DNA of 64,000 nucleotides from positions 62,001-126,000 of the forward strand of contig NZ_QNRO01000002.1 of NCBI RefSeq assembly GCF_003315345.1. Direction: 5' to 3'. Positions 1 to 64,000 of the stretch are shown here, piece by piece. Under the pieces are notes generated by a model, which saw only the letters and a list, made by a program, of their open reading frames with translations, made no database searches and was not told where the DNA came from. Within the stretch, counting starts at the first letter, position 1. Each line of letters opens with the position of its first letter. The translations under genes were made by a program, and so were the position numbers. This DNA comes from Marinobacter pelagius. GTDB taxonomy: Bacteria; Pseudomonadota; Gammaproteobacteria; Pseudomonadales; Oleiphilaceae.

Positions 1-11
1 GGAGTTTCCGG

Positions 12-1262
12 ATGAAGCGGCTGCTGACCCTGCTGATTGTGCTGGCCTTGTTGACCTTTGCGGCCTTCAAGGGCGCCGTCTGGTGGTTGACCGACCAGCG
101 TATGGCGGAAGCCCGTCTGGCCCTGGACGATTACGGGGTGCTCGAGCGGGGTACCGTGGGCTCCGGCATGGACGGAAGGCTGGTACTGACCAATGCCCGG
201 TGGCAGGACTTCCGTCTGACCCAGCCGCTGGAATCGGGCCGGGTCGAATTCGATGCCGGCTCGCCATTGGCCCTGCTCACGGCCCTGGCCGATCCGGACA
301 ACCTGCCGGCACAATGGTCACTCCGGGCCGAGGGCCTCGGGCTGGTACTGGACGCCAACATGTTTCGGAACTGGGTGACTGCCGAAGGCACCAGTGTTGA
401 GGGTGATCCGGCGCTTCTGGTGCTGCCATGTGCGCCGGATCCGAGGCAGCAACTGGGTAGTGGCGATCTGATGCGCATGGGCATCACCGGCCTGGCAGGC
501 GAGTTTCTGGTGCAGCAGACGACCGAAGGAATATCCGCCGAACTGAACACCGCCGGCACCGGAAGCCTGGAAGTGGACTGGCCCGGTGCCCGGATTGACC
601 TGATGGCACCGGCAGACACCCTGGCCAGTTCCGATCAGCCGATGACGGTTATACTCAGGGATGGCGGCCTGATGCGCCGGATTGCAGCCTATTGTTCCCG
701 GGAGGCGGGCCTGGATACCATGGAGTGGGCACGCCGTGCCACCGGAGCCCTGGAGCAGGGGCTGAACGCCCGGGGGTTGGCGCCCAGTGAACAGTTGCTT
801 GCCCTTTACCGGCAGTGGCTGCTGGAGGGTGGCGAGCTGAATCTTGCTATTGAGCCATCGGAGTCGTGGCTGGGTATCCCGGTTCGGGATCCGGATGCCG
901 AAGCTCAGGAGCCTGGCTGGCAAGTGGCATACAATGGAGCGAGTGTTCCGGATGTATACCTGGAGGCCTTGCCGCCGGAGCCCGCGCCGGTCGATGAAGC
1001 CGCCGAGCCGTCCGCCGACATTCGCGAGAATCCCGCGGTGGCGGGGTGGTATACCGAGCCTGTGGCAACAGCCGGCTCGTGGGTCGGTCGCCGGGTCCGG
1101 GTCACCCTCTCCAATGACAATGTGGTGGAAGGGCGCCTGGTGAGTGTCTCCGAGCGCGAGCTGGAAGTGGCCCGGGTGGTGGCCGGCGGCGAAGTGGCCT
1201 ACCCGATGCTGCTAAGCGCTGTATCGGGCTTCGAGGTCTGGCGTCGTGGCCGCATTGAATGA
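12..1262 (+). CDS. Membrane-anchored protein of unknown function with Sm-like C-terminus
   Basis: A 416-residue protein. Residues 3-26 form one strongly hydrophobic segment after MKR, so it is probably an inner-membrane anchor with the bulk in the periplasm. The middle resembles no family I can name. The last ~60 residues (GSWVGRRVRVTLSNDN onward, with VVEGRLVSV) read like a small Sm/LSm-type beta barrel (G..V.V.L.n...v.G.l..v); this is pattern inference only. A GGAG motif lies 7 bases before the ATG. It sits 55 bp upstream of argE in the same direction, but nothing ties it to arginine synthesis. Confidence 0.8.
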   Translation: MKRLLTLLIVLALLTFAAFKGAVWWLTDQRMAEARLALDDYGVLERGTVGSGMDGRLVLTNARWQDFRLTQPLESGRVEFDAGSPLALLTALADPDNLPAQWSLRAEGLGLVLDANMFRNWVTAEGTSVEGDPALLVLPCAPDPRQQLGSGDLMRMGITGLAGEFLVQQTTEGISAELNTAGTGSLEVDWPGARIDLMAPADTLASSDQPMTVILRDGGLMRRIAAYCSREAGLDTMEWARRATGALEQGLNARGLAPSEQLLALYRQWLLEGGELNLAIEPSESWLGIPVRDPDAEAQEPGWQVAYNGASVPDVYLEALPPEPAPVDEAAEPSADIRENPAVAGWYTEPVATAGSWVGRRVRVTLSNDNVVEGRLVSVSERELEVARVVAGGEVAYPMLLSAVSGFEVWRRGRIE

Positions 1263-1317
1263 CACCTGACCTTCCTTGATCATTCTTGTTCACCCCGAAC
1301 GGGGCTGAGAGGATACT

Positions 1318-2487
1318 ATGGCACAGTCCGCAGACACCAAAGCGGCGGTTCCGGAGCTCAGGGACATGCTGGCCCGGCTGATTTCCCTGCCTTCAATCAG
1401 CAGCGCCTCGCCCGAGTGGGACCACAGTAATGAAGCTGTCGTTCGCACTCTCGCAGAATGGCTCGAACCCCTCGGCTTCGTGGTGGAAATTCTCGAAGTG
1501 CCCGGCATGCCCGGCAAGTTCAATCTCATCGCCACCCTGGGAAGGGGCTCCGGCGGGCTGGTGTTGTCCGGCCACACCGATACCGTGCCTTTTGATGACA
1601 AGCGCTGGCACAGTGACCCCTTCACCCTGACCGAGCGGGATAACCGCTGGTATGGCCTGGGTACCTGTGACATGAAGGGTTTCTTCCCACTGGCGATCGA
1701 AGCCGCCAAAGCCTATTCGGATGCGTCACTCAAACAGCCGCTGATCATTCTGGCAACGGCGGACGAGGAGAGCTCCATGAACGGCGCCCGGGCCCTGGCC
1801 GAGGCTGGCAAACCCAAGGCCCGATACGCGGTCATCGGCGAGCCCACGAGTCTCAGGCCGGTGCGGATGCACAAGGGCATCATGATGGAGCGGCTGAAGT
1901 TCGAGGGGCAGTCCGGCCATTCCTCGAATCCGGCCCTGGGCCGCAACGCCATGGAGGGTATGCATGAGGCCCTGACCGAACTGCTGACACTCCGGAGCCA
2001 GTGGCAGCAGCAGTACCGGAACCCCAACTTTGAAGTCCAGTTTCCCACCCTGAACCTGGGCTGCATCCACGGTGGTGATAATCCCAACCGGATCTGTGCC
2101 CAGTGCGAACTGCATTTCGACCTCCGGCCACTGCCGGGCATGGCCATGGAGGACCTGAGGCAGGCGATCCTGGCCCGGGTCCAGCCGGTTGCCGAGCGGC
2201 GGGAGTTGGGGCTGGTCTTTGAGCCCCTGTTTGACGGGGTGCCGCCATTCGAGACACCGGCTGATGCGGTACTGGTCCGGACCTGTGAAAAACTGACCGG
2301 CCACACCGCCCATGCGGTCGCCTTTGCCACCGAAGCACCCTGGCTCCAGAAGCTGGGTCTGGAAACCCTGGTGATGGGGCCTGGATCGATTGACCAGGCG
2401 CACCAACCGGATGAATACCTGGAGCTGACCCAGCTTGAGCCGACGGTGCGGATACTCCGGGGACTGATCGAGGAGTTTTGTCTGTGA
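1318..2487 (+). CDS. argE: Acetylornithine deacetylase
   Basis: M20-family zinc hydrolase of 389 residues that removes the acetyl group from N-acetylornithine in cytoplasmic arginine synthesis. Metal and catalytic motifs are in order: SGHTDTV (H86, D88), GTCDMKG (D118), ADEESS (E150-E151, general base and ligand), IGEP (E175), and a C-terminal QAHQPDEY (H362). Length fits ArgE. A GAGAGGAT Shine-Dalgarno-like stretch precedes the ATG. argA follows after 13 bp, so the two are probably one transcript. DapE and CPG2 are relatives, but the argA neighbour and the overall motif pattern favour ArgE. Confidence 0.93.
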   Translation: MAQSADTKAAVPELRDMLARLISLPSISSASPEWDHSNEAVVRTLAEWLEPLGFVVEILEVPGMPGKFNLIATLGRGSGGLVLSGHTDTVPFDDKRWHSDPFTLTERDNRWYGLGTCDMKGFFPLAIEAAKAYSDASLKQPLIILATADEESSMNGARALAEAGKPKARYAVIGEPTSLRPVRMHKGIMMERLKFEGQSGHSSNPALGRNAMEGMHEALTELLTLRSQWQQQYRNPNFEVQFPTLNLGCIHGGDNPNRICAQCELHFDLRPLPGMAMEDLRQAILARVQPVAERRELGLVFEPLFDGVPPFETPADAVLVRTCEKLTGHTAHAVAFATEAPWLQKLGLETLVMGPGSIDQAHQPDEYLELTQLEPTVRILRGLIEEFCL

Positions 2488-2500
2488 CGGAGAAGCGGAA

Positions 2501-3808
2501 TTGAAATCGAACGAATGGTTGCACGGTTTCCGCCACTCATCGCCCTATATCAACGCCCATCGCGGCCGGACCGTGGTGCTGACCATTCCGGGCGATGCCA
2601 TTGAACACGGCAACTTTATCAATATCATCCATGATATTGCCTTGCTGAGCAGCCTGGGTGTGCGCCTGGTGGTTGCTTTTGGCGCCCGACCACAGATCCA
2701 GGCCCGCCTGGACAGTGCCGGCGCCGAGTCCCGGTTTGACCGGGGGCTGCGGATCACCCCCGAACAGCATCTGCCGATGGTCATGGAGGCCATTGGTGGT
2801 CTACGTGCCTATCTCGAGAGCCAGTTGTCCATGGGGCTGGTCAATTCACCCATGCACAATGCCCGCATCCGGGTCAGCAGCGGCAATTTCGTCACCGCCC
2901 GCCCCGTGGGCGTGCTTGACGGTGTCGACTTCGGTTACACCGGCCGGGTCCGGCGGATCGATGCCAGTGGTATCGAGAAACTTCTGGAGCTGGGGCATAT
3001 CGTGATCCTGCCGCCCATGGGCTATTCACCCACGGGGGATAGCTTCAACCTGTCCTATGAGGATGTCGGCAGCCAGGTTGCGGCCGCGGTGCAGGCCGAG
3101 AAGCTGATGGTATTCATCGACGATCAGGGATTGCTGGAGGAGGATGGCAGCCTGATCCGGGAGCTGTCGGTCCGGCAGGCCTCGGAGCGCCTGGCGGCAG
3201 GGACGGTTACCGGACACGATGCGGATCTGCTGAAGGCTGCATGCGATGCCTGCGTCAAAGGCGTGCGCCGGGCCCACATCATCAGTTACGAGGAAGACGG
3301 GGCGCTACTTGGTGAACTGTTCACCCTGGATGGTTCCGGCACCCTGGTCAGTGGTGACAATTACGAGAAGATTCGTCAGGCCAGGGTGGAAGACCTCGGT
3401 GGTATCCTCGAACTGATCCAGCCCCTGGAAGAGCAGGGGATCCTGGTGCGGCGCTCCCGGGAAATGCTGGAAACGGAGATTGACCGTTTCGTGGTGGTAG
3501 AGCGGGACGGAACCATTGTCGGTTGCGCCGCCCTGTATCCCTATCCTGAGGAAGGCGCCGGGGAGTTGTCCTGCTTTGCGGTCGATCCCTCCTATCGCCG
3601 GGCCGGCCGGGGGGATGAGTTGCTGGCGATGATCGAGAAACTGGCCCGGGGCCAGGGTATCCAGAAACTGTTTGTCCTCACGACCCAGACCGAACACTGG
3701 TTCCGGGAGCGAGGATTCCTGCCTTCCAGTGTCCAATCGCTGCCGGGCCCCAAGCTGGCGGCCTATAACAGCCAACGCAATTCAAAGGTTTTCTGCAAAC
3801 CTCTGTGA
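2501..3808 (+). CDS. argA: Amino-acid N-acetyltransferase (N-acetylglutamate synthase)
   Basis: A 435-residue classical ArgA, which makes N-acetylglutamate from glutamate and acetyl-CoA, the first step of arginine synthesis and usually feedback-inhibited by arginine. The N-terminal ~290 residues are an amino-acid-kinase fold (FINIIHDIALLSSLGVRLV, SPTGDSFNLSYEDV). The C-terminus is a GNAT domain (ELIQPLEEQGILVRRS, YRRAGRGDELL, TTQTEHWFRERGF). The start chosen is TTG, giving KSNEWLHGFRHSSPYINAHR, which matches the usual ArgA N-terminus; GGAGAAG lies just upstream. Its 3' end overlaps the convergent peptidase gene by 27 bp. Confidence 0.93.
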   Translation: MKSNEWLHGFRHSSPYINAHRGRTVVLTIPGDAIEHGNFINIIHDIALLSSLGVRLVVAFGARPQIQARLDSAGAESRFDRGLRITPEQHLPMVMEAIGGLRAYLESQLSMGLVNSPMHNARIRVSSGNFVTARPVGVLDGVDFGYTGRVRRIDASGIEKLLELGHIVILPPMGYSPTGDSFNLSYEDVGSQVAAAVQAEKLMVFIDDQGLLEEDGSLIRELSVRQASERLAAGTVTGHDADLLKAACDACVKGVRRAHIISYEEDGALLGELFTLDGSGTLVSGDNYEKIRQARVEDLGGILELIQPLEEQGILVRRSREMLETEIDRFVVVERDGTIVGCAALYPYPEEGAGELSCFAVDPSYRRAGRGDELLAMIEKLARGQGIQKLFVLTTQTEHWFRERGFLPSSVQSLPGPKLAAYNSQRNSKVFCKPL

Positions 3809-4852
3809 CAGCCGCTCCAGGGCGGCTGTGCGCTGATCCGGCGGACGCTGACCCAGCTCTTCCACCGCCTGGTAGAAGGCCGGGAAGTCGTGATCATGGT
3901 CTGATAGCAGCTGGCGGAAGCCGGGTACGAACTGGTTGTACTGCCGGAACAGGGCCAGGTTGGCGTTGTTGAGGGTGACCGGGGCCGGGCCGAATGGACC
4001 GGGCTCGGACCAGGTGTCTGACAGTTCTGCGTAATCGTCAGCAAGCCGCGTGAGGATTTCCTGCTTTCGTGTCCGCAGGTTGTCCGGAACCAGGGTGTCC
4101 GCCTGCCTGTAGAGTCTCTCCAGACTGCCGGTGGCTTCGCGAACCAGCGCCAGGGTCTGGTTCCGGCGTTCCAGTCGGGCCAGGGCCTGCTCGAACCGGT
4201 CCGCCTCGCCCCGCTGGCTCAGCCACAGCCGGAGCCCCTCCAGTTCCATCGCGGTGGCAAAGCTTTCGTTGAAGGTGGTGTCCTCGGCAATGTAGACCAC
4301 CCGGTGGGCCAGTTCGTGGAACATCAGGGCGACCATGCGATCCTCACTGAGGCGGGTAAATCCGCTGTGCAGGGGATCGTCGAACCAGCCCAGGGTGGAG
4401 TAGGCGGTGACACCTCCGATGAAGGTGTCATAACCGTCCGCCCGGAACCGTGTCTGCTCCTCTCTGGCATCCTCCAGGCTGAAATAACCCCGGTAGGCCT
4501 GGCACCCGACAAACGGGTAGCACCAGCGGTGCGGTTCCAGGGAGAATTCAGGGACCGCCACCAGATTCACCACCACCCAGGGGCGCTCCAGCTGCACGTA
4601 TTCCAAAAAGGCATCCCCCACTGGCAACGCCAGTTGCTCACGGGCAAACTGCCTTGCCTCAAGTGCCAATGCCAGTTTATCCCGGATATCGGCCGGTGTT
4701 TCTGCGTTACCGATAACCTTCGGCACCGGTTCGGCACGGGTCATCAGGCCGAAGTGACCGGTAATTGCCTGGGTGTAGTAGCCAATGGTCGTACATCCGG
4801 TCAGGCCGGTTATCAGTAGCAAAAGAAGATAGATCTGACTAAGCTGTTTCAT
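3782..4852 (-). CDS. Putative aminopeptidase lipoprotein (HExxH-type)
   Basis: A 356-residue lipoprotein: a hydrophobic signal ends in a LTGC lipobox (C20). The body carries HELAH (H179, E180, H183) followed by NESFAT with E196, the zinc-metallopeptidase arrangement of the putative aminopeptidase family (PF10023). FDDPLHSGF and GGVTAYSTLGWF are also typical of it. The ATG at 4852 was chosen because it puts the lipobox right after the signal; the frame stays open 207 bp further upstream. The substrate is unknown. It converges on argA with overlapping 3' ends. Confidence 0.85.
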   Translation of the reverse strand: MKQLSQIYLLLLLITGLTGCTTIGYYTQAITGHFGLMTRAEPVPKVIGNAETPADIRDKLALALEARQFAREQLALPVGDAFLEYVQLERPWVVVNLVAVPEFSLEPHRWCYPFVGCQAYRGYFSLEDAREEQTRFRADGYDTFIGGVTAYSTLGWFDDPLHSGFTRLSEDRMVALMFHELAHRVVYIAEDTTFNESFATAMELEGLRLWLSQRGEADRFEQALARLERRNQTLALVREATGSLERLYRQADTLVPDNLRTRKQEILTRLADDYAELSDTWSEPGPFGPAPVTLNNANLALFRQYNQFVPGFRQLLSDHDHDFPAFYQAVEELGQRPPDQRTAALERLSQRFAENL

Positions 4853-5015
4853 GGATCTGGGTGTTATACTCTGGCCGGTTTCCATTCGGGATCCCGCCAC
4901 TATATTACAGCCATAATGCCCATAGTAGCCGGTGGCTTTATCCACCGTTTCAGGGACCCAAACCGGGCTCGGGTTGCTCCAGGGTCGGCTGGTGGTACGA
5001 AAAATCAGGTTGTTC

Positions 5016-8000
5016 ATGGAATCAAGAGAACGTCGTAGAAGTCCCCGCCAACCCATCAAGCTGGCTGCCCAGATCGATCTGGGCGCCGGTGAATCCTGGC
5101 CTTGCCAGATTGCGGACTTTTGTGCTGAAGGTCTGTTTGTCCGCTATTCCGGCGACACCTCCCGAAAGCTGGACCAGATCCTCGCCCGTGGTTCAAAGCC
5201 GGAACTGATCGTGCGTTTCCGGAGTGCCGATGGCCTGCGTGCCCATGAGCTGCACGTCAGCATCGTGCGCCGCATTGATGGTGCCATGGGGGTGAACTTC
5301 ACGCGCTCCAATCCTGAGGCGCTCGACGCCATGATTGCCCAGTGCGGTGGCTCCCGGCATCAGGAACGCTCCTCCCTGCAAGCGCCCAATGACCGCATCC
5401 AGTTTGTCCTGCACCAGTGTGCCAGGGCCGTCACCCAGTTCATCGAACCGCTCATGGATGCCTGCTTCGTCCAGATGGTTGCAGGCCTGAAACAGGCCGC
5501 CCAGAAAGCCGCCAATGACCAGATGGCCAACGAATTCATGGATGCCTCGGGCCAGATTCAGGCCCGGCAGCGGGTGATCTGGCACCACATGTCGAGAAGC
5601 CTGGAATCGCCGCTGAAGCCGGCCCCCAAGGGTTTCCCGGGCTCGGAACTCTCCATCGTAGACAAGGGCGAATTCGAGGACTGGCTGACCATCCGGGTGA
5701 TGGTGACCAAGGCCGATACCCAATACCGCGGGGACCTGCTGCAGTTGAAGCTGCGCCTGGACAAGCTGGGCATCGCCAATGCCACCGGACATCACAATCC
5801 ACTGGGGCCGGCACTGGTGTGCGAGGCCTTCCATGCCGGCCTCAGCCAACTGAAGCTGTCCCGGGACGTGGAGAAGGTCAGTCTCAAGGTGTTCGAGCAG
5901 ACGGTGTTGCAACAGCTGGGTCCGCTGTATGAGGAGCTCAACAACATCCTCATCCGCCACGGGGTGTTGCCGGACCTGGACCTGAGCAAGTACCTCAGCG
6001 AGAAGACCGTCACCAAAGCAGAACCCAGAAAAGCGAAACAGCCGGAAGTGCGCACCGAGGAACCAAAACCGGACAGCAACCGGGTACAGCCTATCCGGGA
6101 ACCGGCGACCAGCCGGAGCGGGGCTTACGCCGGGCGCGCCGGCCAGGAGTTCCGCGGCTATTCCCAGGCGGCCCAGACTGCCTTCGCCACGGTTCGCAAC
6201 CTGATTTCCACCCTGTCCGCAAGCCGGCTTGCGGGCGGTGATGCCGAACCCATGCCGTTCCCTCCCAATGCCCAGCCGTTGTCAGCGGGTGAATTACAGC
6301 GAGAGCTGCAGCAGCTTCAGCTCCAGGCCCGGGAAGCCGTGGCGGAGGATCTGCCCCTGAAGCAACGGGTGGTGGAGCGGGTTCGCGAGAGTGGCGACCA
6401 CCGGTTGAACGAGGAACAGCAGGAGACCCTGGATGTGGTCGACCGCTTCTTCCGCAGTGTAGTGGAGAGCCCCAAGCTCAGTGACTATGCCCAGAGCCGG
6501 CTCCGGCAGCTGGAGGTGCCGGTCCTCAAGGTGGTCATGCGTGATCCGGCCTTCTTCGATGATCAGGATAGCCCGGTGCGCGGTGTCATGAACCGCCTCG
6601 CCCAGCTTGGTGTTAAAGGTGGCCGGGTGAATCCGGTGGTGCAGCGCCGGGTGGATGAACTGATCCGGAAGATCAACACCGACTTCGAGCAGGACACCGG
6701 AGTCTTCGAGCAGACCGTCCGGGAGCTCGATACCCTGATCGACCGTCAGAACCTGGTTTACCGTCGCAACGTCGAGCGGGTCACCGCCGCTGCCGAAGGT
6801 GCCCAGAAAGTGGCGGAATCCAAGAAGGCGGTGGCCGAGGTTCTCAACCAGCGGTTGGCGGGCCGCAAGGTACCGAAGGCGGTCCTGAGCCTGCTTGACG
6901 GCGGCTGGCGGGACCTGCTGTCGCTGACCTGGATCCGCCAGGGTCCGGACAGCCAGTTGTGGCAGGATTACCTGGCGGTGATCGATTCGCTGTTGGCCTT
7001 TGCCGACGATCCGGGCAGCAGCATCAATCTGCCGGAGTTGCTCAGGGTGATCCAGGATGGCCTGGCGTCGATTTCCAGCAACCACATGCCCTCGTCCCAG
7101 ATCCGCAATGAACTCAAGCAGTTCCTGGTGCGCCGCCCTGATCAGCAGCCGGAGCTGGTAGAAGTACCGCCGGCCCGCACGGCCGAAGAGGAGCAGCGGG
7201 AACTTTCAGACCGTGAGCAGCGCAGTCTCCAGCGCTGGATCAACCGTGCCCAGCAACTGCGGACCGGAGACTGGTTGCGGGATCAGGAGAATCCCGACAA
7301 GCCCCAGTACATCCGGCTGGTCTGGGTTGCCCGGGGCTTCAGTCGCTTCGTGTTTGTGAACCACCAGGGGATGCGGGTGGTGGAACTGGAGCTGGAGGCG
7401 CTGGCCCGGCAGATGCGCAAGGGCATCATCGTGCCGGATAACCAGTACGAACGCCCGCTGGTGGATGAGAGTATCGATCGCATGGTGCGCAAGGTCTATG
7501 ATCAGCTGTCCTGGGCGTCCACCCACGACGAGCTGACCGGTCTGCTGGGGCGGCGGGAATTCGAGCGCATGCTGGACCAGCAACTGGCCCGGCGGGAAGA
7601 CGAGCGGACATTGGTGCGGCTGGATCTCCGGCGCTTCCGGATTCTCAATGATACCGCCGGTTACCAGGCCGGGGACGATGCCCTGAAGCAGGCGGCCGAT
7701 CTTCTGTGCAGCCATGTGGGCGACGGCATGCCGGTGGCTCGCCTGGCCGGCAACGAGTTTGCGATGCTGGTGCCGGGAGAGGATGCCCGGGAAACCGCCG
7801 GCAACCTGATCAAGGCGATCGAGGCCGCCGAGTTCAGTTTCAGTGGTCGCAGCTACCGGTTGTCTGCCAGTGCCGGTATCGTCCCGACCCTGCCGGGCCT
7901 GGTGAACGCCGAGCGCTGGCTGCGGGCGTCGGAACAGGCACTGGCTGCGGCCAAACAGCAGGGCCATGGCCAGGCGGTGGAATACGTGCCGGACGAGCAT

Positions 8001-8771
8001 GATCAGTCCCGTCAGGAACAGATCGCCGCCAAGGTCGCCAGCCTCGGAGACCTGAACGAGGAGCGCATGCTGCTGCGGTGCCAGAAGATCATTCCTCTGC
8101 ACGGCCGGACCTCCATGTCGCCCCAGTATGAAATCCTGATCAGCATGTATGACGACGCCGGCACCCTGATCACGGGTCGGGATTTCGTCCGCATGGCCGA
8201 GCGTTATGACCGCATGCAGGCGGTGGATCGCTGGGTGGTCGGGCAAATGCTCGACTGGCTGCGGGAGCGACAGCCGGATCCCCGCCACCTCGGTGGTGTG
8301 TGTATCAACCTGTCCGGTTTCAGTCTGAATGACCAGTCCCTGCTGGAATTCATCTACGAGAAGCTGAGCCAGAAGGACGCACCTATCGAGCGCATCTGGT
8401 TCGAGCTCACCGAGGCGTCCGCCATCAACGATATCGACGCGGTGGCGGAGTTCATCCGCGAGATGAAGGAACTGGGCTGCCGGTTCTGCCTGGGCAATTT
8501 TGGCAGTGGCCCCAGCTCGTTCAATTTCATGCGCTCCCTGCCGGTGGACCTGATCAAGATCGACAGTGCCTTCACCAGCCAGCTCACCACCAGCGAGACG
8601 GACCGGGCCATGGTGAGGTCCATGGTGGAGATGGCGCACTACATGAAGCGGGAGGTGATCGCCTCCCGGGTTGAATCCCGCGAGGTTCTGGATATGCTGA
8701 GGCAATTGGGCGTGGATTACGCCCAGGGATTCGTGGTGGAGAAGCCCCGTTCCCTCGACAGCCTTCTGTAA
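5016..8771 (+). CDS. PilZ - DUF1631 - degenerate GGDEF - degenerate EAL protein
   Basis: A 1251-residue multi-domain cytoplasmic protein. Residues 4-100 look like PilZ: RRRSPRQP then DFCAEGLFV, where Cys replaces the usual Ser of the second c-di-GMP motif. A long DUF1631 region with many alpha-helical stretches follows to about residue 830. A GGDEF domain begins with DELTGLLGRREF, but its signature is AGNEF (911-915) with no RxxD inhibitory site. The EAL domain reads YEILI (1038-1042), and the DDFGTG-type metal motif is LGNFGSG (1159-1165). Both catalytic domains therefore look dead, so a c-di-GMP-responsive regulator is inferred. The frame stays open upstream to 4932; the ATG at 5016 starts the recognisable PilZ sequence. 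Confidence 0.88.
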   Translation: MESRERRRSPRQPIKLAAQIDLGAGESWPCQIADFCAEGLFVRYSGDTSRKLDQILARGSKPELIVRFRSADGLRAHELHVSIVRRIDGAMGVNFTRSNPEALDAMIAQCGGSRHQERSSLQAPNDRIQFVLHQCARAVTQFIEPLMDACFVQMVAGLKQAAQKAANDQMANEFMDASGQIQARQRVIWHHMSRSLESPLKPAPKGFPGSELSIVDKGEFEDWLTIRVMVTKADTQYRGDLLQLKLRLDKLGIANATGHHNPLGPALVCEAFHAGLSQLKLSRDVEKVSLKVFEQTVLQQLGPLYEELNNILIRHGVLPDLDLSKYLSEKTVTKAEPRKAKQPEVRTEEPKPDSNRVQPIREPATSRSGAYAGRAGQEFRGYSQAAQTAFATVRNLISTLSASRLAGGDAEPMPFPPNAQPLSAGELQRELQQLQLQAREAVAEDLPLKQRVVERVRESGDHRLNEEQQETLDVVDRFFRSVVESPKLSDYAQSRLRQLEVPVLKVVMRDPAFFDDQDSPVRGVMNRLAQLGVKGGRVNPVVQRRVDELIRKINTDFEQDTGVFEQTVRELDTLIDRQNLVYRRNVERVTAAAEGAQKVAESKKAVAEVLNQRLAGRKVPKAVLSLLDGGWRDLLSLTWIRQGPDSQLWQDYLAVIDSLLAFADDPGSSINLPELLRVIQDGLASISSNHMPSSQIRNELKQFLVRRPDQQPELVEVPPARTAEEEQRELSDREQRSLQRWINRAQQLRTGDWLRDQENPDKPQYIRLVWVARGFSRFVFVNHQGMRVVELELEALARQMRKGIIVPDNQYERPLVDESIDRMVRKVYDQLSWASTHDELTGLLGRREFERMLDQQLARREDERTLVRLDLRRFRILNDTAGYQAGDDALKQAADLLCSHVGDGMPVARLAGNEFAMLVPGEDARETAGNLIKAIEAAEFSFSGRSYRLSASAGIVPTLPGLVNAERWLRASEQALAAAKQQGHGQAVEYVPDEHDQSRQEQIAAKVASLGDLNEERMLLRCQKIIPLHGRTSMSPQYEILISMYDDAGTLITGRDFVRMAERYDRMQAVDRWVVGQMLDWLRERQPDPRHLGGVCINLSGFSLNDQSLLEFIYEKLSQKDAPIERIWFELTEASAINDIDAVAEFIREMKELGCRFCLGNFGSGPSSFNFMRSLPVDLIKIDSAFTSQLTTSETDRAMVRSMVEMAHYMKREVIASRVESREVLDMLRQLGVDYAQGFVVEKPRSLDSLL

Positions 8772-8790
8772 ACCGGAACAGGCGGAGCCC

Positions 8791-9657
8791 ATGTCAAAGC
8801 GTCATCCGATCATTGCCGTGACCGGCTCCAGCGGTGCCGGCACCACGACCACCGGACAGATCTTCAGCCGGATGTTCGCCAGTGAGGGGCTGCGCCCGGC
8901 CATGGTCAGTGGTGACAGCTTCCATCGCTACAACCGGGAGCAGATGGCGCGGCTGGCCGCGAAAGGCCAGTTCGGTGAGCGCAACCACTTTGCCCTGGCC
9001 GCCAATCATATCGACAAGCTCGAGGCGCTGTTCTACGACTATGGCCACACTGGTAATGGCCGTTACCGCCGGTATGTCCATGACGAGGACCACAGCCTGA
9101 TTGCCGCCGGCCACAAGGCCGGGACGTTTACGCCCTGGGGGCCGGTGCCGGCAGACACCGACCTGCTGTTCTACGAGGGGTTACACGGCGGGGTGGTGAG
9201 CGACAACTACAACATCGCCCAGTATGTGGACCTGTTGATCGGGGTGGTCCCCATCGTGAATCTGGAGTGGATCCAGAAGATCCATCGGGATACCCACAAA
9301 CGGGGATACAGCCAGGAGGCGGTGGTCCAGACCATCATCAATCGCATGGACGACTACGTCCACGATATCGTGCCCCAGTTCTCCCATACCCACATCAACT
9401 TCCAGCGGGTGCCATTGGTAGACACCTCCAATCCGTTCGTGGTCCGGGATGTGCCCACCGAGGACGAGAGCATGGTGGTGATCCGGTTCCGGGATCCCTC
9501 GGAAGTGAAATTCACCCAGCTGCTGCAACTGATCGCCGGCAGCAGCGTGTCTCGCCACGATACCCTGGTGGTGCCGGGACCGAAGATGGCGCTGGCCATG
9601 GACCTGGTGCTTCGGCCCATGGTCCAGCGCCTGATGAGCCGACGCACCTACGGCTGA
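8791..9657 (+). CDS. prkB: Phosphoribulokinase-like P-loop kinase
   Basis: A 288-residue class I phosphoribulokinase-family protein. The P-loop is GSSGAGTTTT near residue 12. SGDSFHRYNR, RYRRYVHDEDH, LFYEGLHGG and IQKIHRDTHKRGYS are strongly PRK-like. The family phosphorylates ribulose-5-phosphate with ATP, but no RuBisCO or other Calvin-cycle gene is visible, so the physiological substrate is open. The E. coli homologue prkB lies near crp and an osmC-like gene, a grouping echoed loosely here. It begins 19 bp after the PilZ-DUF1631 gene with GGCGGAG before the ATG, so co-transcription is likely. Confidence 0.88.
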   Translation: MSKRHPIIAVTGSSGAGTTTTGQIFSRMFASEGLRPAMVSGDSFHRYNREQMARLAAKGQFGERNHFALAANHIDKLEALFYDYGHTGNGRYRRYVHDEDHSLIAAGHKAGTFTPWGPVPADTDLLFYEGLHGGVVSDNYNIAQYVDLLIGVVPIVNLEWIQKIHRDTHKRGYSQEAVVQTIINRMDDYVHDIVPQFSHTHINFQRVPLVDTSNPFVVRDVPTEDESMVVIRFRDPSEVKFTQLLQLIAGSSVSRHDTLVVPGPKMALAMDLVLRPMVQRLMSRRTYG

Positions 9658-9661
9658 AGCC

Positions 9662-10507
9662 TCAGGCGGTCAGCCTGCCGTCCCGGTAGTCCCTCAGTGC
9701 CTGCTCGATTTCCTCGCGGGTGTTCATCACGAACGGACCATACTGCACGATCGGTTCACCAATGGGCTTGCCGGCGATCAGCAGCAGGCGGGCGCCGCTG
9801 GCCCCGGCAGTGACGGTAATCCGGTCACCCTCACCAAGCACGCTGGCGGCACTGCGCCGCAGGGCCTGATCGCCAAGGCGGGCTTCCCCTTCGTACAGGT
9901 ACAGCATGGCGTTGTGGCCCGCGGCTACCGGAAGCGTTACCTGACCTTCTGCGTCCAGGTGAATGTCGGCGTACAGCGGCTCGGTGCTGCCACCGGTCAC
10001 CGCACCCTGATGGCGGGTACCGTCCAGGGTCAGCTCTCCGGCAATCAGTTTGACTCGAGCGCCAGTGATGGGGATCTCGGGAATGTCCTCGGGCTGGATG
10101 TCCCGGTAACCGGCATCGGTCATCTTTTCTGCCGCCGGCAGGTTCAGCCAGAGCTGGAAGCCCCGCATCACGCCCTGTTCCTGCTGGGGCATTTCCGAAT
10201 GGATGATGCCCCTGCCTGCGGTCATCCACTGGACACCTCCATTGCGCAGATCCCCCTGGTTCCCCAGGTGATCCTCATGGAGCATATGGCCCTCGATCAT
10301 GTAGGTGACCGTCTCGAAGCCACGGTGGGGGTGGGAAGGAAAACCGGCAATGTAGTCGGCCGCCTCGGCGGAGCCGAATTCATCCAGCATCAGGAACGGA
10401 TCCATCCGCACCGACTGGTGTTGGCCCAGGGAGCGCTTGATGCGGACACCGGCACCATCAGAGGTTTCCAGTGCGGGAATGGTCTGTTTAACGGAGCGAA
10501 GCGTCAT
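9662..10507 (-). CDS. Pirin family protein
   Basis: A 281-residue bicupin. The N-terminal cupin shows the pirin metal motif: FPSHPHRGFETVTYMIEG, then HEDHLG, and AGRGIIHSEMP. The C-terminal half ends in the pirin-like IAGKPIGEPIVQYGPFVMNT. Pirins bind iron; some have quercetin dioxygenase activity and others act as redox-sensing cofactors, so the role here cannot be fixed. The ATG at 10507 follows a full AGGAGG site, overruling the upstream extension of the frame to 10630. It converges on prkB with a 4 bp gap. Confidence 0.9.
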   Translation of the reverse strand: MTLRSVKQTIPALETSDGAGVRIKRSLGQHQSVRMDPFLMLDEFGSAEAADYIAGFPSHPHRGFETVTYMIEGHMLHEDHLGNQGDLRNGGVQWMTAGRGIIHSEMPQQEQGVMRGFQLWLNLPAAEKMTDAGYRDIQPEDIPEIPITGARVKLIAGELTLDGTRHQGAVTGGSTEPLYADIHLDAEGQVTLPVAAGHNAMLYLYEGEARLGDQALRRSAASVLGEGDRITVTAGASGARLLLIAGKPIGEPIVQYGPFVMNTREEIEQALRDYRDGRLTA

Positions 10508-10591
10508 CTCGTCCTCCTTGCGTTCACATATGTCTGTATTAGACACGGGAGTCCGAAGAGATGAAAACGCAGAATTCTGGCGGGGCAGATC

Positions 10592-10636
10592 AAAAAAACT
10601 GAAGAAGCGGCGGCGGCCCGGAAAGACCACCGCCGG
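10592..10636 (-). terminator. Possible terminator of speD
   Basis: Just downstream of the speD stop on the minus strand, CGGCGG pairs with CCGCCG about 17 nt later. A short purine/pyrimidine stretch and a run of seven T follow. The spacing between stem and T-run is longer than ideal, so this is a tentative intrinsic terminator. Confidence 0.35.
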
Positions 10637-10641
10637 AGGGA

Positions 10642-11433
10642 TTATTCCACGTTCCGGGAATAGAAAATTTCCAGCATTTCCCGCCGCAGGCGATCCTCGA
10701 TGGACTGGGCTTCGGCCGGATCCAGGTCACTGGCATTGACGCCGAACACGTAGTTATCCAGGTTGAAGTTCTTCAGCATCATCTTGGTGTGGAAGAGGTT
10801 CTCCTGGTACACGTTTACATCGATCATCTGATACGCGTTCTGGGTATCCTCGGTCAGGTAGTTCTGGATCGAGTTGATGTCGTGATCGATGTAGTGCTTG
10901 GTGCCGTCCACGTCCCGGGTGAAGCCGCGCACGCGATAGTCCACGGTGACCACGTCGGAATCGAAGCTGTGGATCAGGTAGTTCAGCACCTTCAGCGGCG
11001 AAATCAGGCCGCAGGTGGACACGTCGATATCCGCCCGGAAGGTACTGACGCCATCGTGGGGATGGCTCTCCGGGTAGGTGTGCACGGTCACGTGGCTCTT
11101 GTCCAGATGCGCTACGATGGTGTCCGGCAGCGGGCCCGGGGATTCCTCGTTGTTGGCTTCGCCATCGGTAAGCTCATGCTCGGCAATGAGCATGGTGACG
11201 GACGCCCCGTGGGGCTCGTAGTCCTGGCGGGCGATATTCAGGATGTTGGCGCCGATGATCTTGACCACATCGGTCAGGATCTGGGTCAGACGCTCAGCGT
11301 TGTACATCTCGTCGATGTAATCAATATAGGCTTCGCGTTGTTCTTCGGTCTGCGCGTAACAGATGTCGTAGATGTTGAAGCTCAGGGATTTGGTCAGGTT
11401 GTTGAAACCGTGCAGCTGGAGTTTGGTTTCCAT
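10642..11433 (-). CDS. speD: S-adenosylmethionine decarboxylase proenzyme
   Basis: A 263-residue SpeD of the long gammaproteobacterial type. It self-cleaves to form a pyruvoyl group and decarboxylates SAM to supply aminopropyl groups for spermidine. The cleavage and active site are visible as [15 protein letters not shown], with Ser113 the residue that becomes pyruvoyl and His118 nearby. Cys141 in VSTCGL is the catalytic acid position. Length and spacing match E. coli SpeD (Ser112, Cys140). A GGAGGGG site precedes the ATG. No spermidine synthase gene lies beside it. Confidence 0.95.
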
Positions 11434-11467
11434 GCTCAGCCCCTCCGGACATTGGAGATGAATGACT

Positions 11468-11498
11468 GCAGGGCACTATCTTGAAGTGTCAGCCCTGC
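11468..11498 (-). promoter_or_regulatory. Hairpin in the speD 5' region
   Basis: On the minus strand 35-65 nt before the speD start, GCAGGG and CACT pair with AGTG and CCCTGC, with a small bulge and a 7 nt loop. It lies in the probable untranslated leader near the ribosome-binding site. Whether it regulates speD is unknown. Confidence 0.3.
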
Positions 11499-11660
11499 CG
11501 AGGCCGCCACCGACTACTGACCGGGTGACTCATTGTTCACCTTTTGCGCAGACCGGCGGAGAAGGCGCGTATTATGCACACCGCGAGTGACGTTGAATAG
11601 TATCTGCAATGACATTTTAGCATCCGTAATTGCCGCCGGTTCCGGCTGGCTGGACAGGCC

Positions 11661-12083
11661 TTACTCCGCTTCGCGGATTTCGTGGCTGTGGGTGATCTCC
11701 ACTCCGGCCTTTTCCAGCATGATCGAAGCGGAACAGTACTTCTCCGCTGACAGGCTCACAGCCCGCTGGACCTGTTTTTCCTTGAGGTTGTGCCCGGTCA
11801 CCACAAAGTGCAGATGGATTCTGGTGAACACCGCCGGCACGGCGTCGGCACGTTCTGCCTCGAGTTCCGCATGACAGGCCGTCACATCCTGGCGACTCTT
11901 CTTGAGGATACTCATCACATCAAACGCGGAACACCCGCCCAGTCCCATCAGCAGCATCTCCATGGGGCGGGGGCCCAGGTTCTCGCCGCCATGGTCGGGG
12001 GGACCATCAATCTGTACGCTGTGGCCGCTGCCACTGGTAGCCCTGAAGCTGGCATTGCCGGTCCAGTCGATGGTTGCTTTCAT
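11661..12083 (-). CDS. OsmC family protein (YhfA-like)
   Basis: A 140-residue OsmC/Ohr-fold protein. The two conserved redox cysteines are in GGCSAFDV (C51) and EKYCSASIML (C117). Overall sequence (PDHGGENLGPRPMEMLLMGLGGC) resembles YhfA, the OsmC-like protein encoded near crp in enterics. Members with both cysteines reduce organic hydroperoxides using a thiol donor, but YhfA-type function is not established. In Pseudomonas the order vfr-osmC-speD is conserved, and the same trio lies here with osmC and speD divergent from crp. GGAG precedes the start. Confidence 0.88.
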   Translation of the reverse strand: MKATIDWTGNASFRATSGSGHSVQIDGPPDHGGENLGPRPMEMLLMGLGGCSAFDVMSILKKSRQDVTACHAELEAERADAVPAVFTRIHLHFVVTGHNLKEKQVQRAVSLSAEKYCSASIMLEKAGVEITHSHEIREAE

Positions 12084-12329
12084 GTCGTGATGGTCTCCGT
12101 TGGTCAGAACTGGATGTGATAAGGCCGGATGCTAGCACAGTCGGAATCCCCGGGCAGCCGCCGAAAACGGTATCGAGGTCAAGGAGTGCGCTCTTTCCGG
12201 TTGCCCGCCATTGGCCTTCTTGTTATAAGTTGGCGTGTTTTTGAAGAAAAATTAACGAACCCGCAGGGAAAGCCGGGTGAAGAATAACCATCGGGACCCG
12301 CCAGTATCTGAGGAGGCATGACTCGCACT

Positions 12330-12971
12330 ATGGCTACTATCGTCAAGCCGGTTGAGCAGAAAACCAAGCACCTGGACTATTTCCTGTCCCAGTGCCACCG
12401 CCGTCGCTACCCCGCCAAGAGCACCATCATCTACGCCGGTGACAAGAGCGATTCCCTGTTCTACATCGTCAAGGGTTCCGTCACCGTGATCATCGAGGAT
12501 GACGACGGCCGCGAAATGATCATGGCGTACCTGAATGCCGGGGATTTCTTCGGTGAGATGGGCCTGTTCGACAACATGGATTCCCGCAGTGCCTGGGTGA
12601 AGGCCAAGACCGAGTGCGAAGTGGCCGAGATCAGCTACACCAAGTTCCGCGAGATCGCCCAGCAGGATCCGAGGGTGTTGTACTTCATCGGCGAACAGAT
12701 GGCCTCCCGCCTGCGTCAGACCACCCGCAAAGTGGGCGACCTGGCGTTCCTGGATGTCACCGGCCGGGTCGCGCGCACCCTGCTGGACCTGTGCAAGGAG
12801 CCGGATGCCATGACCCACCCCGATGGCATGCAGATCAAGATCACCCGCCAGGAGATCGGCCGGATCGTCGGCTGCTCCCGGGAAATGGTCGGCCGGGTGC
12901 TCAAGACTCTGGAGGATCAGGGCCTGGTGCGGGTCAAGGGCAAGACCATGGTGGTGTACGGCACCCGTTAA
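12330..12971 (+). CDS. crp: CRP/Vfr family cAMP-responsive transcription regulator
   Basis: A 213-residue CRP homologue closest in appearance to Pseudomonas Vfr. The cyclic-nucleotide domain includes [10 protein letters not shown] and SRSAWVKAK, the phosphate-binding cassette. The C-terminal helix-turn-helix reads [24 protein letters not shown], with the recognition helix identical in type to Vfr. It likely activates or represses promoters as a cAMP-bound dimer. ATG 12330 ([10 protein letters not shown]) aligns with the Vfr start, but an ATG at 12318 in frame lies only 1 base after an AGGAGG, so the true start is uncertain by four codons. It overlaps the convergent hydrolase gene by 4 bp. Confidence 0.93.
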
Positions 12972-13849
12972 CCTGCCTGGCTCACTGCGAATTCCCTGAT
13001 TGCGTCCGCCACCGGGCCGGGCGCAGTCAGTGGCGCCCAGTGCGGCGCGTCCACTTCCTTCCTTGTCAGCTTTCCTGTCCACCGCACCTGCTGGTCAAAC
13101 AGTTGCTCCCCCACATAGTTATCCCCTTTGGGAATGATCAGCTGCACCGGGCACCGGGCGTGGCGCAGTGCCGGGCGCCACAGCCGGGGCAGGAAATTGG
13201 CACGATAGAGTTTGACGCCGAACATGCCATCACCCTGCTGCAGTTCGCTGAAGCGGGCATCGGCAATGCCTTCGTATTTCTGCAGAATGCCCGGCCAGAC
13301 CCGATCCAGTCCTAGCCGCCAGAGGGTTTCGGGCACCACCGGTAACTGGAACAGGAACACATACCAGGAACTGGCCAGTTGCCGGAGCACTCTGGCAGTG
13401 CCCCCGCCCCGCAGGTGCGTCGCCTGCTCCCTCAGCCAGTAGCCGACATGATCCAGGCAGGGGCCGGAGATCGAGGAGTAGGAGCGGATCCGATCCATGA
13501 GCGGTCCGGCCGTCACCGATTCCCAACTCTGGATCGACCCCCAGTCGTGAGCCGCCAGGTGAAAGGTGCGGCCGGGCAGCAGCTGATCGACAACGGCCTC
13601 AAGATCCCCCGCCAGTTGCTGGAGCCGGTAGTCCCGGGTCTTGCCGGGTTTGTCGGAAAGTCCGGCGCCCCGGACGTCATAGCGCACCAGGTAAAAATCC
13701 GGAACCAGTTGCTCGACGACCCGGTCCCAGACGTGGTGATTGTCCGGGTAGCCATGAACCAGTACCAGGGCTTCGTTGCCGGGGTCGCCCTCGGTGACGG
13801 CATGGAGCGTGATAGTGCCTCTTTGCACGCGATGGTGGACCCGGTTCAT
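12968..13849 (-). CDS. Alpha/beta hydrolase, epoxide-hydrolase-like
   Basis: A 293-residue alpha/beta hydrolase. [11 protein letters not shown] (residues 33 onward) gives the oxyanion HGxP motif. The nucleophile elbow is HDWGS with Asp102 rather than Ser, as in epoxide hydrolases and haloalkane dehalogenases. A C-terminal DAPHWAPL supplies the likely catalytic His, and Tyr residues in the cap suit epoxide opening. The substrate cannot be named. AGGAG precedes the ATG. It runs toward crp with stop codons overlapping. Confidence 0.85.
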
Positions 13850-13953
13850 GACGTCTCCTGTCGGTGGGCTTCGGATGGATTCAGTGCTTACAGGTTAAAC
13901 GCTGGGGTTGTTACCGGCTGCGGCCAAAGAGGCCATAGCTCGTGCCCGGGGTG

Positions 13954-15036
13954 TCAGTCGACGATGGCAACCGACTTCACCTGCATCCAGACCCGCTGGC
14001 CGGGTTGCAGTGACAGGGTGTGAACCGACCGGCTGGTGAGTCGGGCCAGGAAGGGGGTATTGCCCGCCATGAGCCGGACCATTGACGTGCCCGGGCTCAG
14101 GTCCGCGGCAATTTCATCGATGGTGGCCGGCACCAGGTTCTGGGTGCTCTGTTCGGTGAGCTGGCTGAGGGCAATACTGATGTCCCTTGCCAGTACCTGC
14201 ACGCGGATCCGTTGGCCGGTGGCGAGTGTGTCGTCATCGCGCAACCACAGGTGGCCACCGTCGAAATCTGCCCGGCATAGATGCCATTGCTCATCCCGCT
14301 GGCCGATGACGGCATCCATGATCACGCCGGCGTCCTCCTCGAGGCCGAACGGCTGGTCGGTGCGGGCGAGGGTCTGTTGCAACGGTCCCTCGGCAACCAC
14401 CTGGCCGTTATCCATCATCACGATGTGATCGGCAAGCCGGGCGACCTCCGCAGTGGAGTGGGACACATAGAGAATTGGAATGGCCAGGGAATCCCTGAGG
14501 GTTTCCAGGTAGGGCATGATGTCCTGCTTGCTGCGCGCATCCAGGGCCGAGAGCGGCTCGTCCATCAATAGCAGGTCCGGACTGGTCAGCAGCGCCCGGG
14601 CAATGGCAACCCGCTGGCGTTCACCGCCGGACAGGCGCTCGGGCATGCGGTCCAGCAGGTGGTCAAGCCCAAGCCAGCTCACCGCTTGGTCGAAGCCTAC
14701 CTGGCGCCGGGCCTCCGGAATGCGACGGAAGCCGTAATTGAGGTTCCGGCGCACGCTCAGGTGCGGGAACAGGCTGGTTTCCTGGAACACATAGGCCAGG
14801 GAGCGCTGGTGCACCGGCAGGCTCCGGGAACCGTCCTGCCAGGTTTCACCGTTGACGGCCAGGGCGCCCTCGGCGGGCTGGAGCCCGGCGATGCACCGCA
14901 GCAGGGTGGTCTTGCCGCAGCCTGAGTGCCCGAACAGCGCGGTGACGCCACTGCCCGGCAGATCGAGGTCGACGTCGAGCCGGAACGGCCCGAAACTGCA
15001 CCGGAAACGAGCCTGTACTCCCCGGGAAACGGTCAT
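13954..15036 (-). CDS. modC: Molybdate ABC transporter, ATP-binding protein
   Basis: A 360-residue ABC ATPase powering molybdate import. Walker A is [10 protein letters not shown] (35-44), signature LSGGE (135-139) and Walker B LLLMDEP (D159-E160), with the H-loop in [15 protein letters not shown]. The C-terminal ~130 residues include a Mop/TOBE-type domain ([17 protein letters not shown]-like stretch), typical of ModC and involved in oxyanion regulation. Its ATG overlaps the modB stop by 4 bp (ATGA), indicating translational coupling. It is the last gene of modABC. Confidence 0.93.
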
Positions 15037-15710
15037 TTCATCACCCCGGGCTGAAGGCGGCCGTTGAGACTGTACAGGCTCAACAGGACGATAAAGGAAA
15101 ACGCCAACATGCCGGCGGCCAACCAGTGAGCCGAACCATAATCCAGGGCCTCGACGTGATCATAGATGGCCACTGACAACACCTTGGTTTCACCCGGAAT
15201 ATTGCCCCCGATCATCAGCACCACGCCGAATTCACCCACGGTATGGGCAAAGGTCAGCACCGCCGCGCTCAGGAAGCCTGGGCGCGCCAGCGGCAGGACC
15301 ACAGTGAAGAAACGGTCCCGTGGCGACGCCCGGAGCGTGGCGGCCACTTCCAGCAAGCGCTGGTCAATGGTCATGAAGCTGTTCTGCAGCGGTTGCACGG
15401 TAAAGGGCAGGGAGTAGATGATCGAGGCAACCACCAGGCCCTCGAAGGTAAACGGCAGCAGGCCAAGGCCAAGCTGTTCGGTCAGTCGTCCCACCAGGCC
15501 ATCGGGCCCCATCACGATGAGCAGGTAAAAGCCCAGCACGGTGGGCGGCAACACCAGGGGCAGGGCGATGAGGGCGGATACCGGTTGCCGCGACCAGTGC
15601 TGGCTGCGGGCCAGCCACCAGGCCAGAGGGGTGCCGATGATCAGTAACAGTAGTGTGGTGATGCCTGCCAGTTTCAGTGTCAGCCAGACGGCCTGCCATT
15701 CCGGGCCCAT
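15033..15710 (-). CDS. modB: Molybdate ABC transporter, permease
   Basis: A 225-residue inner-membrane permease with about five hydrophobic segments. The cytoplasmic EAA-type loop reads [25 protein letters not shown], the site that docks on the ATPase. [15 protein letters not shown] near residue 50 is characteristic of ModB. The start lies 29 bp after the modA stop and the gene overlaps modC by 4 bp, so modABC is one operon. Tungstate permeases are close relatives and cannot be excluded by sequence alone. Confidence 0.93.
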
Positions 15711-15739
15711 GAAATCTCCGTAGCCTTTGTCAGCCGGGG

Positions 15740-16549
15740 TCAGGGCTCCGGCGTGTCACCGGTATCGTAGCCGTCTTTTTCGATGATTGCCCGCGCTTCT
15801 TCGCTGCCGAGAAATTCCAGCCAGGCCCTGGCGGCTTCCGGGAACTTGCTGCGGGCCAGGAGGATGGCCTGCTGGTCGATGGGCTGGTGTAGTGAGGCCG
15901 GGACCACCCAGTTGGCACCGCTCGCGCCGTCCCAGGCCCGAAGCTGGGCGAGGGCGACAAAGCCCGCCTCGGCATTGCCGGTGGCCACGAACTGGAAGGT
16001 CTGGGCGATGGAATCACCGCGGACCAGGCGCGGCAGGACCGTGTCTTTCAGATCCAGGGCGTCGAGCACTTCCATGGCAGCGACGCCATAGGGTGCCGTG
16101 CGGGGGTTGCCAATGGCCAGGCGGGGGCCCGTGCTGGCGGCGAGATAGGCCTCGGGGTCCTGGAAGGCGTCTTCGGACCGGCTCCAGAGCACCAATCGAC
16201 CACGGGCGTAAGTGAAGCGGCTACCGGCGACCCCCAGTTCCTGCTTTTCCAGCAATTCCGGGCGTTCCCGGTCCGCTGCCAGAAATACGTCGAAGGGGGC
16301 GCCCTGGCGAATCTGGGCATAGAGCTTACCCGTTGAGCCGTAGCTGGCCCGGATCTGGTGGCCGGTATTCTGCTCGAACACGGGTATCAGCTTTTCCATG
16401 GTGCCGGTGAAGTTCGCGGCGACCGCTGCGGTCAGCATCTCGGCACTGGTGGATACGGCAAGTGTTGCCAATAACAGCCCCGCCAGGCCGGTACGGAATC
16501 TCCGCCAGGTCCGGTGCCGGCGGGAATACGCATTAATAGGTGCAGCCAT
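15740..16549 (-). CDS. modA: Molybdate ABC transporter, periplasmic binding protein
   Basis: A 269-residue exported binding protein. An arginine-rich start (RRHRTWRRF) is followed by a hydrophobic signal core ending near STSA (about residue 36). The mature protein begins with the ModA hallmark [17 protein letters not shown] and contains [25 protein letters not shown], the oxyanion-binding loops. It captures molybdate (or tungstate) for ModBC. It is the first gene of the operon. I looked for a ModE-type palindrome upstream and saw none. Confidence 0.92.
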
Positions 16550-16664
16550 GGGTCCTCGGCGTTCAGTTCAGTGCGGTAGTACTGGGACAGGATCATGCCA
16601 CAGGCCGGAGACGTATTCGAACCCGGATCACTCGACGTGGACAACAGGCCAAGCCTGTCCGGGG

Positions 16665-17636
16665 TCAGTCCCGGATCTCTCGGGACTCCAGGGAGGCATC
16701 CGGCCGTTGCCATTCCGGGGCATGCCAAAGGTGGCTCAGCCGTGACCAGATGCCGCCGGGGCGCGCCATGTCCCGGAACAGGTCCACGTACTCGTGGGTC
16801 CAGAGTGCCAGCAGGTTGTTCGAGGGCACCGGCCGGGTGATGCCATAGTCGGGCGGTTCCTTGGCGTCCTCGTCAACAAAGGTTCCGAACAGCCGGTCCC
16901 AGACAATCAGGGTGCCGCCATAATTGCGGTCAATGTAGCCGGGGTTGCGGCCGTGGTGGACCCGGTGATGGCTGGGGGTATTGAACACCCGTTCGATCCA
17001 GCCGGGCAGCCGGCCCACCAGGGTAGTGTGGATAAAGAACTGGTACACCAGGGAAAAAGCATAGGCGACCCCGATCCAGACCGGATTGAAGCCAATCAGG
17101 GCCAGGGGCAGGTAGAAGATCCACATGCCGTTGAAGATGTTGGTGGCATTCTGGCGCATGGCGGTTGAGAAGTTCATCCGCTCGGAGGAGTGATGCACCA
17201 CATGGGCGGCCCAGAACCAGCGCATCCGGTGGCTGGCCCGGTGCATCCAGTAAAAGCAGAAATCCACGCCAAGGAAAGTCAAAAAGCCGGTGAACCAGTT
17301 GAGTTCAAGATCGAAAAGCCGGTAGTGATAGCACAGGGCGTAAACCGGGAAGGCAATCACACCGGCAAACAACAGCTCGGTGAGCTGGTAACCGGCACCG
17401 AGCGCAAAGTTGCGAACCGCTTCCCGGGCATCCATCAGCCGGGTATCGTGGCGGATTTTCAGGTATTCCCAGACAGTCACCGCGATGAAGACCGGCGTGG
17501 CAAACACGAAGATCAGCTGGCGCTCATCCAGGGCCAGCCAGGGCGCAACCTGCTGCCAGAGTGCCATCAGGCCGCTGTCTTCGAACACGGCCTGCATCAT
17601 GTCCATCAAAGCCATAACCTGCCCCGATCCAGTCAT
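16665..17636 (-). CDS. Sterol desaturase / fatty acid hydroxylase family membrane protein
   Basis: A 323-residue integral membrane di-iron enzyme of the fatty-acid hydroxylase superfamily. The histidine clusters are all present: HRASH (132-136), HVVHH (145-149) and HHRVHH (223-228). About four hydrophobic segments lie between residues 40 and 205. Family members hydroxylate or desaturate sterols, carotenoids, fatty acids or alkylglycerols; bacterial substrates are mostly unknown and nothing nearby settles it. An internal ATG at 17615 is an alternative start. It lies 115 bp upstream of modA on the same strand. Confidence 0.87.
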   Translation of the reverse strand: MTGSGQVMALMDMMQAVFEDSGLMALWQQVAPWLALDERQLIFVFATPVFIAVTVWEYLKIRHDTRLMDAREAVRNFALGAGYQLTELLFAGVIAFPVYALCYHYRLFDLELNWFTGFLTFLGVDFCFYWMHRASHRMRWFWAAHVVHHSSERMNFSTAMRQNATNIFNGMWIFYLPLALIGFNPVWIGVAYAFSLVYQFFIHTTLVGRLPGWIERVFNTPSHHRVHHGRNPGYIDRNYGGTLIVWDRLFGTFVDEDAKEPPDYGITRPVPSNNLLALWTHEYVDLFRDMARPGGIWSRLSHLWHAPEWQRPDASLESREIRD

Positions 17637-17722
17637 TACCTGGCCTCTATATTGGCACAGGCGGGCAGGATTGCATTGTCGGTTTGCGTCAGGCCCATTG
17701 ACGTTTTACGCCAGTTTCCGGA

Positions 17723-18466
17723 TTAGCGCTGGCGGTGTTCCCGGTACAGGCGGGCCAGTGGCTCGATCTGTTCCTGCCATTTGTCGAGCGTGTTTCTCAT
17801 GTCCGGCAGCAGCCGCTGCCGCTTTGGCCAGGGCACCGGGTATTGCGGTGGCTGGAACAGCGGCGCGAACAGGGCGCCGGCGGCGAGGTCGGCGCGGGAG
17901 AAATGGTCGCCGGCCAGGTAAGGCTGGCGCTGGTAGGTATCTGCCAGTTCGGTGAGCAGGGTTTCCAGAACCAGCTGTGAGGCATCCGCCGTTTTCTGGT
18001 TGATCTTCATCCAGTCACGCATGATCTCATCGACCCGGCTGAAGGCGAGACTCAGCAGAATACGGTTATAGAAGGGCGTGCCGGAGGCCAGCATGGGAAC
18101 TGCCAGCTTGGGGCGCTGCAACAGGTAATGATAGGCCCAGCAACGTACTGCCGGGCCAGCCTCGTCATCCAGGCGTTGTTCCCAGGCGAGGGCCTGCTGC
18201 CGTATAGCCGGATCGGACGGCGTCAGCGGGTGCTCCGGAAAGGTCTCGTCCAGGTAGTCGATGATTGCGGAAGAGCCCTGGATGATCTCGCCATCGTGGT
18301 CCAGGACCGGGACCGAGGAGGCCTTGCCGGTGAGCGCTCGGATGGTCTTGACGTGCTGGCCGGGCAGCAGGCTCACTGGCTGGTAGCGGATACCTTTGTA
18401 GTCCAGGGCCCAGCGGGCCTTCTCGCTGTAATGGGAAATGGCGAACTGGTAGAGCCGGACGGTCAT
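17723..18466 (-). CDS. Glutathione S-transferase family protein
   Basis: A 247-residue two-domain GST-like protein. The thioredoxin-fold N-terminus has LYQFAISHYSEKARWAL and the glutathione-gamma-Glu contact VPVLDHDGEIIQGSSAIIDYLD. The helical C-terminal domain includes YLAGDHFSRADLAAGALF, the usual GST N-capping region. The ATG at 18466 begins the fold directly and has GAGG upstream; the frame stays open to 18544. No partner gene suggests a substrate. Confidence 0.87.
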   Translation of the reverse strand: MTVRLYQFAISHYSEKARWALDYKGIRYQPVSLLPGQHVKTIRALTGKASSVPVLDHDGEIIQGSSAIIDYLDETFPEHPLTPSDPAIRQQALAWEQRLDDEAGPAVRCWAYHYLLQRPKLAVPMLASGTPFYNRILLSLAFSRVDEIMRDWMKINQKTADASQLVLETLLTELADTYQRQPYLAGDHFSRADLAAGALFAPLFQPPQYPVPWPKRQRLLPDMRNTLDKWQEQIEPLARLYREHRQR

Positions 18467-18605
18467 GGCAGCAACCTCAGAGGTATGAATCAGGTCAACT
18501 ACCATACCGCCGAATCCGGAGCTCGGCCAGCAGACCTGCGTCATGGCGGTGCCGGTGCGACCGGCTTACAATACCCTTCTTGTCATCGGGATCAACGGAG
18601 AGATC

Positions 18606-19583
18606 ATGTTTGTACGATACCGCACAGGGACAGCTGTTCTGATCATCGCCGGACTGCTCGGGGGCTGTGCCGCCAGCGGGCCGTCCGGGGCCGGACCGGA
18701 GCCGCAATCGGTCTATCACTGTGGCCAGATGGAAATCCGGGTCACCCCCGGGGAAGACCAGGATTTGCTGGGAATCGATTTCCTGGATCGTCGGTTGCTG
18801 CTCAAGCCCGCCAAGAGCGCCTCCGGTGCCCTGTACGTGGCGCCGGGTGAGGATCAGACCCGGTTCTGGAGCAAGGGTGAGCGGGCAACGTTGACCATCC
18901 GGGGCGAAACCTACCCGGAGTGCCTGGTGCCCGGGGCGGTGGAGATGCCGTTCGAGGCCAGGGGCAATGAGCCGTTCTGGCGAGCCGTGGTTTCCGGTAC
19001 TGAACTCCGACTTGAGCGCCCTTTCGAAAAGGATGGCGTGAAGCGGCTGGAAGTGGAAAAGGTAGTGGCTGACCGCCATGGCCGGGAATTCCTGGCCAGA
19101 GGCGACGATCTCAATGTCCGCCTTACGGTGGCCCGCCAGCTATGCCAGGACAGCATGTCCGGCGCCCAGTATCCGGCCCAGACCCGGCTGACGGTGAACG
19201 GTCAAACCTACAACGGCTGCGGCGGTGATCCCCAGCGGTTGCTCCGGGGTGCGGAGTGGGTGGTGGAGGACATTGCCGGGGCCGGTATTATCGACAGTTC
19301 CCGGGTTACCATCCGGTTCCTCCCGGACAACCGGGTAGCGGGGCGCGGATCCTGCAACCGCTATAGCGGAAGCTACCGGCTGACCGGCGAAGGTATCGGG
19401 ATCGGTGCCATTGCCTCAACCCGGATGGCCTGCGCAGCGGCACTGATGAATCAGGAGGCCCGCTTCCTGGAGATACTCGGTGAGGTTTCCCGGGTACAGA
19501 TCGGGCGCGAGGGGCAACTTCGGCTGAGTACACCCTCCGGTGCAACCGTTACCGCGTTTCAGTCCACCGCAGGCACGCCATAG
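18606..19583 (+). CDS. Three-domain lipoprotein: MliC-like, NEPFW and META domains
   Basis: A 325-residue lipoprotein with lipobox LLGGC (C21). Three small domains follow. An MliC-type lysozyme-inhibitor-like fold (about 35-105) begins VYHCGQMEIRV and closes with a second Cys in TYPEC. A region with ARGNEPFWRAVV (about 115-215) is typical of COG3650-like proteins. A META/HslJ domain (about 225-320) carries GRGSCNRYSGSYRL and STRMACAAALMNQE. Each domain is known alone or in pairs in envelope-stress proteins, so outer-membrane or periplasmic protection is a reasonable guess. GGAG precedes the chosen ATG. The 3' end overlaps the convergent gene by 25 bp. Confidence 0.83.
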   Translation: MFVRYRTGTAVLIIAGLLGGCAASGPSGAGPEPQSVYHCGQMEIRVTPGEDQDLLGIDFLDRRLLLKPAKSASGALYVAPGEDQTRFWSKGERATLTIRGETYPECLVPGAVEMPFEARGNEPFWRAVVSGTELRLERPFEKDGVKRLEVEKVVADRHGREFLARGDDLNVRLTVARQLCQDSMSGAQYPAQTRLTVNGQTYNGCGGDPQRLLRGAEWVVEDIAGAGIIDSSRVTIRFLPDNRVAGRGSCNRYSGSYRLTGEGIGIGAIASTRMACAAALMNQEARFLEILGEVSRVQIGREGQLRLSTPSGATVTAFQSTAGTP

Positions 19584-20392
19584 CTTGCAAGGATCTCCGT
19601 CAGGCGGCCTGATGCCCGGAGCTCCCGGATACCACGGCTGAGCGCGTCGGCCAGTTCTGCCGAGCGGGGGCTGGCGGGGGAAAAAGCGATGTAAACCGGC
19701 GTATCGTAAAGGGCGCCCGCCATGCGCAGTTGGACACCCGGCAGCTGGTGCTTGAGCGTCCATGCCATGACGTCCCGGTCTTCCGGGAGAACATCGGAAC
19801 GGTCCTCCAGAATCAGTTTGATGGCGCGCTCCAGGGGCGCCGGCCCCGAGAGAATCCATACCCGTTTCTGGTTGTCGCGGTTACGCTGGATGTAGTCATC
19901 CAGTTCGGGGGAATAGGAGTAGCCGTTGAGGGCAACCAGAGTCTGGTTCTGCAGCGAATCAATGCCCCGGTATTGCCAGTCCTGTGCGGGCTGGGTGTAC
20001 AGTTCGATATGGGAGATGCCCAGGGACTCTTCCGGGAAGATGAAGCCCGGAGCGTCTGACGTGAACGCACCGATGACGCCATCGATATAGCCGGCTTCGG
20101 CCTGCTCCAGTGCCCGCGCCCAGCTCATATTGACATACTTTAACTCGAGTCCGGCCAGCCCCAGGGCTTCCCGGGCAAGGTCCACCATGTAACCCTCGGA
20201 CGCAGACCCGGAAACGCAGTTGTGGGGGCACCAGGGATCGGCGGCCAGCACGACGATCGGGCTTGTCGGCTTCGGGGTGTCTGTGCCGGGTAAGGCGGTG
20301 GACTGGATCTGTTCGGTCGGGGAACGGGATGGCTCTTCCGGTGAGCAGGCGGAGAGAAACAACGTCAGCAGGAGAAGGAAAGCCTTGGGCAT
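19559..20392 (-). CDS. Solute-binding lipoprotein (amino-acid ABC type, SBP family 3)
   Basis: A 277-residue lipoprotein with lipobox LSAC (C16) and a Pro/Thr-rich linker. The body is a periplasmic-binding-protein type II fold: IVVLAADPWCPHNC, GYMVDLAREALGLAGLELKYV, WARALEQAEAGYIDGVIGAFTSDA. Family members bind polar amino acids or act as orphan sensors. No permease or ATPase of this class is adjacent, so it may be an orphan. It lies 82 bp downstream of proV on the same strand, but the product families are unrelated. Confidence 0.85.
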   Translation of the reverse strand: MPKAFLLLLTLFLSACSPEEPSRSPTEQIQSTALPGTDTPKPTSPIVVLAADPWCPHNCVSGSASEGYMVDLAREALGLAGLELKYVNMSWARALEQAEAGYIDGVIGAFTSDAPGFIFPEESLGISHIELYTQPAQDWQYRGIDSLQNQTLVALNGYSYSPELDDYIQRNRDNQKRVWILSGPAPLERAIKLILEDRSDVLPEDRDVMAWTLKHQLPGVQLRMAGALYDTPVYIAFSPASPRSAELADALSRGIRELRASGRLTEILASYGVPAVD

Positions 20393-20473
20393 TGGTCGGG
20401 ACCGGTTAACCGCAGGTGAGCGGCGACTGCCTTCATCATAGCCCCTCGCCCGCGGTTTGTAACCATCCCTTTG

Positions 20474-21529
20474 CTAGGCCCGTTGGCGTGACTCTGTTGC
20501 AGCCGCCGTCGGTACCAGGGCTTTGGTCAGATCCTTCATGTGCAGGGATCCGACCTGTTGGCCATCCCGGACCACGCGGAATGCCAGTTCGGTATCGCCA
20601 CCGGAGCGTTCCAGCACGGTTTCGAGGTTGTCCCGTTCGGAGATGTCGCCCGCGTAGTTGTCTTCGGCCTCCGTGCCCGGCTTCATGACCGAACGCACCC
20701 GCAATACCCGGGCCCGGTTGATGTCGGAAATGAAGTCAACGATGTACGGATCGCCCGGATTGAGGAGAATCTCCTGGGGGTCGCCCTGTTGCACCACTTC
20801 ACCATCCTTGAGGATGACCAGGTGGTCGGCCAGCTTGAGTGCCTCGTCCAGGTCGTGGGTGATGAACACGATGGTTTTGTGCAGCTCCTCCTGCAGTTCC
20901 AGCAGCAGGTCCTGCATGTCCGAGCGGATCAGCGGGTCGAGCGCTGAAAACGCCTCGTCCATCAGCATGATCGGAGCGTCAGAGACCAGCGCCCGTGCAA
21001 TTCCGACCCGTTGTTGCATGCCGCCAGACAACTGGTGGGGGTACTGGTTCTCGTTGCCCTCCAGGCCGACCCGAGCCAGCCATTTGCGGGCGTCAGCCTC
21101 GAAATCCGAGGTGGTGTAACCCCGGATGGCCTTGGCCATACCGGCATTCTCCAGCACCGTTTTGTGGGGGAGCAGGGCGAACTTCTGGAACACCATCGAC
21201 ATGCGCTCCCGCCTGAGCTTGCGCAGCTGCTCCTCGCTGTAGCTGAGCACGTCTTCGCCATCCATCCGGATCTCCCCGGCCGTCGGCTCGATCAGGCGGT
21301 TGAGGTGGCGGATCAGCGTCGATTTTCCGGAACCGGACAAGCCCATGATCACGGTGATTTCACCGTCCCGCATATCCACATTGATGTCCCGCAGGCCGAG
21401 GACATGATTCTGCTGTTCCAGCAGGTCGGCCTTGTTCATGCCCCGGCGTACATACTCCAGGGCCACGTCGGGATCCGGGCCGAAGATCTTGAACAGTTTT
21501 CTGATCGAAATCTTGATGTCGTTTGCCAC
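20474..21529 (-). CDS. proV: Glycine betaine/choline ABC transporter, ATP-binding protein
   Basis: A 351-residue quaternary-amine-type ABC ATPase. Walker A is GLSGSGKST (63-71), signature LSGGMQQR (167-174), Walker B MLMDEAFSALDP (D191-E192). The long N-terminus (KLFKIFGPDPDVALEYVRRGMNK) is the hallmark of ProV/OpuAA. The C-terminal ~90 residues resemble a reduced CBS region. It energises osmoprotectant or choline uptake. It is last in proXWV, 10 bp after proW. Confidence 0.93.
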   Translation of the reverse strand: MANDIKISIRKLFKIFGPDPDVALEYVRRGMNKADLLEQQNHVLGLRDINVDMRDGEITVIMGLSGSGKSTLIRHLNRLIEPTAGEIRMDGEDVLSYSEEQLRKLRRERMSMVFQKFALLPHKTVLENAGMAKAIRGYTTSDFEADARKWLARVGLEGNENQYPHQLSGGMQQRVGIARALVSDAPIMLMDEAFSALDPLIRSDMQDLLLELQEELHKTIVFITHDLDEALKLADHLVILKDGEVVQQGDPQEILLNPGDPYIVDFISDINRARVLRVRSVMKPGTEAEDNYAGDISERDNLETVLERSGGDTELAFRVVRDGQQVGSLHMKDLTKALVPTAAATESRQRA

Positions 21530-21539
21530 GAGCGTGTCC

Positions 21540-22511
21540 TCACTGCTTCTGGGATGCGTTGATGCGTGCGAGCGATGCCTTGGTGACCCGGTCGAGGATC
21601 ACCGCCAGGATGACGATGCCCAGGCCGGGCGCAGACACCAGAGAGGCAATCACGACCATGGCAAGGCTCATCATGATGGTCTGGTTCACACCGGCCATGA
21701 TGTTCGGCAACGCCAGCGGGATCTGCACCTTGTAGAGCTTTTGCCGTGGCGTCATGCCGAAGGCATCGGCCGCCTCGATCACATCCTTGTCCACCAGCCG
21801 GATCCCCAGGTTGGTCAGGCGGATAACCGGGACAATGGCGTAGAGGATAATGGCGATGCCATAAAGCTTGGACTCGGTCACGCTGAACAGGAAGATCAGC
21901 GGAATCAGGTACACGAACGGCGGCAGCGTCTGCAGCATGTCCAGCACCGGGATAATGAGCCGTTGCAGGGTGTTGCTCCGGGCCATGGCGATCCCGATCG
22001 GCACGCCAAGCAGGACGCACAAGAAGGCGCAAACGAAGATAATGGCCAGGGTCTGCATGGCGTAGTCATAGTGATCGATGAACGCCAGCAGTACGATGCT
22101 GCCGCCAACGAACGCCATCAGCTTCCACGATTTGGTGACCAAGTAAACCACCGCGAGCAACAGCGGTATGACGATCCACCAGGGGGTGTTGAGCATGGCG
22201 TACAGGGCGCCATCCAGGAACCAGCTCAGTGGCTGCGTCAGTGGGTCAAGCACCAGGCTGAGGCTGTCCTTGATGGCCAGAAACCCCTGCTCCAGCCCTT
22301 TCGTCAGCTCCCGCGACTGGGGAAAGGCTGCGCAGGATTCGTTGAGTGCATCCATCGAGGGGAACGGCGCGTCCCAGATCGATTCCGGTTCGGTGTTTTC
22401 GCCCTTGGTCTTGGCCAACAGGTCGGCCATAGACATCGGGGCATCGCTCTGGCCTTGCGAGCACCACTCCTCGAGCCCGAGTGATGAGAATAACGAATCG
22501 TAGGTTGCCAT
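21540..22511 (-). CDS. proW: Glycine betaine/choline ABC transporter, permease
   Basis: A 323-residue permease. An N-terminal extension of ~95 residues is followed by about six transmembrane segments and the conserved loop EAADAFGMTPRQKLYKVQIPLALPNIMAGVNQTIMM, the ATPase-docking motif of ProW-type proteins. DMLQTLPPFVYLIP is also family-typical. It forms the channel for betaine, proline-betaine or choline. It lies between proX (94 bp gap) and proV (10 bp gap). Confidence 0.93.
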   Translation of the reverse strand: MATYDSLFSSLGLEEWCSQGQSDAPMSMADLLAKTKGENTEPESIWDAPFPSMDALNESCAAFPQSRELTKGLEQGFLAIKDSLSLVLDPLTQPLSWFLDGALYAMLNTPWWIVIPLLLAVVYLVTKSWKLMAFVGGSIVLLAFIDHYDYAMQTLAIIFVCAFLCVLLGVPIGIAMARSNTLQRLIIPVLDMLQTLPPFVYLIPLIFLFSVTESKLYGIAIILYAIVPVIRLTNLGIRLVDKDVIEAADAFGMTPRQKLYKVQIPLALPNIMAGVNQTIMMSLAMVVIASLVSAPGLGIVILAVILDRVTKASLARINASQKQ

Positions 22512-22605
22512 CAGGGGTCAGCCTCTCCTGGGTATCTGGAGTCGGTTGGATTACAAAGAGAGCCCGGGACGGGCCGGAAAGGGCGCCCCGGGCGGGGTGG
22601 GTCGA

Positions 22606-23577
22606 TCAGTTATCGAGAATGGCTGCCAGGTTTTTCCGGGCCGAGTCGTTCAGCCAGGTGGACCACTCGTCGCTGTTGTTGCTCAGATAGTACACAGCTG
22701 CTTCCTCGCCGGACGCGTTATTCGCGTCCATCCAGGCCAGGATTGAACTCATGGTTGAGGTCTGGAATGTCAGCTGGCTGAGCATCTCGGCCACTTCCGG
22801 TTCACGCTCCTGAAAGTCCGTAGTCACCGAAGTCAGGATGGTGGCCGCCGGGAAGTCCGAGACACCGGGGTTATCGGCATCAGGCGTCTGGTTCTTCTGG
22901 TGCACTTCCGGCTTGACTTCGCCGAGGTCAACCCGGGTCATGTCGTACTTGCCCAGTGGCACGGTCGGGCCCCAGTAATAACCGAACCAGGGTTCTTCGT
23001 TCTGGACTGCGGAGGCCATGGAAGAGGCCAGGGTTTCACCTGAGCCGTGGTTGAATACTTCGATACCGGACTCTTCAAGATCCAGGGCGCGAAGCAGGTT
23101 GTCATTGACCACGCGGCAGCCCCAGCCATCGGGACAGTTGTTGAAACGACCGCCCACCAGTTCCGGGTTGGCCATTACACCCTCGATGGTTTTGAGCTCG
23201 GGATGTTTCTCTGCCAGATAGGTGGGGATCCACCAGCCTTCAACACCACCCGGCTTCAGCACCTTGGCCAGGCGCTCAATCTTGCCCTGTTCCTCCAGGC
23301 GCAGGTACGCCTCGCCGGCAGAGTTCAGCCATAACTCGGTGACGATATCCGGCTCACCGTTTTCGGCGACCGAGGTAACGGCCGGAACGGTATCGGAGGG
23401 AACAATGGTGACGTCGCAGCCATAACCTTGCTCCATGATGAATTTGGCGACGTTGGTAACCACCGTGTTGGACGCCCAGTTCATCTCGGTGATGGATACT
23501 TCACCACACTCATTGGCCTGGGCGATGCCGGGAATTGCCGCCGCACACAGGAGCGCGGCAGAAGTAAACTTCTTCAT
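22606..23577 (-). CDS. proX: Glycine betaine/choline ABC transporter, substrate-binding protein
   Basis: A 323-residue periplasmic protein of the OpuAC family. The signal peptide MKKFTSAALLCAAAIPGIAQA is followed by NECGEVSITEMNW. Conserved ligand-region features include GYGCDVTIVPSDTVPA, EGWWIPTYL and PWFGYYWGPT; the aromatic residues would form the cage around a trimethylammonium head group. It delivers ligand to ProWV. It is first in the operon, so the control region lies in 23578-23859, where I see no clear regulator site. Confidence 0.92.
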   Translation of the reverse strand: MKKFTSAALLCAAAIPGIAQANECGEVSITEMNWASNTVVTNVAKFIMEQGYGCDVTIVPSDTVPAVTSVAENGEPDIVTELWLNSAGEAYLRLEEQGKIERLAKVLKPGGVEGWWIPTYLAEKHPELKTIEGVMANPELVGGRFNNCPDGWGCRVVNDNLLRALDLEESGIEVFNHGSGETLASSMASAVQNEEPWFGYYWGPTVPLGKYDMTRVDLGEVKPEVHQKNQTPDADNPGVSDFPAATILTSVTTDFQEREPEVAEMLSQLTFQTSTMSSILAWMDANNASGEEAAVYYLSNNSDEWSTWLNDSARKNLAAILDN

Positions 23578-23859
23578 GGTTACTTCTCCTTTGGGGTTGG
23601 TAACGCAGTAGAGCGCTTACAGGAATGACCAAACTGCGATCGCACGGGATCGGAGGGAGGGGTTGTTTCTGGAACTGTTACTGCGTTCTTCAAAACAAGA
23701 TTTCTCGACAGAATTCCCTTCCCAGCATAAGGAAATTGAATCGAGATTCAAGGAAATGGCCAAAAAGCGTCGCGTTTGCCGTCACATTTATGGCGTCACT
23801 GTCAACATTCTGTAGCTTCAGGTGGTTATCTTGAAAGGTTGTTGGCTGGAGGTGTGTGC

Positions 23860-24960
23860 ATGACCGAATTGCGTGATCTGACCCCCCACACGGCAATTGC
23901 CGATGAGCAATCGCAGCGGGGGCAGCGACAGCGAAAGCAGTTGAGAACCTTCCTGCCTGAGATGACGGCACTGGAACGGATGCTGGCCGAAGCACCGACG
24001 CAGGTGGAGAGCCGTGTGGTTGATCATGTCGACCTGGACGATCTGCAGTTGCCGATCTACCGGGTTGATATCGGTTCGCCGCGGCCGGAGGCCCCGGCGG
24101 TATTGCTGGTCGGGGGCGTCCACGGGCTGGAGCGGATCGGTTCCCAGGTGGTCATGGCCTGGCTGGATGGCGTGCTGAAAAGGCTGGCCTGGGATGAACA
24201 GCTGGCGGCGCTGTTGGAACGGGTTCACGTGACGGTACTGCCGATTCTCAACCCCGGCGGGATGTACCTGAATCAGCGCAGTAACCCCAGCGGTGTGGAC
24301 CTGATGCGTAACGCGCCGATCACCGCCCAGGACCGCAGCGCCTTCCTGCTGGGCGGGCAGCGATTATCCGGGAGACTGCCCTGGTATATCGGCGATCCCG
24401 AGCAGGGCATGGAGGTGGAGAATCAGGCCCTGGAAACCGTCATCCGGGAACTGTTGCCGGGACGATCGTTCAGTGTTGCCCTGGATTGCCACAGTGGCTT
24501 TGGGTGGCAGGACCAGATCTGGTTTCCCTACGCCTACCGGCGGCGACCCATGCGGCGGATAGCTGCGGTGATGGCCCTGAAGCTGATCTGGGAGCAGGCC
24601 TACCCGAACCACGATTACAAATTCGAACCCCAGTCACGGCATTACCTGACCCATGGCGATCTCTGGGACTACTTCTACAAACAGATTAACCGGGATAATC
24701 CGGGCGTGTTTCTGCCCCTGACCCTGGAGATGGGGTCCTGGCGCTGGATCCGTAAGCGCCCGCGGCAACTGTTCCGGCTCGATGGCCTGTTCAACCCACT
24801 TGTGCCCCATCGCCACAAGCGGGTGCTACGCACACACCTCACCTGGATCGACTTTCTGCTCAATGCCGCGGCCAGCCACCGGAACTGGTTGCCGGAGCGG
24901 GAACAGGAGGCCATGCTGAGGGAAGCGGCGATCATGCATTGGTACCGGGATTCGATCTGA
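23860..24960 (+). CDS. M14 family zinc carboxypeptidase-like protein
   Basis: A 366-residue cytoplasmic protein of the M14 peptidase / succinylglutamate-desuccinylase-like fold. The zinc ligands are visible: GGVHGLERIGSQ (H88, E91) and DCHSG (H211). NPSGVDLMRN matches the substrate-carboxylate-binding region, and TLEMGS (E290) is the likely catalytic glutamate. There is no signal peptide, so it probably acts on cytoplasmic peptides or amides. The ATG at 23860 follows GGAGG. A hydrolase gene starts one base after its stop, so the pair is translationally coupled. Confidence 0.87.
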   Translation: MTELRDLTPHTAIADEQSQRGQRQRKQLRTFLPEMTALERMLAEAPTQVESRVVDHVDLDDLQLPIYRVDIGSPRPEAPAVLLVGGVHGLERIGSQVVMAWLDGVLKRLAWDEQLAALLERVHVTVLPILNPGGMYLNQRSNPSGVDLMRNAPITAQDRSAFLLGGQRLSGRLPWYIGDPEQGMEVENQALETVIRELLPGRSFSVALDCHSGFGWQDQIWFPYAYRRRPMRRIAAVMALKLIWEQAYPNHDYKFEPQSRHYLTHGDLWDYFYKQINRDNPGVFLPLTLEMGSWRWIRKRPRQLFRLDGLFNPLVPHRHKRVLRTHLTWIDFLLNAAASHRNWLPEREQEAMLREAAIMHWYRDSI

Positions 24961-24961
24961 C

Positions 24962-25699
24962 ATGCACTGGATACTGTTGCGGGGACTGACACGGGAGCAG
25001 GCGCACTGGGGGGATTTCCCGGCGGCGTTGCAGTCCGCGTTTCCTTCGCACCGGTTCCATGCCGTTGACCTCCCGGGGACCGGTATCCATTACCGGCAGG
25101 ACAGCCCCGATACCATCGAAGGTATCCGCCGGCAGGTTTGCCGGCAGGTGAGCCACATTCCCCGGCCTATCGGCATCATCGCGCTTTCCATGGGCGGGAT
25201 GGTGGCACTGGACTGGGCTCAGAACGCGGAACTCGGGGAAATCCAGCAGCTGGTGATGATCAACACCAGTTCCGGGTTCAGTCCGCCCTGGCAACGGATG
25301 CGGCCGGTGGCCTGGCCCCGGGTGCTTCGGTTGCTCTCGCGGCGGGAGCTGTTTGACCGGGAGCGGGATCTGTTGCACCTGACCTCCAACCGGACGGTGC
25401 CCCTGTCATTGGCCAAACGCTGGTACAGTATCCAGCGCCAGCGGCCGGTCAGCCTGGCCAACGCCTTCAATCAGCTGCGGGCCGCGGCCCGCTTTACCCC
25501 GGCGCCCCATCGACCATTACCGGATGCCCTGCTGCTGGCCAGTCGGGGGGATCGCATCGTGCATTTCAAATGTAGCGAAGCCCTGGAATCCCGCTGGCAA
25601 TGGACCCTCAGGCTGCATCCCGACGCCGGGCATGATCTTCCTCTGGACGAACCCGGGTGGATACTGGAGCAGATCCGGACCTGGCTGCCACGGAGTTAG
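24962..25699 (+). CDS. Alpha/beta hydrolase (BioH/esterase-like)
   Basis: A 245-residue alpha/beta hydrolase. The nucleophile elbow is ALSMGGM with Ser76. The acid and base are the Asp in ASRGDRIV and the His in DAGHDLPLDEPGW. DLPGTG near residue 37 and MINTSSGFSPPW are reminiscent of BioH-like esterases, but no biotin gene is adjacent. It starts one base after the M14 peptidase stop, suggesting a shared pathway that I cannot name. Confidence 0.83.
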   Translation: MHWILLRGLTREQAHWGDFPAALQSAFPSHRFHAVDLPGTGIHYRQDSPDTIEGIRRQVCRQVSHIPRPIGIIALSMGGMVALDWAQNAELGEIQQLVMINTSSGFSPPWQRMRPVAWPRVLRLLSRRELFDRERDLLHLTSNRTVPLSLAKRWYSIQRQRPVSLANAFNQLRAAARFTPAPHRPLPDALLLASRGDRIVHFKCSEALESRWQWTLRLHPDAGHDLPLDEPGWILEQIRTWLPRS

Positions 25700-25809
25700 T
25701 TCGGGGCTACTTAACAGTTGCTTGACGCAACTGTTTTTTGCGGTCAGTCTCTGTGCTGTTCTCAACAATCACGTTCATCCATCCAACACCCGGAACGGAG
25801 CCGATCCTG

Positions 25810-26427
25810 ATGAAAATCTTTGAAACAAAAACTGCCCCGAATCCCCGCCGAGTGCGCATGTTCATGGCCGAGAAGGGCCTGCTGGACGAGGCCGAATTCG
25901 TGGAGATCGACCTGCAGAAGGGCGAGAACCTGACACCGGAATTCGTTGCTCGTAATCCGATGAAGAAAGTGCCGGTGATGGAGCTGGATGACGGCGCCTG
26001 CATTGCCGAGACCATGGCCATCTGCCGCTACTTCGAAGAGGCCTACCCCGATGCGCCGAAGCTGCTTGGTGAAACGCCCCTGGAAAAGGCCCATCTGGAG
26101 CAATGGCTGCGCTGGATCGATTTCTACTTCTTCATGCCCACTGGCATGTGCTTCCAGCACACCACCGGGTATTTCAAGGACCGGATGAACCCGATCAAGG
26201 AATGGGGTGAGGAGTGCGGCCAGGGTGTGGAGAAATTCATGCACTTCCTGAACAAGCATCTGGAAGGCAAGGACTACATCTGCTGCGACCGGTTCACCGC
26301 CGCCGACATCAACGCCTTCACCACCGTGGCCTTTGCCCGGGTAGTGAACATCCGCATCAAGCCTGAGCAGACCAACCTCCAGGCCTGGTACGACCGTATC
26401 AAGGCCCGGCCGTCAGCCCAGGCCTGA
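25810..26427 (+). CDS. Glutathione S-transferase
   Basis: A 205-residue GST. The N-terminal domain starts KIFETKTAPNPRRVRMFMAEKG and has NPMKKVPVMELDDGACIAETMAICRYFE, the cis-Pro and Glu-Thr glutathione-binding motif. The helical domain contains DRFTAADINAFT. GGAG lies 9 bases before the chosen ATG; the frame extends back to 25738 without a better signal. The 3' end overlaps the convergent GGDEF gene by 15 bp. Confidence 0.88.
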   Translation: MKIFETKTAPNPRRVRMFMAEKGLLDEAEFVEIDLQKGENLTPEFVARNPMKKVPVMELDDGACIAETMAICRYFEEAYPDAPKLLGETPLEKAHLEQWLRWIDFYFFMPTGMCFQHTTGYFKDRMNPIKEWGEECGQGVEKFMHFLNKHLEGKDYICCDRFTAADINAFTTVAFARVVNIRIKPEQTNLQAWYDRIKARPSAQA

Positions 26428-27567
26428 GTGGCCTGAGCCGGGAGTGGTCCCGGTTTCTTTGCCCGGGGCCATTTCGACCCGGTTGCGGCCGGCGGCCTTG
26501 GCACCGTACAAGGCGTTGTCGGCCCGGGTGATCAGCTGTTCCGGCGACCGCTCGCCGTCGAAGCAGGCCACACCCAGACTGATGGTTTGCCGGATCCGGG
26601 TGCCGTTCAGCTGCATCGGTTGATCGGCCATGGCCGCCCGGATCTTGCGGGCCACTTCCCGGCCACCGGTCGGCCCGGTTTCCGGAAGCAGAACCAGCAG
26701 CTCCTCGCCGCCCCAGCGGCAAAGGACATCTTGCTGGCGCAGGCAGGCGCTCATCCGAACCGCGGTTTCCCGTAGTACCAGATCACCCACTTCGTGGCCG
26801 TGGCTGTCATTAACCCGTTTGAAATTGTCCAGATCGCCCATGATCAGGCAGAAGGGTCTTTCGTCGCTGCGCCGGGCCCGATCCATCTCGTGACGGATCA
26901 CGGGCAGGAAGGCATGGCGGTTGAGCAGTCCGGTAAGCTGGTCGGTGGTTGCGAGCTGTTTTACTTCCTGTTCATTGAGGAACTGATGGTTACCCAACCG
27001 GCGCAGGGCTTCGGAGGTGACCAGGCCCACCGCCAGCATGGCCGTCGGGCCAAACAGGTGCGGGATCAGACGGACCGGATGAATGCTAAGCATGGCTGCG
27101 GCCAGAACAAACAGCGCCAGCGGAAGCAGGAACTGCAAAAGCCAGTCCCGCAGCCCCCGGGTGGCCATCATGGTGACGCCAAAAAAGCTGATCATCAGGC
27201 CCGCGCTGACCTGGGACAGGTCTTGGGGTTTGTTCTGGAAATAGACCAGGAACAGGCCGAGCATCATCAGCATCAGCGACGTCGACATCATTCTGAGGAA
27301 TACTTTCGGATGCCAGTTCGGCACGCCGGTATAGTGGGACAGCAGCGCCAGCCCGATGCTGGCGTAAACCGGCAGTCGTAAGAGATGCTCGAGCGACCAC
27401 GGCCCAGGCGGCCGGACGCCCCGAAGCTCGTGGCTTAGGTGGTACGCAACCATGATGGCCAGCAACAGCCAGGAGCCAATGATGGCAAACAGCCGCTCCC
27501 TTTGGCGCTGAAAGTCACGGTAAGCAGATTGCCACTCGGCAGGAATGTCCGGATTGGTCAGTCGCAC
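26413..27567 (-). CDS. Membrane-bound GGDEF diguanylate cyclase
   Basis: A 384-residue protein with roughly five to six hydrophobic segments (about residues 28-190), then a GGDEF domain starting TTDQLTGLLNRHAF. The active site is GGEEL (286-290), a functional variant. DLDNFKRVNDSHGHEVGD provides metal and GTP contacts. An RxxD inhibitory site (RQQD) stands five residues before GGEEL, as in product-inhibited cyclases. It probably makes c-di-GMP in response to an unknown membrane signal. No EAL domain is present. Confidence 0.9.
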   Translation of the reverse strand: MRLTNPDIPAEWQSAYRDFQRQRERLFAIIGSWLLLAIMVAYHLSHELRGVRPPGPWSLEHLLRLPVYASIGLALLSHYTGVPNWHPKVFLRMMSTSLMLMMLGLFLVYFQNKPQDLSQVSAGLMISFFGVTMMATRGLRDWLLQFLLPLALFVLAAAMLSIHPVRLIPHLFGPTAMLAVGLVTSEALRRLGNHQFLNEQEVKQLATTDQLTGLLNRHAFLPVIRHEMDRARRSDERPFCLIMGDLDNFKRVNDSHGHEVGDLVLRETAVRMSACLRQQDVLCRWGGEELLVLLPETGPTGGREVARKIRAAMADQPMQLNGTRIRQTISLGVACFDGERSPEQLITRADNALYGAKAAGRNRVEMAPGKETGTTPGSGHSGLG

Positions 27568-27710
27568 GGGATGGTGGGGCTCCGGATAATGTTCGGGTCA
27601 ATTATCAATATTCATTCACGGAGTACCCCCGGGACAAGTTCCAATAAGAGATATACCCTTCAGGGTATTCACCTACGCTGACCCTGATTCAAGTAACGAT
27701 GGAGTGACAG

Positions 27711-28325
27711 ATGACCGTATCCGCCCGTCTCGATTGTGCCCTGGGCAAGATTGACGAAGCCAATCGTGCTGACCCGAACCGGGAAGTGGTAGGCGGCGAA
27801 AGCCTGCCCCGGGAGCTCGCCTACAGCCAGCACATGACCCGGTGGCTGTTCGAGCTGGAGCCGGAACCCTCCGAGCGCATGCAGATCGCCTGCCGGGCGC
27901 AGCATATCGAACGCTGGACCATGCCCCGGAGCGAGTTCGGCGAGGGCCGGAAGAATTACTACCAGTGGCGTCAGGCCTGCGGTCGCATGCACGGTCGGCG
28001 GGCGGCGGAAATCATGGCCGAATGCGGTTATCCCGAGGAGGAGTGCCTGCGGGTGGAGACCATCCTGACCAAGCGGGAGCTGCGCCAGGATCCGGACACC
28101 CAGTTGCTGGAGGATGTGGCCTGCATGGTATTCCTGGAGCGCTATTTTGCGCCGTTCTACGAGGAAAAGCCGGAGTATGACCGGGAAAAGTGGCTTCGGA
28201 TTGTGCGCCGGACCTGGGGCAAGATGTCGCCCCGGGGGCATGAGGCGGCTCTGAAGCTTGCCAGCGGGATGCCGGCTCATTTACTGGAGCTCTTGAAGGA
28301 AGCTTTGAATGATTCAGTAGGCTGA
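27711..28325 (+). CDS. DUF4202 family protein
   Basis: A 204-residue soluble protein of the DUF4202 family, which has no assigned function. Conserved-looking stretches are REVVGGESLPRELAYSQHMTRWL, ACRAQHIERWTMPRSEF and GRKNYYQWR. The paired His/Asp/Glu pattern (HIERW, EDVACMVFLE) suggests a helical, HD-like metal-binding fold, but that is only suggestive. Its stop codon is 10 bp before an inverted-repeat element. Confidence 0.8.
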   Translation: MTVSARLDCALGKIDEANRADPNREVVGGESLPRELAYSQHMTRWLFELEPEPSERMQIACRAQHIERWTMPRSEFGEGRKNYYQWRQACGRMHGRRAAEIMAECGYPEEECLRVETILTKRELRQDPDTQLLEDVACMVFLERYFAPFYEEKPEYDREKWLRIVRRTWGKMSPRGHEAALKLASGMPAHLLELLKEALNDSVG

Positions 28326-28334
28326 TCTTGGTGC

Positions 28335-28445
28335 ACAGGCCGGTGGGTAGGGCCGGCCAAAATACGCTGTAAATACGTCCCTGTACGCTCGGCTCCGCCA
28401 TCCATGGCTCCGCACGATTTTGGCCGGCCCTACCCACCGGCCTGT
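28335..28445 (+). repeat. Structured inverted-repeat element, copy A
   Basis: Perfect 29 bp arms (28335-28363 and 28417-28445) enclose a 53 nt core. The core has TACGTCCCTGTA, whose TAC/GTA can pair, and GCCATCCATGGC, a second hairpin. The same core appears in copies B, C and D. It fills the gap between the convergent DUF4202 and trpC genes. No T-run follows either arm, so it is not a standard terminator. Confidence 0.85.
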
Positions 28446-28467
28446 ATAGGCATCGGAGTTGGCGTTC

Positions 28468-29280
28468 TCAGAAGAAAAGTTCTCGTAGCTTATTCCCGGG
28501 CTCTTCGGCCCTCATGAACGATTCCCCTACCAGGAAACCGTAAATACCACGGCTGGTCATGGCTTCCACATCGTCCCGCGTCATGATCCCGCTCTCGGTG
28601 ATCGTCAGCCGGTCCTGACCAATCCGCTCGTGCAGTTCGAATGTGGTGTCCAGTGACACCTCAAAAGTATGCAGGTTCCGGTTGTTGATGCCGACCAGGG
28701 GCGTTTCCAGGGTCAGTGCGTCGTCCATCTCTTCCGGATCGTGCACTTCCACCAGCACATCCAGCCCGATTTCCCGGGCGATGCCTTCCAGTTCCTGCAT
28801 CTGGTAACGGGTCAGGCAGGCGGCAATCAGCAGGATGCAGTCGGCGCCAATGGCACGGCTTTCGTAGACCTGGTAGGGCGCCACCATGAAATCCTTGCGG
28901 ATGACCGGCAGGCTGCAGGCAACCCGGGCGGCTTTCAGGTAGTCCTCGTGGCCCTGGAAGAAGTCACGGTCGGTCAGCACGGAAAGGCAGGCCGCGCCGC
29001 CTTTCTCATAACTCTCGGCGATCTCGGCCGGCACGAACGGATCCCGCAGGATGCCCTTGCTGGGAGACGCCTTCTTGATCTCGGCAATCACGGCAGGGGT
29101 CTGTTGCTCGATGCGTGATCGCATGGCGTCGGCAAAACCCCGGGCAGGTGCCTGGTCTCCCGCCATGGCCTTCAAATCGTCAACGGTGACGCGGCGTTTG
29201 CGTTCGTCGATCTCCTGCCATTTCCGGTCAACGATTTTTCGAAGGATGGTAGGAGTCTTATTCAGATGTCTGTCTGTCAT
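28468..29280 (-). CDS. trpC: Indole-3-glycerol phosphate synthase
   Basis: A 270-residue monofunctional TrpC that closes the ring of carboxyphenylaminodeoxyribulose phosphate to indole-3-glycerol phosphate in tryptophan synthesis. Typical motifs are [71 protein letters not shown] and TESGI, giving the catalytic Lys/Glu set of a TIM barrel. The ATG at 29280 starts [17 protein letters not shown], the normal N-terminus. Only a weak ribosome-binding site is visible upstream. It is separated from trpD by 164 bp containing inverted-repeat copy B. Confidence 0.95.
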
Positions 29281-29307
29281 ATCAGGCCCGTAAATAGTCT
29301 GCGAGAG

Positions 29308-29413
29308 CGGAAGGGGAGGAGCTTTCCAAAACTGTCTGCAGCCAGGGATGGCTGCAGTCAAGCCCTACAGGGACGTACTTGCGGGCGTGTTTTGGAAAGC
29401 TCCTCCCCTTCCG
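29308..29413 (-). repeat. Structured inverted-repeat element, copy B (inside trp operon)
   Basis: Perfect 25 bp arms (29308-29332 and 29389-29413) around a 56 nt core. Read on the minus strand the core matches copies A, C and D: TACGTCCCTGTA, then GCAGCCATCCCTGGCTGC, a 7 bp hairpin. It lies 31 bp after the trpD stop and 27 bp before the trpC start, in the trp direction, so it would form a strong hairpin in the trpDC message. Confidence 0.85.
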
Positions 29414-29444
29414 ATCGACCTGCTGCGAAGTTAGCAGGCCGGTA

Positions 29445-30473
29445 TTAAAAACACTGGGAAAAATCAGCCAGTTCGGACATCTTGCCCGCAGCCAGCCCCG
29501 ATCCCATGGCATCCAGCGCCATCTCTACGCCGGCCTTCGGGGTATCCGCCAGGCCGGCAATGTAGATGGCCGCACCGGCGTTCAGGGCGATCAGGTCCCG
29601 CGCCTTCTCGGTGATCTCATCGTGCTCCCGGCCAAATGCGGCCTTGATCAGGTTCAGAGACTCCTCGGAAGAACCCACATCGAGACCCACCAGCGACTGG
29701 CTCTTGATGCCGAGATCTTCCGGAGTGATGTCATACTCGGTGATATCCCCGTCCTTCAGTTCCGCCACATGAGTAATGGTGGCCAGACTGATCTCATCCA
29801 GACCGTCCTTGGAATGCACCACCATGATGTGCTCGGCACCCAGGCGCTTCATCACCTCCGCCATCGGACGGCACAGCTCCTTGGTGAACACACCCAGCAG
29901 CTGGCGCTTGACCCCGGCCGGGTTGGTCATCGGGCCGAGGATGTTGAAGATGGTCCGGCAGCCCAGCTCCTTGCGTGGACCGATGGCGTGCTTCATGGCG
30001 CCGTGGTGGGCCGGAGCGAACATGAAGCCGACGCCGATCTGCTCCACGCAACGGGCCACCTGCTCCGGAGTCATGTCCAGGTTGATACCAGCCTTCTCGA
30101 TGAGATCCGCGCTGCCGCTCCTGGATGAAACGCCCCGGTTGCCGTGCTTGGCGACATAGCCGCCGGCTGCGGCTACCACGAAGGAAGCGGCGGAGGAAAC
30201 GTTGAACAGATTGGCGCCGTCGCCGCCTGTACCGACGATGTCCACCAGTGGTTCCGCGTTGACCGTTACCCCGGTGGCCAGCTCGCGCATGACTTCGGTG
30301 GCGCCGGTGATCTCGTCAATGGTCTCGCTCTTGAGGCGCAACCCCATCAGGAAAGCCCCGATCTGCGCATCGGTGGCCTCGCCGTTCATGACGATGCGCA
30401 TGACCTCTTTCATTTCCTCCCGGGAAAGATCCAGGTTGGAGGCGATCCGGTTCAGAGCTTCTTTCATGTCCAT
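29445..30473 (-). CDS. trpD: Anthranilate phosphoribosyltransferase
   Basis: A 342-residue TrpD that transfers phosphoribose from PRPP to anthranilate. The PRPP/metal loop [20 protein letters not shown] is near residue 80 and the [18 protein letters not shown] segment follows, both diagnostic. [21 protein letters not shown] completes the active site. Length is normal for a monofunctional enzyme. It starts 14 bp after trpG, so the two are co-expressed. Confidence 0.95.
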
Positions 30474-30487
30474 GGAGAGTTGGCCTC

Positions 30488-31072
30488 TTATTTGTTTGTT
30501 CTCAGGAAGTTGCGCAGCAGTTCATGGCCCTGTTCGGTCATGATCGACTCCGGGTGGAACTGCACGCCTTCGATGGGCAGAGTCTTGTGGCGCACACCCA
30601 TGATTTCCTCGATGGAACCGTCATCATTGCGGGTCCAGGCGGTGACTTCCAGGCAATCCGGCAGGGTGCCCTGGTCAATGACCAGGCTGTGGTAACGGGT
30701 GGCCTGTAACGGATTGCTCAGCCCCCGGAACACGCCACTGTCCTTGTGATAGACCGGCGAGACCTTGCCATGCATGACCCGGCCGGCCCGGACGATATCG
30801 GCACCGTACACCTGGCCGATGGCCTGATGCCCGAGGCAGATGCCGAGGATGGGCAGCTTGCCGGCAAAATGGCGGATGGCCTCCATAGAGATGCCGGCTT
30901 CGTTCGGCGTGCAGGGGCCCGGTGAGATCACCAGTCGTTCGGGCTTGAGGGCCTCGATCTGCTCGATGGTGATTTCGTCGTTGCGGTACACCTGCACATC
31001 GGCACCCAGCTCCGCCAGGTACTGCACCACGTTGTAGGTGAAGGAGTCGTAGTTATCGATCATCAGCAACAT
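30488..31072 (-). CDS. trpG: Anthranilate synthase component II (glutamine amidotransferase)
   Basis: A 194-residue class I glutamine amidotransferase. The nucleophile is Cys79 in [14 protein letters not shown], and the His/Glu pair is in VQFHPESI. The N-terminus [18 protein letters not shown] is the standard TrpG/PabA start. It supplies ammonia to TrpE; in many bacteria the same subunit also serves PabB for folate. It is 16 bp downstream of trpE and 14 bp upstream of trpD. Confidence 0.95.
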
Positions 31073-31088
31073 AATCCGTTCCTCCGCC

Positions 31089-32576
31089 TCAGTGGTCGTA
31101 ATTGTTGTAGGTCATGGCCACGGCACGGAATATCGCGCGGCCCTTGTTCATGGTTTCTTTCCACTCGAGGCGGGGAACCGAGTCCGCCACCACCCCGGCA
31201 CCAGCCTGGATGTGCAGGGTGTTGTCCTTGATCACCGCGGTGCGGATGGCAATGGCGGTATCCATGTTGCCGTTGAACGAGAGATAGCCGACTGCGCCGC
31301 CGTAGACGCCGCGCTTGACCGGCTCCAGTTCGTCGATGATTTCCATGGCCCGGATCTTCGGGGCGCCGCTGAGGGTGCCGGCGGGCAGGGTGGCCCGCAG
31401 TACGTCCAGGCAGCTGGTGCCGTCTTTCAGTCGGCCGGTCACGTTGGAGACGATGTGCATGACGTGGGAGTAGCGCTCCACGATCATCTTGTCGGTGACC
31501 TTGACGGTACCGGTTTCCGAGACCCGGCCGGCGTCGTTGCGCCCCAGGTCGATCAGCATCAGGTGTTCGGCAATTTCCTTCGGATCGGCCAGCAGTTCGT
31601 TTTCCAGCGCCTTGTCTTCAGCATCGGTGGCGCCGCGCTTGCGGGTGCCGGCGATGGGCCGCACAGTCACCTCTTCATCCTCCACCCGGGCCAGGATTTC
31701 CGGGGACGAACCGACAATGTGGAAGTCGTCCAGATCCAGGAAGTACATGTACGGCGAGGGATTGAGGACCCGCAGCGACCGGTACAGGTTCAACGGCGGT
31801 GCCTCGAACGGGATGGACATCCGCTGGGAGATGACCGTCTGCATCACATCGCCGTCCAGCACGTATTCCTTGATCCGGTCGACGGCGGCCTCGAAACGGT
31901 CCTGGGTGAAGCCGGAGATGAAATCACCCTCATCCACGGTCTTGCCGCGCAGGTGTTCCGGAGTGCGGGGGGCATTGGCGTTCTGCCGGTGCAGCCGTGC
32001 TTCCAGCTCGTCAATGCGGGCCTGGGCCTGATCGTAGGCGCCTTCGGTGGCCGGATCAACGTGGACAATCAGGTGCAGTTTGCCGCGCAGGTTGTCGAAC
32101 ACCACGATCTCGTCGGAAACCATCAGCAGGATGTCCGGGGTTCCGATCTTGTCCGGCGGGCAGGAATGGCGCAGTCGCTTTTCGATGTAGCGCACGGTGT
32201 CATAGCCGAAATAGCCCACCAGCCCGCCATTGAATCGCGGCAGTTCCGGCAGGTCCGGGGCGTTGAAGCGCTTCTGGTACTGGTCGACGAAGTCCAGTGG
32301 GTCGTCCACCTCGGACTGCTCGATCACCTCGCCGTTGCGGCTGACTTCAATGCGGTGGTCATAGACCTTGAGGATTTCCCGGCTGGGCAGGCCGATGATG
32401 GAATAGCGGCCCCACTTCTCGCCACCCTGGACGGATTCGAACAGGTAGGAATAGGGGCCACTGGCGAGCTTCAGATAGGTGCTCAAGGGCGTATCCAGGT
32501 CCGCCAGGACCTCGCGATACACGGGGATACGGTTAAAGCCGGCGTGGGCGAGCTCGGAGAACTGCTCGGGTGTCAT
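31089..32576 (-). CDS. trpE: Anthranilate synthase component I
   Basis: A 495-residue TrpE that converts chorismate to anthranilate with TrpG. The N-terminal half carries [26 protein letters not shown], the region of the tryptophan feedback site. The chorismate-binding half has [39 protein letters not shown] and [19 protein letters not shown]. The start has AGGA upstream. No Trp-rich leader peptide was seen before it, so transcript attenuation of the E. coli type is not supported here. Confidence 0.95.
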
Positions 32577-32812
32577 GTGTCGGTTTCCTGAATTCTGATC
32601 TGCATTTGCACGGAAGGGCCGGATGCCATTCCGTCGGGTGGTACGGTCTCGACAGGCGCGCGCCCGTCAGCCGCAGGGCCTGTTCAGCCGGTGCGCCATC
32701 GCCACCATCGTGTTGCGCGGGTTGTGAGGATGCCTCGCGCTGCAGTCAGATTCAGTCCCTGCACGGCAGGAATCTCCCGATACCAAGTGTTCAATGAAAC
32801 GTCCTTGTGAGA

Positions 32813-33502
32813 TTACAAAAGCTCGGCCAGTGAATCAACAATCGCGTCGGCCCCCAGAGTTTCCACCGATCCCCCGAAGTTGTAACCATAACGGACGGCC
32901 ACGCAGGGAACGCCGGCAGCAATGGCGGCGTTCACATCGGCCGCGGAATCGCCGACCATGACTGTAGTGCCGCGGGTGCCGCCGAGCTGCTCCATGGCAT
33001 GCAGCAGCGGGCCCGGGTCCGGCTTCTTGACCGGCAGTGTGTCGCCGCCGATGCTCAGGTCAAACCAGTGGTCCAGGTCCAGTTGCTTGAGCAGGGGCGC
33101 CACGAACTGTTCCGGTTTGTTGGTGACTACCGCCAGTCGGCAGCCACTGTTTTTCAGGTGCGCCAGACAGGCTTCCACCCCCGGGTAGACCCTGGAATGC
33201 TGGCCGTTGATCCGGCCGTAGTGATGGAAAAAGATCGCCAGGGCGTCCTTGAACAGCGCGTCGTCCTTCGGCTGCGCCGGTTCCCAGTCGGTCTTGCCGG
33301 CCAGGGCTCGGCGCACCAGAACCGCGGCGCCGTTACCCACCCAGTCCCGGACCTTGTCGATGCCCGCGGGGGTCCGGCCCAGGTGCTCGAGCATCTGGTC
33401 CACTGCGGCGGCCAGGTCCGGCGCGCTGTCTACCAGGGTGCCGTCCAGGTCGAACAGGGCCACGCCCGGCCAGCGGGCGTTGAACAGGCCTTTGAGACTC
33501 AT
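32813..33502 (-). CDS. gph: Phosphoglycolate phosphatase
   Basis: A 229-residue HAD-family phosphatase. The nucleophile motif is [14 protein letters not shown] (D18 nucleophile, D20 acid). Motif II is VVTNKP, motif [12 protein letters not shown], and motif [13 protein letters not shown]. The Gph assignment rests on the [13 protein letters not shown] cap start and on its position next to rpe and upstream of trpE, as in Pseudomonas. It removes phosphoglycolate, for example from DNA-end repair. It overlaps rpe by 4 bp. Confidence 0.9.
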
Positions 33503-34185
33503 CCGCCGATCACCTTGCGGGCCTGCTCCAGTTCTGCCCGCATGTCGTCGATGGTGGCCTTGTAGTCCGGAGTGTTGAAAATGGCAGAACCGGCGACAAA
33601 GGTGTCGGCACCGGCTTCGGCAATTTCACGGATGTTATCGGTTTTTACGCCGCCGTCGATTTCCAGGCGGATGTTGAAGTTGCTGGCGTCGATTTTCTTG
33701 CGGGCTTCCCGCAGCTTGTCCAGGGTGCCGGGGATGAACTTCTGGCCACCAAAGCCCGGGTTGACCGACATCAGCAGCACCATGTCGAGTTTGTCCATGA
33801 CATAGTCCATGTAGCTCAGCGGCGTGGCCGGGTTGAACACCAGGCCGGCCTTGCAGCCGCCGTCCCGGATCAGTTGCAGGGAACGGTCGATGTGGTTGGA
33901 CGCCTCCGGGTGGAAGGTGATGTAGCTGGCGCCGGCATCAATGAACATGCGGATCAGATCATCCACCGGAGACACCATCAGGTGAACGTCGATGGGCGCG
34001 GTGACGCCATGCTTGCGAAGGGCCTCGCAGACCATGGGGCCGATGGTCAGGTTTGGCACGTAGTGATTGTCCATCACGTCGAAGTGCACCACATCGGCAC
34101 CGGCGGCCAGCACATTGTCGACTTCCTCGCCCAGGCGGGCAAAATCGGCGGAGAGGATGGATGGGGCAATCAGATACGGATTCAT
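33499..34185 (-). CDS. rpe: Ribulose-phosphate 3-epimerase
   Basis: A 228-residue TIM-barrel epimerase interconverting ribulose-5-phosphate and xylulose-5-phosphate in the pentose phosphate pathway. Signature stretches are [56 protein letters not shown] and [10 protein letters not shown], containing the metal-binding His/Asp set. The ATG at 34185 opens the conserved sequence; the frame continues upstream to 34320 without support. Its stop overlaps the gph start (ATGA). Confidence 0.95.
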
Positions 34186-34369
34186 GATGTCTCTCTCAGT
34201 GGTGTTCGATAGCAGTTCGGGGTTGTACGGAATCCGGAAGCTCCGGTTCCGTCCGTGCCGTTCAGTCGCTGGCCAGTTTACCAGTTTGGGCCGGTGTTTT
34301 CGCCGCCAGAAGATCCGCACCTGTGCGTAGTCGCGCCGGCCATCGGTACGCCCCGTCGCGGGGTAAGGC

Positions 34370-35128
34370 TCATACCTGGTGGTTCCGTTGCTTGATCAGC
34401 TCCCAGGCTTGCTGGTAGCGCAACAGCTGCTCCTTGGCGATGGTCAGCTCCCGGGGTGACAGGCCCTTCTGGGACAGTTTGTCCGGGTGGCATTCCGAAA
34501 CCTTGCGACGGTAGGCCCGCTTGATCAGGGCCAGTGAGTCCCGGCGGGTTACGCCCAGTAACTGGCAGGCCTGGTCATAGGTTTTCGGGCGGGAAGGTGT
34601 GTCTGCAGCGCGCACCCAGACCTTGCTGGCATAACTCTCCAGGATGTGGTCGCCGACGCCCACCGGTAGGCCCATCTGATCGATGGCGTCTTCGCAGCGG
34701 TAACGGCGGGGCTTGCCGGGCGGCCCCTGGATCTGCGCCGCATGACACAGGCAGATGGCCACGGTCAGCGCCGGGGCGGGCCATAGCCGGCGGGTGAGGC
34801 GCAGTGACAGCCCGCGCAGCGGCGGCAGATCCTCGGCTTTCTTGCCATGCTGGAACCACTGGATCGCCCGCTGGCGCTGGCGCCCGGACAGGTTCAGGGC
34901 CCGGATCAGTCCCTCGGCGTAGTTGATGTCGGCTTCGGTCACCCGGCCATCGGACCGGGCGATATAGCCGAGAAAATAGAACAGCGGGCGGCGGCACCAC
35001 CTGGGCAGCCGGACCCGTTCAATAAAGGTAGCCGCCTGGTGTCCGCAGGCTGACAGTTCCCGGAGCAGGCTGCTGAATTCGGCCTGGAGGTGGGACGGGA
35101 GTGTCGGGCTGCCGGTGTTCTTTGGCAT
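34370..35128 (-). CDS. TerB and J-domain co-chaperone, DjlA-like without membrane anchor
   Basis: A 252-residue protein. A TerB-like helical domain (about 45-160; [23 protein letters not shown]) is followed by a C-terminal J domain (about 185-252) with the diagnostic HPDKLSQ and [25 protein letters not shown]. The order TerB-J is that of DjlA, but the N-terminal transmembrane segment of E. coli DjlA is missing, so this version should be soluble. J domains stimulate DnaK ATPase. Confidence 0.85.
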
Positions 35129-35134
35129 GTTGTG

Positions 35135-36858
<1,724 letters not shown>

Positions 36859-37041
36859 AGGGCTGGTTGTTTGTCCCGACATATTTGTTGGCATTGATTT
36901 CAAAAGTTAGCAGAGGAGTATAAAGGGGGTAAAACGGTTTTACAGCGGAGTTTCCGTTAACAAGCTGCAAGGGCCCGTGTAAACTAGGCGGCTCGAATTC
37001 AGGCCCCGAAATCCATTTTCCGGAACAGGAATCCTGCCACC

Positions 37042-39444
37042 GTGCAATCCGCCATCTGCTGTCCGAAGCGACCGGCCCGCCGGTTGTCTGGCCGGATCCG
37101 TCGGATTTCCGGCGCAGCCCTGGCTACCCTGTCGGGGCTGGCCCTGACGGCGCCGGCTACCGCTCAGGGCACTGCATCGCCGTCGGCTGCGGAAATCGAC
37201 TGGCGTCCCCGGTCCGAGCTGCCCGCCGAGGTTCGGGACCGGTTGCCGGTGTTCTGTGAGGGTGGCTACCTTCCCTCTGGCACCGGAAATGTGGATTCTT
37301 CCTTCAGCGGTCCGGGCGCCGACGCCGGAGAACCGCTGGAAGCCAGTGGCCTGAGCGCTCGCTACGAGATTGACCGTGAGCTTTACCTGCAGGGTGATGT
37401 CCGCCTTCGCCAGGGCGCCTTCGAGGTCACCGGCTCGGAGGCCCGCTACGACCAGCAGGCCGGAGCGGTTTCGGTCAGTGGTCCACTGGTAAGCCGGGGC
37501 AACGGATTCCTGCTCACGGGTGAGTCCGCGGACTACAGCCTCGAGAGCGGGCGCTTTGACATCAACACTGCGACCTTCCTGCTGCACGGTCCGGAAATGC
37601 GGGGCAATGCCTCCAGTCTGTCGCGAATCTCCGAAAACCAGGTGCAGATCCGCGATGGCCGGCTGACCACCTGTGGCCCCGGACAGAATGACTGGGCGAT
37701 CGTGGCGTCGGACATCAAGCTGGACCGGGCCGAAGGCTTCGGCACCGCCAGGCATGTTCGCCTGGAAGTGCTGGATGTTCCGGTGTTCTACTGGCCCTGG
37801 GCGAGTTTTCCCATCGATGACCGCCGCAAGACAGGCTTTCTCTACCCGCAGTTCGGATCCTCCAGTGCCGGCAGCGGTGCGTTCCTGGCGGTGCCCTATT
37901 ACCTGAACCTGGCGCCCCACTACGATGCCACCCTGACGCCCCAGTACATCCATGGCCGGGGTCTATTCAACGAAGCGGAAGGGCGATACCTGAGCCGGTT
38001 TGGCGAGAGCGTGCTGCAGGTGGGCTACATCAACGATGATTCCGCCTTCGCGGAAGAGAATCCGGGCGAGAGCGGCGAGCGCTGGGCACTGGATGCCAGC
38101 ACCCGGGCAAACTTTGGTCAGGGCTGGACCGGCTACGGGGATTATTCGGTGGTCAGCGACAATGACTACCTTTCGGATCTCAACCGCTCCCTGGAAATCA
38201 ACCAGACAACCCATCTCCGGCGCCGGGGCGGCGTGCGTTATCGCAGTGCCAACCAGTACTTCGAGACCTATCTGAACGATTACCAGACCATCAGCGAATT
38301 TATCGCGGATGAAGACAAGCCCTACGCCCAGCTGCCGGAAGTGTTGTATGGAGGAACGGTCGAGGCCGGCTGGCTGGAAGCCGGGCTTGAGAGCCAGTAC
38401 ACCTGGTTCTACCGGGACAACGATAACCTGACCGGCCTTGATCGGGCCAACGGGCAGCGTTTCCGCGCGGTGCCGGAGCTGGCAGTGCCGTTGCGTTCAC
38501 TCTGGGGCTTCAGCCGTCCCTCCATGAGCGTTGATTACACCCGGTACGAACTTGAAGATTACAGCCTCGGCGATGGCAGCTTCGATCGGTCTGTCCCGAT
38601 AGCCGAATGGGATAATGGCCTTTATTTTGACCGGCGCTCGGAGTTGTTCGGGGTACCCTACAACCAGAGCCTGGAGCCGCGTCTGTATTACGCCTGGGCC
38701 GATGCCGAGGCGGATCAGAACGATATCCCCGATTTCGATACATCGATCAAGAGTTTCCGGTTCGACCAGCTGTTCGAACCGGACCGTTTCAGTGGCGGTG
38801 ACCGGGTGGGCGATACCAACCAGTTGACCGTGGCCCTGACCAGTCGCTTCAATGACCTGGTTACCGGGGCGGAAAGGGCGCGGATCAGTATCGGCCAGGT
38901 TCAATACTTTGAGGACCGGGATGTAACGCTGTTCGGTGCCGGCGGCAGTACCCGGAGCCGGTCGCCGCTGGCGGGAGAGCTGGTGCTCAGTCCGCTGGAC
39001 ACCCTGGAGATCCGCTCCTCCGGCCTGTGGGATCCGGATACCGGCGAGACCGAGGAAGGTCGCAGTCAGCTGACCTTCCACTCGGAAGATTACCGATACC
39101 TGGCCAGCCTCGGGCATACCTATAGCAAGGATGAACTGGAACAGTCGGATATTGCGGCGGTTGTTCCGGTCTCAGACCGTGTTAGCCTGATCGGCCGGTG
39201 GGTTTACGATTCCGGGCTGGACCGGACGGTGGGATCGCTAGCCGGGCTTGAATACAACAACTGCTGCTGGAGCGTCCAGGTAGTGCATCAGAACTATCTG
39301 ACCGACGACCAGCAACTGGATACCCGCCTCCTGTTCCAGATCCAGCTCAAGGGGCTTGGTGGCAGTGGCGGTGCCTCGGCCCGGATCTCCGAGGCAATTT
39401 ACGGGTTTGACGAAAGGGAGCGCCGGCGTTTCGGAACTCCCTGA
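37042..39444 (+). CDS. lptD: LPS-assembly protein LptD
   Basis: An 800-residue outer-membrane protein that, with LptE, inserts lipopolysaccharide into the outer leaflet. A signal peptide ends near ATAQ (about residue 42). An OstA-like N-terminal domain (about 95-260) is followed by a large beta-barrel. The four cysteines of the LptD disulfide network are placed as expected: C72 (FCEGG), C211 (TTCG) and the adjacent pair C741-C742 (NNCCWS). It heads the surA-pdxA-rsmA-apaH series, the usual gammaproteobacterial order. Confidence 0.94.
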   Translation: MQSAICCPKRPARRLSGRIRRISGAALATLSGLALTAPATAQGTASPSAAEIDWRPRSELPAEVRDRLPVFCEGGYLPSGTGNVDSSFSGPGADAGEPLEASGLSARYEIDRELYLQGDVRLRQGAFEVTGSEARYDQQAGAVSVSGPLVSRGNGFLLTGESADYSLESGRFDINTATFLLHGPEMRGNASSLSRISENQVQIRDGRLTTCGPGQNDWAIVASDIKLDRAEGFGTARHVRLEVLDVPVFYWPWASFPIDDRRKTGFLYPQFGSSSAGSGAFLAVPYYLNLAPHYDATLTPQYIHGRGLFNEAEGRYLSRFGESVLQVGYINDDSAFAEENPGESGERWALDASTRANFGQGWTGYGDYSVVSDNDYLSDLNRSLEINQTTHLRRRGGVRYRSANQYFETYLNDYQTISEFIADEDKPYAQLPEVLYGGTVEAGWLEAGLESQYTWFYRDNDNLTGLDRANGQRFRAVPELAVPLRSLWGFSRPSMSVDYTRYELEDYSLGDGSFDRSVPIAEWDNGLYFDRRSELFGVPYNQSLEPRLYYAWADAEADQNDIPDFDTSIKSFRFDQLFEPDRFSGGDRVGDTNQLTVALTSRFNDLVTGAERARISIGQVQYFEDRDVTLFGAGGSTRSRSPLAGELVLSPLDTLEIRSSGLWDPDTGETEEGRSQLTFHSEDYRYLASLGHTYSKDELEQSDIAAVVPVSDRVSLIGRWVYDSGLDRTVGSLAGLEYNNCCWSVQVVHQNYLTDDQQLDTRLLFQIQLKGLGGSGGASARISEAIYGFDERERRRFGTP

Positions 39445-39504
39445 GCCTTGGCCGGACCAAGACCGCAGGCCAACGGTATAGACCATTTTTGATACGAGGT
39501 GATT

Positions 39505-40851
39505 ATGAAGGCGACCTTTCGCCAGGGTGTGACAACCTTTCTGATGTTCCTGATGCTGACGCTCTCCGTGTCGGCCCAGGCCGAGCGCAAACTGCTGGAT
39601 CAGGTTGTTGCCATTGTCGACGATGACGCAATCCTGCAGACCGAGCTGGAAGCCCGGATCAATACCATCATCAGCCGTCTGCAGGCCCAGGGTACCGGCC
39701 TGCCGCCCCGGGATGTGCTGGAACAACGGGTGCTCGATCAGCTGATCACCGAGTCCATCCAGCTGCAGATGGCCGACAAGATGGGCATGCGCATCAGCGA
39801 CAACGAGCTGAACGAAACCATGGACAACATTGCCAGGCAGAACAACATGACCCGTGCCGAGTTCGAGCAGCAGCTGGCCGCGGAAGGCGTGAGTTACCGC
39901 CAGGCCCGGGAGCAGATCCGCAACGAGATGCTCACCAGTCGCGTCCAGCAGCGGCAGGTGGGTAACCGGGTGCGGGTGACCGATCGGGAAGTGGAGAACT
40001 ATCTTGAGGCCCAGGAAGCCCAGGGGGCCAACTCCGCCGAGTATCGACTTGCCTACATATTTATTGAAGTTGACGATCCGGGCAGCGAGGCCTCGGTGGA
40101 AGCCGCTCGCAAGAAAGCGCAGAACCTGCGTCAGCAAATTGTTGACGGTCGCGATTTCCGGGAGGTGGCCGTTGCCGAATCCGATGCCAGTAACGCCCTG
40201 GAGGGCGGAGACATGGGGTGGCGTACCGAGAATCAGCTGCCTTCGCTGGTCGCGCCGGTGGTGCCCGAATTGGCGCCCGGTGAGCCGTCGCCAGTGCTGG
40301 AGAACAACAGCGGTTTCCACATAGTGATGGTCATGGACAAGCGGGGTGGCGACCAGAAGCAGCTGGTTCGCCAACACAAGGTCCGCCACATCCTGGTGCG
40401 GCCATCCGAAGCGCTTACCGATGCCGAGGCCGAGGCGAGAGTTCGTGATCTGTACCGGCAGCTTGAGAACGGCGCCGATTTCGCCGAACTGGCCAGAGAG
40501 TACTCGGACGATCCGGTGTCCGGCTCCGACGGCGGGAACCTGGGCTGGGTGAGCCGGGGGCAGATGGTACCGGCGTTTGAGCAGGCGATGCTGGAGGCCG
40601 ACATCGGCGAACTCAAGGGGCCGTTCCGTTCCCGGTTTGGCTGGCATATCCTGCAGGTACAAGAGCGCCGCGAGAAAGACGTGACCGGTGAGGCACGGGA
40701 ATCCGATGCCCGGCAGGCGATTTATCGCCGCAAGTTCGAGGCCGAATTGCAGAACTGGCTCCGGGAGATCCGGGACGAAGCCTTTGTGGAGTTCAAGGGC
40801 GAGTATGCGGATGAAAGCCCGGCCGATGAGGCGGCAGGCGCGTCATCATGA
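39505..40851 (+). CDS. surA: Periplasmic peptidyl-prolyl isomerase and chaperone SurA
   Basis: A 448-residue chaperone for outer-membrane proteins. A signal peptide ends at SAQA (about residue 26). An N-terminal SurA domain ([23 protein letters not shown]) is followed by two parvulin domains. The first (from [12 protein letters not shown]) has [18 protein letters not shown], the second (from [10 protein letters not shown]) has [27 protein letters not shown]. The ATG at 39505 follows GAGG by 5 bases; a GTG two codons earlier is less likely. Its stop overlaps the pdxA start (ATGA). Confidence 0.94.
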
Positions 40852-41858
40852 CTGATTCGGTGATCCTGGCACTGACCGCGGGTGAACCCGCCGGCATCGG
40901 TCCCGAGCTGTGTCTCCAGCTGGCACTGGAGCCGCGCCAGGCCGGAATTGTGGTGGTCGCCAGTGAGGCGTTGTTGGCCGAGCGTGCACGGATGCTTGGT
41001 ATTGAGGTGCAGCTCCACGTCTGGCAGCCGGGAACACCGCCGCAGATGGAGCCGGGGCACCTGTCGGTGTGGCCGGTGGAGGGCTGCCAGAACCTGGCCG
41101 CCGGCAAGACCGACCCCGCCAACAGCCGCTACGTGCTCACGACCCTGGAAATTGCTACCCGCGCCTGCCTGAACGGTGACGTGGATGGCATGGTCACCGC
41201 CCCGGTCCACAAGGGGGTGATCAACGAGGCCGGTATCGCGTTCAGTGGTCATACCGAATTCCTGCAGGAGCTGTGCGGCGTCGAGCGGGTAGTGATGATG
41301 CTGGCCACCGACGAGTTGCGGGTGGCCCTGGTTACCACCCATCTGCCACTCCGGGACGTGGCCGATGCCATCACTCCGGAGCGGCTGAGCCAGGTGACCC
41401 GCATCCTGGATGCGGACCTCAGGACCTTCTTCGGCATCAGCGAGCCCCGAATTCTGGTGGCCGGGCTCAATCCCCACGCCGGCGAAGGCGGGCATCTGGG
41501 CCGGGAAGAAATCGAGGTGATAGAGCCCAACCTTGAGAAATTGCGGGGCGAGGGTATCAACCTGACCGGTCCACTGCCGGCGGACACCCTGTTCACACCG
41601 CATTGGCTGGATAACGCCGATGCAGTGCTGGCCATGTACCATGACCAGGGCTTGCCGGTGCTCAAGTTCCAGGGCTTCGGCCGGGCGGTGAACATTACCC
41701 TGGGTCTGCCCATTGTCCGCACCTCGGTCGACCATGGCACGGCGCTGGACTTGGCGGGAACCGGCAAGGCCGATGCCGGTAGCCTGCATACCGCGATTCG
41801 CGTGGGTGAACACATGGCACGGTGCCGGAAGGTGGCCAAACAAGAGAGCAAGTTGTGA
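40848..41858 (+). CDS. pdxA: 4-hydroxythreonine-4-phosphate dehydrogenase
   Basis: A 336-residue PdxA, which oxidises 4-phosphohydroxythreonine with NAD in DXP-dependent vitamin B6 synthesis. The N-terminus [15 protein letters not shown] is characteristic. Metal ligands appear in [13 protein letters not shown]...GHTEFL and in [32 protein letters not shown] is the C-terminal signature. It is coupled at both ends: ATGA overlap with surA and GTGA overlap with rsmA. Confidence 0.95.
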
Positions 41859-42679
41859 GTCAGAAAGGCGGCCATCAGGCCAGAAAACGTTTTGGGCAGA
41901 ACTTCCTGCACGATCCGGGCGTGATCGAGCGCATTGTGCGCGCCATCAATCCCAAGCCGGAAGATGCCATCGTCGAGATCGGCCCCGGTCTGGGCGCCCT
42001 GACCGAGGAAATCCTGGCGATCAATCCGCGTCTCCAGGTGGTGGAGCTGGACCGGGACCTGATCCCGGTGCTGCGCACCAAGTTTTTCAACTACCCGGAA
42101 TTCCGGATCCACGAGGCGGATGCGCTGAAATTCGATTTCAGCCAGCTGGTGGAGGACCGGCCGCTGAGAATCATCGGCAACCTGCCGTACAATATTTCCA
42201 CGCCGCTGATCTTCCACCTGCTCGGACAGGCCGGTGTGGTCCAGGACATGCATTTCATGCTGCAGAAGGAAGTGGTGCAGCGGCTGGCGGCGGTGCCCGG
42301 CGACAACAACTACGGCCGGCTGGGCATCATGGCCCAGTACTTCTGCAAGGTGCAGCCGCTGTTCGAGGTGGGCCCGGGCGCGTTCAAGCCGGCGCCGAAA
42401 GTGGATTCTGCCATTGTTCGCCTCGTGCCCCACGAAACGTTGCCACACCCGGCCAAAGATTTGGCGACTCTGCAGGCCGTGGTCCGCACCGCGTTCAATG
42501 CCCGGCGCAAGACTCTTCGCAAGGCCCTCGGTGGCATGATCAGCGCCGGGCAACTGCAGAGCCTGGGTATCGATGACGGTCTGCGCCCGGAAAACCTCAG
42601 CCTGGCGGACTACGTACACATTGCCGACTTTCTCTATGACCAGAAATCCGGAACCGGCGATGAGGTAAGTAATGACTGA
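41855..42679 (+). CDS. rsmA: 16S rRNA dimethyltransferase
   Basis: A 274-residue RsmA/KsgA, which dimethylates two adjacent adenosines near the 3' end of 16S rRNA, a late step of 30S maturation. [20 protein letters not shown] opens the fold, [13 protein letters not shown] is the SAM-binding motif, and [16 protein letters not shown] the adenine-binding NLPY motif. The GTG start at 41855 overlaps the pdxA stop (GTGA); ATG 41822 in frame would overlap pdxA by 37 bp and is less likely. It overlaps apaH by 8 bp. Confidence 0.94.
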
Positions 42680-43472
42680 TTACGCCATCGGCGACATCCA
42701 GGGCTGCTATGAACGTTTGCGGGATGTCCTGGACAAGGTGGATTTCTCGCCCTCCCGCGACCGTCTGTGGGTCGCCGGCGACCTGATCAACCGGGGGCCG
42801 TCCTCGCTCGAGACCTTGCGGTATATCGAGAGCCTGGGCGACAGTGCGGTGGTGGTTCTGGGTAACCACGACCTGCATCTGCTGGCCGTGGCCCTGGGCG
42901 GCCATGCGCCGAAACGCAAGGACACCCTGCAGGATATCCTGGATGCCCCGGACTGTGACCGGTTGCTGCAATGGCTGCGCCGGCAGAATTTCTGCGTTCA
43001 CGACCAGAGGCGCAATTTTGTCATGGCTCACGCCGGCCTGCCCCATATCTGGAGTGTGGCGGACGCCGTCAGCTATGCCCGGGAGGTCGAGGCAGTGATC
43101 CGCAGTGACCAGGCGGAGTATTACTTTACCCACATGTACGGCAATGAACCCGAGCGCTGGGATCCCGGTCTGACCGGTATGAATCGCTGGCGGATGATCA
43201 CCAACTATTTCACCCGGATGCGTTTCATCGCCGGGGACGGCACCCTGGAGCTGGCGACCAAGGAGTCGGCAGGCAATGCCCCCGAGGGTTTTGAGCCCTG
43301 GTTCCGGTTCCCCAGGCAGGACGATGTCCGGGTCATCTTCGGCCACTGGGCTGCGCTCGAGGGTAATACCGGCAGTGACCGGTTCATCGGCCTGGACACC
43401 GGCTGTGTCTGGGGTGGTGTGCTGACGGTGATGAATCTGGATACCGGAGAGAAAATCCACTGTGACTGCTGA
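42672..43472 (+). CDS. apaH: Diadenosine tetraphosphatase (symmetrical)
   Basis: A 266-residue calcineurin-type phosphatase that splits Ap4A to two ADP; its loss changes stress tolerance and mRNA 5' capping in enterics. Metallophosphatase motifs are [31 protein letters not shown] and AHAGLPHIW, with [10 protein letters not shown] late in the protein. In many relatives apaG sits between rsmA and apaH; here the two genes overlap by 8 bp and apaG is absent. Confidence 0.95.
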
Positions 43473-43872
43473 AGCATCCCGAACGACGGGGCCTGTATTG
43501 CGCTGGCCGCTGGTTGCTGGCGCCCTGTTTGGTCTGCTGGCGGTCATGGCCGGCGCCTTTGGCGCCCACGGCTTGCGCCAGATGGTGAGCGAGCGGGCCC
43601 TGGAGGTGTTCCAGACCGCCGTCACCTACCAGATGTACCACGCCTTGGCACTGGTACTGGTTGCCGTGCTGGCGGGCCTCGGCGTGTCCCGCCGATTGCT
43701 GGGAATTGCAGCCGGGTTTTACCTGGCCGGCATCCTGCTGTTCAGCGGCAGTCTGTACCTTCTGGTGTTCACCGGTTATCACTGGCTGGGACCGGTGACC
43801 CCGTTGGGTGGTGTATGCTTCATTATTGGCTGGGGGCTGCTGGTTACCGCAGGCCTCCGGCGCCAAGGCTGA
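43462..43872 (+). CDS. DUF423 family membrane protein
   Basis: A 136-residue protein with four hydrophobic segments (about 16-35, 55-78, 82-103, 108-130). FGAHGLRQMVSERALEVFQTAVTYQMYHALAL is the DUF423 signature. Function is unknown. The start is GTG at 43462, overlapping apaH by 11 bp, with GGAG a short distance upstream, so it is probably expressed with apaH. Confidence 0.87.
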   Translation: MTAEASRTTGPVLRWPLVAGALFGLLAVMAGAFGAHGLRQMVSERALEVFQTAVTYQMYHALALVLVAVLAGLGVSRRLLGIAAGFYLAGILLFSGSLYLLVFTGYHWLGPVTPLGGVCFIIGWGLLVTAGLRRQG

Positions 43873-43896
43873 ATCAATGCGAGGTTTGACAGCGAC

Positions 43897-44097
43897 ATGC
43901 AGGTAGAAGTAAACGGCGATGCGATGGAACTCCCGGACGGCGCCACCGTCGAGGTCCTGATTGAATCCCTGGCCCTGACCGGCAAGCGACTGGCAGTGGA
44001 AGTCAACGAGGATATCGTGCCCCGCAGCCAGCACCCCGAATTCACCCTGAACCCCGGCGACCGCGTCGAAGTGGTTCATGCCATTGGCGGTGGCTGA
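43897..44097 (+). CDS. thiS: Sulfur carrier protein ThiS
   Basis: A 66-residue ubiquitin-fold protein ending in the diagnostic HAIGGG; the terminal Gly-Gly is adenylated and then thiocarboxylated to carry sulfur for the thiazole ring of thiamine. [16 protein letters not shown] and [13 protein letters not shown] are typical. It lies 73 bp upstream of thiG. I saw no TPP riboswitch before it. Confidence 0.93.
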
Positions 44098-44170
44098 CCC
44101 GATTCCCTGCACGCTTTACAGGCGGCCACGGCCGCATCCTGATTGTAAATCCAGACTACCCGGAAAGGTT

Positions 44171-44980
44171 ATGACCGATACTCCCGAAGTTCAGCTCCCC
44201 GAAGACAAGCCCCTGGAAATTGCCGGCCGCGTCTACCAGTCCCGATTGCTGGTAGGCACCGGCAAGTACCGGGACATGATGGAAACCGGCCACGCCATCG
44301 AGGCCAGCGGCGCCGAGATTGTCACCGTTGCCGTGCGCCGCACCAACCTGGGCCAGAACCCGGACGAGCCCAACCTGCTGGATGTGATTTCCCCGGAGAG
44401 TTACACCATCCTGCCCAACACGGCCGGTTGTTACACGGCAAAAGATGCGGTGCGCACCTGCAAGCTGGCGCGGGAACTGCTGGACGGCCACGACCTGGTC
44501 AAGCTGGAAGTGCTCGGTGAGGAAAAGACCCTGTACCCGAACATGACCGAAACCCTGGTGGCTGCCGAGGAGCTGATCAAGGACGGCTTCAAGGTCATGG
44601 TCTACTGCTCCGACGACCCGCTGCTGGCCAAGCGCCTCGAAGAGATGGGCTGCGTGGCCATCATGCCCCTGGGTGCACCCATCGGCTCCGGTCTGGGCAT
44701 CCAGAACCGCTACAACATCAAGCTGATCGTTGAGAACGCCAGCGTGCCGGTGCTGGTGGACGCCGGCGTCGGCACCGCTTCCGACGCCACCATCGCCATG
44801 GAGCTCGGTTGCGACGGCGTACTGATGAACACCGCCATTGCCCAGGCCCGGGACCCCATCAAGATGGCCAACGCGATGCGCCTGGCCATCGAAGCGGGCC
44901 GCGAAGCCTACCTGGCCGGGCGCATGCCGAAGAAGATGTATGCCAGTGCGTCCTCGCCGATTGATGGTACGTTTTTCTGA
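44171..44980 (+). CDS. thiG: Thiazole synthase
   Basis: A 269-residue TIM-barrel enzyme that builds the thiazole phosphate from DXP, dehydroglycine and ThiS-thiocarboxylate. The Schiff-base Lys111 is in [53 protein letters not shown] and [11 protein letters not shown] are all present. ATG 44171 gives the normal N-terminus; the frame opens further upstream to 44078, inside thiS. A tandem palindrome pair follows the stop. Confidence 0.95.
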
Positions 44981-44987
44981 GATTAGG

Positions 44988-45095
44988 TGTGAAAGTGGGG
45001 TCAGATGAAGGCTTTCATCTGACCCCGGGGTACGACATTAACTCCGAGCCCGGAATGTGAAAAAGGGGGCTGATGAAGTCCTTCATCTGACCCCC
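44988..45095 (+). repeat. Two tandem REP-like palindromes
   Basis: Two related units, 44988-45026 and 45056-45095, each start TGTGAAA and then form a hairpin. The first is GGGGTCAGATGAA, a 4 nt loop, and the exact complement (13 bp). The second is GGGGGC-TGATGAAG paired with CTTCATCTGACCCCC, short of one base in one arm. Such GGGGTCAGATGAA palindromes look like REP sequences mobilised by RAYT-type transposases, but no such gene is in the window. They lie between thiG and slmA. Confidence 0.75.
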
Positions 45096-45150
45096 TGTTC
45101 AACAAAACGTCGATCATAAAAACCAAAACTCAGAGCGCTGTAGTCCTGTC

Positions 45151-45738
45151 ATGACCGATCAAAAACCCAGTCGCCGCGAGGCGATCCTTCACGCCCTGGT
45201 GGAACTGCTGGAAAACGACCCGGGCGCCCGCATCACCACCGCCGGCCTGGCCCGCACCGTGGGTGTGACCGAAGCGGCCCTCTACCGCCATTTCCCCAGC
45301 AAGCGGAAAATGTTCGAAGCCCTCATTGAGTTTGCCGAGGAGGCGGTGTTCTCCCGCTGCCAGGTGATCCTGCAGGAGCAGGAGGATGTGCGGGCGCGTC
45401 TGCAACAGCTGGTACACCTGGTGCTGGTGTTCGCCGAGCGCAATCCGGGTCTGTGCTGTGTGCTCACGGGTGATGCCCTGATGGGGGAGAACGAGTCGTT
45501 GCGCAAGCGTGCCTCCCAGTTCTTCGAGCGTCTGGAGACCCAGGTCCGGCAGGCCCTGAAGGAAGGCGAAATCCGCCAGGGGCTCCGGCCACGGACCAGT
45601 GCCGCCCGGGGTGCGGATTTTGTCATGGTGTTCGTGGAAGGCCGCATTCAGCGGTTTGTCCGATCTTCGTTTTCCCGGTTGCCGTCTACTGATTTCGAGG
45701 AGAGCTGGGGGCTGGTTTCCCAAGGTGTTTGGGGCTGA
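45151..45738 (+). CDS. slmA: Nucleoid occlusion factor SlmA (TetR family)
   Basis: A 195-residue TetR-fold protein. The helix-turn-helix ITTAGLARTVGVTEAALYRHFPSKRKMFEALIEF matches SlmA closely, as do FAERNPGLCCVLTGDALM and EGRIQRFVRSSF. SlmA binds specific chromosomal sites and blocks FtsZ ring assembly over the nucleoid. Members of the same clade may act as ordinary repressors, but the C-terminal match favours SlmA. No clear Shine-Dalgarno sequence precedes the ATG. Confidence 0.85.
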   Translation: MTDQKPSRREAILHALVELLENDPGARITTAGLARTVGVTEAALYRHFPSKRKMFEALIEFAEEAVFSRCQVILQEQEDVRARLQQLVHLVLVFAERNPGLCCVLTGDALMGENESLRKRASQFFERLETQVRQALKEGEIRQGLRPRTSAARGADFVMVFVEGRIQRFVRSSFSRLPSTDFEESWGLVSQGVWG

Positions 45739-45786
45739 GTTCGGGGGTATCTGTTACCCGTAGCCTGATAGTTTCGGTGGTAGGGC

Positions 45787-45890
45787 GAAGGCGGGAAGGG
45801 CTTTCCCGGAACCGCTACAAGCACGTCCCTGTGCGCTTGACTCCGGCCATCCATGGCCTCCGACATTCCGGGAAAGCCCTTCCCGCCTTC
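45787..45890 (+). repeat. Structured inverted-repeat element, copy C
   Basis: Perfect 25 bp arms (45787-45811 and 45866-45890) around a 54 nt core containing GCACGTCCCTGTGC and GGCCATCCATGGCC. In the first hairpin CAC/GTG replaces the TAC/GTA of copies A and B, a compensated change. It lies in the 404 bp between the convergent slmA and inositol-phosphatase-family genes. That gap otherwise holds only copy D and no recognisable gene. Confidence 0.87.
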
Positions 45891-45977
45891 ACCTCCAGAG
45901 CTTCCGAGATATCGCTACTTCGTTAGCTGGCTCGAGTTAGTTGTTCCTCTATTCTTGCGATCCCCCTGTTGTACGAC

Positions 45978-46089
45978 CGGCCCGGGTGGGGCTTCCCTTC
46001 ACAGAATGTTGAAGGCCAGGGATGGCCTGAAACAAGCGCACATGGACGTGCTCGTAGCGGTTCTGTGAAGGGAAGCCCCACCCGGGCCG
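45978..46089 (-). repeat. Structured inverted-repeat element, copy D
   Basis: Perfect 29 bp arms (45978-46006 and 46061-46089) around a 54 nt core. On the minus strand the core reads GCACGTCCATGTGC and AGGCCATCCCTGGCCT, the same two hairpins as copy C with compensated differences. It is oriented opposite to copy C, 87 bp away. Confidence 0.87.
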
Positions 46090-46142
46090 AACACCCAACT
46101 GGCAGGCTAGGAAACGAAGCCAAAAGGCCGAACTCCCAAGCG

Positions 46143-46967
46143 TCAGTCATACCCCGAGGCAGACCGGAGAATGGAGCGAACCGGCTCCCAGACCGCAGGC
46201 GCCGAAATCAGGATGTCGCGGCCCCAGAGATCGGCCGGATAACCCGCCGGTACCTCGCCGAAGTGGCCGGCCGTGGCGCCGGCTTCCTTGGCGATCAGTC
46301 GGGCTGCGGCAAAGTCCCAGGGGCTGACGTTTTCGTAGTAGATGTCCAGACGGCCACAGGCCACCCAGCAGATATCCAGGGCCGCCGAGCCGATGCGGCG
46401 GAGGTCCCGGCACTGGTGGATCATGGCATCGAGGCGGCGGACCAGGGGTTCCAGGTTGTCCTTGGTGTAGGGGAAACCGGTGGCGAACAGGGATTGCCGG
46501 GGCTCGGTGGCGCCGCTGTGTTTGATTGGTTTGCCGTTGAGGGTAGCACCTTCGCCCTTGGTGGCCCGGAAGGTTTCGCCGGGGAAGGGGGCATGGACCA
46601 CGCCGGCCTGGACTTCGCCTTTTTCGGCATAGGCAATGGAGACAGCCACCTGGGGGTGACCGTAGGCATAGTTTACCGTGCCATCGATCGGATCCACGAT
46701 CCACAGGGGCGTGTCCAGTTCTTCCGCCTGGGACAGGTCTGGCATGGTTTCTTCCGACAGGATGCGGTGGTTGGGAAAGCGCTTGCGGATGGCGCCGGTG
46801 ATGAACTCGTCGGCCATTACGTCCGCGTGAGTGACCAGTTCGGTCTGGTGCTTGTAGTCGGTGCGGAGGGTGTTGTCTTCCCGCTCACGGCGGATCAGTT
46901 CCCCCGCTTCACGGGCCAGGGTTTCGGCAAAATCGGTGATATCGCGAAGGGAAACGGAAGCAGACAT
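46143..46967 (-). CDS. Inositol monophosphatase family protein
   Basis: A 274-residue Mg-dependent phosphatase of the IMPase/CysQ/SuhB fold. Metal and catalytic motifs are ILSEET, WIVDPIDGTVNY and WDFAAARLIAKEAGA. Substrates in the family include inositol phosphate, PAP and fructose bisphosphate; sequence alone does not decide. CysQ-like PAP phosphatase or SuhB-like are the main options. It starts 51 bp after the aminotransferase stop, on the same strand. Confidence 0.87.
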   Translation of the reverse strand: MSASVSLRDITDFAETLAREAGELIRREREDNTLRTDYKHQTELVTHADVMADEFITGAIRKRFPNHRILSEETMPDLSQAEELDTPLWIVDPIDGTVNYAYGHPQVAVSIAYAEKGEVQAGVVHAPFPGETFRATKGEGATLNGKPIKHSGATEPRQSLFATGFPYTKDNLEPLVRRLDAMIHQCRDLRRIGSAALDICWVACGRLDIYYENVSPWDFAAARLIAKEAGATAGHFGEVPAGYPADLWGRDILISAPAVWEPVRSILRSASGYD

Positions 46968-47018
46968 GGCGCCCTCATTGATCTTGAAGAGTGAGGGCGC
47001 CAGTCTAACACGATGGTG

Positions 47019-48314
47019 TTACAGGCTCTGCAGCCAGCGCTCCATCTTGTCCATGGCCAGGACCAGGCGCGGGCAGGCCTGTTTGACGAAGGTGTCGTCC
47101 AGTTCCTGCTCGGCGTAATCGCCACCAGCCAGTGCCAGGGCGTCACCACCATCGAAGTCGACGAAGGCCAGGCGCGCGCCCAGGTGATCCGGCACGAAGC
47201 CGAAGTCGCTGGAGGGCAGAATGGCCACGCCGGTGTTTTCCAGCAGGGCGGTGCAGAAGGCCTGGGAGGTCTTGATGTCCTTGCGGGCCAGTTGCTCGCG
47301 GAAGTTGGAGAAGTCCGGGAACAGGTAGAACGCACCCTCCGGCTTCTGCACCACGGCGCCCATTTCGCTCAGGCGGCGGTGCATGTATTCGCCCACGACC
47401 TTCAGTACGCGACGGGACTGTTTCAGATACTCGTCGATATCCTCACCCCCCTGGAACGCGGCAATGGCGGCGTGCTGGATTGGCGCGCTGGTGGCGGTGT
47501 AGGTCTCACTGGCAATGATCGCCATGGCATCCTGCAGCGGGCGCAGCTCGGGCGGGAAGATGAAGGTACCCAGGCGCCAGCCGCCGGCGCCGGCCCACTT
47601 GGACAGGCCGGTGCTGATGATGGTGCCTTCCGGATAGTAGCGGGCAATGGACTTGTGCTTGCCTTCGAAGTGCACTTCCCCGTAAATCTCGTCCGAGAGC
47701 AGGATCAGCTTGTACTTGCGGGCGACGTTGGCGATCGCCAGCAGCTGGTCGTCGGTGTAGGTGCAACCGGTCGGGTTGGACGGGTAGTTGAGGATCAGGA
47801 TACGCGGGCGCGACGGGTCGTCCCGGCAGATGATGTCCAGTTCCCCGGCGGTCAGCTGCCAGTTGTTCTCAGCGTGGGTCGGTAGCCAATGTACCGAGCG
47901 GCCGATGATCCGGGCCTGGGGCGCGTAGGAAACCCAGCTCGGACGCGGGATCAGCAGGTCGCCGTAGTAGGCCAGCTGCAGCATGAACAGCAGTTCCTTG
48001 GAGCCCGGGCCGATCAGGACATCTTCCCAGGTGCAGCGCATGCGCTCATTGCGGTTGATGTAGCCGGCGATGGCTTCACGCAGGCCCTTGAGGCCTTTTA
48101 CCGGCAGGTAGTCTTTCTCGTGAGCGTGGGCCTTCAGTGCATCCACCACGCGATCGGGAACCGGGAACGGCGATTGCCCCAGGCCGAGCTTGATGATGTC
48201 TTTTCCTTCGGAACGCAGCTGGTTGCTCAGCTCGTTGATGCGGAGGGTGGCGGAGGGCTGGATGCCCCGGACGTTCAGGTTAATCGCGTATCGGTGGTCT
48301 GTTTGGATGTCCAT
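47019..48314 (-). CDS. PLP-dependent aminotransferase (class I/II)
   Basis: A 431-residue fold-type I aminotransferase. ILNYPSNPTGCTYTDDQL, ILLSDEIYGEVHFEG and STGLSKWAGAGGWRLGTFI supply the PLP-binding Asn, Asp/Tyr and Schiff-base Lys. RLAFVDFDGGDAL is the region of the carboxylate-binding Arg. It resembles aspartate/tyrosine-type enzymes, but the natural substrate is not evident. ATG 48314 (MDIQTDHRYAINLNVRG) is preferred to the longer reading at 48347. Confidence 0.88.
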   Translation of the reverse strand: MDIQTDHRYAINLNVRGIQPSATLRINELSNQLRSEGKDIIKLGLGQSPFPVPDRVVDALKAHAHEKDYLPVKGLKGLREAIAGYINRNERMRCTWEDVLIGPGSKELLFMLQLAYYGDLLIPRPSWVSYAPQARIIGRSVHWLPTHAENNWQLTAGELDIICRDDPSRPRILILNYPSNPTGCTYTDDQLLAIANVARKYKLILLSDEIYGEVHFEGKHKSIARYYPEGTIISTGLSKWAGAGGWRLGTFIFPPELRPLQDAMAIIASETYTATSAPIQHAAIAAFQGGEDIDEYLKQSRRVLKVVGEYMHRRLSEMGAVVQKPEGAFYLFPDFSNFREQLARKDIKTSQAFCTALLENTGVAILPSSDFGFVPDHLGARLAFVDFDGGDALALAGGDYAEQELDDTFVKQACPRLVLAMDKMERWLQSL

Positions 48315-48436
48315 TGTTCCGGTCTGTTGGTTGGAAATGACCCGCACAGTATAGGAAACCCAAACATATCTGTGACATCCACGCGGATAGGTGATTGCCG
48401 AAAACCCGGGGCCTACTTTGGTCTTGTCCGGTCTGG

Positions 48437-49756
48437 CTAGCGTGCCCGGACCCAGACCTCAACCCGGCCGTTGCGCTGGCTGCCCCGACCGCCAACCGGC
48501 ATGTAATGGCCATAGCCGGTGTAGGCCACGTCGGGGATTTGCTCGGCGGCCAGTGCCTTGCGCACCGACAGTGCGCGCAACTCGGAAATCATCTGGGCCC
48601 GCAGTTCGTTGCTCTGCTGGTCGGCAAAGCCGATCAGCATCAGGTCGTCGGCGGTTCTGCCGGTGTCGTCGAGATATTGCCGGACCCGTTGCAGATCGCG
48701 AAGTGCCTTGTTGTCCAGTTTCGTGCGCCCCTCGGCAAAACGGAAGTTCACGGTCAACCGGTCATAGCGCTCGGTCAGCCGGCGGAAGGACTCGGGAACG
48801 GAATCATCAAATTCAGGCCGGACCGCAATCGGGTTCTGGGAAATGAAGCCGGATTTTGCCACCAGCTCCTGCCCCGGGCCGGCCAGGGCGAAGTCGATCA
48901 GTTCGGAGACCAGTTCGTTGTCAGGACTGCCAGGCGTGTACATGAACAGGCGGCGGGCCAGAGGGTAGTCCTCGCTGGCCACGGTCAGCTGGTTGGGCCT
49001 GAGGGCCGGGGCGTCGCCCTCGGAGATGGCCAGCACCTTGCTGTTGCGAACCGATGCCAGGCCGGCAAAGCCGATACCGGATGGGTCCCGGCTGACGTCA
49101 TCGGACAGCTGGTCGTTGGACTCATAGCGAACGGCCGAGGGGGCCAGGGCGTATTTCTTGCCAAGCACCAGGGACTTGAACGTGTCCCAGGTACCGGAAC
49201 GGTCGTCCCGGGCATACAGTTTGATCGGCCGGTCCGGGCCACCGACTTCGGACCAGTTGAGAATGTCACCGGCATAGATCCGGCCCAGGGTATCGATACT
49301 GAGCTGATCCACGGGGTTGGACGGGTGCACGAGAATGGCCAGGCCATCAATGGCGATGACGTGTTCGCTTTCCAGCGATGTCAGGTCCGCCCGACTGCGA
49401 AATTCCTCGACCTCCCGGGCCTTCACCGGTCGTGAGGACGCCCAGACATCGGCCTCACCAGAGGCCAGTGCCTTGTAACCGGTACTCGAGCCGTGGGCGG
49501 CCACCAGAACCTCAATGGCCTTGCCGTTGCCCCGGGCCACAATGCGCTGCTCGTTCTCACGCCCCGTGGCTTCGGTCCGGACCGCTTCACCGGTGTGTTG
49601 TTTCAGGTATCCGCTGACCAGCATCGGGGCCAGGGTGGCGCCGACGGTGTTGGAACCGTGAATTTCCAGCTCGTTTGCGTGAGCGGTTGCGCCATGGAGG
49701 GCCAGGGTCAGGACGGCCAGGGTTGCCAGGGCCTTGGGGGAGAGCAGTCTTCGCAT
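48437..49756 (-). CDS. PstS-like substrate-binding domain fused to OmpA domain
   Basis: A 439-residue exported protein; signal peptide ends near AHA (about residue 27). Residues 28-300 resemble a phosphate-type periplasmic binding fold (IHGSNTVGATLAPML, WASSRPVKAREVEEF, DDRSGTWDTFKSLVLG). Residues 325-439 are an OmpA C-terminal peptidoglycan-binding domain (NFRFAEGRTKLDNKAL, LMLIGFADQQSNELR, LRALSVRKALAA, RNGRVEVWVR). It could tether a ligand-binding domain to the cell wall. No pst permease is nearby, so a transport role is not supported. Confidence 0.88.
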   Translation of the reverse strand: MRRLLSPKALATLAVLTLALHGATAHANELEIHGSNTVGATLAPMLVSGYLKQHTGEAVRTEATGRENEQRIVARGNGKAIEVLVAAHGSSTGYKALASGEADVWASSRPVKAREVEEFRSRADLTSLESEHVIAIDGLAILVHPSNPVDQLSIDTLGRIYAGDILNWSEVGGPDRPIKLYARDDRSGTWDTFKSLVLGKKYALAPSAVRYESNDQLSDDVSRDPSGIGFAGLASVRNSKVLAISEGDAPALRPNQLTVASEDYPLARRLFMYTPGSPDNELVSELIDFALAGPGQELVAKSGFISQNPIAVRPEFDDSVPESFRRLTERYDRLTVNFRFAEGRTKLDNKALRDLQRVRQYLDDTGRTADDLMLIGFADQQSNELRAQMISELRALSVRKALAAEQIPDVAYTGYGHYMPVGGRGSQRNGRVEVWVRAR

Positions 49757-49867
49757 TCTGATGGTGCCTTGTGGAGGTTAATACTCGAGGTCGGCAGGAA
49801 GAATGCGACAGAAATATGACAGTCAGGTTTCAGTGCTGTAACCGTTTGTTGCCGAAGGGGGAAATGG

Positions 49868-50179
49868 TCAAAAACGGTGGGGTTCGAGCTCCATATTGAG
49901 TATCGTCGAGCCCAGCATGATTACCCGCCCGGTGTACCGTTCCTCCCCGGTGGAGGTGAAGTCGAACAGGAAGCGCCGCCACACTCTCAGCCTGCCCTGG
50001 TCGTCCCGCTTGAACCAGAGGCCGCGCAGGTATACCGCATCGTCCAGCAGTTCGACATCCATGGTTTTGCAGTAACGGCGCGCCGCCTGAAGCACGAAAT
50101 CTTTGATGGCCTTGGCACGCCACCAGTACCAGGCGGCAAAGCCGGCCAGAAAGAGCCAGAACAGATTTCCCAGAGTCAC
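49868..50179 (-). CDS. DUF3301 family small membrane protein
   Basis: A 103-residue protein with one N-terminal hydrophobic segment (FWLFLAGFAAWYWW) followed by a basic soluble part. KDFVLQAARRYCKTMDVELLDDAVYLRGLWFKRDDQGRLRVWRRFLFDFTS is the DUF3301 pattern. Function is unknown. It stands alone, 111 bp upstream of the PstS-OmpA gene on the same strand. Confidence 0.85.
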   Translation of the reverse strand: MTLGNLFWLFLAGFAAWYWWRAKAIKDFVLQAARRYCKTMDVELLDDAVYLRGLWFKRDDQGRLRVWRRFLFDFTSTGEERYTGRVIMLGSTILNMELEPHRF

Positions 50180-50280
50180 AGCCAGTTATATTCCCAGAAA
50201 GCAGGTCGGAAGGGGCTTCAGGTTACATGATTGCGTGCCGGCTTGAAATTGTCGGGCCCTGTTAGGCTTTGGTCGTAAAT

Positions 50281-50308
50281 GCCGGTGGTTCTGCAAAATA
50301 TGGCTTGG
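50281..50308 (+). repeat. Direct repeat, left copy, before PAS-GGDEF-EAL gene
   Basis: GCCGGTG, a short variable spacer, then TGCAAAATATGGCT and (T/A)GG. The same sequence with a 2 nt shorter spacer occurs at 52092-52117, directly after the stop of the PAS-GGDEF-EAL gene. This copy ends 79 bp before that gene's ATG. It may be a shared operator or a trace of duplication. Confidence 0.6.
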
Positions 50309-50387
50309 CAGACGACAGGTGGGCGATATGCTTATCCTCCCAACCGATTGGCCACGGCCACGGATATAACAAGAAAGAGAGTCCGCC

Positions 50388-52091
50388 ATGCAAGCAGTAG
50401 AACCGCAGGACTTCAGGGCGCTGGTGGAACATCATCCCCGAGCGATCATGTTGTCTACCACCGAGCCGCGCATTGCCTACGTCAATCGCAGCTTCCAGGC
50501 GGTCACCGGTTATTGCCAGGATGAGGTCCTCGGAGAGCCACCTTCGGTGCTGAGTTCCGGACTGCATTCCTGGGACTTCTACCGGGGCATGTGGGAGAGC
50601 ATCCACACCAACGGACGCTGGGAAGGGCTGATCTGGAACCGTCGCAAGAACGGCGAAACCTACCCGCAATGGCTGTCCATCTATCCCGTGGTCCAGGGCG
50701 CCCGGAAGTTCTACGCCGGCGTTTTCATGGATGTGGGGGATCCGGCGGCCGGGGACGAGCGTCTGGCCTCCCTGGCCTATTACGATCCTTTGACGGAGCT
50801 GCCCAACCGGTCCTTGTTCCAGGAATTCCTGAGAGCCCGGGTGGACCGCCGTCAGGGTGCGGTTGCCTGCTTCGGGGTGCTGTTTATTGATCTTGATTTC
50901 TTCAAGTCGATCAACGATCTCCACGGACATGACTGCGGCGACCAGGTGCTCAAGGCAGCGGCCCGCTGTATCCGGAGTGCCCTGAGGCGCAACGACGTGC
51001 TGGCCCGCCTGTCGGGGGATGAGTTTGCCGCGATTGTCGAGGTGGAGAACGACCTGGAACTGGAGAACATCGGCGAGCGACTGAACCGGGCGTTCCAGGA
51101 TCCGGTCCGGGTGGATGGCCGTGAGTATTTTCTCTCTGCCTCGGTGGGCGGGGCGATGTTTCCGGACCACGGGCGAACCAGTGCCGACCTGCTGCAGAAC
51201 GCCGACCGGGCCATGTACACCGCCAAGGTCGCCGGCCGAGCCTGCTTCCGACTATACAGTGCCGTGGAGAGTGAGCAGGGGCGACGGGAACAGCGCTTGT
51301 CCGAGGCCCTGATCGCCGCCCTCAAGACCGCCCCGGAACAGTTCCGGGTGGTCTACCAGCCCCAGTTTGACCTGGCCACGGGGCGTGTTGTCGGTTTAGA
51401 GGCGCTTTTCCGGTGGTTGCATCCGGAGTTCGGCGAGATCTCGCCGGCGGATTTTATCCCCATCGCGGAACATCGGGGCCACATCCATGACCTGACCGAG
51501 CACCTGTTGCGTTGTGTCCAGTCGGATCTCGACAGTGTCTCCGGGGAACAAATGCCCCACGGATTGCGCCTGGCCATCAATATTTCCGCCCGGCAGATTA
51601 CCGACACACGTCTGGACCAGGTGCTGGGTCCCTTCTTCGACCGCCTGGCAGCCCTGGGCTGGCGTCCGGAGCTGGAAATCACGGAGACCCACCTGATGAG
51701 CCTTTCCAGTCGCTGTCTGCAGCGGCTGCGCAGGTTTGGCGAGCAGGGTGTCGGTGTGGCCATCGATGATTTCGGAACCGGCTATTCCTCCCTCGCGTAC
51801 CTGCACACCCTCCCGGTGCAGGTTCTGAAGATTGATCGCCAGTTTACCCGGCAGCTGGGAACCGATGCCCGGGACGCGCGCATTGTCTCGGCTATTCTCG
51901 GTATTGCCGAGGCGCTGGGGCTGGAAGTGGTGGCCGAAGGAATCGAGAGTGAGGAACAGCTGGAGAAGTTGCGCCAGCTGCGGTGCCATCGGGGCCAGGG
52001 CTACCTGCTAGGCAAGCCCGTTGGGTGGAGTCAGATTGTTGCTGTTCTGATTGATGGACATCAATTCCAGTATGATTTTGTGGCTTCGTGA
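50388..52091 (+). CDS. PAS-GGDEF-EAL cyclic-di-GMP turnover protein
   Basis: A 567-residue cytoplasmic sensor. A PAS domain (about 5-125; YVNRSFQAVTGYCQDEVLG, RRKNGETYPQWLSIYP) is followed by GGDEF with SGDEF (209-213), an RxxD inhibitory site (RRND) five residues before it, and DLDFFKSINDLHGHDCGD. The EAL domain is intact: EAL 338-340, NISARQ, ETHLM, and IDDFGTGYSS (D460-D461). Phosphodiesterase activity is likely; cyclase activity is possible since SGDEF variants can be active. The PAS ligand is unknown. Confidence 0.93.
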   Translation: MQAVEPQDFRALVEHHPRAIMLSTTEPRIAYVNRSFQAVTGYCQDEVLGEPPSVLSSGLHSWDFYRGMWESIHTNGRWEGLIWNRRKNGETYPQWLSIYPVVQGARKFYAGVFMDVGDPAAGDERLASLAYYDPLTELPNRSLFQEFLRARVDRRQGAVACFGVLFIDLDFFKSINDLHGHDCGDQVLKAAARCIRSALRRNDVLARLSGDEFAAIVEVENDLELENIGERLNRAFQDPVRVDGREYFLSASVGGAMFPDHGRTSADLLQNADRAMYTAKVAGRACFRLYSAVESEQGRREQRLSEALIAALKTAPEQFRVVYQPQFDLATGRVVGLEALFRWLHPEFGEISPADFIPIAEHRGHIHDLTEHLLRCVQSDLDSVSGEQMPHGLRLAINISARQITDTRLDQVLGPFFDRLAALGWRPELEITETHLMSLSSRCLQRLRRFGEQGVGVAIDDFGTGYSSLAYLHTLPVQVLKIDRQFTRQLGTDARDARIVSAILGIAEALGLEVVAEGIESEEQLEKLRQLRCHRGQGYLLGKPVGWSQIVAVLIDGHQFQYDFVAS

Positions 52092-52117
52092 GCCGGTGAT
52101 TGCAAAATATGGCTAGG
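52092..52117 (+). repeat. Direct repeat, right copy, after PAS-GGDEF-EAL gene
   Basis: Begins on the base after the PAS-GGDEF-EAL stop codon and shares GCCGGTG and the exact 14-mer TGCAAAATATGGCT with 50281-50308. It lies 55 bp before the AraC-type gene's ATG, so both copies occupy similar positions upstream of a gene. Confidence 0.6.
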
Positions 52118-52172
52118 GTTTCGGGGCAATTTCCAATAAAAATAGCAAAGTCCCTCAAGATTGTGTGGTTTT

Positions 52173-53132
52173 ATGTCCCGGGAACCCTTGGCAACCGTTG
52201 AACTGGACGGCTTCCTCCGCCTGAATCGCGCCTCACTGGCAGAGTTTCAGGCTGCCTTGCGATTATTGGCGAGCTTGCCGTCGATCCAGTGCCACTCAAC
52301 AGACGACAGTGATCTGGCCGTTGGCGCCCTTTATGTCGTCTCGTCTGACCAGGGTAAGGTCCTGTGCCTGTCAGTGGATCAGGCATTGACTATTACCGGC
52401 TGGGACTCTCCCGTGACCCTGTGGTTGCGGGTCCTGGCCGGTCGGGTGCGTATAGGCGGGAGGTGTGCGGCGCCAGTCGTTCATACTGAAGCCTGCTGTG
52501 TCGGCCCGGGGGCGTTGACGGTGCGCCTGGCCGCAGGCACCCGATTGGTGATGGTTATCCCCTCGGAGCGGTCGACGTTACCCGAGGGGCAAGCCTCTCG
52601 CTGCGTCTCCAGCAGTATGGTCCGTTGCCTGATTGACCCCTTTCTTCTCCAGGCAAGGTTTTTCCTGGACAGTGAGCAGGCGGAAACGCGCACCCGGCAG
52701 TTGCTTGCGCGTCTGGTGGAGCTGGAGACCACTGGGCAGGTTCTCGGCGGGCAGGCATTACCGACGCTCGACCGGCGGGTAAAACGAGCGATAGACTGGA
52801 TCCGGCGTGAATCGGACTGGCAGTTCGACCTGCATTCATTGGCGAGCCATGCCGGGGCCAGCGAGCGCAACCTGTACTACCTGATGAAACGGGAGACCGG
52901 CGTTACACCTTACCGTTTCTATCAGCATTGCCGGCTGATCCGCGTGCGCCGCCGGCTGGTGGACTGCCAGTGCGAGGTGCCCCATATTTCCCACTATGCG
53001 GCTGACGAGGGCTTCAGTCATCTGGGGCGCTTTGCCGCGCTGTACCGTGAGCATTTCGGCGAACTGCCCAGCGAGACCATTCAGTGGCGGCGGGCACTCC
53101 TGGACCGGGCGGCCGGCAGACAGGCCAGCTGA
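52173..53132 (+). CDS. AraC family transcription regulator
   Basis: A 319-residue regulator. The C-terminal ~100 residues are the double helix-turn-helix: FDLHSLASHAGASERNLYYLMKRETGVTPYRFYQHCRLIRVRRRL, then the second helix in HISHYAADEGFSHLGRFAALYREHFGELPSE. The N-terminal ~200 residues may be a diverged cupin sensor (ALTITGWDSPVTLWLRVLAGRVRIGG). ATG 52173 is chosen; a TTG at 52161 is an alternative. It converges on the RND genes, so control of those is not implied by position. Confidence 0.88.
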   Translation: MSREPLATVELDGFLRLNRASLAEFQAALRLLASLPSIQCHSTDDSDLAVGALYVVSSDQGKVLCLSVDQALTITGWDSPVTLWLRVLAGRVRIGGRCAAPVVHTEACCVGPGALTVRLAAGTRLVMVIPSERSTLPEGQASRCVSSSMVRCLIDPFLLQARFFLDSEQAETRTRQLLARLVELETTGQVLGGQALPTLDRRVKRAIDWIRRESDWQFDLHSLASHAGASERNLYYLMKRETGVTPYRFYQHCRLIRVRRRLVDCQCEVPHISHYAADEGFSHLGRFAALYREHFGELPSETIQWRRALLDRAAGRQAS

Positions 53133-53153
53133 GTCATTTCCTGATCCCCCAAG

Positions 53154-53190
53154 AAAAAGCCCGGTTACCTTTCGGTGACCGGGCTTTTTT
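53154..53190. terminator. Bidirectional intrinsic terminator
   Basis: GCCCGGTTACC pairs with GGTGACCGGGC around a TTTC loop, with one G-T pair. A run of five A precedes the stem and six T follow it, so it works in both directions, ending the AraC-type gene (+) and the RND operon (-). Confidence 0.9.
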
Positions 53191-53202
53191 CCGTTACGGC
53201 TA

Positions 53203-56200
53203 TCAGTGGCCTGTTGCCGGTTTGCCGGCTTCGGGCTCTTCACCATATTCATCGGCGGCCGAACCGTGATGATCCCGCGCCAGCAGTATGTAGAAAGCCG
53301 GCAGCACGAAGATGGTGAACAGGGTGCCGATACCAAGACCGGCACTGATGGTCAGCCCGATGGCGAAACGGCTCTGCGCGCCGGGGCCGACGGCAATCAG
53401 CAGCGGAACCATGGCGAAGATCAGGGCCAGAGAGGTCATTATGATTGGCCGCAGACGGATGGCTGCCGCCTCAATGACCGCCTGAACCTTGTCCAGGCCG
53501 CGCTCCTTCTGCAACAGGTTGGCGAACTCCACGATCAGGATGCCGTTTTTGGACACCACCCCGATCAGGGTGATCAGCCCCACCTGGGTGTAAATGTTCA
53601 TGGTGGCGAAGCCCAGTACGATGAAGGCCATGGCGCCGGCAACGGACATGGGCACGGATACCAGGATGATGAACGGATCACGCCAGCTCTCGAATTGCGC
53701 TGCCAGTACCAGGTAGATCACCAACAGTGACAGGAAGAAGGTGACCATCAGGGCGCTGCCCTGGGTCGCCAACTGGCGCGTCTGGCCGGTATAGTCGTAG
53801 CTGAATCCTTGCGGGAAAACATTCTCTGCAGTCTGTTCCATGAACGTCATGGCATCGCCCAGGGCCACGCCCGGCATCACCACTCCTTGCAGGGTCAGCG
53901 AGTTCAGCTGATTGAACTGGGTCCGGTTGGACGGCTCGACATCATGGCTGAAGCTCACCAAGCCCCCCAGGGGCACCAGCTCGCCGGTGTCGGTCCGGAT
54001 GTGGTAATCGTTCAGGGCCTGCTCATCCAGCCGGAACTGCTGGTCGACCTGGGGAATGACCTGGTAGGAACGGCCTTCCATGCTGAACCGGTTGATGTAT
54101 CCGCCGCCCAGCATGCTCGAAAGCGCCTGGCCTACGTCCTGCATGGATAGCCCCAGGTCGGCAACCCGGTCACGGTCAACATTGATGCGGGTGATCGGCC
54201 GGTCAAAGTTGATGGACTTTTGCAGGAACATGAAGTTGCCACTGGCCATGGCCTTGCCGAGCAGCTCATCCGCCACCTGGTCCAGCTGCTCGTAGCTGCT
54301 GCCGGTGGTGATCACGAACTGGAACGGTAGGCCACCACCGGAGCCCGGCAGGGATGGGCGGGGGAAGACCGCAGTCTGCAGGCCGGTCACTTTCTTCAGC
54401 TCCGCGTTGAGCATGGGCTGGACTTCGAACTGGGTGACTTCGCGCTCGCTCCAGGGTTTCATCTTGAACCCGCCGAACACCGCGTTGGGACTGGTGATGC
54501 CGAGAATCATGAAATCCTCGTTATAGCCCGGGACGGTGGTCATCCGGTTCTGGACTTCCTCGCCATGCTCGCGCAGATAGTCCAGAGTCGCGGTCTGGGG
54601 GCCCAGACCCTGGTAGAACAGGATGCCCTGGTCTTCGGTGGGCGCGAGCTCGTTCTGGCTCATCGTCACCATGAAGTAGATGGAGCCCAGTACCACCACC
54701 GCAAAGAATACCACCACCGATTTGGTCTGCATCAGTGATGCCAAAGCGGACTTGTAGCCATTTGACAGGCCGTTGAAGGTTTTCTCGACCAGGACCTCGA
54801 GCCGGCCGGGGTTGCCGTGAGCTTTGAGGACCTTGCCGGAAAGCATCGGTGACAGCGTCAGCGCCACAATGCCCGAGATCACGACGGTGCCGGCGAGGGT
54901 AAAGGCAAATTCGGTGAACAGCGAGCCCACCAGACCGCCCATGAAACCGATGGGCGCGTACACCGCCACCAGGGTGGTGGTCATGGCGATGATCGGCACA
55001 GCCATTTCCCGGGCACCGTTGATGGCGGCATCAAAACGGGATTCGCCTTGTTCGATGTGCCGGTGCACGTTTTCAACCATGATGATGGCGTCATCCACAA
55101 CCAGGCCGATAGCCAGCACCATGGACAGCAAGGTCAGCAGGTTCAGGGAGAACCCGAACATGAGCATGATGAAGGCACCGCCGATCAGGGACAGGGGCAC
55201 CGCCACCGAGGGCACCACCGAGGCGCGGATCGAGCCCAGGCACAGGAACACCACCACCAGTACGATGACCAGTGCTTCGAGCAAAGTTTTGATGACTTCG
55301 TTGATGGAGTCTTCAATAAAGTCGGAGGCGTCATAGGCGAGCCGGACATTCAGGCCCGATGGCAGCTGGCTTTCTATATCCGGAAGCGTGTCCTTGACCA
55401 GACCGGCCACTGTCAGCGGGTTGGCTCCGGGCGCCAGTTCAATCGCAACGTAGGTGGCGGGCTGGCCCTTGTACAGCGCCAGCTCATCATAGGTTTGCGA
55501 ACCCAGTTCCACGCGCGCGATGTCCTGGAGCCGGATCTGCGTGCCGTCCCGGGTTTTCACCACCAGGTTTCGGAACTGGTCGGGGTCGGCCACATCGGTA
55601 TCGCTGGTCATGGCGATTTCAACATACTGACCCTTGGTGTTGCCCACCGCAGCCTGGTAGTTGTTGGCCCGGAGCTTGGCAACCACTTCGGTCGGTGTCA
55701 TGTCGACCGCGGCCAGGCGCTCCGGGTCCAGCCACACCCTCAGCGCAAACTTGCGGCCGAACAGGCGGGCCTTGCCGACACCGGAGAGTGCCTGCAGCTT
55801 GGGTTGTACCACCCGGGTCAGGTAATCGGTGATCTGTGGTACCGCCAGTTCGGTGCTGTAGAAGGCGATATACATCAGCGCCGTGGAGTCACCGGTGGTG
55901 GAGGTGATCACCGGGTCCTGGGCTTCGGCCGGCAGCACGTTGCGCTGACTGGCCACTTTGGCCTGGATTTCCGCCAGGGCGGCATTGGCGTCGTAGTTCA
56001 GCTCCATCTTGGCCTGGATGGTGGACACGCCCTGGGAGCTGGTGGAGGTCAGGTAATCGATACCGCTCGCTTCGGCTATGGCCTGCTGCAGCGGCGTGGT
56101 GATGAAGCCCTTGATCAGGTCGGAGCTGGCCCCCGGGTAGGCGGTGGTGACCGTTACCGTTGTGCTCTCAAGTTCCGGATACTGCCGGATCTCCATCTCC

Positions 56201-56289
56201 ATGGCGGCCCGGGCCCCGAGCAGCAGGATCAGGAGGCTGACCACCGTCGCCAGTACCGGACGGTGGATGAATATGTCGGTAAATCGCAT
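53203..56289 (-). CDS. RND efflux pump inner-membrane transporter (HAE-1)
   Basis: A 1028-residue RND transporter with 12 predicted membrane segments and two large periplasmic loops. GLVVDDAIIMVENVHRHIE holds the paired Asp of the proton relay in TM4. Typical MexB/AcrB-family stretches are TDIFIHRPVLATVVSLLI, VTTAYPGASSDLI, QNELAPTEDQG and VGVVSKNG-type IGVVSKNGILIVEFAN. It exports lipophilic drugs or metabolites through a tripartite complex. The start overlaps the adaptor stop by one base (TAATG). No outer-membrane factor gene is adjacent. Confidence 0.93.
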   Translation of the reverse strand: MRFTDIFIHRPVLATVVSLLILLLGARAAMEMEIRQYPELESTTVTVTTAYPGASSDLIKGFITTPLQQAIAEASGIDYLTSTSSQGVSTIQAKMELNYDANAALAEIQAKVASQRNVLPAEAQDPVITSTTGDSTALMYIAFYSTELAVPQITDYLTRVVQPKLQALSGVGKARLFGRKFALRVWLDPERLAAVDMTPTEVVAKLRANNYQAAVGNTKGQYVEIAMTSDTDVADPDQFRNLVVKTRDGTQIRLQDIARVELGSQTYDELALYKGQPATYVAIELAPGANPLTVAGLVKDTLPDIESQLPSGLNVRLAYDASDFIEDSINEVIKTLLEALVIVLVVVFLCLGSIRASVVPSVAVPLSLIGGAFIMLMFGFSLNLLTLLSMVLAIGLVVDDAIIMVENVHRHIEQGESRFDAAINGAREMAVPIIAMTTTLVAVYAPIGFMGGLVGSLFTEFAFTLAGTVVISGIVALTLSPMLSGKVLKAHGNPGRLEVLVEKTFNGLSNGYKSALASLMQTKSVVVFFAVVVLGSIYFMVTMSQNELAPTEDQGILFYQGLGPQTATLDYLREHGEEVQNRMTTVPGYNEDFMILGITSPNAVFGGFKMKPWSEREVTQFEVQPMLNAELKKVTGLQTAVFPRPSLPGSGGGLPFQFVITTGSSYEQLDQVADELLGKAMASGNFMFLQKSINFDRPITRINVDRDRVADLGLSMQDVGQALSSMLGGGYINRFSMEGRSYQVIPQVDQQFRLDEQALNDYHIRTDTGELVPLGGLVSFSHDVEPSNRTQFNQLNSLTLQGVVMPGVALGDAMTFMEQTAENVFPQGFSYDYTGQTRQLATQGSALMVTFFLSLLVIYLVLAAQFESWRDPFIILVSVPMSVAGAMAFIVLGFATMNIYTQVGLITLIGVVSKNGILIVEFANLLQKERGLDKVQAVIEAAAIRLRPIIMTSLALIFAMVPLLIAVGPGAQSRFAIGLTISAGLGIGTLFTIFVLPAFYILLARDHHGSAADEYGEEPEAGKPATGH

Positions 56290-57392
56290 TATTCAGACGC
56301 CTCCTGATTTTGGTCGGAGCCTTCCTGGATTTCGACTTTCTGCCCGGCCCGCAGTCTCAGCAGGGCCTTGGACACCACGGTCTCACCGGCTTCGAGGCCG
56401 GAAAGAATGGCCACCCGGCCGTCACGGGTCTGGCCGGTGGTGACCGTACGACGTTCCACGATCAGCTTGCCATCGCCATTTTCGGTCACAACAAATACGA
56501 AGTCCCCATAAGTGTTATAGGAAATAGCGGTGCGGGGAATGGTGACCACCTCTTTGTCTTCCGGTTGCAGTGTCATCACCGACGCGAACATCCCGGGGCG
56601 CAACAGGTTGTCGGGATTGCTGATTGTGGCCCGGACCCGAACGGTTCGGGTTTCCGGGTTGACCGAGGTGTTGATGGCACTGATCTCGCCCTCGAACCGA
56701 CCCTGGGGCACGGCCGCGACTGTGACCTCCACTGGATGGCCGGTGTCAATATCGGCGAGGTTTTTCTCCGAAAGGGTGTAATCGGCGTAGATCGGGTCAA
56801 GCATGTTGATCTCGACGATGGGTGTGCCGGTGGCGATATACTCACCCTGGTCAACCATGCGGATGCCCACCGTGCCGTCAAACGGTGCCCGGATAATCTT
56901 CTTGTTGAGCTGAGCCTCGGCCTCGTTTACCCGCGCACGGGCGGCATCGTAGTTGGCTTTGGCCTGGTCATACTGGGACTGTGATACGGCCCGCCTGGGA
57001 AGCAGGTCAGACACCCGCTGGAACTCCTGGGCGGCAAGCTGGGCCTCGGCTCGCCGTGTGCGCAGGGCCGCTTCGTCGATTTCTGCATTCAGGCGGATAA
57101 GAACATCGCCCTTCTGGACAGTGTCGCCGGACTCGAAGTTGATACTTTCAATGACGCCGGGCACCTCGTTGGCAACCGCGATGCCATTGACGGCTTCAAT
57201 ACTGCCGACGGCCTTCAGAGATGGTGTCCACTGTTCGGTGCGCGCATCGGTGGCGGAGATCTTTGCCGGCGGTTGCGGCTGGGACATTTGCTCCTTCATT
57301 TGGCCGAACTGGTAGAACTTGTAGCCAAAGATGCCACCAAGGACGACGCCAAGAAAAATAATGACAATGATGAAGCGGGAAGCAGTGCGCAT
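56289..57392 (-). CDS. RND efflux pump periplasmic adaptor (membrane fusion protein)
   Basis: A 367-residue adaptor with one N-terminal hydrophobic anchor (about 7-25). VGSIEAVNGIAVANEVPGVIESINFESGDTVQKGDVL is the barrel/lipoyl half; RRAEAQLAAQEFQRVSDLLPRRAVSQSQYDQAKANYDAARARVNEAEAQL the hairpin; KKIIRAPFDGTVGIRMVDQGEYI the second lipoyl half. It joins the RND transporter to an outer-membrane channel. It is first in the two-gene operon. A perfect 8 bp inverted repeat stands 30 bp upstream. Confidence 0.93.
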   Translation of the reverse strand: MRTASRFIIVIIFLGVVLGGIFGYKFYQFGQMKEQMSQPQPPAKISATDARTEQWTPSLKAVGSIEAVNGIAVANEVPGVIESINFESGDTVQKGDVLIRLNAEIDEAALRTRRAEAQLAAQEFQRVSDLLPRRAVSQSQYDQAKANYDAARARVNEAEAQLNKKIIRAPFDGTVGIRMVDQGEYIATGTPIVEINMLDPIYADYTLSEKNLADIDTGHPVEVTVAAVPQGRFEGEISAINTSVNPETRTVRVRATISNPDNLLRPGMFASVMTLQPEDKEVVTIPRTAISYNTYGDFVFVVTENGDGKLIVERRTVTTGQTRDGRVAILSGLEAGETVVSKALLRLRAGQKVEIQEGSDQNQEASE

Positions 57393-57422
57393 AGTTCAGA
57401 CCCTGGAATCTGTATCCATTGA

Positions 57423-57445
57423 GTGTTGATGCCTCGGATCAACAC
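57423..57445 (-). promoter_or_regulatory. Candidate operator of the RND operon
   Basis: GTGTTGAT and ATCAACAC, perfect inverted 8-mers with a 7 bp spacer, lie 30 bp upstream of the adaptor ATG on the minus strand. There is no T-run, so it is not a terminator. Size and place fit a dimeric repressor site such as a TetR-type one, but no regulator gene is identified. Confidence 0.4.
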
Positions 57446-57665
57446 AGGTGATATTGGAGGCGGTTATTTTTCCGTAAAACGTAGCATCCTATAAAAAAAC
57501 GAGAGGGCTTGTCACCGTTTTGACAGCCTTTAAGACTAAATTCAGAAAGCAGATCGAAAAGCAGTATCCAGGGGGCGCAATGCGCTACCCCCGATTGCCG
57601 GACACTGGCATTTTCCATATCGCAGGTGACACAATTACGACCGCATGCCAAAAGGGGATTAGCCC

Positions 57666-58169
57666 ATGCAGTGGATTCTCGGTCTGGCGCTGGCCGCGGC
57701 CGTTTTCGTTATTCTTAAACGCTGGGGCGCATTGACGCCGGAAAAGAAAAAAGATGCCGTCTGGAAGAGCGTTCTGGTGGTCGGTGGTGCCCTGTTGCTG
57801 TTCATGGTACTGACTGGTCGGGTTCATGTCATTACCGCCGCCATTGCCGCGGTGATACCCCTGCTGCGCAAGGTGCCGGCCCTGTTGAAATATGCTCCGG
57901 CCCTGGCCCGGATGATGGGCAGGGAGATCCCCGATCCGGAGGCTGATTCACAGCAGCAGGCCGGCCAGAGTCCGCCATCGGCCAGTGATATGTCTGAACG
58001 CGAGGCCTGTGAAATACTGGGAGTGGAGCCCGGCTGCCCGAAGGAGGACATCATTGCCGCCCATCGCCGGTTGATCCAGAAACTGCACCCGGACCGGGGC
58101 GGCAACGATTACCTCGCCGCCAAGATCAACGAAGCAAAACAGGTGTTGCTGAAGAAGGTCCGGGCCTGA
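57666..58169 (+). CDS. Membrane-anchored J-domain protein
   Basis: A 167-residue protein. An N-terminal membrane segment (about 4-20) and a second hydrophobic stretch (about 35-68) are followed by a linker and a C-terminal J domain (about 105-167) with [53 protein letters not shown] is the DnaK-stimulating motif. The layout recalls Pam18/TIM14-type J proteins. A GGGG lies before the ATG. Function is not known. Confidence 0.85.
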
Positions 58170-58170
58170 G

Positions 58171-58968
58171 TCAGGGCACAATCTCTACCTTGACCTCCAC
58201 GCTGCGGCTGCCGGAGCGGTTGCTCTCCACCTGGTAGGCGATGCCACTGTCACTTCGGGTGCCGCTCCGGACTACGCTGCCCAGAGAAACCCATTGCCCG
58301 GGCTCCACCCGCCGGATCGTCAGCAGCGCTTCCGTCTCATAGCCCTGGATCTTGGCCGGATCCTCCTCGAACGAGACAATATTCAGTTCCACCGCCTGGC
58401 TCGAAATAACCTGAGCGCTGACCAGAAAACCGCTCCGGGTCTCCACCTGCTCGAGAAATGCCGCCGGATTCCGGCCTCCACGAATGGCGATGGGCAGGGT
58501 GCGAATCTGGCCGGAGGTGATGTGGGCGGTCTGGCCATCCTGAACCAGCAGGGTCCGCTGCTGGTTGCTACCGGTGCTGGTGGTCTTGCGCTCAACGGTC
58601 ACAGCGACGTTCCCGTCCCGGGCTGAGACGCCCGCCCCCGAGCGTTCGCCACCGACTTCTTCACGGATCCTCACTGTGATCCGAAGCTGGGCGGGCGCTA
58701 CGTCCAGTGACTCCACCAGAGTGCCGATCTCATCCAGCAAATGGGGCTCGCCCCGCACCATCAGCTGCTGTCCCCGGGCAGTCACCGTAACCGGGGCATT
58801 GGCATACAGGTCCCGGATCTGGGCGGCCACGTCTTCAGCGGAGCGGGCATCCAGCTGGTAACTGCGGGTCTCGGTCTGGGCATGGGCAGACACGGAAGTG
58901 AGCCAGATGGGCACGACCATGACCAACAGGACCAGTAAACGGCTCAGGCTGACGTGGAACGAGGGCAT
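58171..58968 (-). CDS. Secretin-like periplasmic protein, truncated architecture
   Basis: A 265-residue exported protein; signal peptide ends near AHA (about residue 31). The start of the mature part (YQLDARSAEDVAAQIRDLYA, then PVTVTARGQQLMVRGEPHLLDEIGTLVESLD) resembles secretin N-domains. Later RTLLVQDGQTAHITSGQ resembles the dGqta stretch of the secretin core, but the C-terminal barrel is too short for a channel. GGAG precedes the chosen ATG; the frame is open to 59094. A stand-alone secretin-N-like protein is inferred. Confidence 0.75.
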   Translation of the reverse strand: MPSFHVSLSRLLVLLVMVVPIWLTSVSAHAQTETRSYQLDARSAEDVAAQIRDLYANAPVTVTARGQQLMVRGEPHLLDEIGTLVESLDVAPAQLRITVRIREEVGGERSGAGVSARDGNVAVTVERKTTSTGSNQQRTLLVQDGQTAHITSGQIRTLPIAIRGGRNPAAFLEQVETRSGFLVSAQVISSQAVELNIVSFEEDPAKIQGYETEALLTIRRVEPGQWVSLGSVVRSGTRSDSGIAYQVESNRSGSRSVEVKVEIVP

Positions 58969-59112
58969 ATGCACTCCGCAAAGACAGGGTAAACGGAAAA
59001 ACTTTGGCCTCCGGGTTGCCAAGGCGGAAAGCGGAGGTATATATTGAAGAGCATGAAGACCACAAACGCGACCTGTCAATTGAATGTTCTGCAAGCTTTC
59101 GGGGTAAAACCG

Positions 59113-59190
59113 ATGGCTGCGGTCGCTGCCGTGTTTTTTTGGTGGTTTGGTTATGGCTTTTATTTTAGCCAGAACCCGGGCCGCCTATAG
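59113..59190 (+). CDS. Aromatic leader peptide (attenuator) of the DAHP synthase gene
   Basis: A 25-codon reading frame, MAAVAAVFFWWFGYGFYFSQNPGRL ending in TAG (shown here only as its key part FFWWFGYGFYF). Nine of its 25 residues are Phe, Trp or Tyr, with eight of them within the twelve codons 8-18 region. It is placed upstream of a terminator and the DAHP synthase gene, the plan of pheL-type leader peptides. Ribosome stalling when aromatic tRNAs are scarce would favour readthrough. Ribosome-binding site is weak (GGGG). Confidence 0.75.
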   Translation: MAAVAAVFFWWFGYGFYFSQNPGRL

Positions 59191-59217
59191 GATTTTGATC
59201 CGACGAATTACGAGGAA

Positions 59218-59244
59218 GGCAGCCCGGCAGTAACCCAGGCTGCC
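59218..59244 (+). promoter_or_regulatory. Leader hairpin between leader peptide and attenuator
   Basis: GGCAGCC pairs with GGCTGCC across a 13 nt loop. It lies between the leader peptide stop and the attenuator terminator. Within it CCCAGGCT (59234-59241) could instead pair with AGCTGGG (59277-59283) of the terminator's 3' side, with one bulged base, a possible antiterminator. Confidence 0.5.
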
Positions 59245-59254
59245 ACCGGACTCG

Positions 59255-59291
59255 AAAAAGCCCCGACTGGTAGCCCAGCTGGGGCTTTTTT
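59255..59291 (+). terminator. Attenuator terminator before the DAHP synthase gene
   Basis: AAAAAGCCCC and GGGGCTTTTTT form the base of a stem in which ACTGG and CCCAG pair inside, followed by six T. It ends 31 bp before the DAHP synthase ATG, so it can only be a regulated terminator for that gene, or the terminator of something upstream on the plus strand; only the leader peptide is there. Confidence 0.85.
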
Positions 59292-59322
59292 GATTCTGAC
59301 CAAGGGAAACGGGAACACCGCT

Positions 59323-60375
59323 ATGAACATGCCACTGAAAGCCGATGCGCTGAACGATGCTGTTGCGGCAGCAGACAGCCACCGACAGGAAACCGCCCTG
59401 CCATCACCGGAACAACTGCGCCGGGAATTTCCTGCAGCACCGGATCTGTTGGCTCAGGTGCAGGGCTATCGACAGGCAATCCGGAATATCCTGCAGGGCA
59501 GGGATGACCGGACCCTGATCGTGATGGGACCGTGTTCCATTCACGATGAGCGGGCCGCACTGGATTACGGTCGCCGCCTGAAGCAGCTGGCCGATGATGT
59601 CAGTGACCGCTTCCTGATCGTGATGCGGGCATACCTGGAGAAACCCCGGACCACTGTGGGCTGGAAAGGTCTGCTGTACGATCCGGAGCGGAACGGGCAG
59701 GGGGACCTCCAGCAGGGGCTGGTACGTTCCCGCCAGCTTCTGCTGGAACTGGCCGGGCTCGGGTTGCCCCTGGCCACCGAGGCCCTCAGCCCGTTCGCCA
59801 TGGATTATCTCGGTGATCTGGTCAGCTGGAGCGCTATCGGGGCTCGCACCACCGAATCCCAGATCCACCGGGAAATGGTGAGCGGTCTGCCCATGCCGGT
59901 CGGTTTCAAGAACGGCACTGACGGCGGGATCGCGGTCGCTACCAATGCCATGAAATCTGCGGCCCATCCGCACCATCACCTGGGCGTGTCCGCCACCGGG
60001 GCGCCGGTGATGATCTCGACCCGGGGTAACCCGGATACCCATCTGGTGCTCCGCGGCGGCCGGGGAATGACCAACTACGATGCGGACAGCATCGCCGCTG
60101 CTGTGGTAGGACTGGAGCAGGCGGCTCTGTCCACTGCCGTCATGGTGGACTGCAGCCACGACAACGCCTGCAAACAGGCGGAGCGCCAGATCGATATTGC
60201 CCGGGAAGTCCTGGCCCAGAAGCGGGCCGGTAACACCCATATCCGTGGACTGATGCTGGAAAGCTTCCTGGAACCGGGGCGCCAGGATGATGGTTGCGAG
60301 CTGCTCTATGGCTGCTCGATCACCGATCCGTGCCTGGGCTGGGAGCAGACAGAGGCTCTGATTCGCTCACTGTAG
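59323..60375 (+). CDS. aroG: 3-deoxy-7-phosphoheptulonate (DAHP) synthase, class I
   Basis: A 350-residue enzyme joining erythrose-4-phosphate and phosphoenolpyruvate, the first step of the shikimate pathway. Motifs are VMGPCSIHDERAALDYGRRL, MRAYLEKPRTTVGWKGL, GARTTESQIHREMVSGL, GFKNGTDGG, RGGRGMTNYD and VDCSHDNA. Which aromatic isozyme this is (Phe-, Tyr- or Trp-type) is not clear from sequence; the gene symbol is provisional. A Phe/Trp/Tyr-rich leader and terminator precede it. The 3' end overlaps the convergent lysE-type gene by 56 bp. Confidence 0.93.
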   Translation: MNMPLKADALNDAVAAADSHRQETALPSPEQLRREFPAAPDLLAQVQGYRQAIRNILQGRDDRTLIVMGPCSIHDERAALDYGRRLKQLADDVSDRFLIVMRAYLEKPRTTVGWKGLLYDPERNGQGDLQQGLVRSRQLLLELAGLGLPLATEALSPFAMDYLGDLVSWSAIGARTTESQIHREMVSGLPMPVGFKNGTDGGIAVATNAMKSAAHPHHHLGVSATGAPVMISTRGNPDTHLVLRGGRGMTNYDADSIAAAVVGLEQAALSTAVMVDCSHDNACKQAERQIDIAREVLAQKRAGNTHIRGLMLESFLEPGRQDDGCELLYGCSITDPCLGWEQTEALIRSL

Positions 60376-60991
60376 ACAGCAGCAGTTGCGCAGCCAGGAC
60401 CAGTAACACTCCACCCATGATCCGGTCCAGCCAGTGGCCAAAGCGATTGAAGGCCTGGCGGACCCGGGGCAGGGTGAAGAACACCGCCACCAGGGCAAAC
60501 CAGGCGCCGGTGGCCACCGCCATGTAGATGCCATACCCCGCCTGCACCGCCAGGGGCGTGCCGGGGCTGATCACCACCGAGAACAGGGCCACGAAGAACA
60601 GTGTTGCCTTGGGATTGAGAGCATTGGTGAGAAAGCCGAGCCGCAACGCAGCGAAGGCTGACTGTGCCGGAGCGTTCCCGGTCTCCACATGAATACTGCC
60701 GGCCCTGGCCCGGAGGCACTGCAGGGCAATCCATGCCAGGTACAGGGCCCCGACCACTTTCAACACGCTGAACAGCATCACCGACTGTTTGATCAGCAGA
60801 CCAATGCCCAGCAGGGAATAGGTCACGTGCACCAGAATGCCGGCGCCCACCCCGACGGCACTCAGTAACGCATTCCTCCGGCTCTGGCACAGGGCCTGCC
60901 TGAGCATCACGGCAAAATCCGGCCCGGGGCTGACCACAGCCAGCAGATGAGCCACGACAATGGTCAGGAATTCTGGCCAGTACTGAACCAT
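60320..60991 (-). CDS. LysE/RhtB family amino acid exporter
   Basis: A 223-residue membrane protein with about six hydrophobic segments. LLAVVSPGPDFAVMLRQAL is the family signature near the N-terminus, and GFLTNALNPKATLFFVALFSVVIS is the second. Members export amino acids or homoserine lactones. Position next to an aromatic-pathway gene is suggestive only: the genes converge and overlap by 56 bp, an unusually long convergent overlap. Confidence 0.9.
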   Translation of the reverse strand: MVQYWPEFLTIVVAHLLAVVSPGPDFAVMLRQALCQSRRNALLSAVGVGAGILVHVTYSLLGIGLLIKQSVMLFSVLKVVGALYLAWIALQCLRARAGSIHVETGNAPAQSAFAALRLGFLTNALNPKATLFFVALFSVVISPGTPLAVQAGYGIYMAVATGAWFALVAVFFTLPRVRQAFNRFGHWLDRIMGGVLLVLAAQLLLSTVSESEPLSAPSPGTDR

Positions 60992-61175
60992 TCGCTATCT
61001 CCCGTCGAACCTGTTGGCAGAAACCGGTAAGGGTAGGTCATTTTCCCATGGCTGTCCTGCCGCGATTGATCTGTTGGTTTACGCCGGCCCCCGGGCTGCT
61101 TCTATACTGGAAGAAAACAGATCACCAGCGAATTCATGGGATCCGGCCCACCTGTGCCGGCTGAGGAGGCATGTT

Positions 61176-62618
61176 GTGAAAAAGCACGAAGTGGATGTGG
61201 CGATCATTGGGGCAGGGACGGCCGGCATGGTGGCCTACCAGCGTGTACGCAAGGCAACAGACAAGGTCGTACTGATCGAAGGGGAGCAGTACGGTACCAC
61301 CTGCGCCCGGGTCGGCTGCATGCCCAGCAAGTTGCTGATTGCGGCTGCAGAACGTGCCCATGCCATGGTGGAGGCGGAGGAATTCGGTATCTCGCCGGGA
61401 GAGGTTTCAATCGACGGCCGCCGGGTCATGGAGCGGGTGCGTAAAGAGCGTGACCGCTTTGTCTCGTCGGTGGTGGCATCCGTCAAGGGTTTCCCGGAAC
61501 CTCACCGGTTGATGGGCCATGCCCGCTTTGTCGGCCCCAACCGCCTGATAGTGGGTGATGGCGTGGAGGTCCATGCCGAGCGCATTATTATCGCCACCGG
61601 TTCCCGGCCAAACATTCCGGGCTTTCTGAAGGAGGCCAAGGATCGCCTCGTCGTCAACGATGACCTTTTTGACTGGGACGACCTGCCGGATTCGGTGGCG
61701 GTCTTCGGGCCGGGTGTGATCGGTCTGGAGCTGGGACAGGCCCTGAGCCGCCTCGGTGTGCGGGTGCGTATGTTCGGCGTTGGCGGCGCGATCGGCTCGA
61801 TCCAGGACGATGCCATCCGTGACTGCGCTCTGGAGACCTTCAACCAAGAGTTCCCGCTGGATCCGGATGCCGATGTTACCCATGTCGAGCGGACCGATGA
61901 AGGGGTGGCCGTGACCTTCAAAAACGGCTCGGGCGAGCCGGTGACCGAGACCTTCGATTATCTGCTGGCAGCCACGGGCCGCCGTCCGAACGTGGACAAC
62001 CTGGATATCCAGAATGCTGATATCGAACTGGATGATCGGGGGTCACCGGTGTTCGACGAGTACACCCTGCGCTGTGGCGACAGTCATATCTTCATCGCCG
62101 GGGACGCCAACAATGACCGTCCCCTGCTCCACGAGGCTGCGGATGAGGGGCGTATCGCGGGAGACAATGCTGCCGCCTGGCCGGATGTGCGTACCGGACT
62201 GCGCCACGTTCCCCTGGGTGTGGTGTTTACCGATCCCCAGATCGCCTCGGTGGGCCTGACCATTGATCAGGTCGACAAACAGTGCCATGGATGTTTCGCG
62301 GTGGGTGAGGTTTCCTTTGCCGACCAGGGGCGCAGCCGGGTCATTGGCAAGAACCGGGGGATTCTCCGGGTCTATGGCGAGCATGGCAGTGGCCTGTTCA
62401 TGGGGGCGGAAATGTTCGGGCCGGCGGCGGAACACATTGCCCACCTGCTGGCCTGGTGTGCCCAGAAACGGATGACCGTCAGTGAGATGGTGGCGATGCC
62501 CTACTACCACCCGGTGATCGAGGAGGGGCTACGTACCGCGCTCAAGCAGCTGAACCGGAACCTGCAGATCGGACCGGAGATCGCCGACGAGTGCCTCGAA
62601 TGCGGGCCGGGAGTCTGA
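61176..62618 (+). CDS. Dihydrolipoyl dehydrogenase-like flavoprotein
   Basis: A 480-residue pyridine nucleotide-disulfide oxidoreductase. The FAD motif is VAIIGAGTAG, redox pair CARVGC in TTCARVGCMPSK, NAD motif VFGPGVIGLELGQAL, FAD-2 motif HIFIAGDANNDRPLLHEA, and the C-terminal HPVIEEGL active-site His-Glu. It resembles the third lipoamide dehydrogenase type of Pseudomonas more than the complex-bound enzyme, and there is no dehydrogenase-complex gene nearby. The GTG at 61176 has AGGAGG six bases upstream; the frame is open to 61014 without one. Confidence 0.88.
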   Translation: MKKHEVDVAIIGAGTAGMVAYQRVRKATDKVVLIEGEQYGTTCARVGCMPSKLLIAAAERAHAMVEAEEFGISPGEVSIDGRRVMERVRKERDRFVSSVVASVKGFPEPHRLMGHARFVGPNRLIVGDGVEVHAERIIIATGSRPNIPGFLKEAKDRLVVNDDLFDWDDLPDSVAVFGPGVIGLELGQALSRLGVRVRMFGVGGAIGSIQDDAIRDCALETFNQEFPLDPDADVTHVERTDEGVAVTFKNGSGEPVTETFDYLLAATGRRPNVDNLDIQNADIELDDRGSPVFDEYTLRCGDSHIFIAGDANNDRPLLHEAADEGRIAGDNAAAWPDVRTGLRHVPLGVVFTDPQIASVGLTIDQVDKQCHGCFAVGEVSFADQGRSRVIGKNRGILRVYGEHGSGLFMGAEMFGPAAEHIAHLLAWCAQKRMTVSEMVAMPYYHPVIEEGLRTALKQLNRNLQIGPEIADECLECGPGV

Positions 62619-62635
62619 CCGGCCCTTGATTTCAG

Positions 62636-62911
62636 TCAGCAGGTGCTGGGCTGATTGTGGGGTAGGGTGTTGTCCGAGCCCCTTGCATTACGCAGGCGGC
62701 GAGCCCATATCTTCTCGTGGAAGAAGTAGGCCACGGTGTTGATAGCCGGCTCGACCATGGCAATCAGGCTGCCCACAATGATGTCTCCTGTGAGCAGGTA
62801 AGCCACTGTGAAGGCAACGATAAAGTGGGTGATGGCGAAGGTGATTGTCTTCAGCAAGGATTGGTCACCCTTCGAACCATGGTCGTGTACGAACAGTTTC
62901 AAGGCACTCAT
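62636..62911 (-). CDS. DUF2061 family small membrane protein
   Basis: A 91-residue protein with two hydrophobic segments (about 23-42 and 46-64). SLLKTITFAITHFIVAFTVAYLLTGDIIVGSLIAMVEPAINTVAYFFHEKIW is the DUF2061 pattern. Function is unknown. It is divergent from dps and shares a 221 bp promoter region with it. Confidence 0.85.
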   Translation of the reverse strand: MSALKLFVHDHGSKGDQSLLKTITFAITHFIVAFTVAYLLTGDIIVGSLIAMVEPAINTVAYFFHEKIWARRLRNARGSDNTLPHNQPSTC

Positions 62912-62994
62912 GATTCGCTCCGCGTGTGTGGTCTTTAGATCTCATTTAAGAGCAAGTGAGAATTATTGTTAAATAGATTGTTTCAAGAAAATTG

Positions 62995-63009
62995 ATAGTG
63001 CCGGGCTAT
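62995..63009 (+). promoter_or_regulatory. Possible OxyR half-site before dps
   Basis: ATAG, 7 bp, CTAT fits the spacing of one half of an OxyR site, 124 bp before the dps ATG. The second half does not match well and the interior bases are not consensus, so this is weak. Confidence 0.25.
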
Positions 63010-63132
63010 AGCTTTGCCATTAGCTGTATAAGTCTGGGCTATGGAAGAGATTGTCTGATACAACTTCACGGATCTTGTTGGCCCGCTTAAAGTGGGGCAT
63101 ATAGATTTTAGACAGCGTCAAGGAGGTACGTA

Positions 63133-63606
63133 ATGAGCAAGAATTTCATTGGTCTGGATAACGGGAAAACCGTTGAGTTGGCGGACGCCCTGAACGATCT
63201 GTTGTCCAACTACCAGATCTTCTACATGAACGTCCGTGGCTATCACTGGAACATCAAGGGCGAGAATTTTTTCGAACTGCACGCCAAGTTCGAGGAACTG
63301 TATGACGACCTGCTCCTGAAAATCGACGAGATCGCCGAGCGGGTGCTGACTCTCGGTCACCGTCCGGCCCACGCCTACAGCACCTACATGGAACGCTCGG
63401 AGATTCCGGAGCGTAAGGATGTCTCCGATGGTCGCGAAGCAGTGGAGAATATCGTGGAAAGCTTCGGCAAGCTCATCGGCAAGCAGCGCAGCCTGCTGAG
63501 CCTGGCCGGTGACGCCGAGGATGAAGGTACCGTTGCCCTGATGAGCGACTATATCTCGCAGCAGGAAAAGACGGTGTGGATGTATCGGAGTTACCTCGGG
63601 AAGTAA
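63133..63606 (+). CDS. dps: Dps family DNA-binding ferritin-like protein
   Basis: A 157-residue Dps/ferritin-like protein that stores iron and protects DNA under oxidative stress as a dodecamer. YHWN (37-40) and the KIDEIAER segment (63-70) hold the interface ferroxidase residues, followed by IAERVLTLGHRP. An AGGAGGT site stands before the ATG. A strong terminator follows. The DNA-binding N-terminus is short, so binding of DNA may be weak. Confidence 0.92.
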   Translation: MSKNFIGLDNGKTVELADALNDLLSNYQIFYMNVRGYHWNIKGENFFELHAKFEELYDDLLLKIDEIAERVLTLGHRPAHAYSTYMERSEIPERKDVSDGREAVENIVESFGKLIGKQRSLLSLAGDAEDEGTVALMSDYISQQEKTVWMYRSYLGK

Positions 63607-63620
63607 CCTCGGGTGTTGTG

Positions 63621-63650
63621 AAAATGGCGGCCTGCGGGCCGCCATTTTTT
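63621..63650 (+). terminator. Intrinsic terminator of dps
   Basis: AAAATGGCGGCC and GGCCGCCATTTTTT form a 12 bp stem, with a loop of a few bases, ending in a T-run 14 bp after the dps stop. It would also serve the converging gene. Confidence 0.88.
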
Positions 63651-63655
63651 GTGCC

Positions 63656-64000
63656 TTAGACTGCCACTTCCAGCGGCGGCACCTCCCGGTGGAGGAACCA
63701 CTTCTCGGTCACCACCTTGCGAGTGAACCAGTGGGAACGCATCAGCGTACTGGCCAGTGGTGTCTTGAGCCAGTCCGGTACCTGCCAGCCCTGTTCCGTG
63801 TCCGACGCCCGGTTGCCAAAGCGTTCGGCAATGGCATCGCCATACACCTGCAGGGATGAGGCGGAATAATCCGTCGCCTTGCGAAGCACCTCGGCAGCGA
63901 GCAGGGCGGATTCCACGGCGGGGCGAATGCCCTCTCCGCTCTGGGTATAGGCCAGACCGGCGGAGTCGCCAATCAGGATCACGCCGTCGTCGACCAACGG
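63656..64000 (-). CDS. FAD-dependent oxidoreductase, C-terminal part (cut by window end)
   Basis: The last ~114 codons of a gene whose start lies beyond the window. GVILIGDSAGLAYTQSGEGIRPAVESALLAAEVL is the second FAD-binding motif of the geranylgeranyl-reductase / aromatic-hydroxylase group (GDSAG with the following helix). The remainder, ending EVPPLEVAV, is unassigned. The true product cannot be named without the upstream part. It converges on dps. Confidence 0.7.
   Translation of the reverse strand, partial: PLVDDGVILIGDSAGLAYTQSGEGIRPAVESALLAAEVLRKATDYSASSLQVYGDAIAERFGNRASDTEQGWQVPDWLKTPLASTLMRSHWFTRKVVTEKWFLHREVPPLEVAV

Follow-up and report, generated by a model that had tools for sequence, protein, structure and literature searches.

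The pheL, trpL, hisL and ilvL attenuators of Escherichia coli follow, ahead of other genes, the same logic as the element described here; hisL also has a six-segment layout, A to F, and ilvL reads several end products. DAHP synthase, the gate of the shikimate pathway, is a textbook case of repressor control. In E. coli, the DAHP synthases are under TyrR and TrpR (PMC11802643). In Corynebacterium glutamicum, a leader peptide with aromatic codons, aroR, precedes the DAHP synthase gene aroF, and stalling raises transcription (Neshat et al. 2014, as cited in PMC11802643 and PMC4046766); it differs from the present leader in holding only Phe-Tyr-Phe and, according to the account in PMC11802643, in responding to Phe and not to Tyr. 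The organism belongs to another phylum, and by description the two leaders appear unrelated. The uORFC-13-1 motif likewise has an upstream open reading frame with Phe codons and a terminator before aroF (PMC8632094), but it is confined to Acholeplasma and unassigned sequences, and is described with at least one Phe codon and with no run of Trp and Tyr codons (PMC8632094). A preliminary description of the present locus had called attenuation of a DAHP synthase unusual, a view that these precedents, the corynebacterial one as reported in PMC11802643, do not bear out. The kind is thus already known; what appears new from the literature we consulted is this member, its likely reading of three amino acids and the probable identity of the Pseudomonas RNA P15.

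We analysed a window of 64,000 nucleotides from Marinobacter pelagius (contig NZ_QNRO01000002.1, positions 62,001 to 126,000). In it, one of the two DAHP synthase genes of the genome is very probably controlled by ribosome-mediated transcription attenuation, of the type known from trp and his. The preliminary description had already proposed an aromatic amino-acid attenuator here, and the proposal is strengthened by computation: the frame, its aromatic codons, the helices and the terminator are all conserved, and the modelled RNA switches with the position of the ribosome. The elements of the leader and its gene are as follows.

59016..59045, + strand: sigma-70-type promoter, -35 TTGCCA (59016-59021), -10 TATATT (59040-59045), spacer 18 (from a scan and conservation)
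59053..59190, + strand: leader peptide gene, 45 codons plus TAG, MKTTNATCQLNVLQAFGVKPMAAVAAVFFWWFGYGFYFSQNPGRL (invariant ATG, pN/pS; probably leaderless)
59074..59088, + strand: leader codons 8-12, TGTCAATTGAATGTT, nearly invariant, synonymous sites included
59134..59166, + strand: regulatory codons F28 F29 W30 W31 F32 G Y34 G F36 Y37 F38 (conservation in 75 leaders)
59323..60375, + strand: DAHP synthase (3-deoxy-7-phosphoheptulonate synthase), the gene regulated (NCBIfam PRK12755 and aroFGH; Pfam DAHP_synth_1)

The start of the synthase at 59323, where the sequence reads ATGAACATG, agrees with the earlier placement: the open reading frame from this position matches PRK12755 with 490 bits and aroFGH with 431 bits, both above the cut-off, as well as the Pfam family. 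The protein is 94% identical to that of a Marinobacter metagenome-assembled genome, the nearest named relative found. The genome encodes two DAHP synthases close to this type, and the upstream region of the second was read and is without an aromatic leader. In a class-wide sample of loci, the four closest orthologues read (this genome's own and those of G612, G181 and G198) have leaders, and 26 DAHP synthase homologues at a greater distance yielded none. The element therefore tracks only this orthologue, being absent from the paralogue and from the remoter DAHP synthases of the class. In contrast to the TyrR and TrpR control of E. coli, a search of this genome for a Trp repressor detected none, which fits attenuation bearing part of the regulatory load; HTH_50 matches are present and do not by themselves decide the presence or absence of a TyrR/PhhR-like regulator. 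Around the locus, a LysE-type exporter gene (60320-60991) is convergent with the synthase gene and overlaps its end, and the translations point to genes for an RND-type efflux pump and its membrane-fusion partner on the minus strand at 53203-57392.

The leader was compared across the regions upstream of 130 orthologues in the Marinobacter family, 115 of which were anchored on a common ATG. Nearly all of them carry a leader of the same type, and leader and terminator together were recovered automatically in 116 Marinobacteraceae regions, so that frame and terminator are conserved side by side, and not the terminator alone, an outcome that the preliminary description had named as speaking against its proposal. 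The preliminary description had given a frame of 25 codons from 59113 (59113-59190, reading MAAVAAVFFWWFGYGFYFSQNPGRL before the stop). The aromatic frame is indeed there, but 59113 is an internal ATG: among 75 distinct leaders of equal length that could be aligned, the ATG at 59053 is kept in all 75, while Met at 59113 (residue 21) occurs in only 16, and the leader is therefore 45 codons long and begins 60 nucleotides further upstream. Over the 75 leaders the 45-codon frame has a pN/pS of 0.43, while the two alternative frames give 1.05 and 0.69, and codons 2-16, upstream of 59113, are themselves under coding constraint (pN/pS 0.46). That the true leader should nevertheless be the 25-codon frame with a ribosome-binding site of its own, a reading that could appeal to the GGGG run (in CGGGG just upstream) at a fair distance from the internal ATG, is highly improbable in view of the counts for the two ATGs and of the constraint on codons 2-16. 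The leader peptides matched no family in Pfam or NCBIfam.

The promoter stands at a fixed distance from the leader ATG. In the 75 aligned leaders the T, T, G and last A of the -35 element are invariant, as is the -10 element save for one position. Since the -10 ends 7 nucleotides before the ATG, the usual spacing would set the start of the RNA within a nucleotide or two of it, and from this position of the promoter, translation of the leader probably starts on a leaderless RNA. In Sinorhizobium, the trpL leader peptide is similarly read from an RNA beginning at its ATG (PMC7298713), and the polycysteine small ORFs of mycobacteria are described as leaderless attenuator peptides (Canestrari 2020, as cited in PMC13236596); both concern other amino acids and other operons. 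The divergent gene at 58171-58968, whose protein has a Secretin_N domain, places the attenuator promoter within a shared intergenic gap of less than 150 nucleotides.

Downstream of the promoter, the RNA can be divided into six segments, which are listed here with their predicted pairings.

59141..59158, + strand: segment A, pairs with B when free of the ribosome (A:B duplex -24.3 kcal/mol; 95% of cells pair, 113 sequences)
59167..59185, + strand: segment B, pairs with A or, through 59176-59185, with C when a ribosome stalls on A (B:C duplex -21.1 kcal/mol; 85% of cells pair, 113 sequences)
59217..59227, + strand: segment C, pairs with B (antitermination) or D (termination) (C:D duplex -19.2 kcal/mol; 98.6% of cells pair, 113 sequences)
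59235..59249, + strand: segment D, pairs with C or, as the antiterminator, with E (D:E duplex -18.8 kcal/mol; 98.9% of cells pair, 113 sequences)
59255..59291, + strand: intrinsic terminator, segments E and F and the U run (E:F duplex -26.4 kcal/mol; covariation)

The five helices A:B, B:C, C:D, D:E and E:F are mutually exclusive in a chain and range from -18.8 to -26.4 kcal/mol, and the leader RNA folds 4 standard deviations better than dinucleotide shuffles (z = -4.03). The hairpin previously noted at 59218-59244 was recovered as GGCAGCC...GGCTGCC, and so was the terminator at 59255-59291, reading AAAAAGCCCCGACTGGTAGCCCAGCTGGGGCTTTTTT. This terminator lies between the leader stop and the gene and is kept in the 116 relatives, and 98% of cells in E:F pair over the 113 sequences. 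One of its pairs has changed on both sides in 8 of 27 sequences, mostly from GC to AU, and another from CG to UA in 6 of 27; for the termination helices as a whole, covariation exceeds that of shuffles, chiefly in the terminator. In the antiterminator, 90% of cells pair and the letters are nearly invariant; its covariation is no higher than in shuffles, because the helices are so conserved, and a compensating change was seen by eye in one distant relative (L040). As the leader codons overlap segments A and B, protein and RNA constraints are entangled there.

The conservation and the model together lend good support to the view that these segments would work as a six-segment attenuator. RNA polymerase would start on the leader ATG or immediately beside it, with a ribosome following through the 45 codons. 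Were the tRNAs of Phe, Trp or Tyr insufficiently charged, we infer that the ribosome would stall within FFWWFGYGFYF and cover segment A, so that B:C and then D:E could form, the terminator would be prevented from forming, transcription would read through and the synthase would be made. With all three amino acids plentiful, the ribosome would instead reach the stop codon and cover B, leaving C:D and E:F to form and transcription to end at about 59286-59291.

To model this switch, we placed a ribosome on each codon in turn, assumed that the polymerase had just cleared E, folded the RNA that remained uncovered and took the probability of D:E as the output. In the window, D:E was 0.82-0.85 for A-site positions from W30 to Y37, a stretch that includes Trp, Trp, Phe, Tyr, Phe and Tyr codons, and fell to 0.06 at F38 and to about 0.01 at the stop codon. 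Across the 116 relatives (footprint 13), mean D:E was 0.67-0.80 at residues 29-37, intermediate at residues 39-40 and 0.18 at the stop, where no relative exceeded 0.5; footprints of 11 and 15 gave a similar outcome in outline, and shuffling the spacers abolished most of the modelled difference between stall and stop. Without any ribosome, D:E in the window was still 0.65, so basal termination in the absence of translation is poorly predicted by the model. The agreement of the helices with ribosome position speaks against control of the terminator mainly by a protein or small-molecule ligand that binds the leader RNA, with the peptide incidental. Such control might be suggested by the conserved letters in the N-terminal half of the leader, which attenuation does not need, and by a past suggestion of P15 as a possible riboswitch; yet the codon signature keeps its position in every lineage although the sequence around it varies, and Rfam finds no family in the whole window at its gathering score, which together make it extremely improbable.

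Which amino acids are sensed is less certain. The preliminary description had pointed to Phe, Trp and Tyr codons within one leader, and the run FFWWFGYGFYF does hold 5 Phe, 2 Trp and 2 Tyr within 11 codons. In the aligned leaders W30, F36 and Y37 are kept in 75/75, W31 and F38 in 74/75 and Y34 in 72/75. It is thus likely, judging from codon content and its conservation, that the leader senses all three end products, apparently as a switch thrown when any one is missing. Still, the corynebacterial aroR contains a Tyr codon and shows no Tyr effect, so that codon content is no proof of three-way sensing. The attenuator may be real and answer to a single amino acid, Phe or Trp, with the other aromatic codons kept by RNA pairing or chance, an alternative that we consider possible though rather doubtful: Phe limitation alone matters for the Phe-Tyr-Phe of aroR (as reported in PMC11802643), segment A sits on the aromatic codons so that pairing constrains them too, and the Phe codons outnumber those for Trp and Tyr (five against two and two). 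What weighs against a single amino acid is that W30, W31, Y34 and Y37 are each retained in at least 72 of the 75 leaders, that in other lineages the leader peptide differs and yet F, W and Y are mixed again, and that a modelled stall at any of codons 30-37 leads to antitermination.

Beyond the Marinobacter family, the element meets an existing Rfam entry. The leaders of Pseudomonas orthologues end in FYFGYWFSHWRA with a terminator soon after, and exactly this stretch is covered, at 105-130 bits, by RF00627, 'Pseudomonas sRNA P15' (L047 1620-1739, L049 1568-1687, L074 1553-1672 and L076 1649-1767). A search of 294 Pseudomonadales genomes found P15 in 26, from 11 genera and 3 families; all 26 matches lie upstream of a DAHP synthase and all have an aromatic leader frame. 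In Pseudomonas, this frame has a pN/pS of 0.33, where the others give 2.7 and 0.64. A further comparison is given by R1, a model whose source leaders, mostly from Marinobacter, all lie outside the P15 set; by coordinates, it matches 12 of the 26 P15 sites, and does so in register. Outside the Marinobacter family, every R1 match above 41 bits lies at a DAHP synthase with an aromatic leader; matches below about 41 bits, mostly away from DAHP synthase, were taken as terminator noise. In the window, a permissive Rfam search returned only a terminator-like 'sar' match, which was set aside, and a weak P15 match. The P15 model aligns over its full length to 59129-59285 with 17.6 bits, far below the gathering score of 70 bits, which is why the window is not filed as a P15 member while the orthologous Pseudomonas leaders are.

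P15 and the window element share their place, an orthologous DAHP synthase downstream and an aromatic leader, the P15 terminator following 40-65 nucleotides after the leader stop. They differ in the order of the peptide (FFWWFGYGFYF in the window, FYFGYWF in P15), in the Shine-Dalgarno-like GGAG of the Pseudomonas leaders and in the second small ORF that most of these have before the gene, and P15-type leaders gave only a small difference in a simple three-state model. Place, peptide and structure strongly support the view that P15 is this element in Pseudomonas, and the uniform placement, the aromatic frame, its pN/pS and the R1 matches indicate that P15 most likely arises by termination at the attenuator and is not a free sRNA. 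In the literature consulted, the riboswitch proposal for P15 was a guess only. Rfam types RF00627 as a gene, and its label as an sRNA gene is probably wrong. Livny et al. detected a P15 transcript (as cited in PMC2375449), and in Sinorhizobium a terminated trpL leader acts in trans (PMC7298713), all of which would suit a trans-acting sRNA as filed, with attenuation secondary or absent. An sRNA would, however, need neither the placement before DAHP synthase in 26 of 26 cases nor a coding frame under constraint, and we regard this reading as very unlikely. No paper connecting P15 with DAHP synthase came up in the literature search; a prior mention is possible, since the 2006 source paper lay outside the search and the comparative attenuator papers of 2001 and 2004 were covered through citations only. 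If P15 is the terminated leader of DAHP synthase, it gains a function and sRNA annotations across Pseudomonas would be corrected.

Attenuation offers no explanation for the near-invariance of leader codons 8-12 at silent sites. Their sequence TGTCAATTGAATGTT includes the palindrome TCAATTGA, about 20-35 nucleotides after the predicted RNA start, and CTGTCAATT is kept in other genera. By analogy with rnTrpL/peTrpL of Sinorhizobium, either the terminated RNA, known as P15 in Pseudomonas, or the predicted leaderless peptide of 45 residues might act in trans besides attenuation, which would explain an N-terminal half conserved to synonymous sites far from the stall codons; we think this unlikely.

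The second conserved small ORF, MNYATYYRYD..AWRFS.LRSGQPAASDRS..GG, lies after the terminator and ahead of the DAHP synthase start (L047 1801-1953; also L049, L074, L076, other Pseudomonas loci and the Marinobacteraceae locus L035). Recognizable as YYRYD...AWRF...LRSGQ in most Pseudomonas loci and in some related families, it contains Tyr, Trp and Phe codons, has a pN/pS of 0.585 against 0.92 and 0.72 in the other frames, and may possibly form a second, translational checkpoint.
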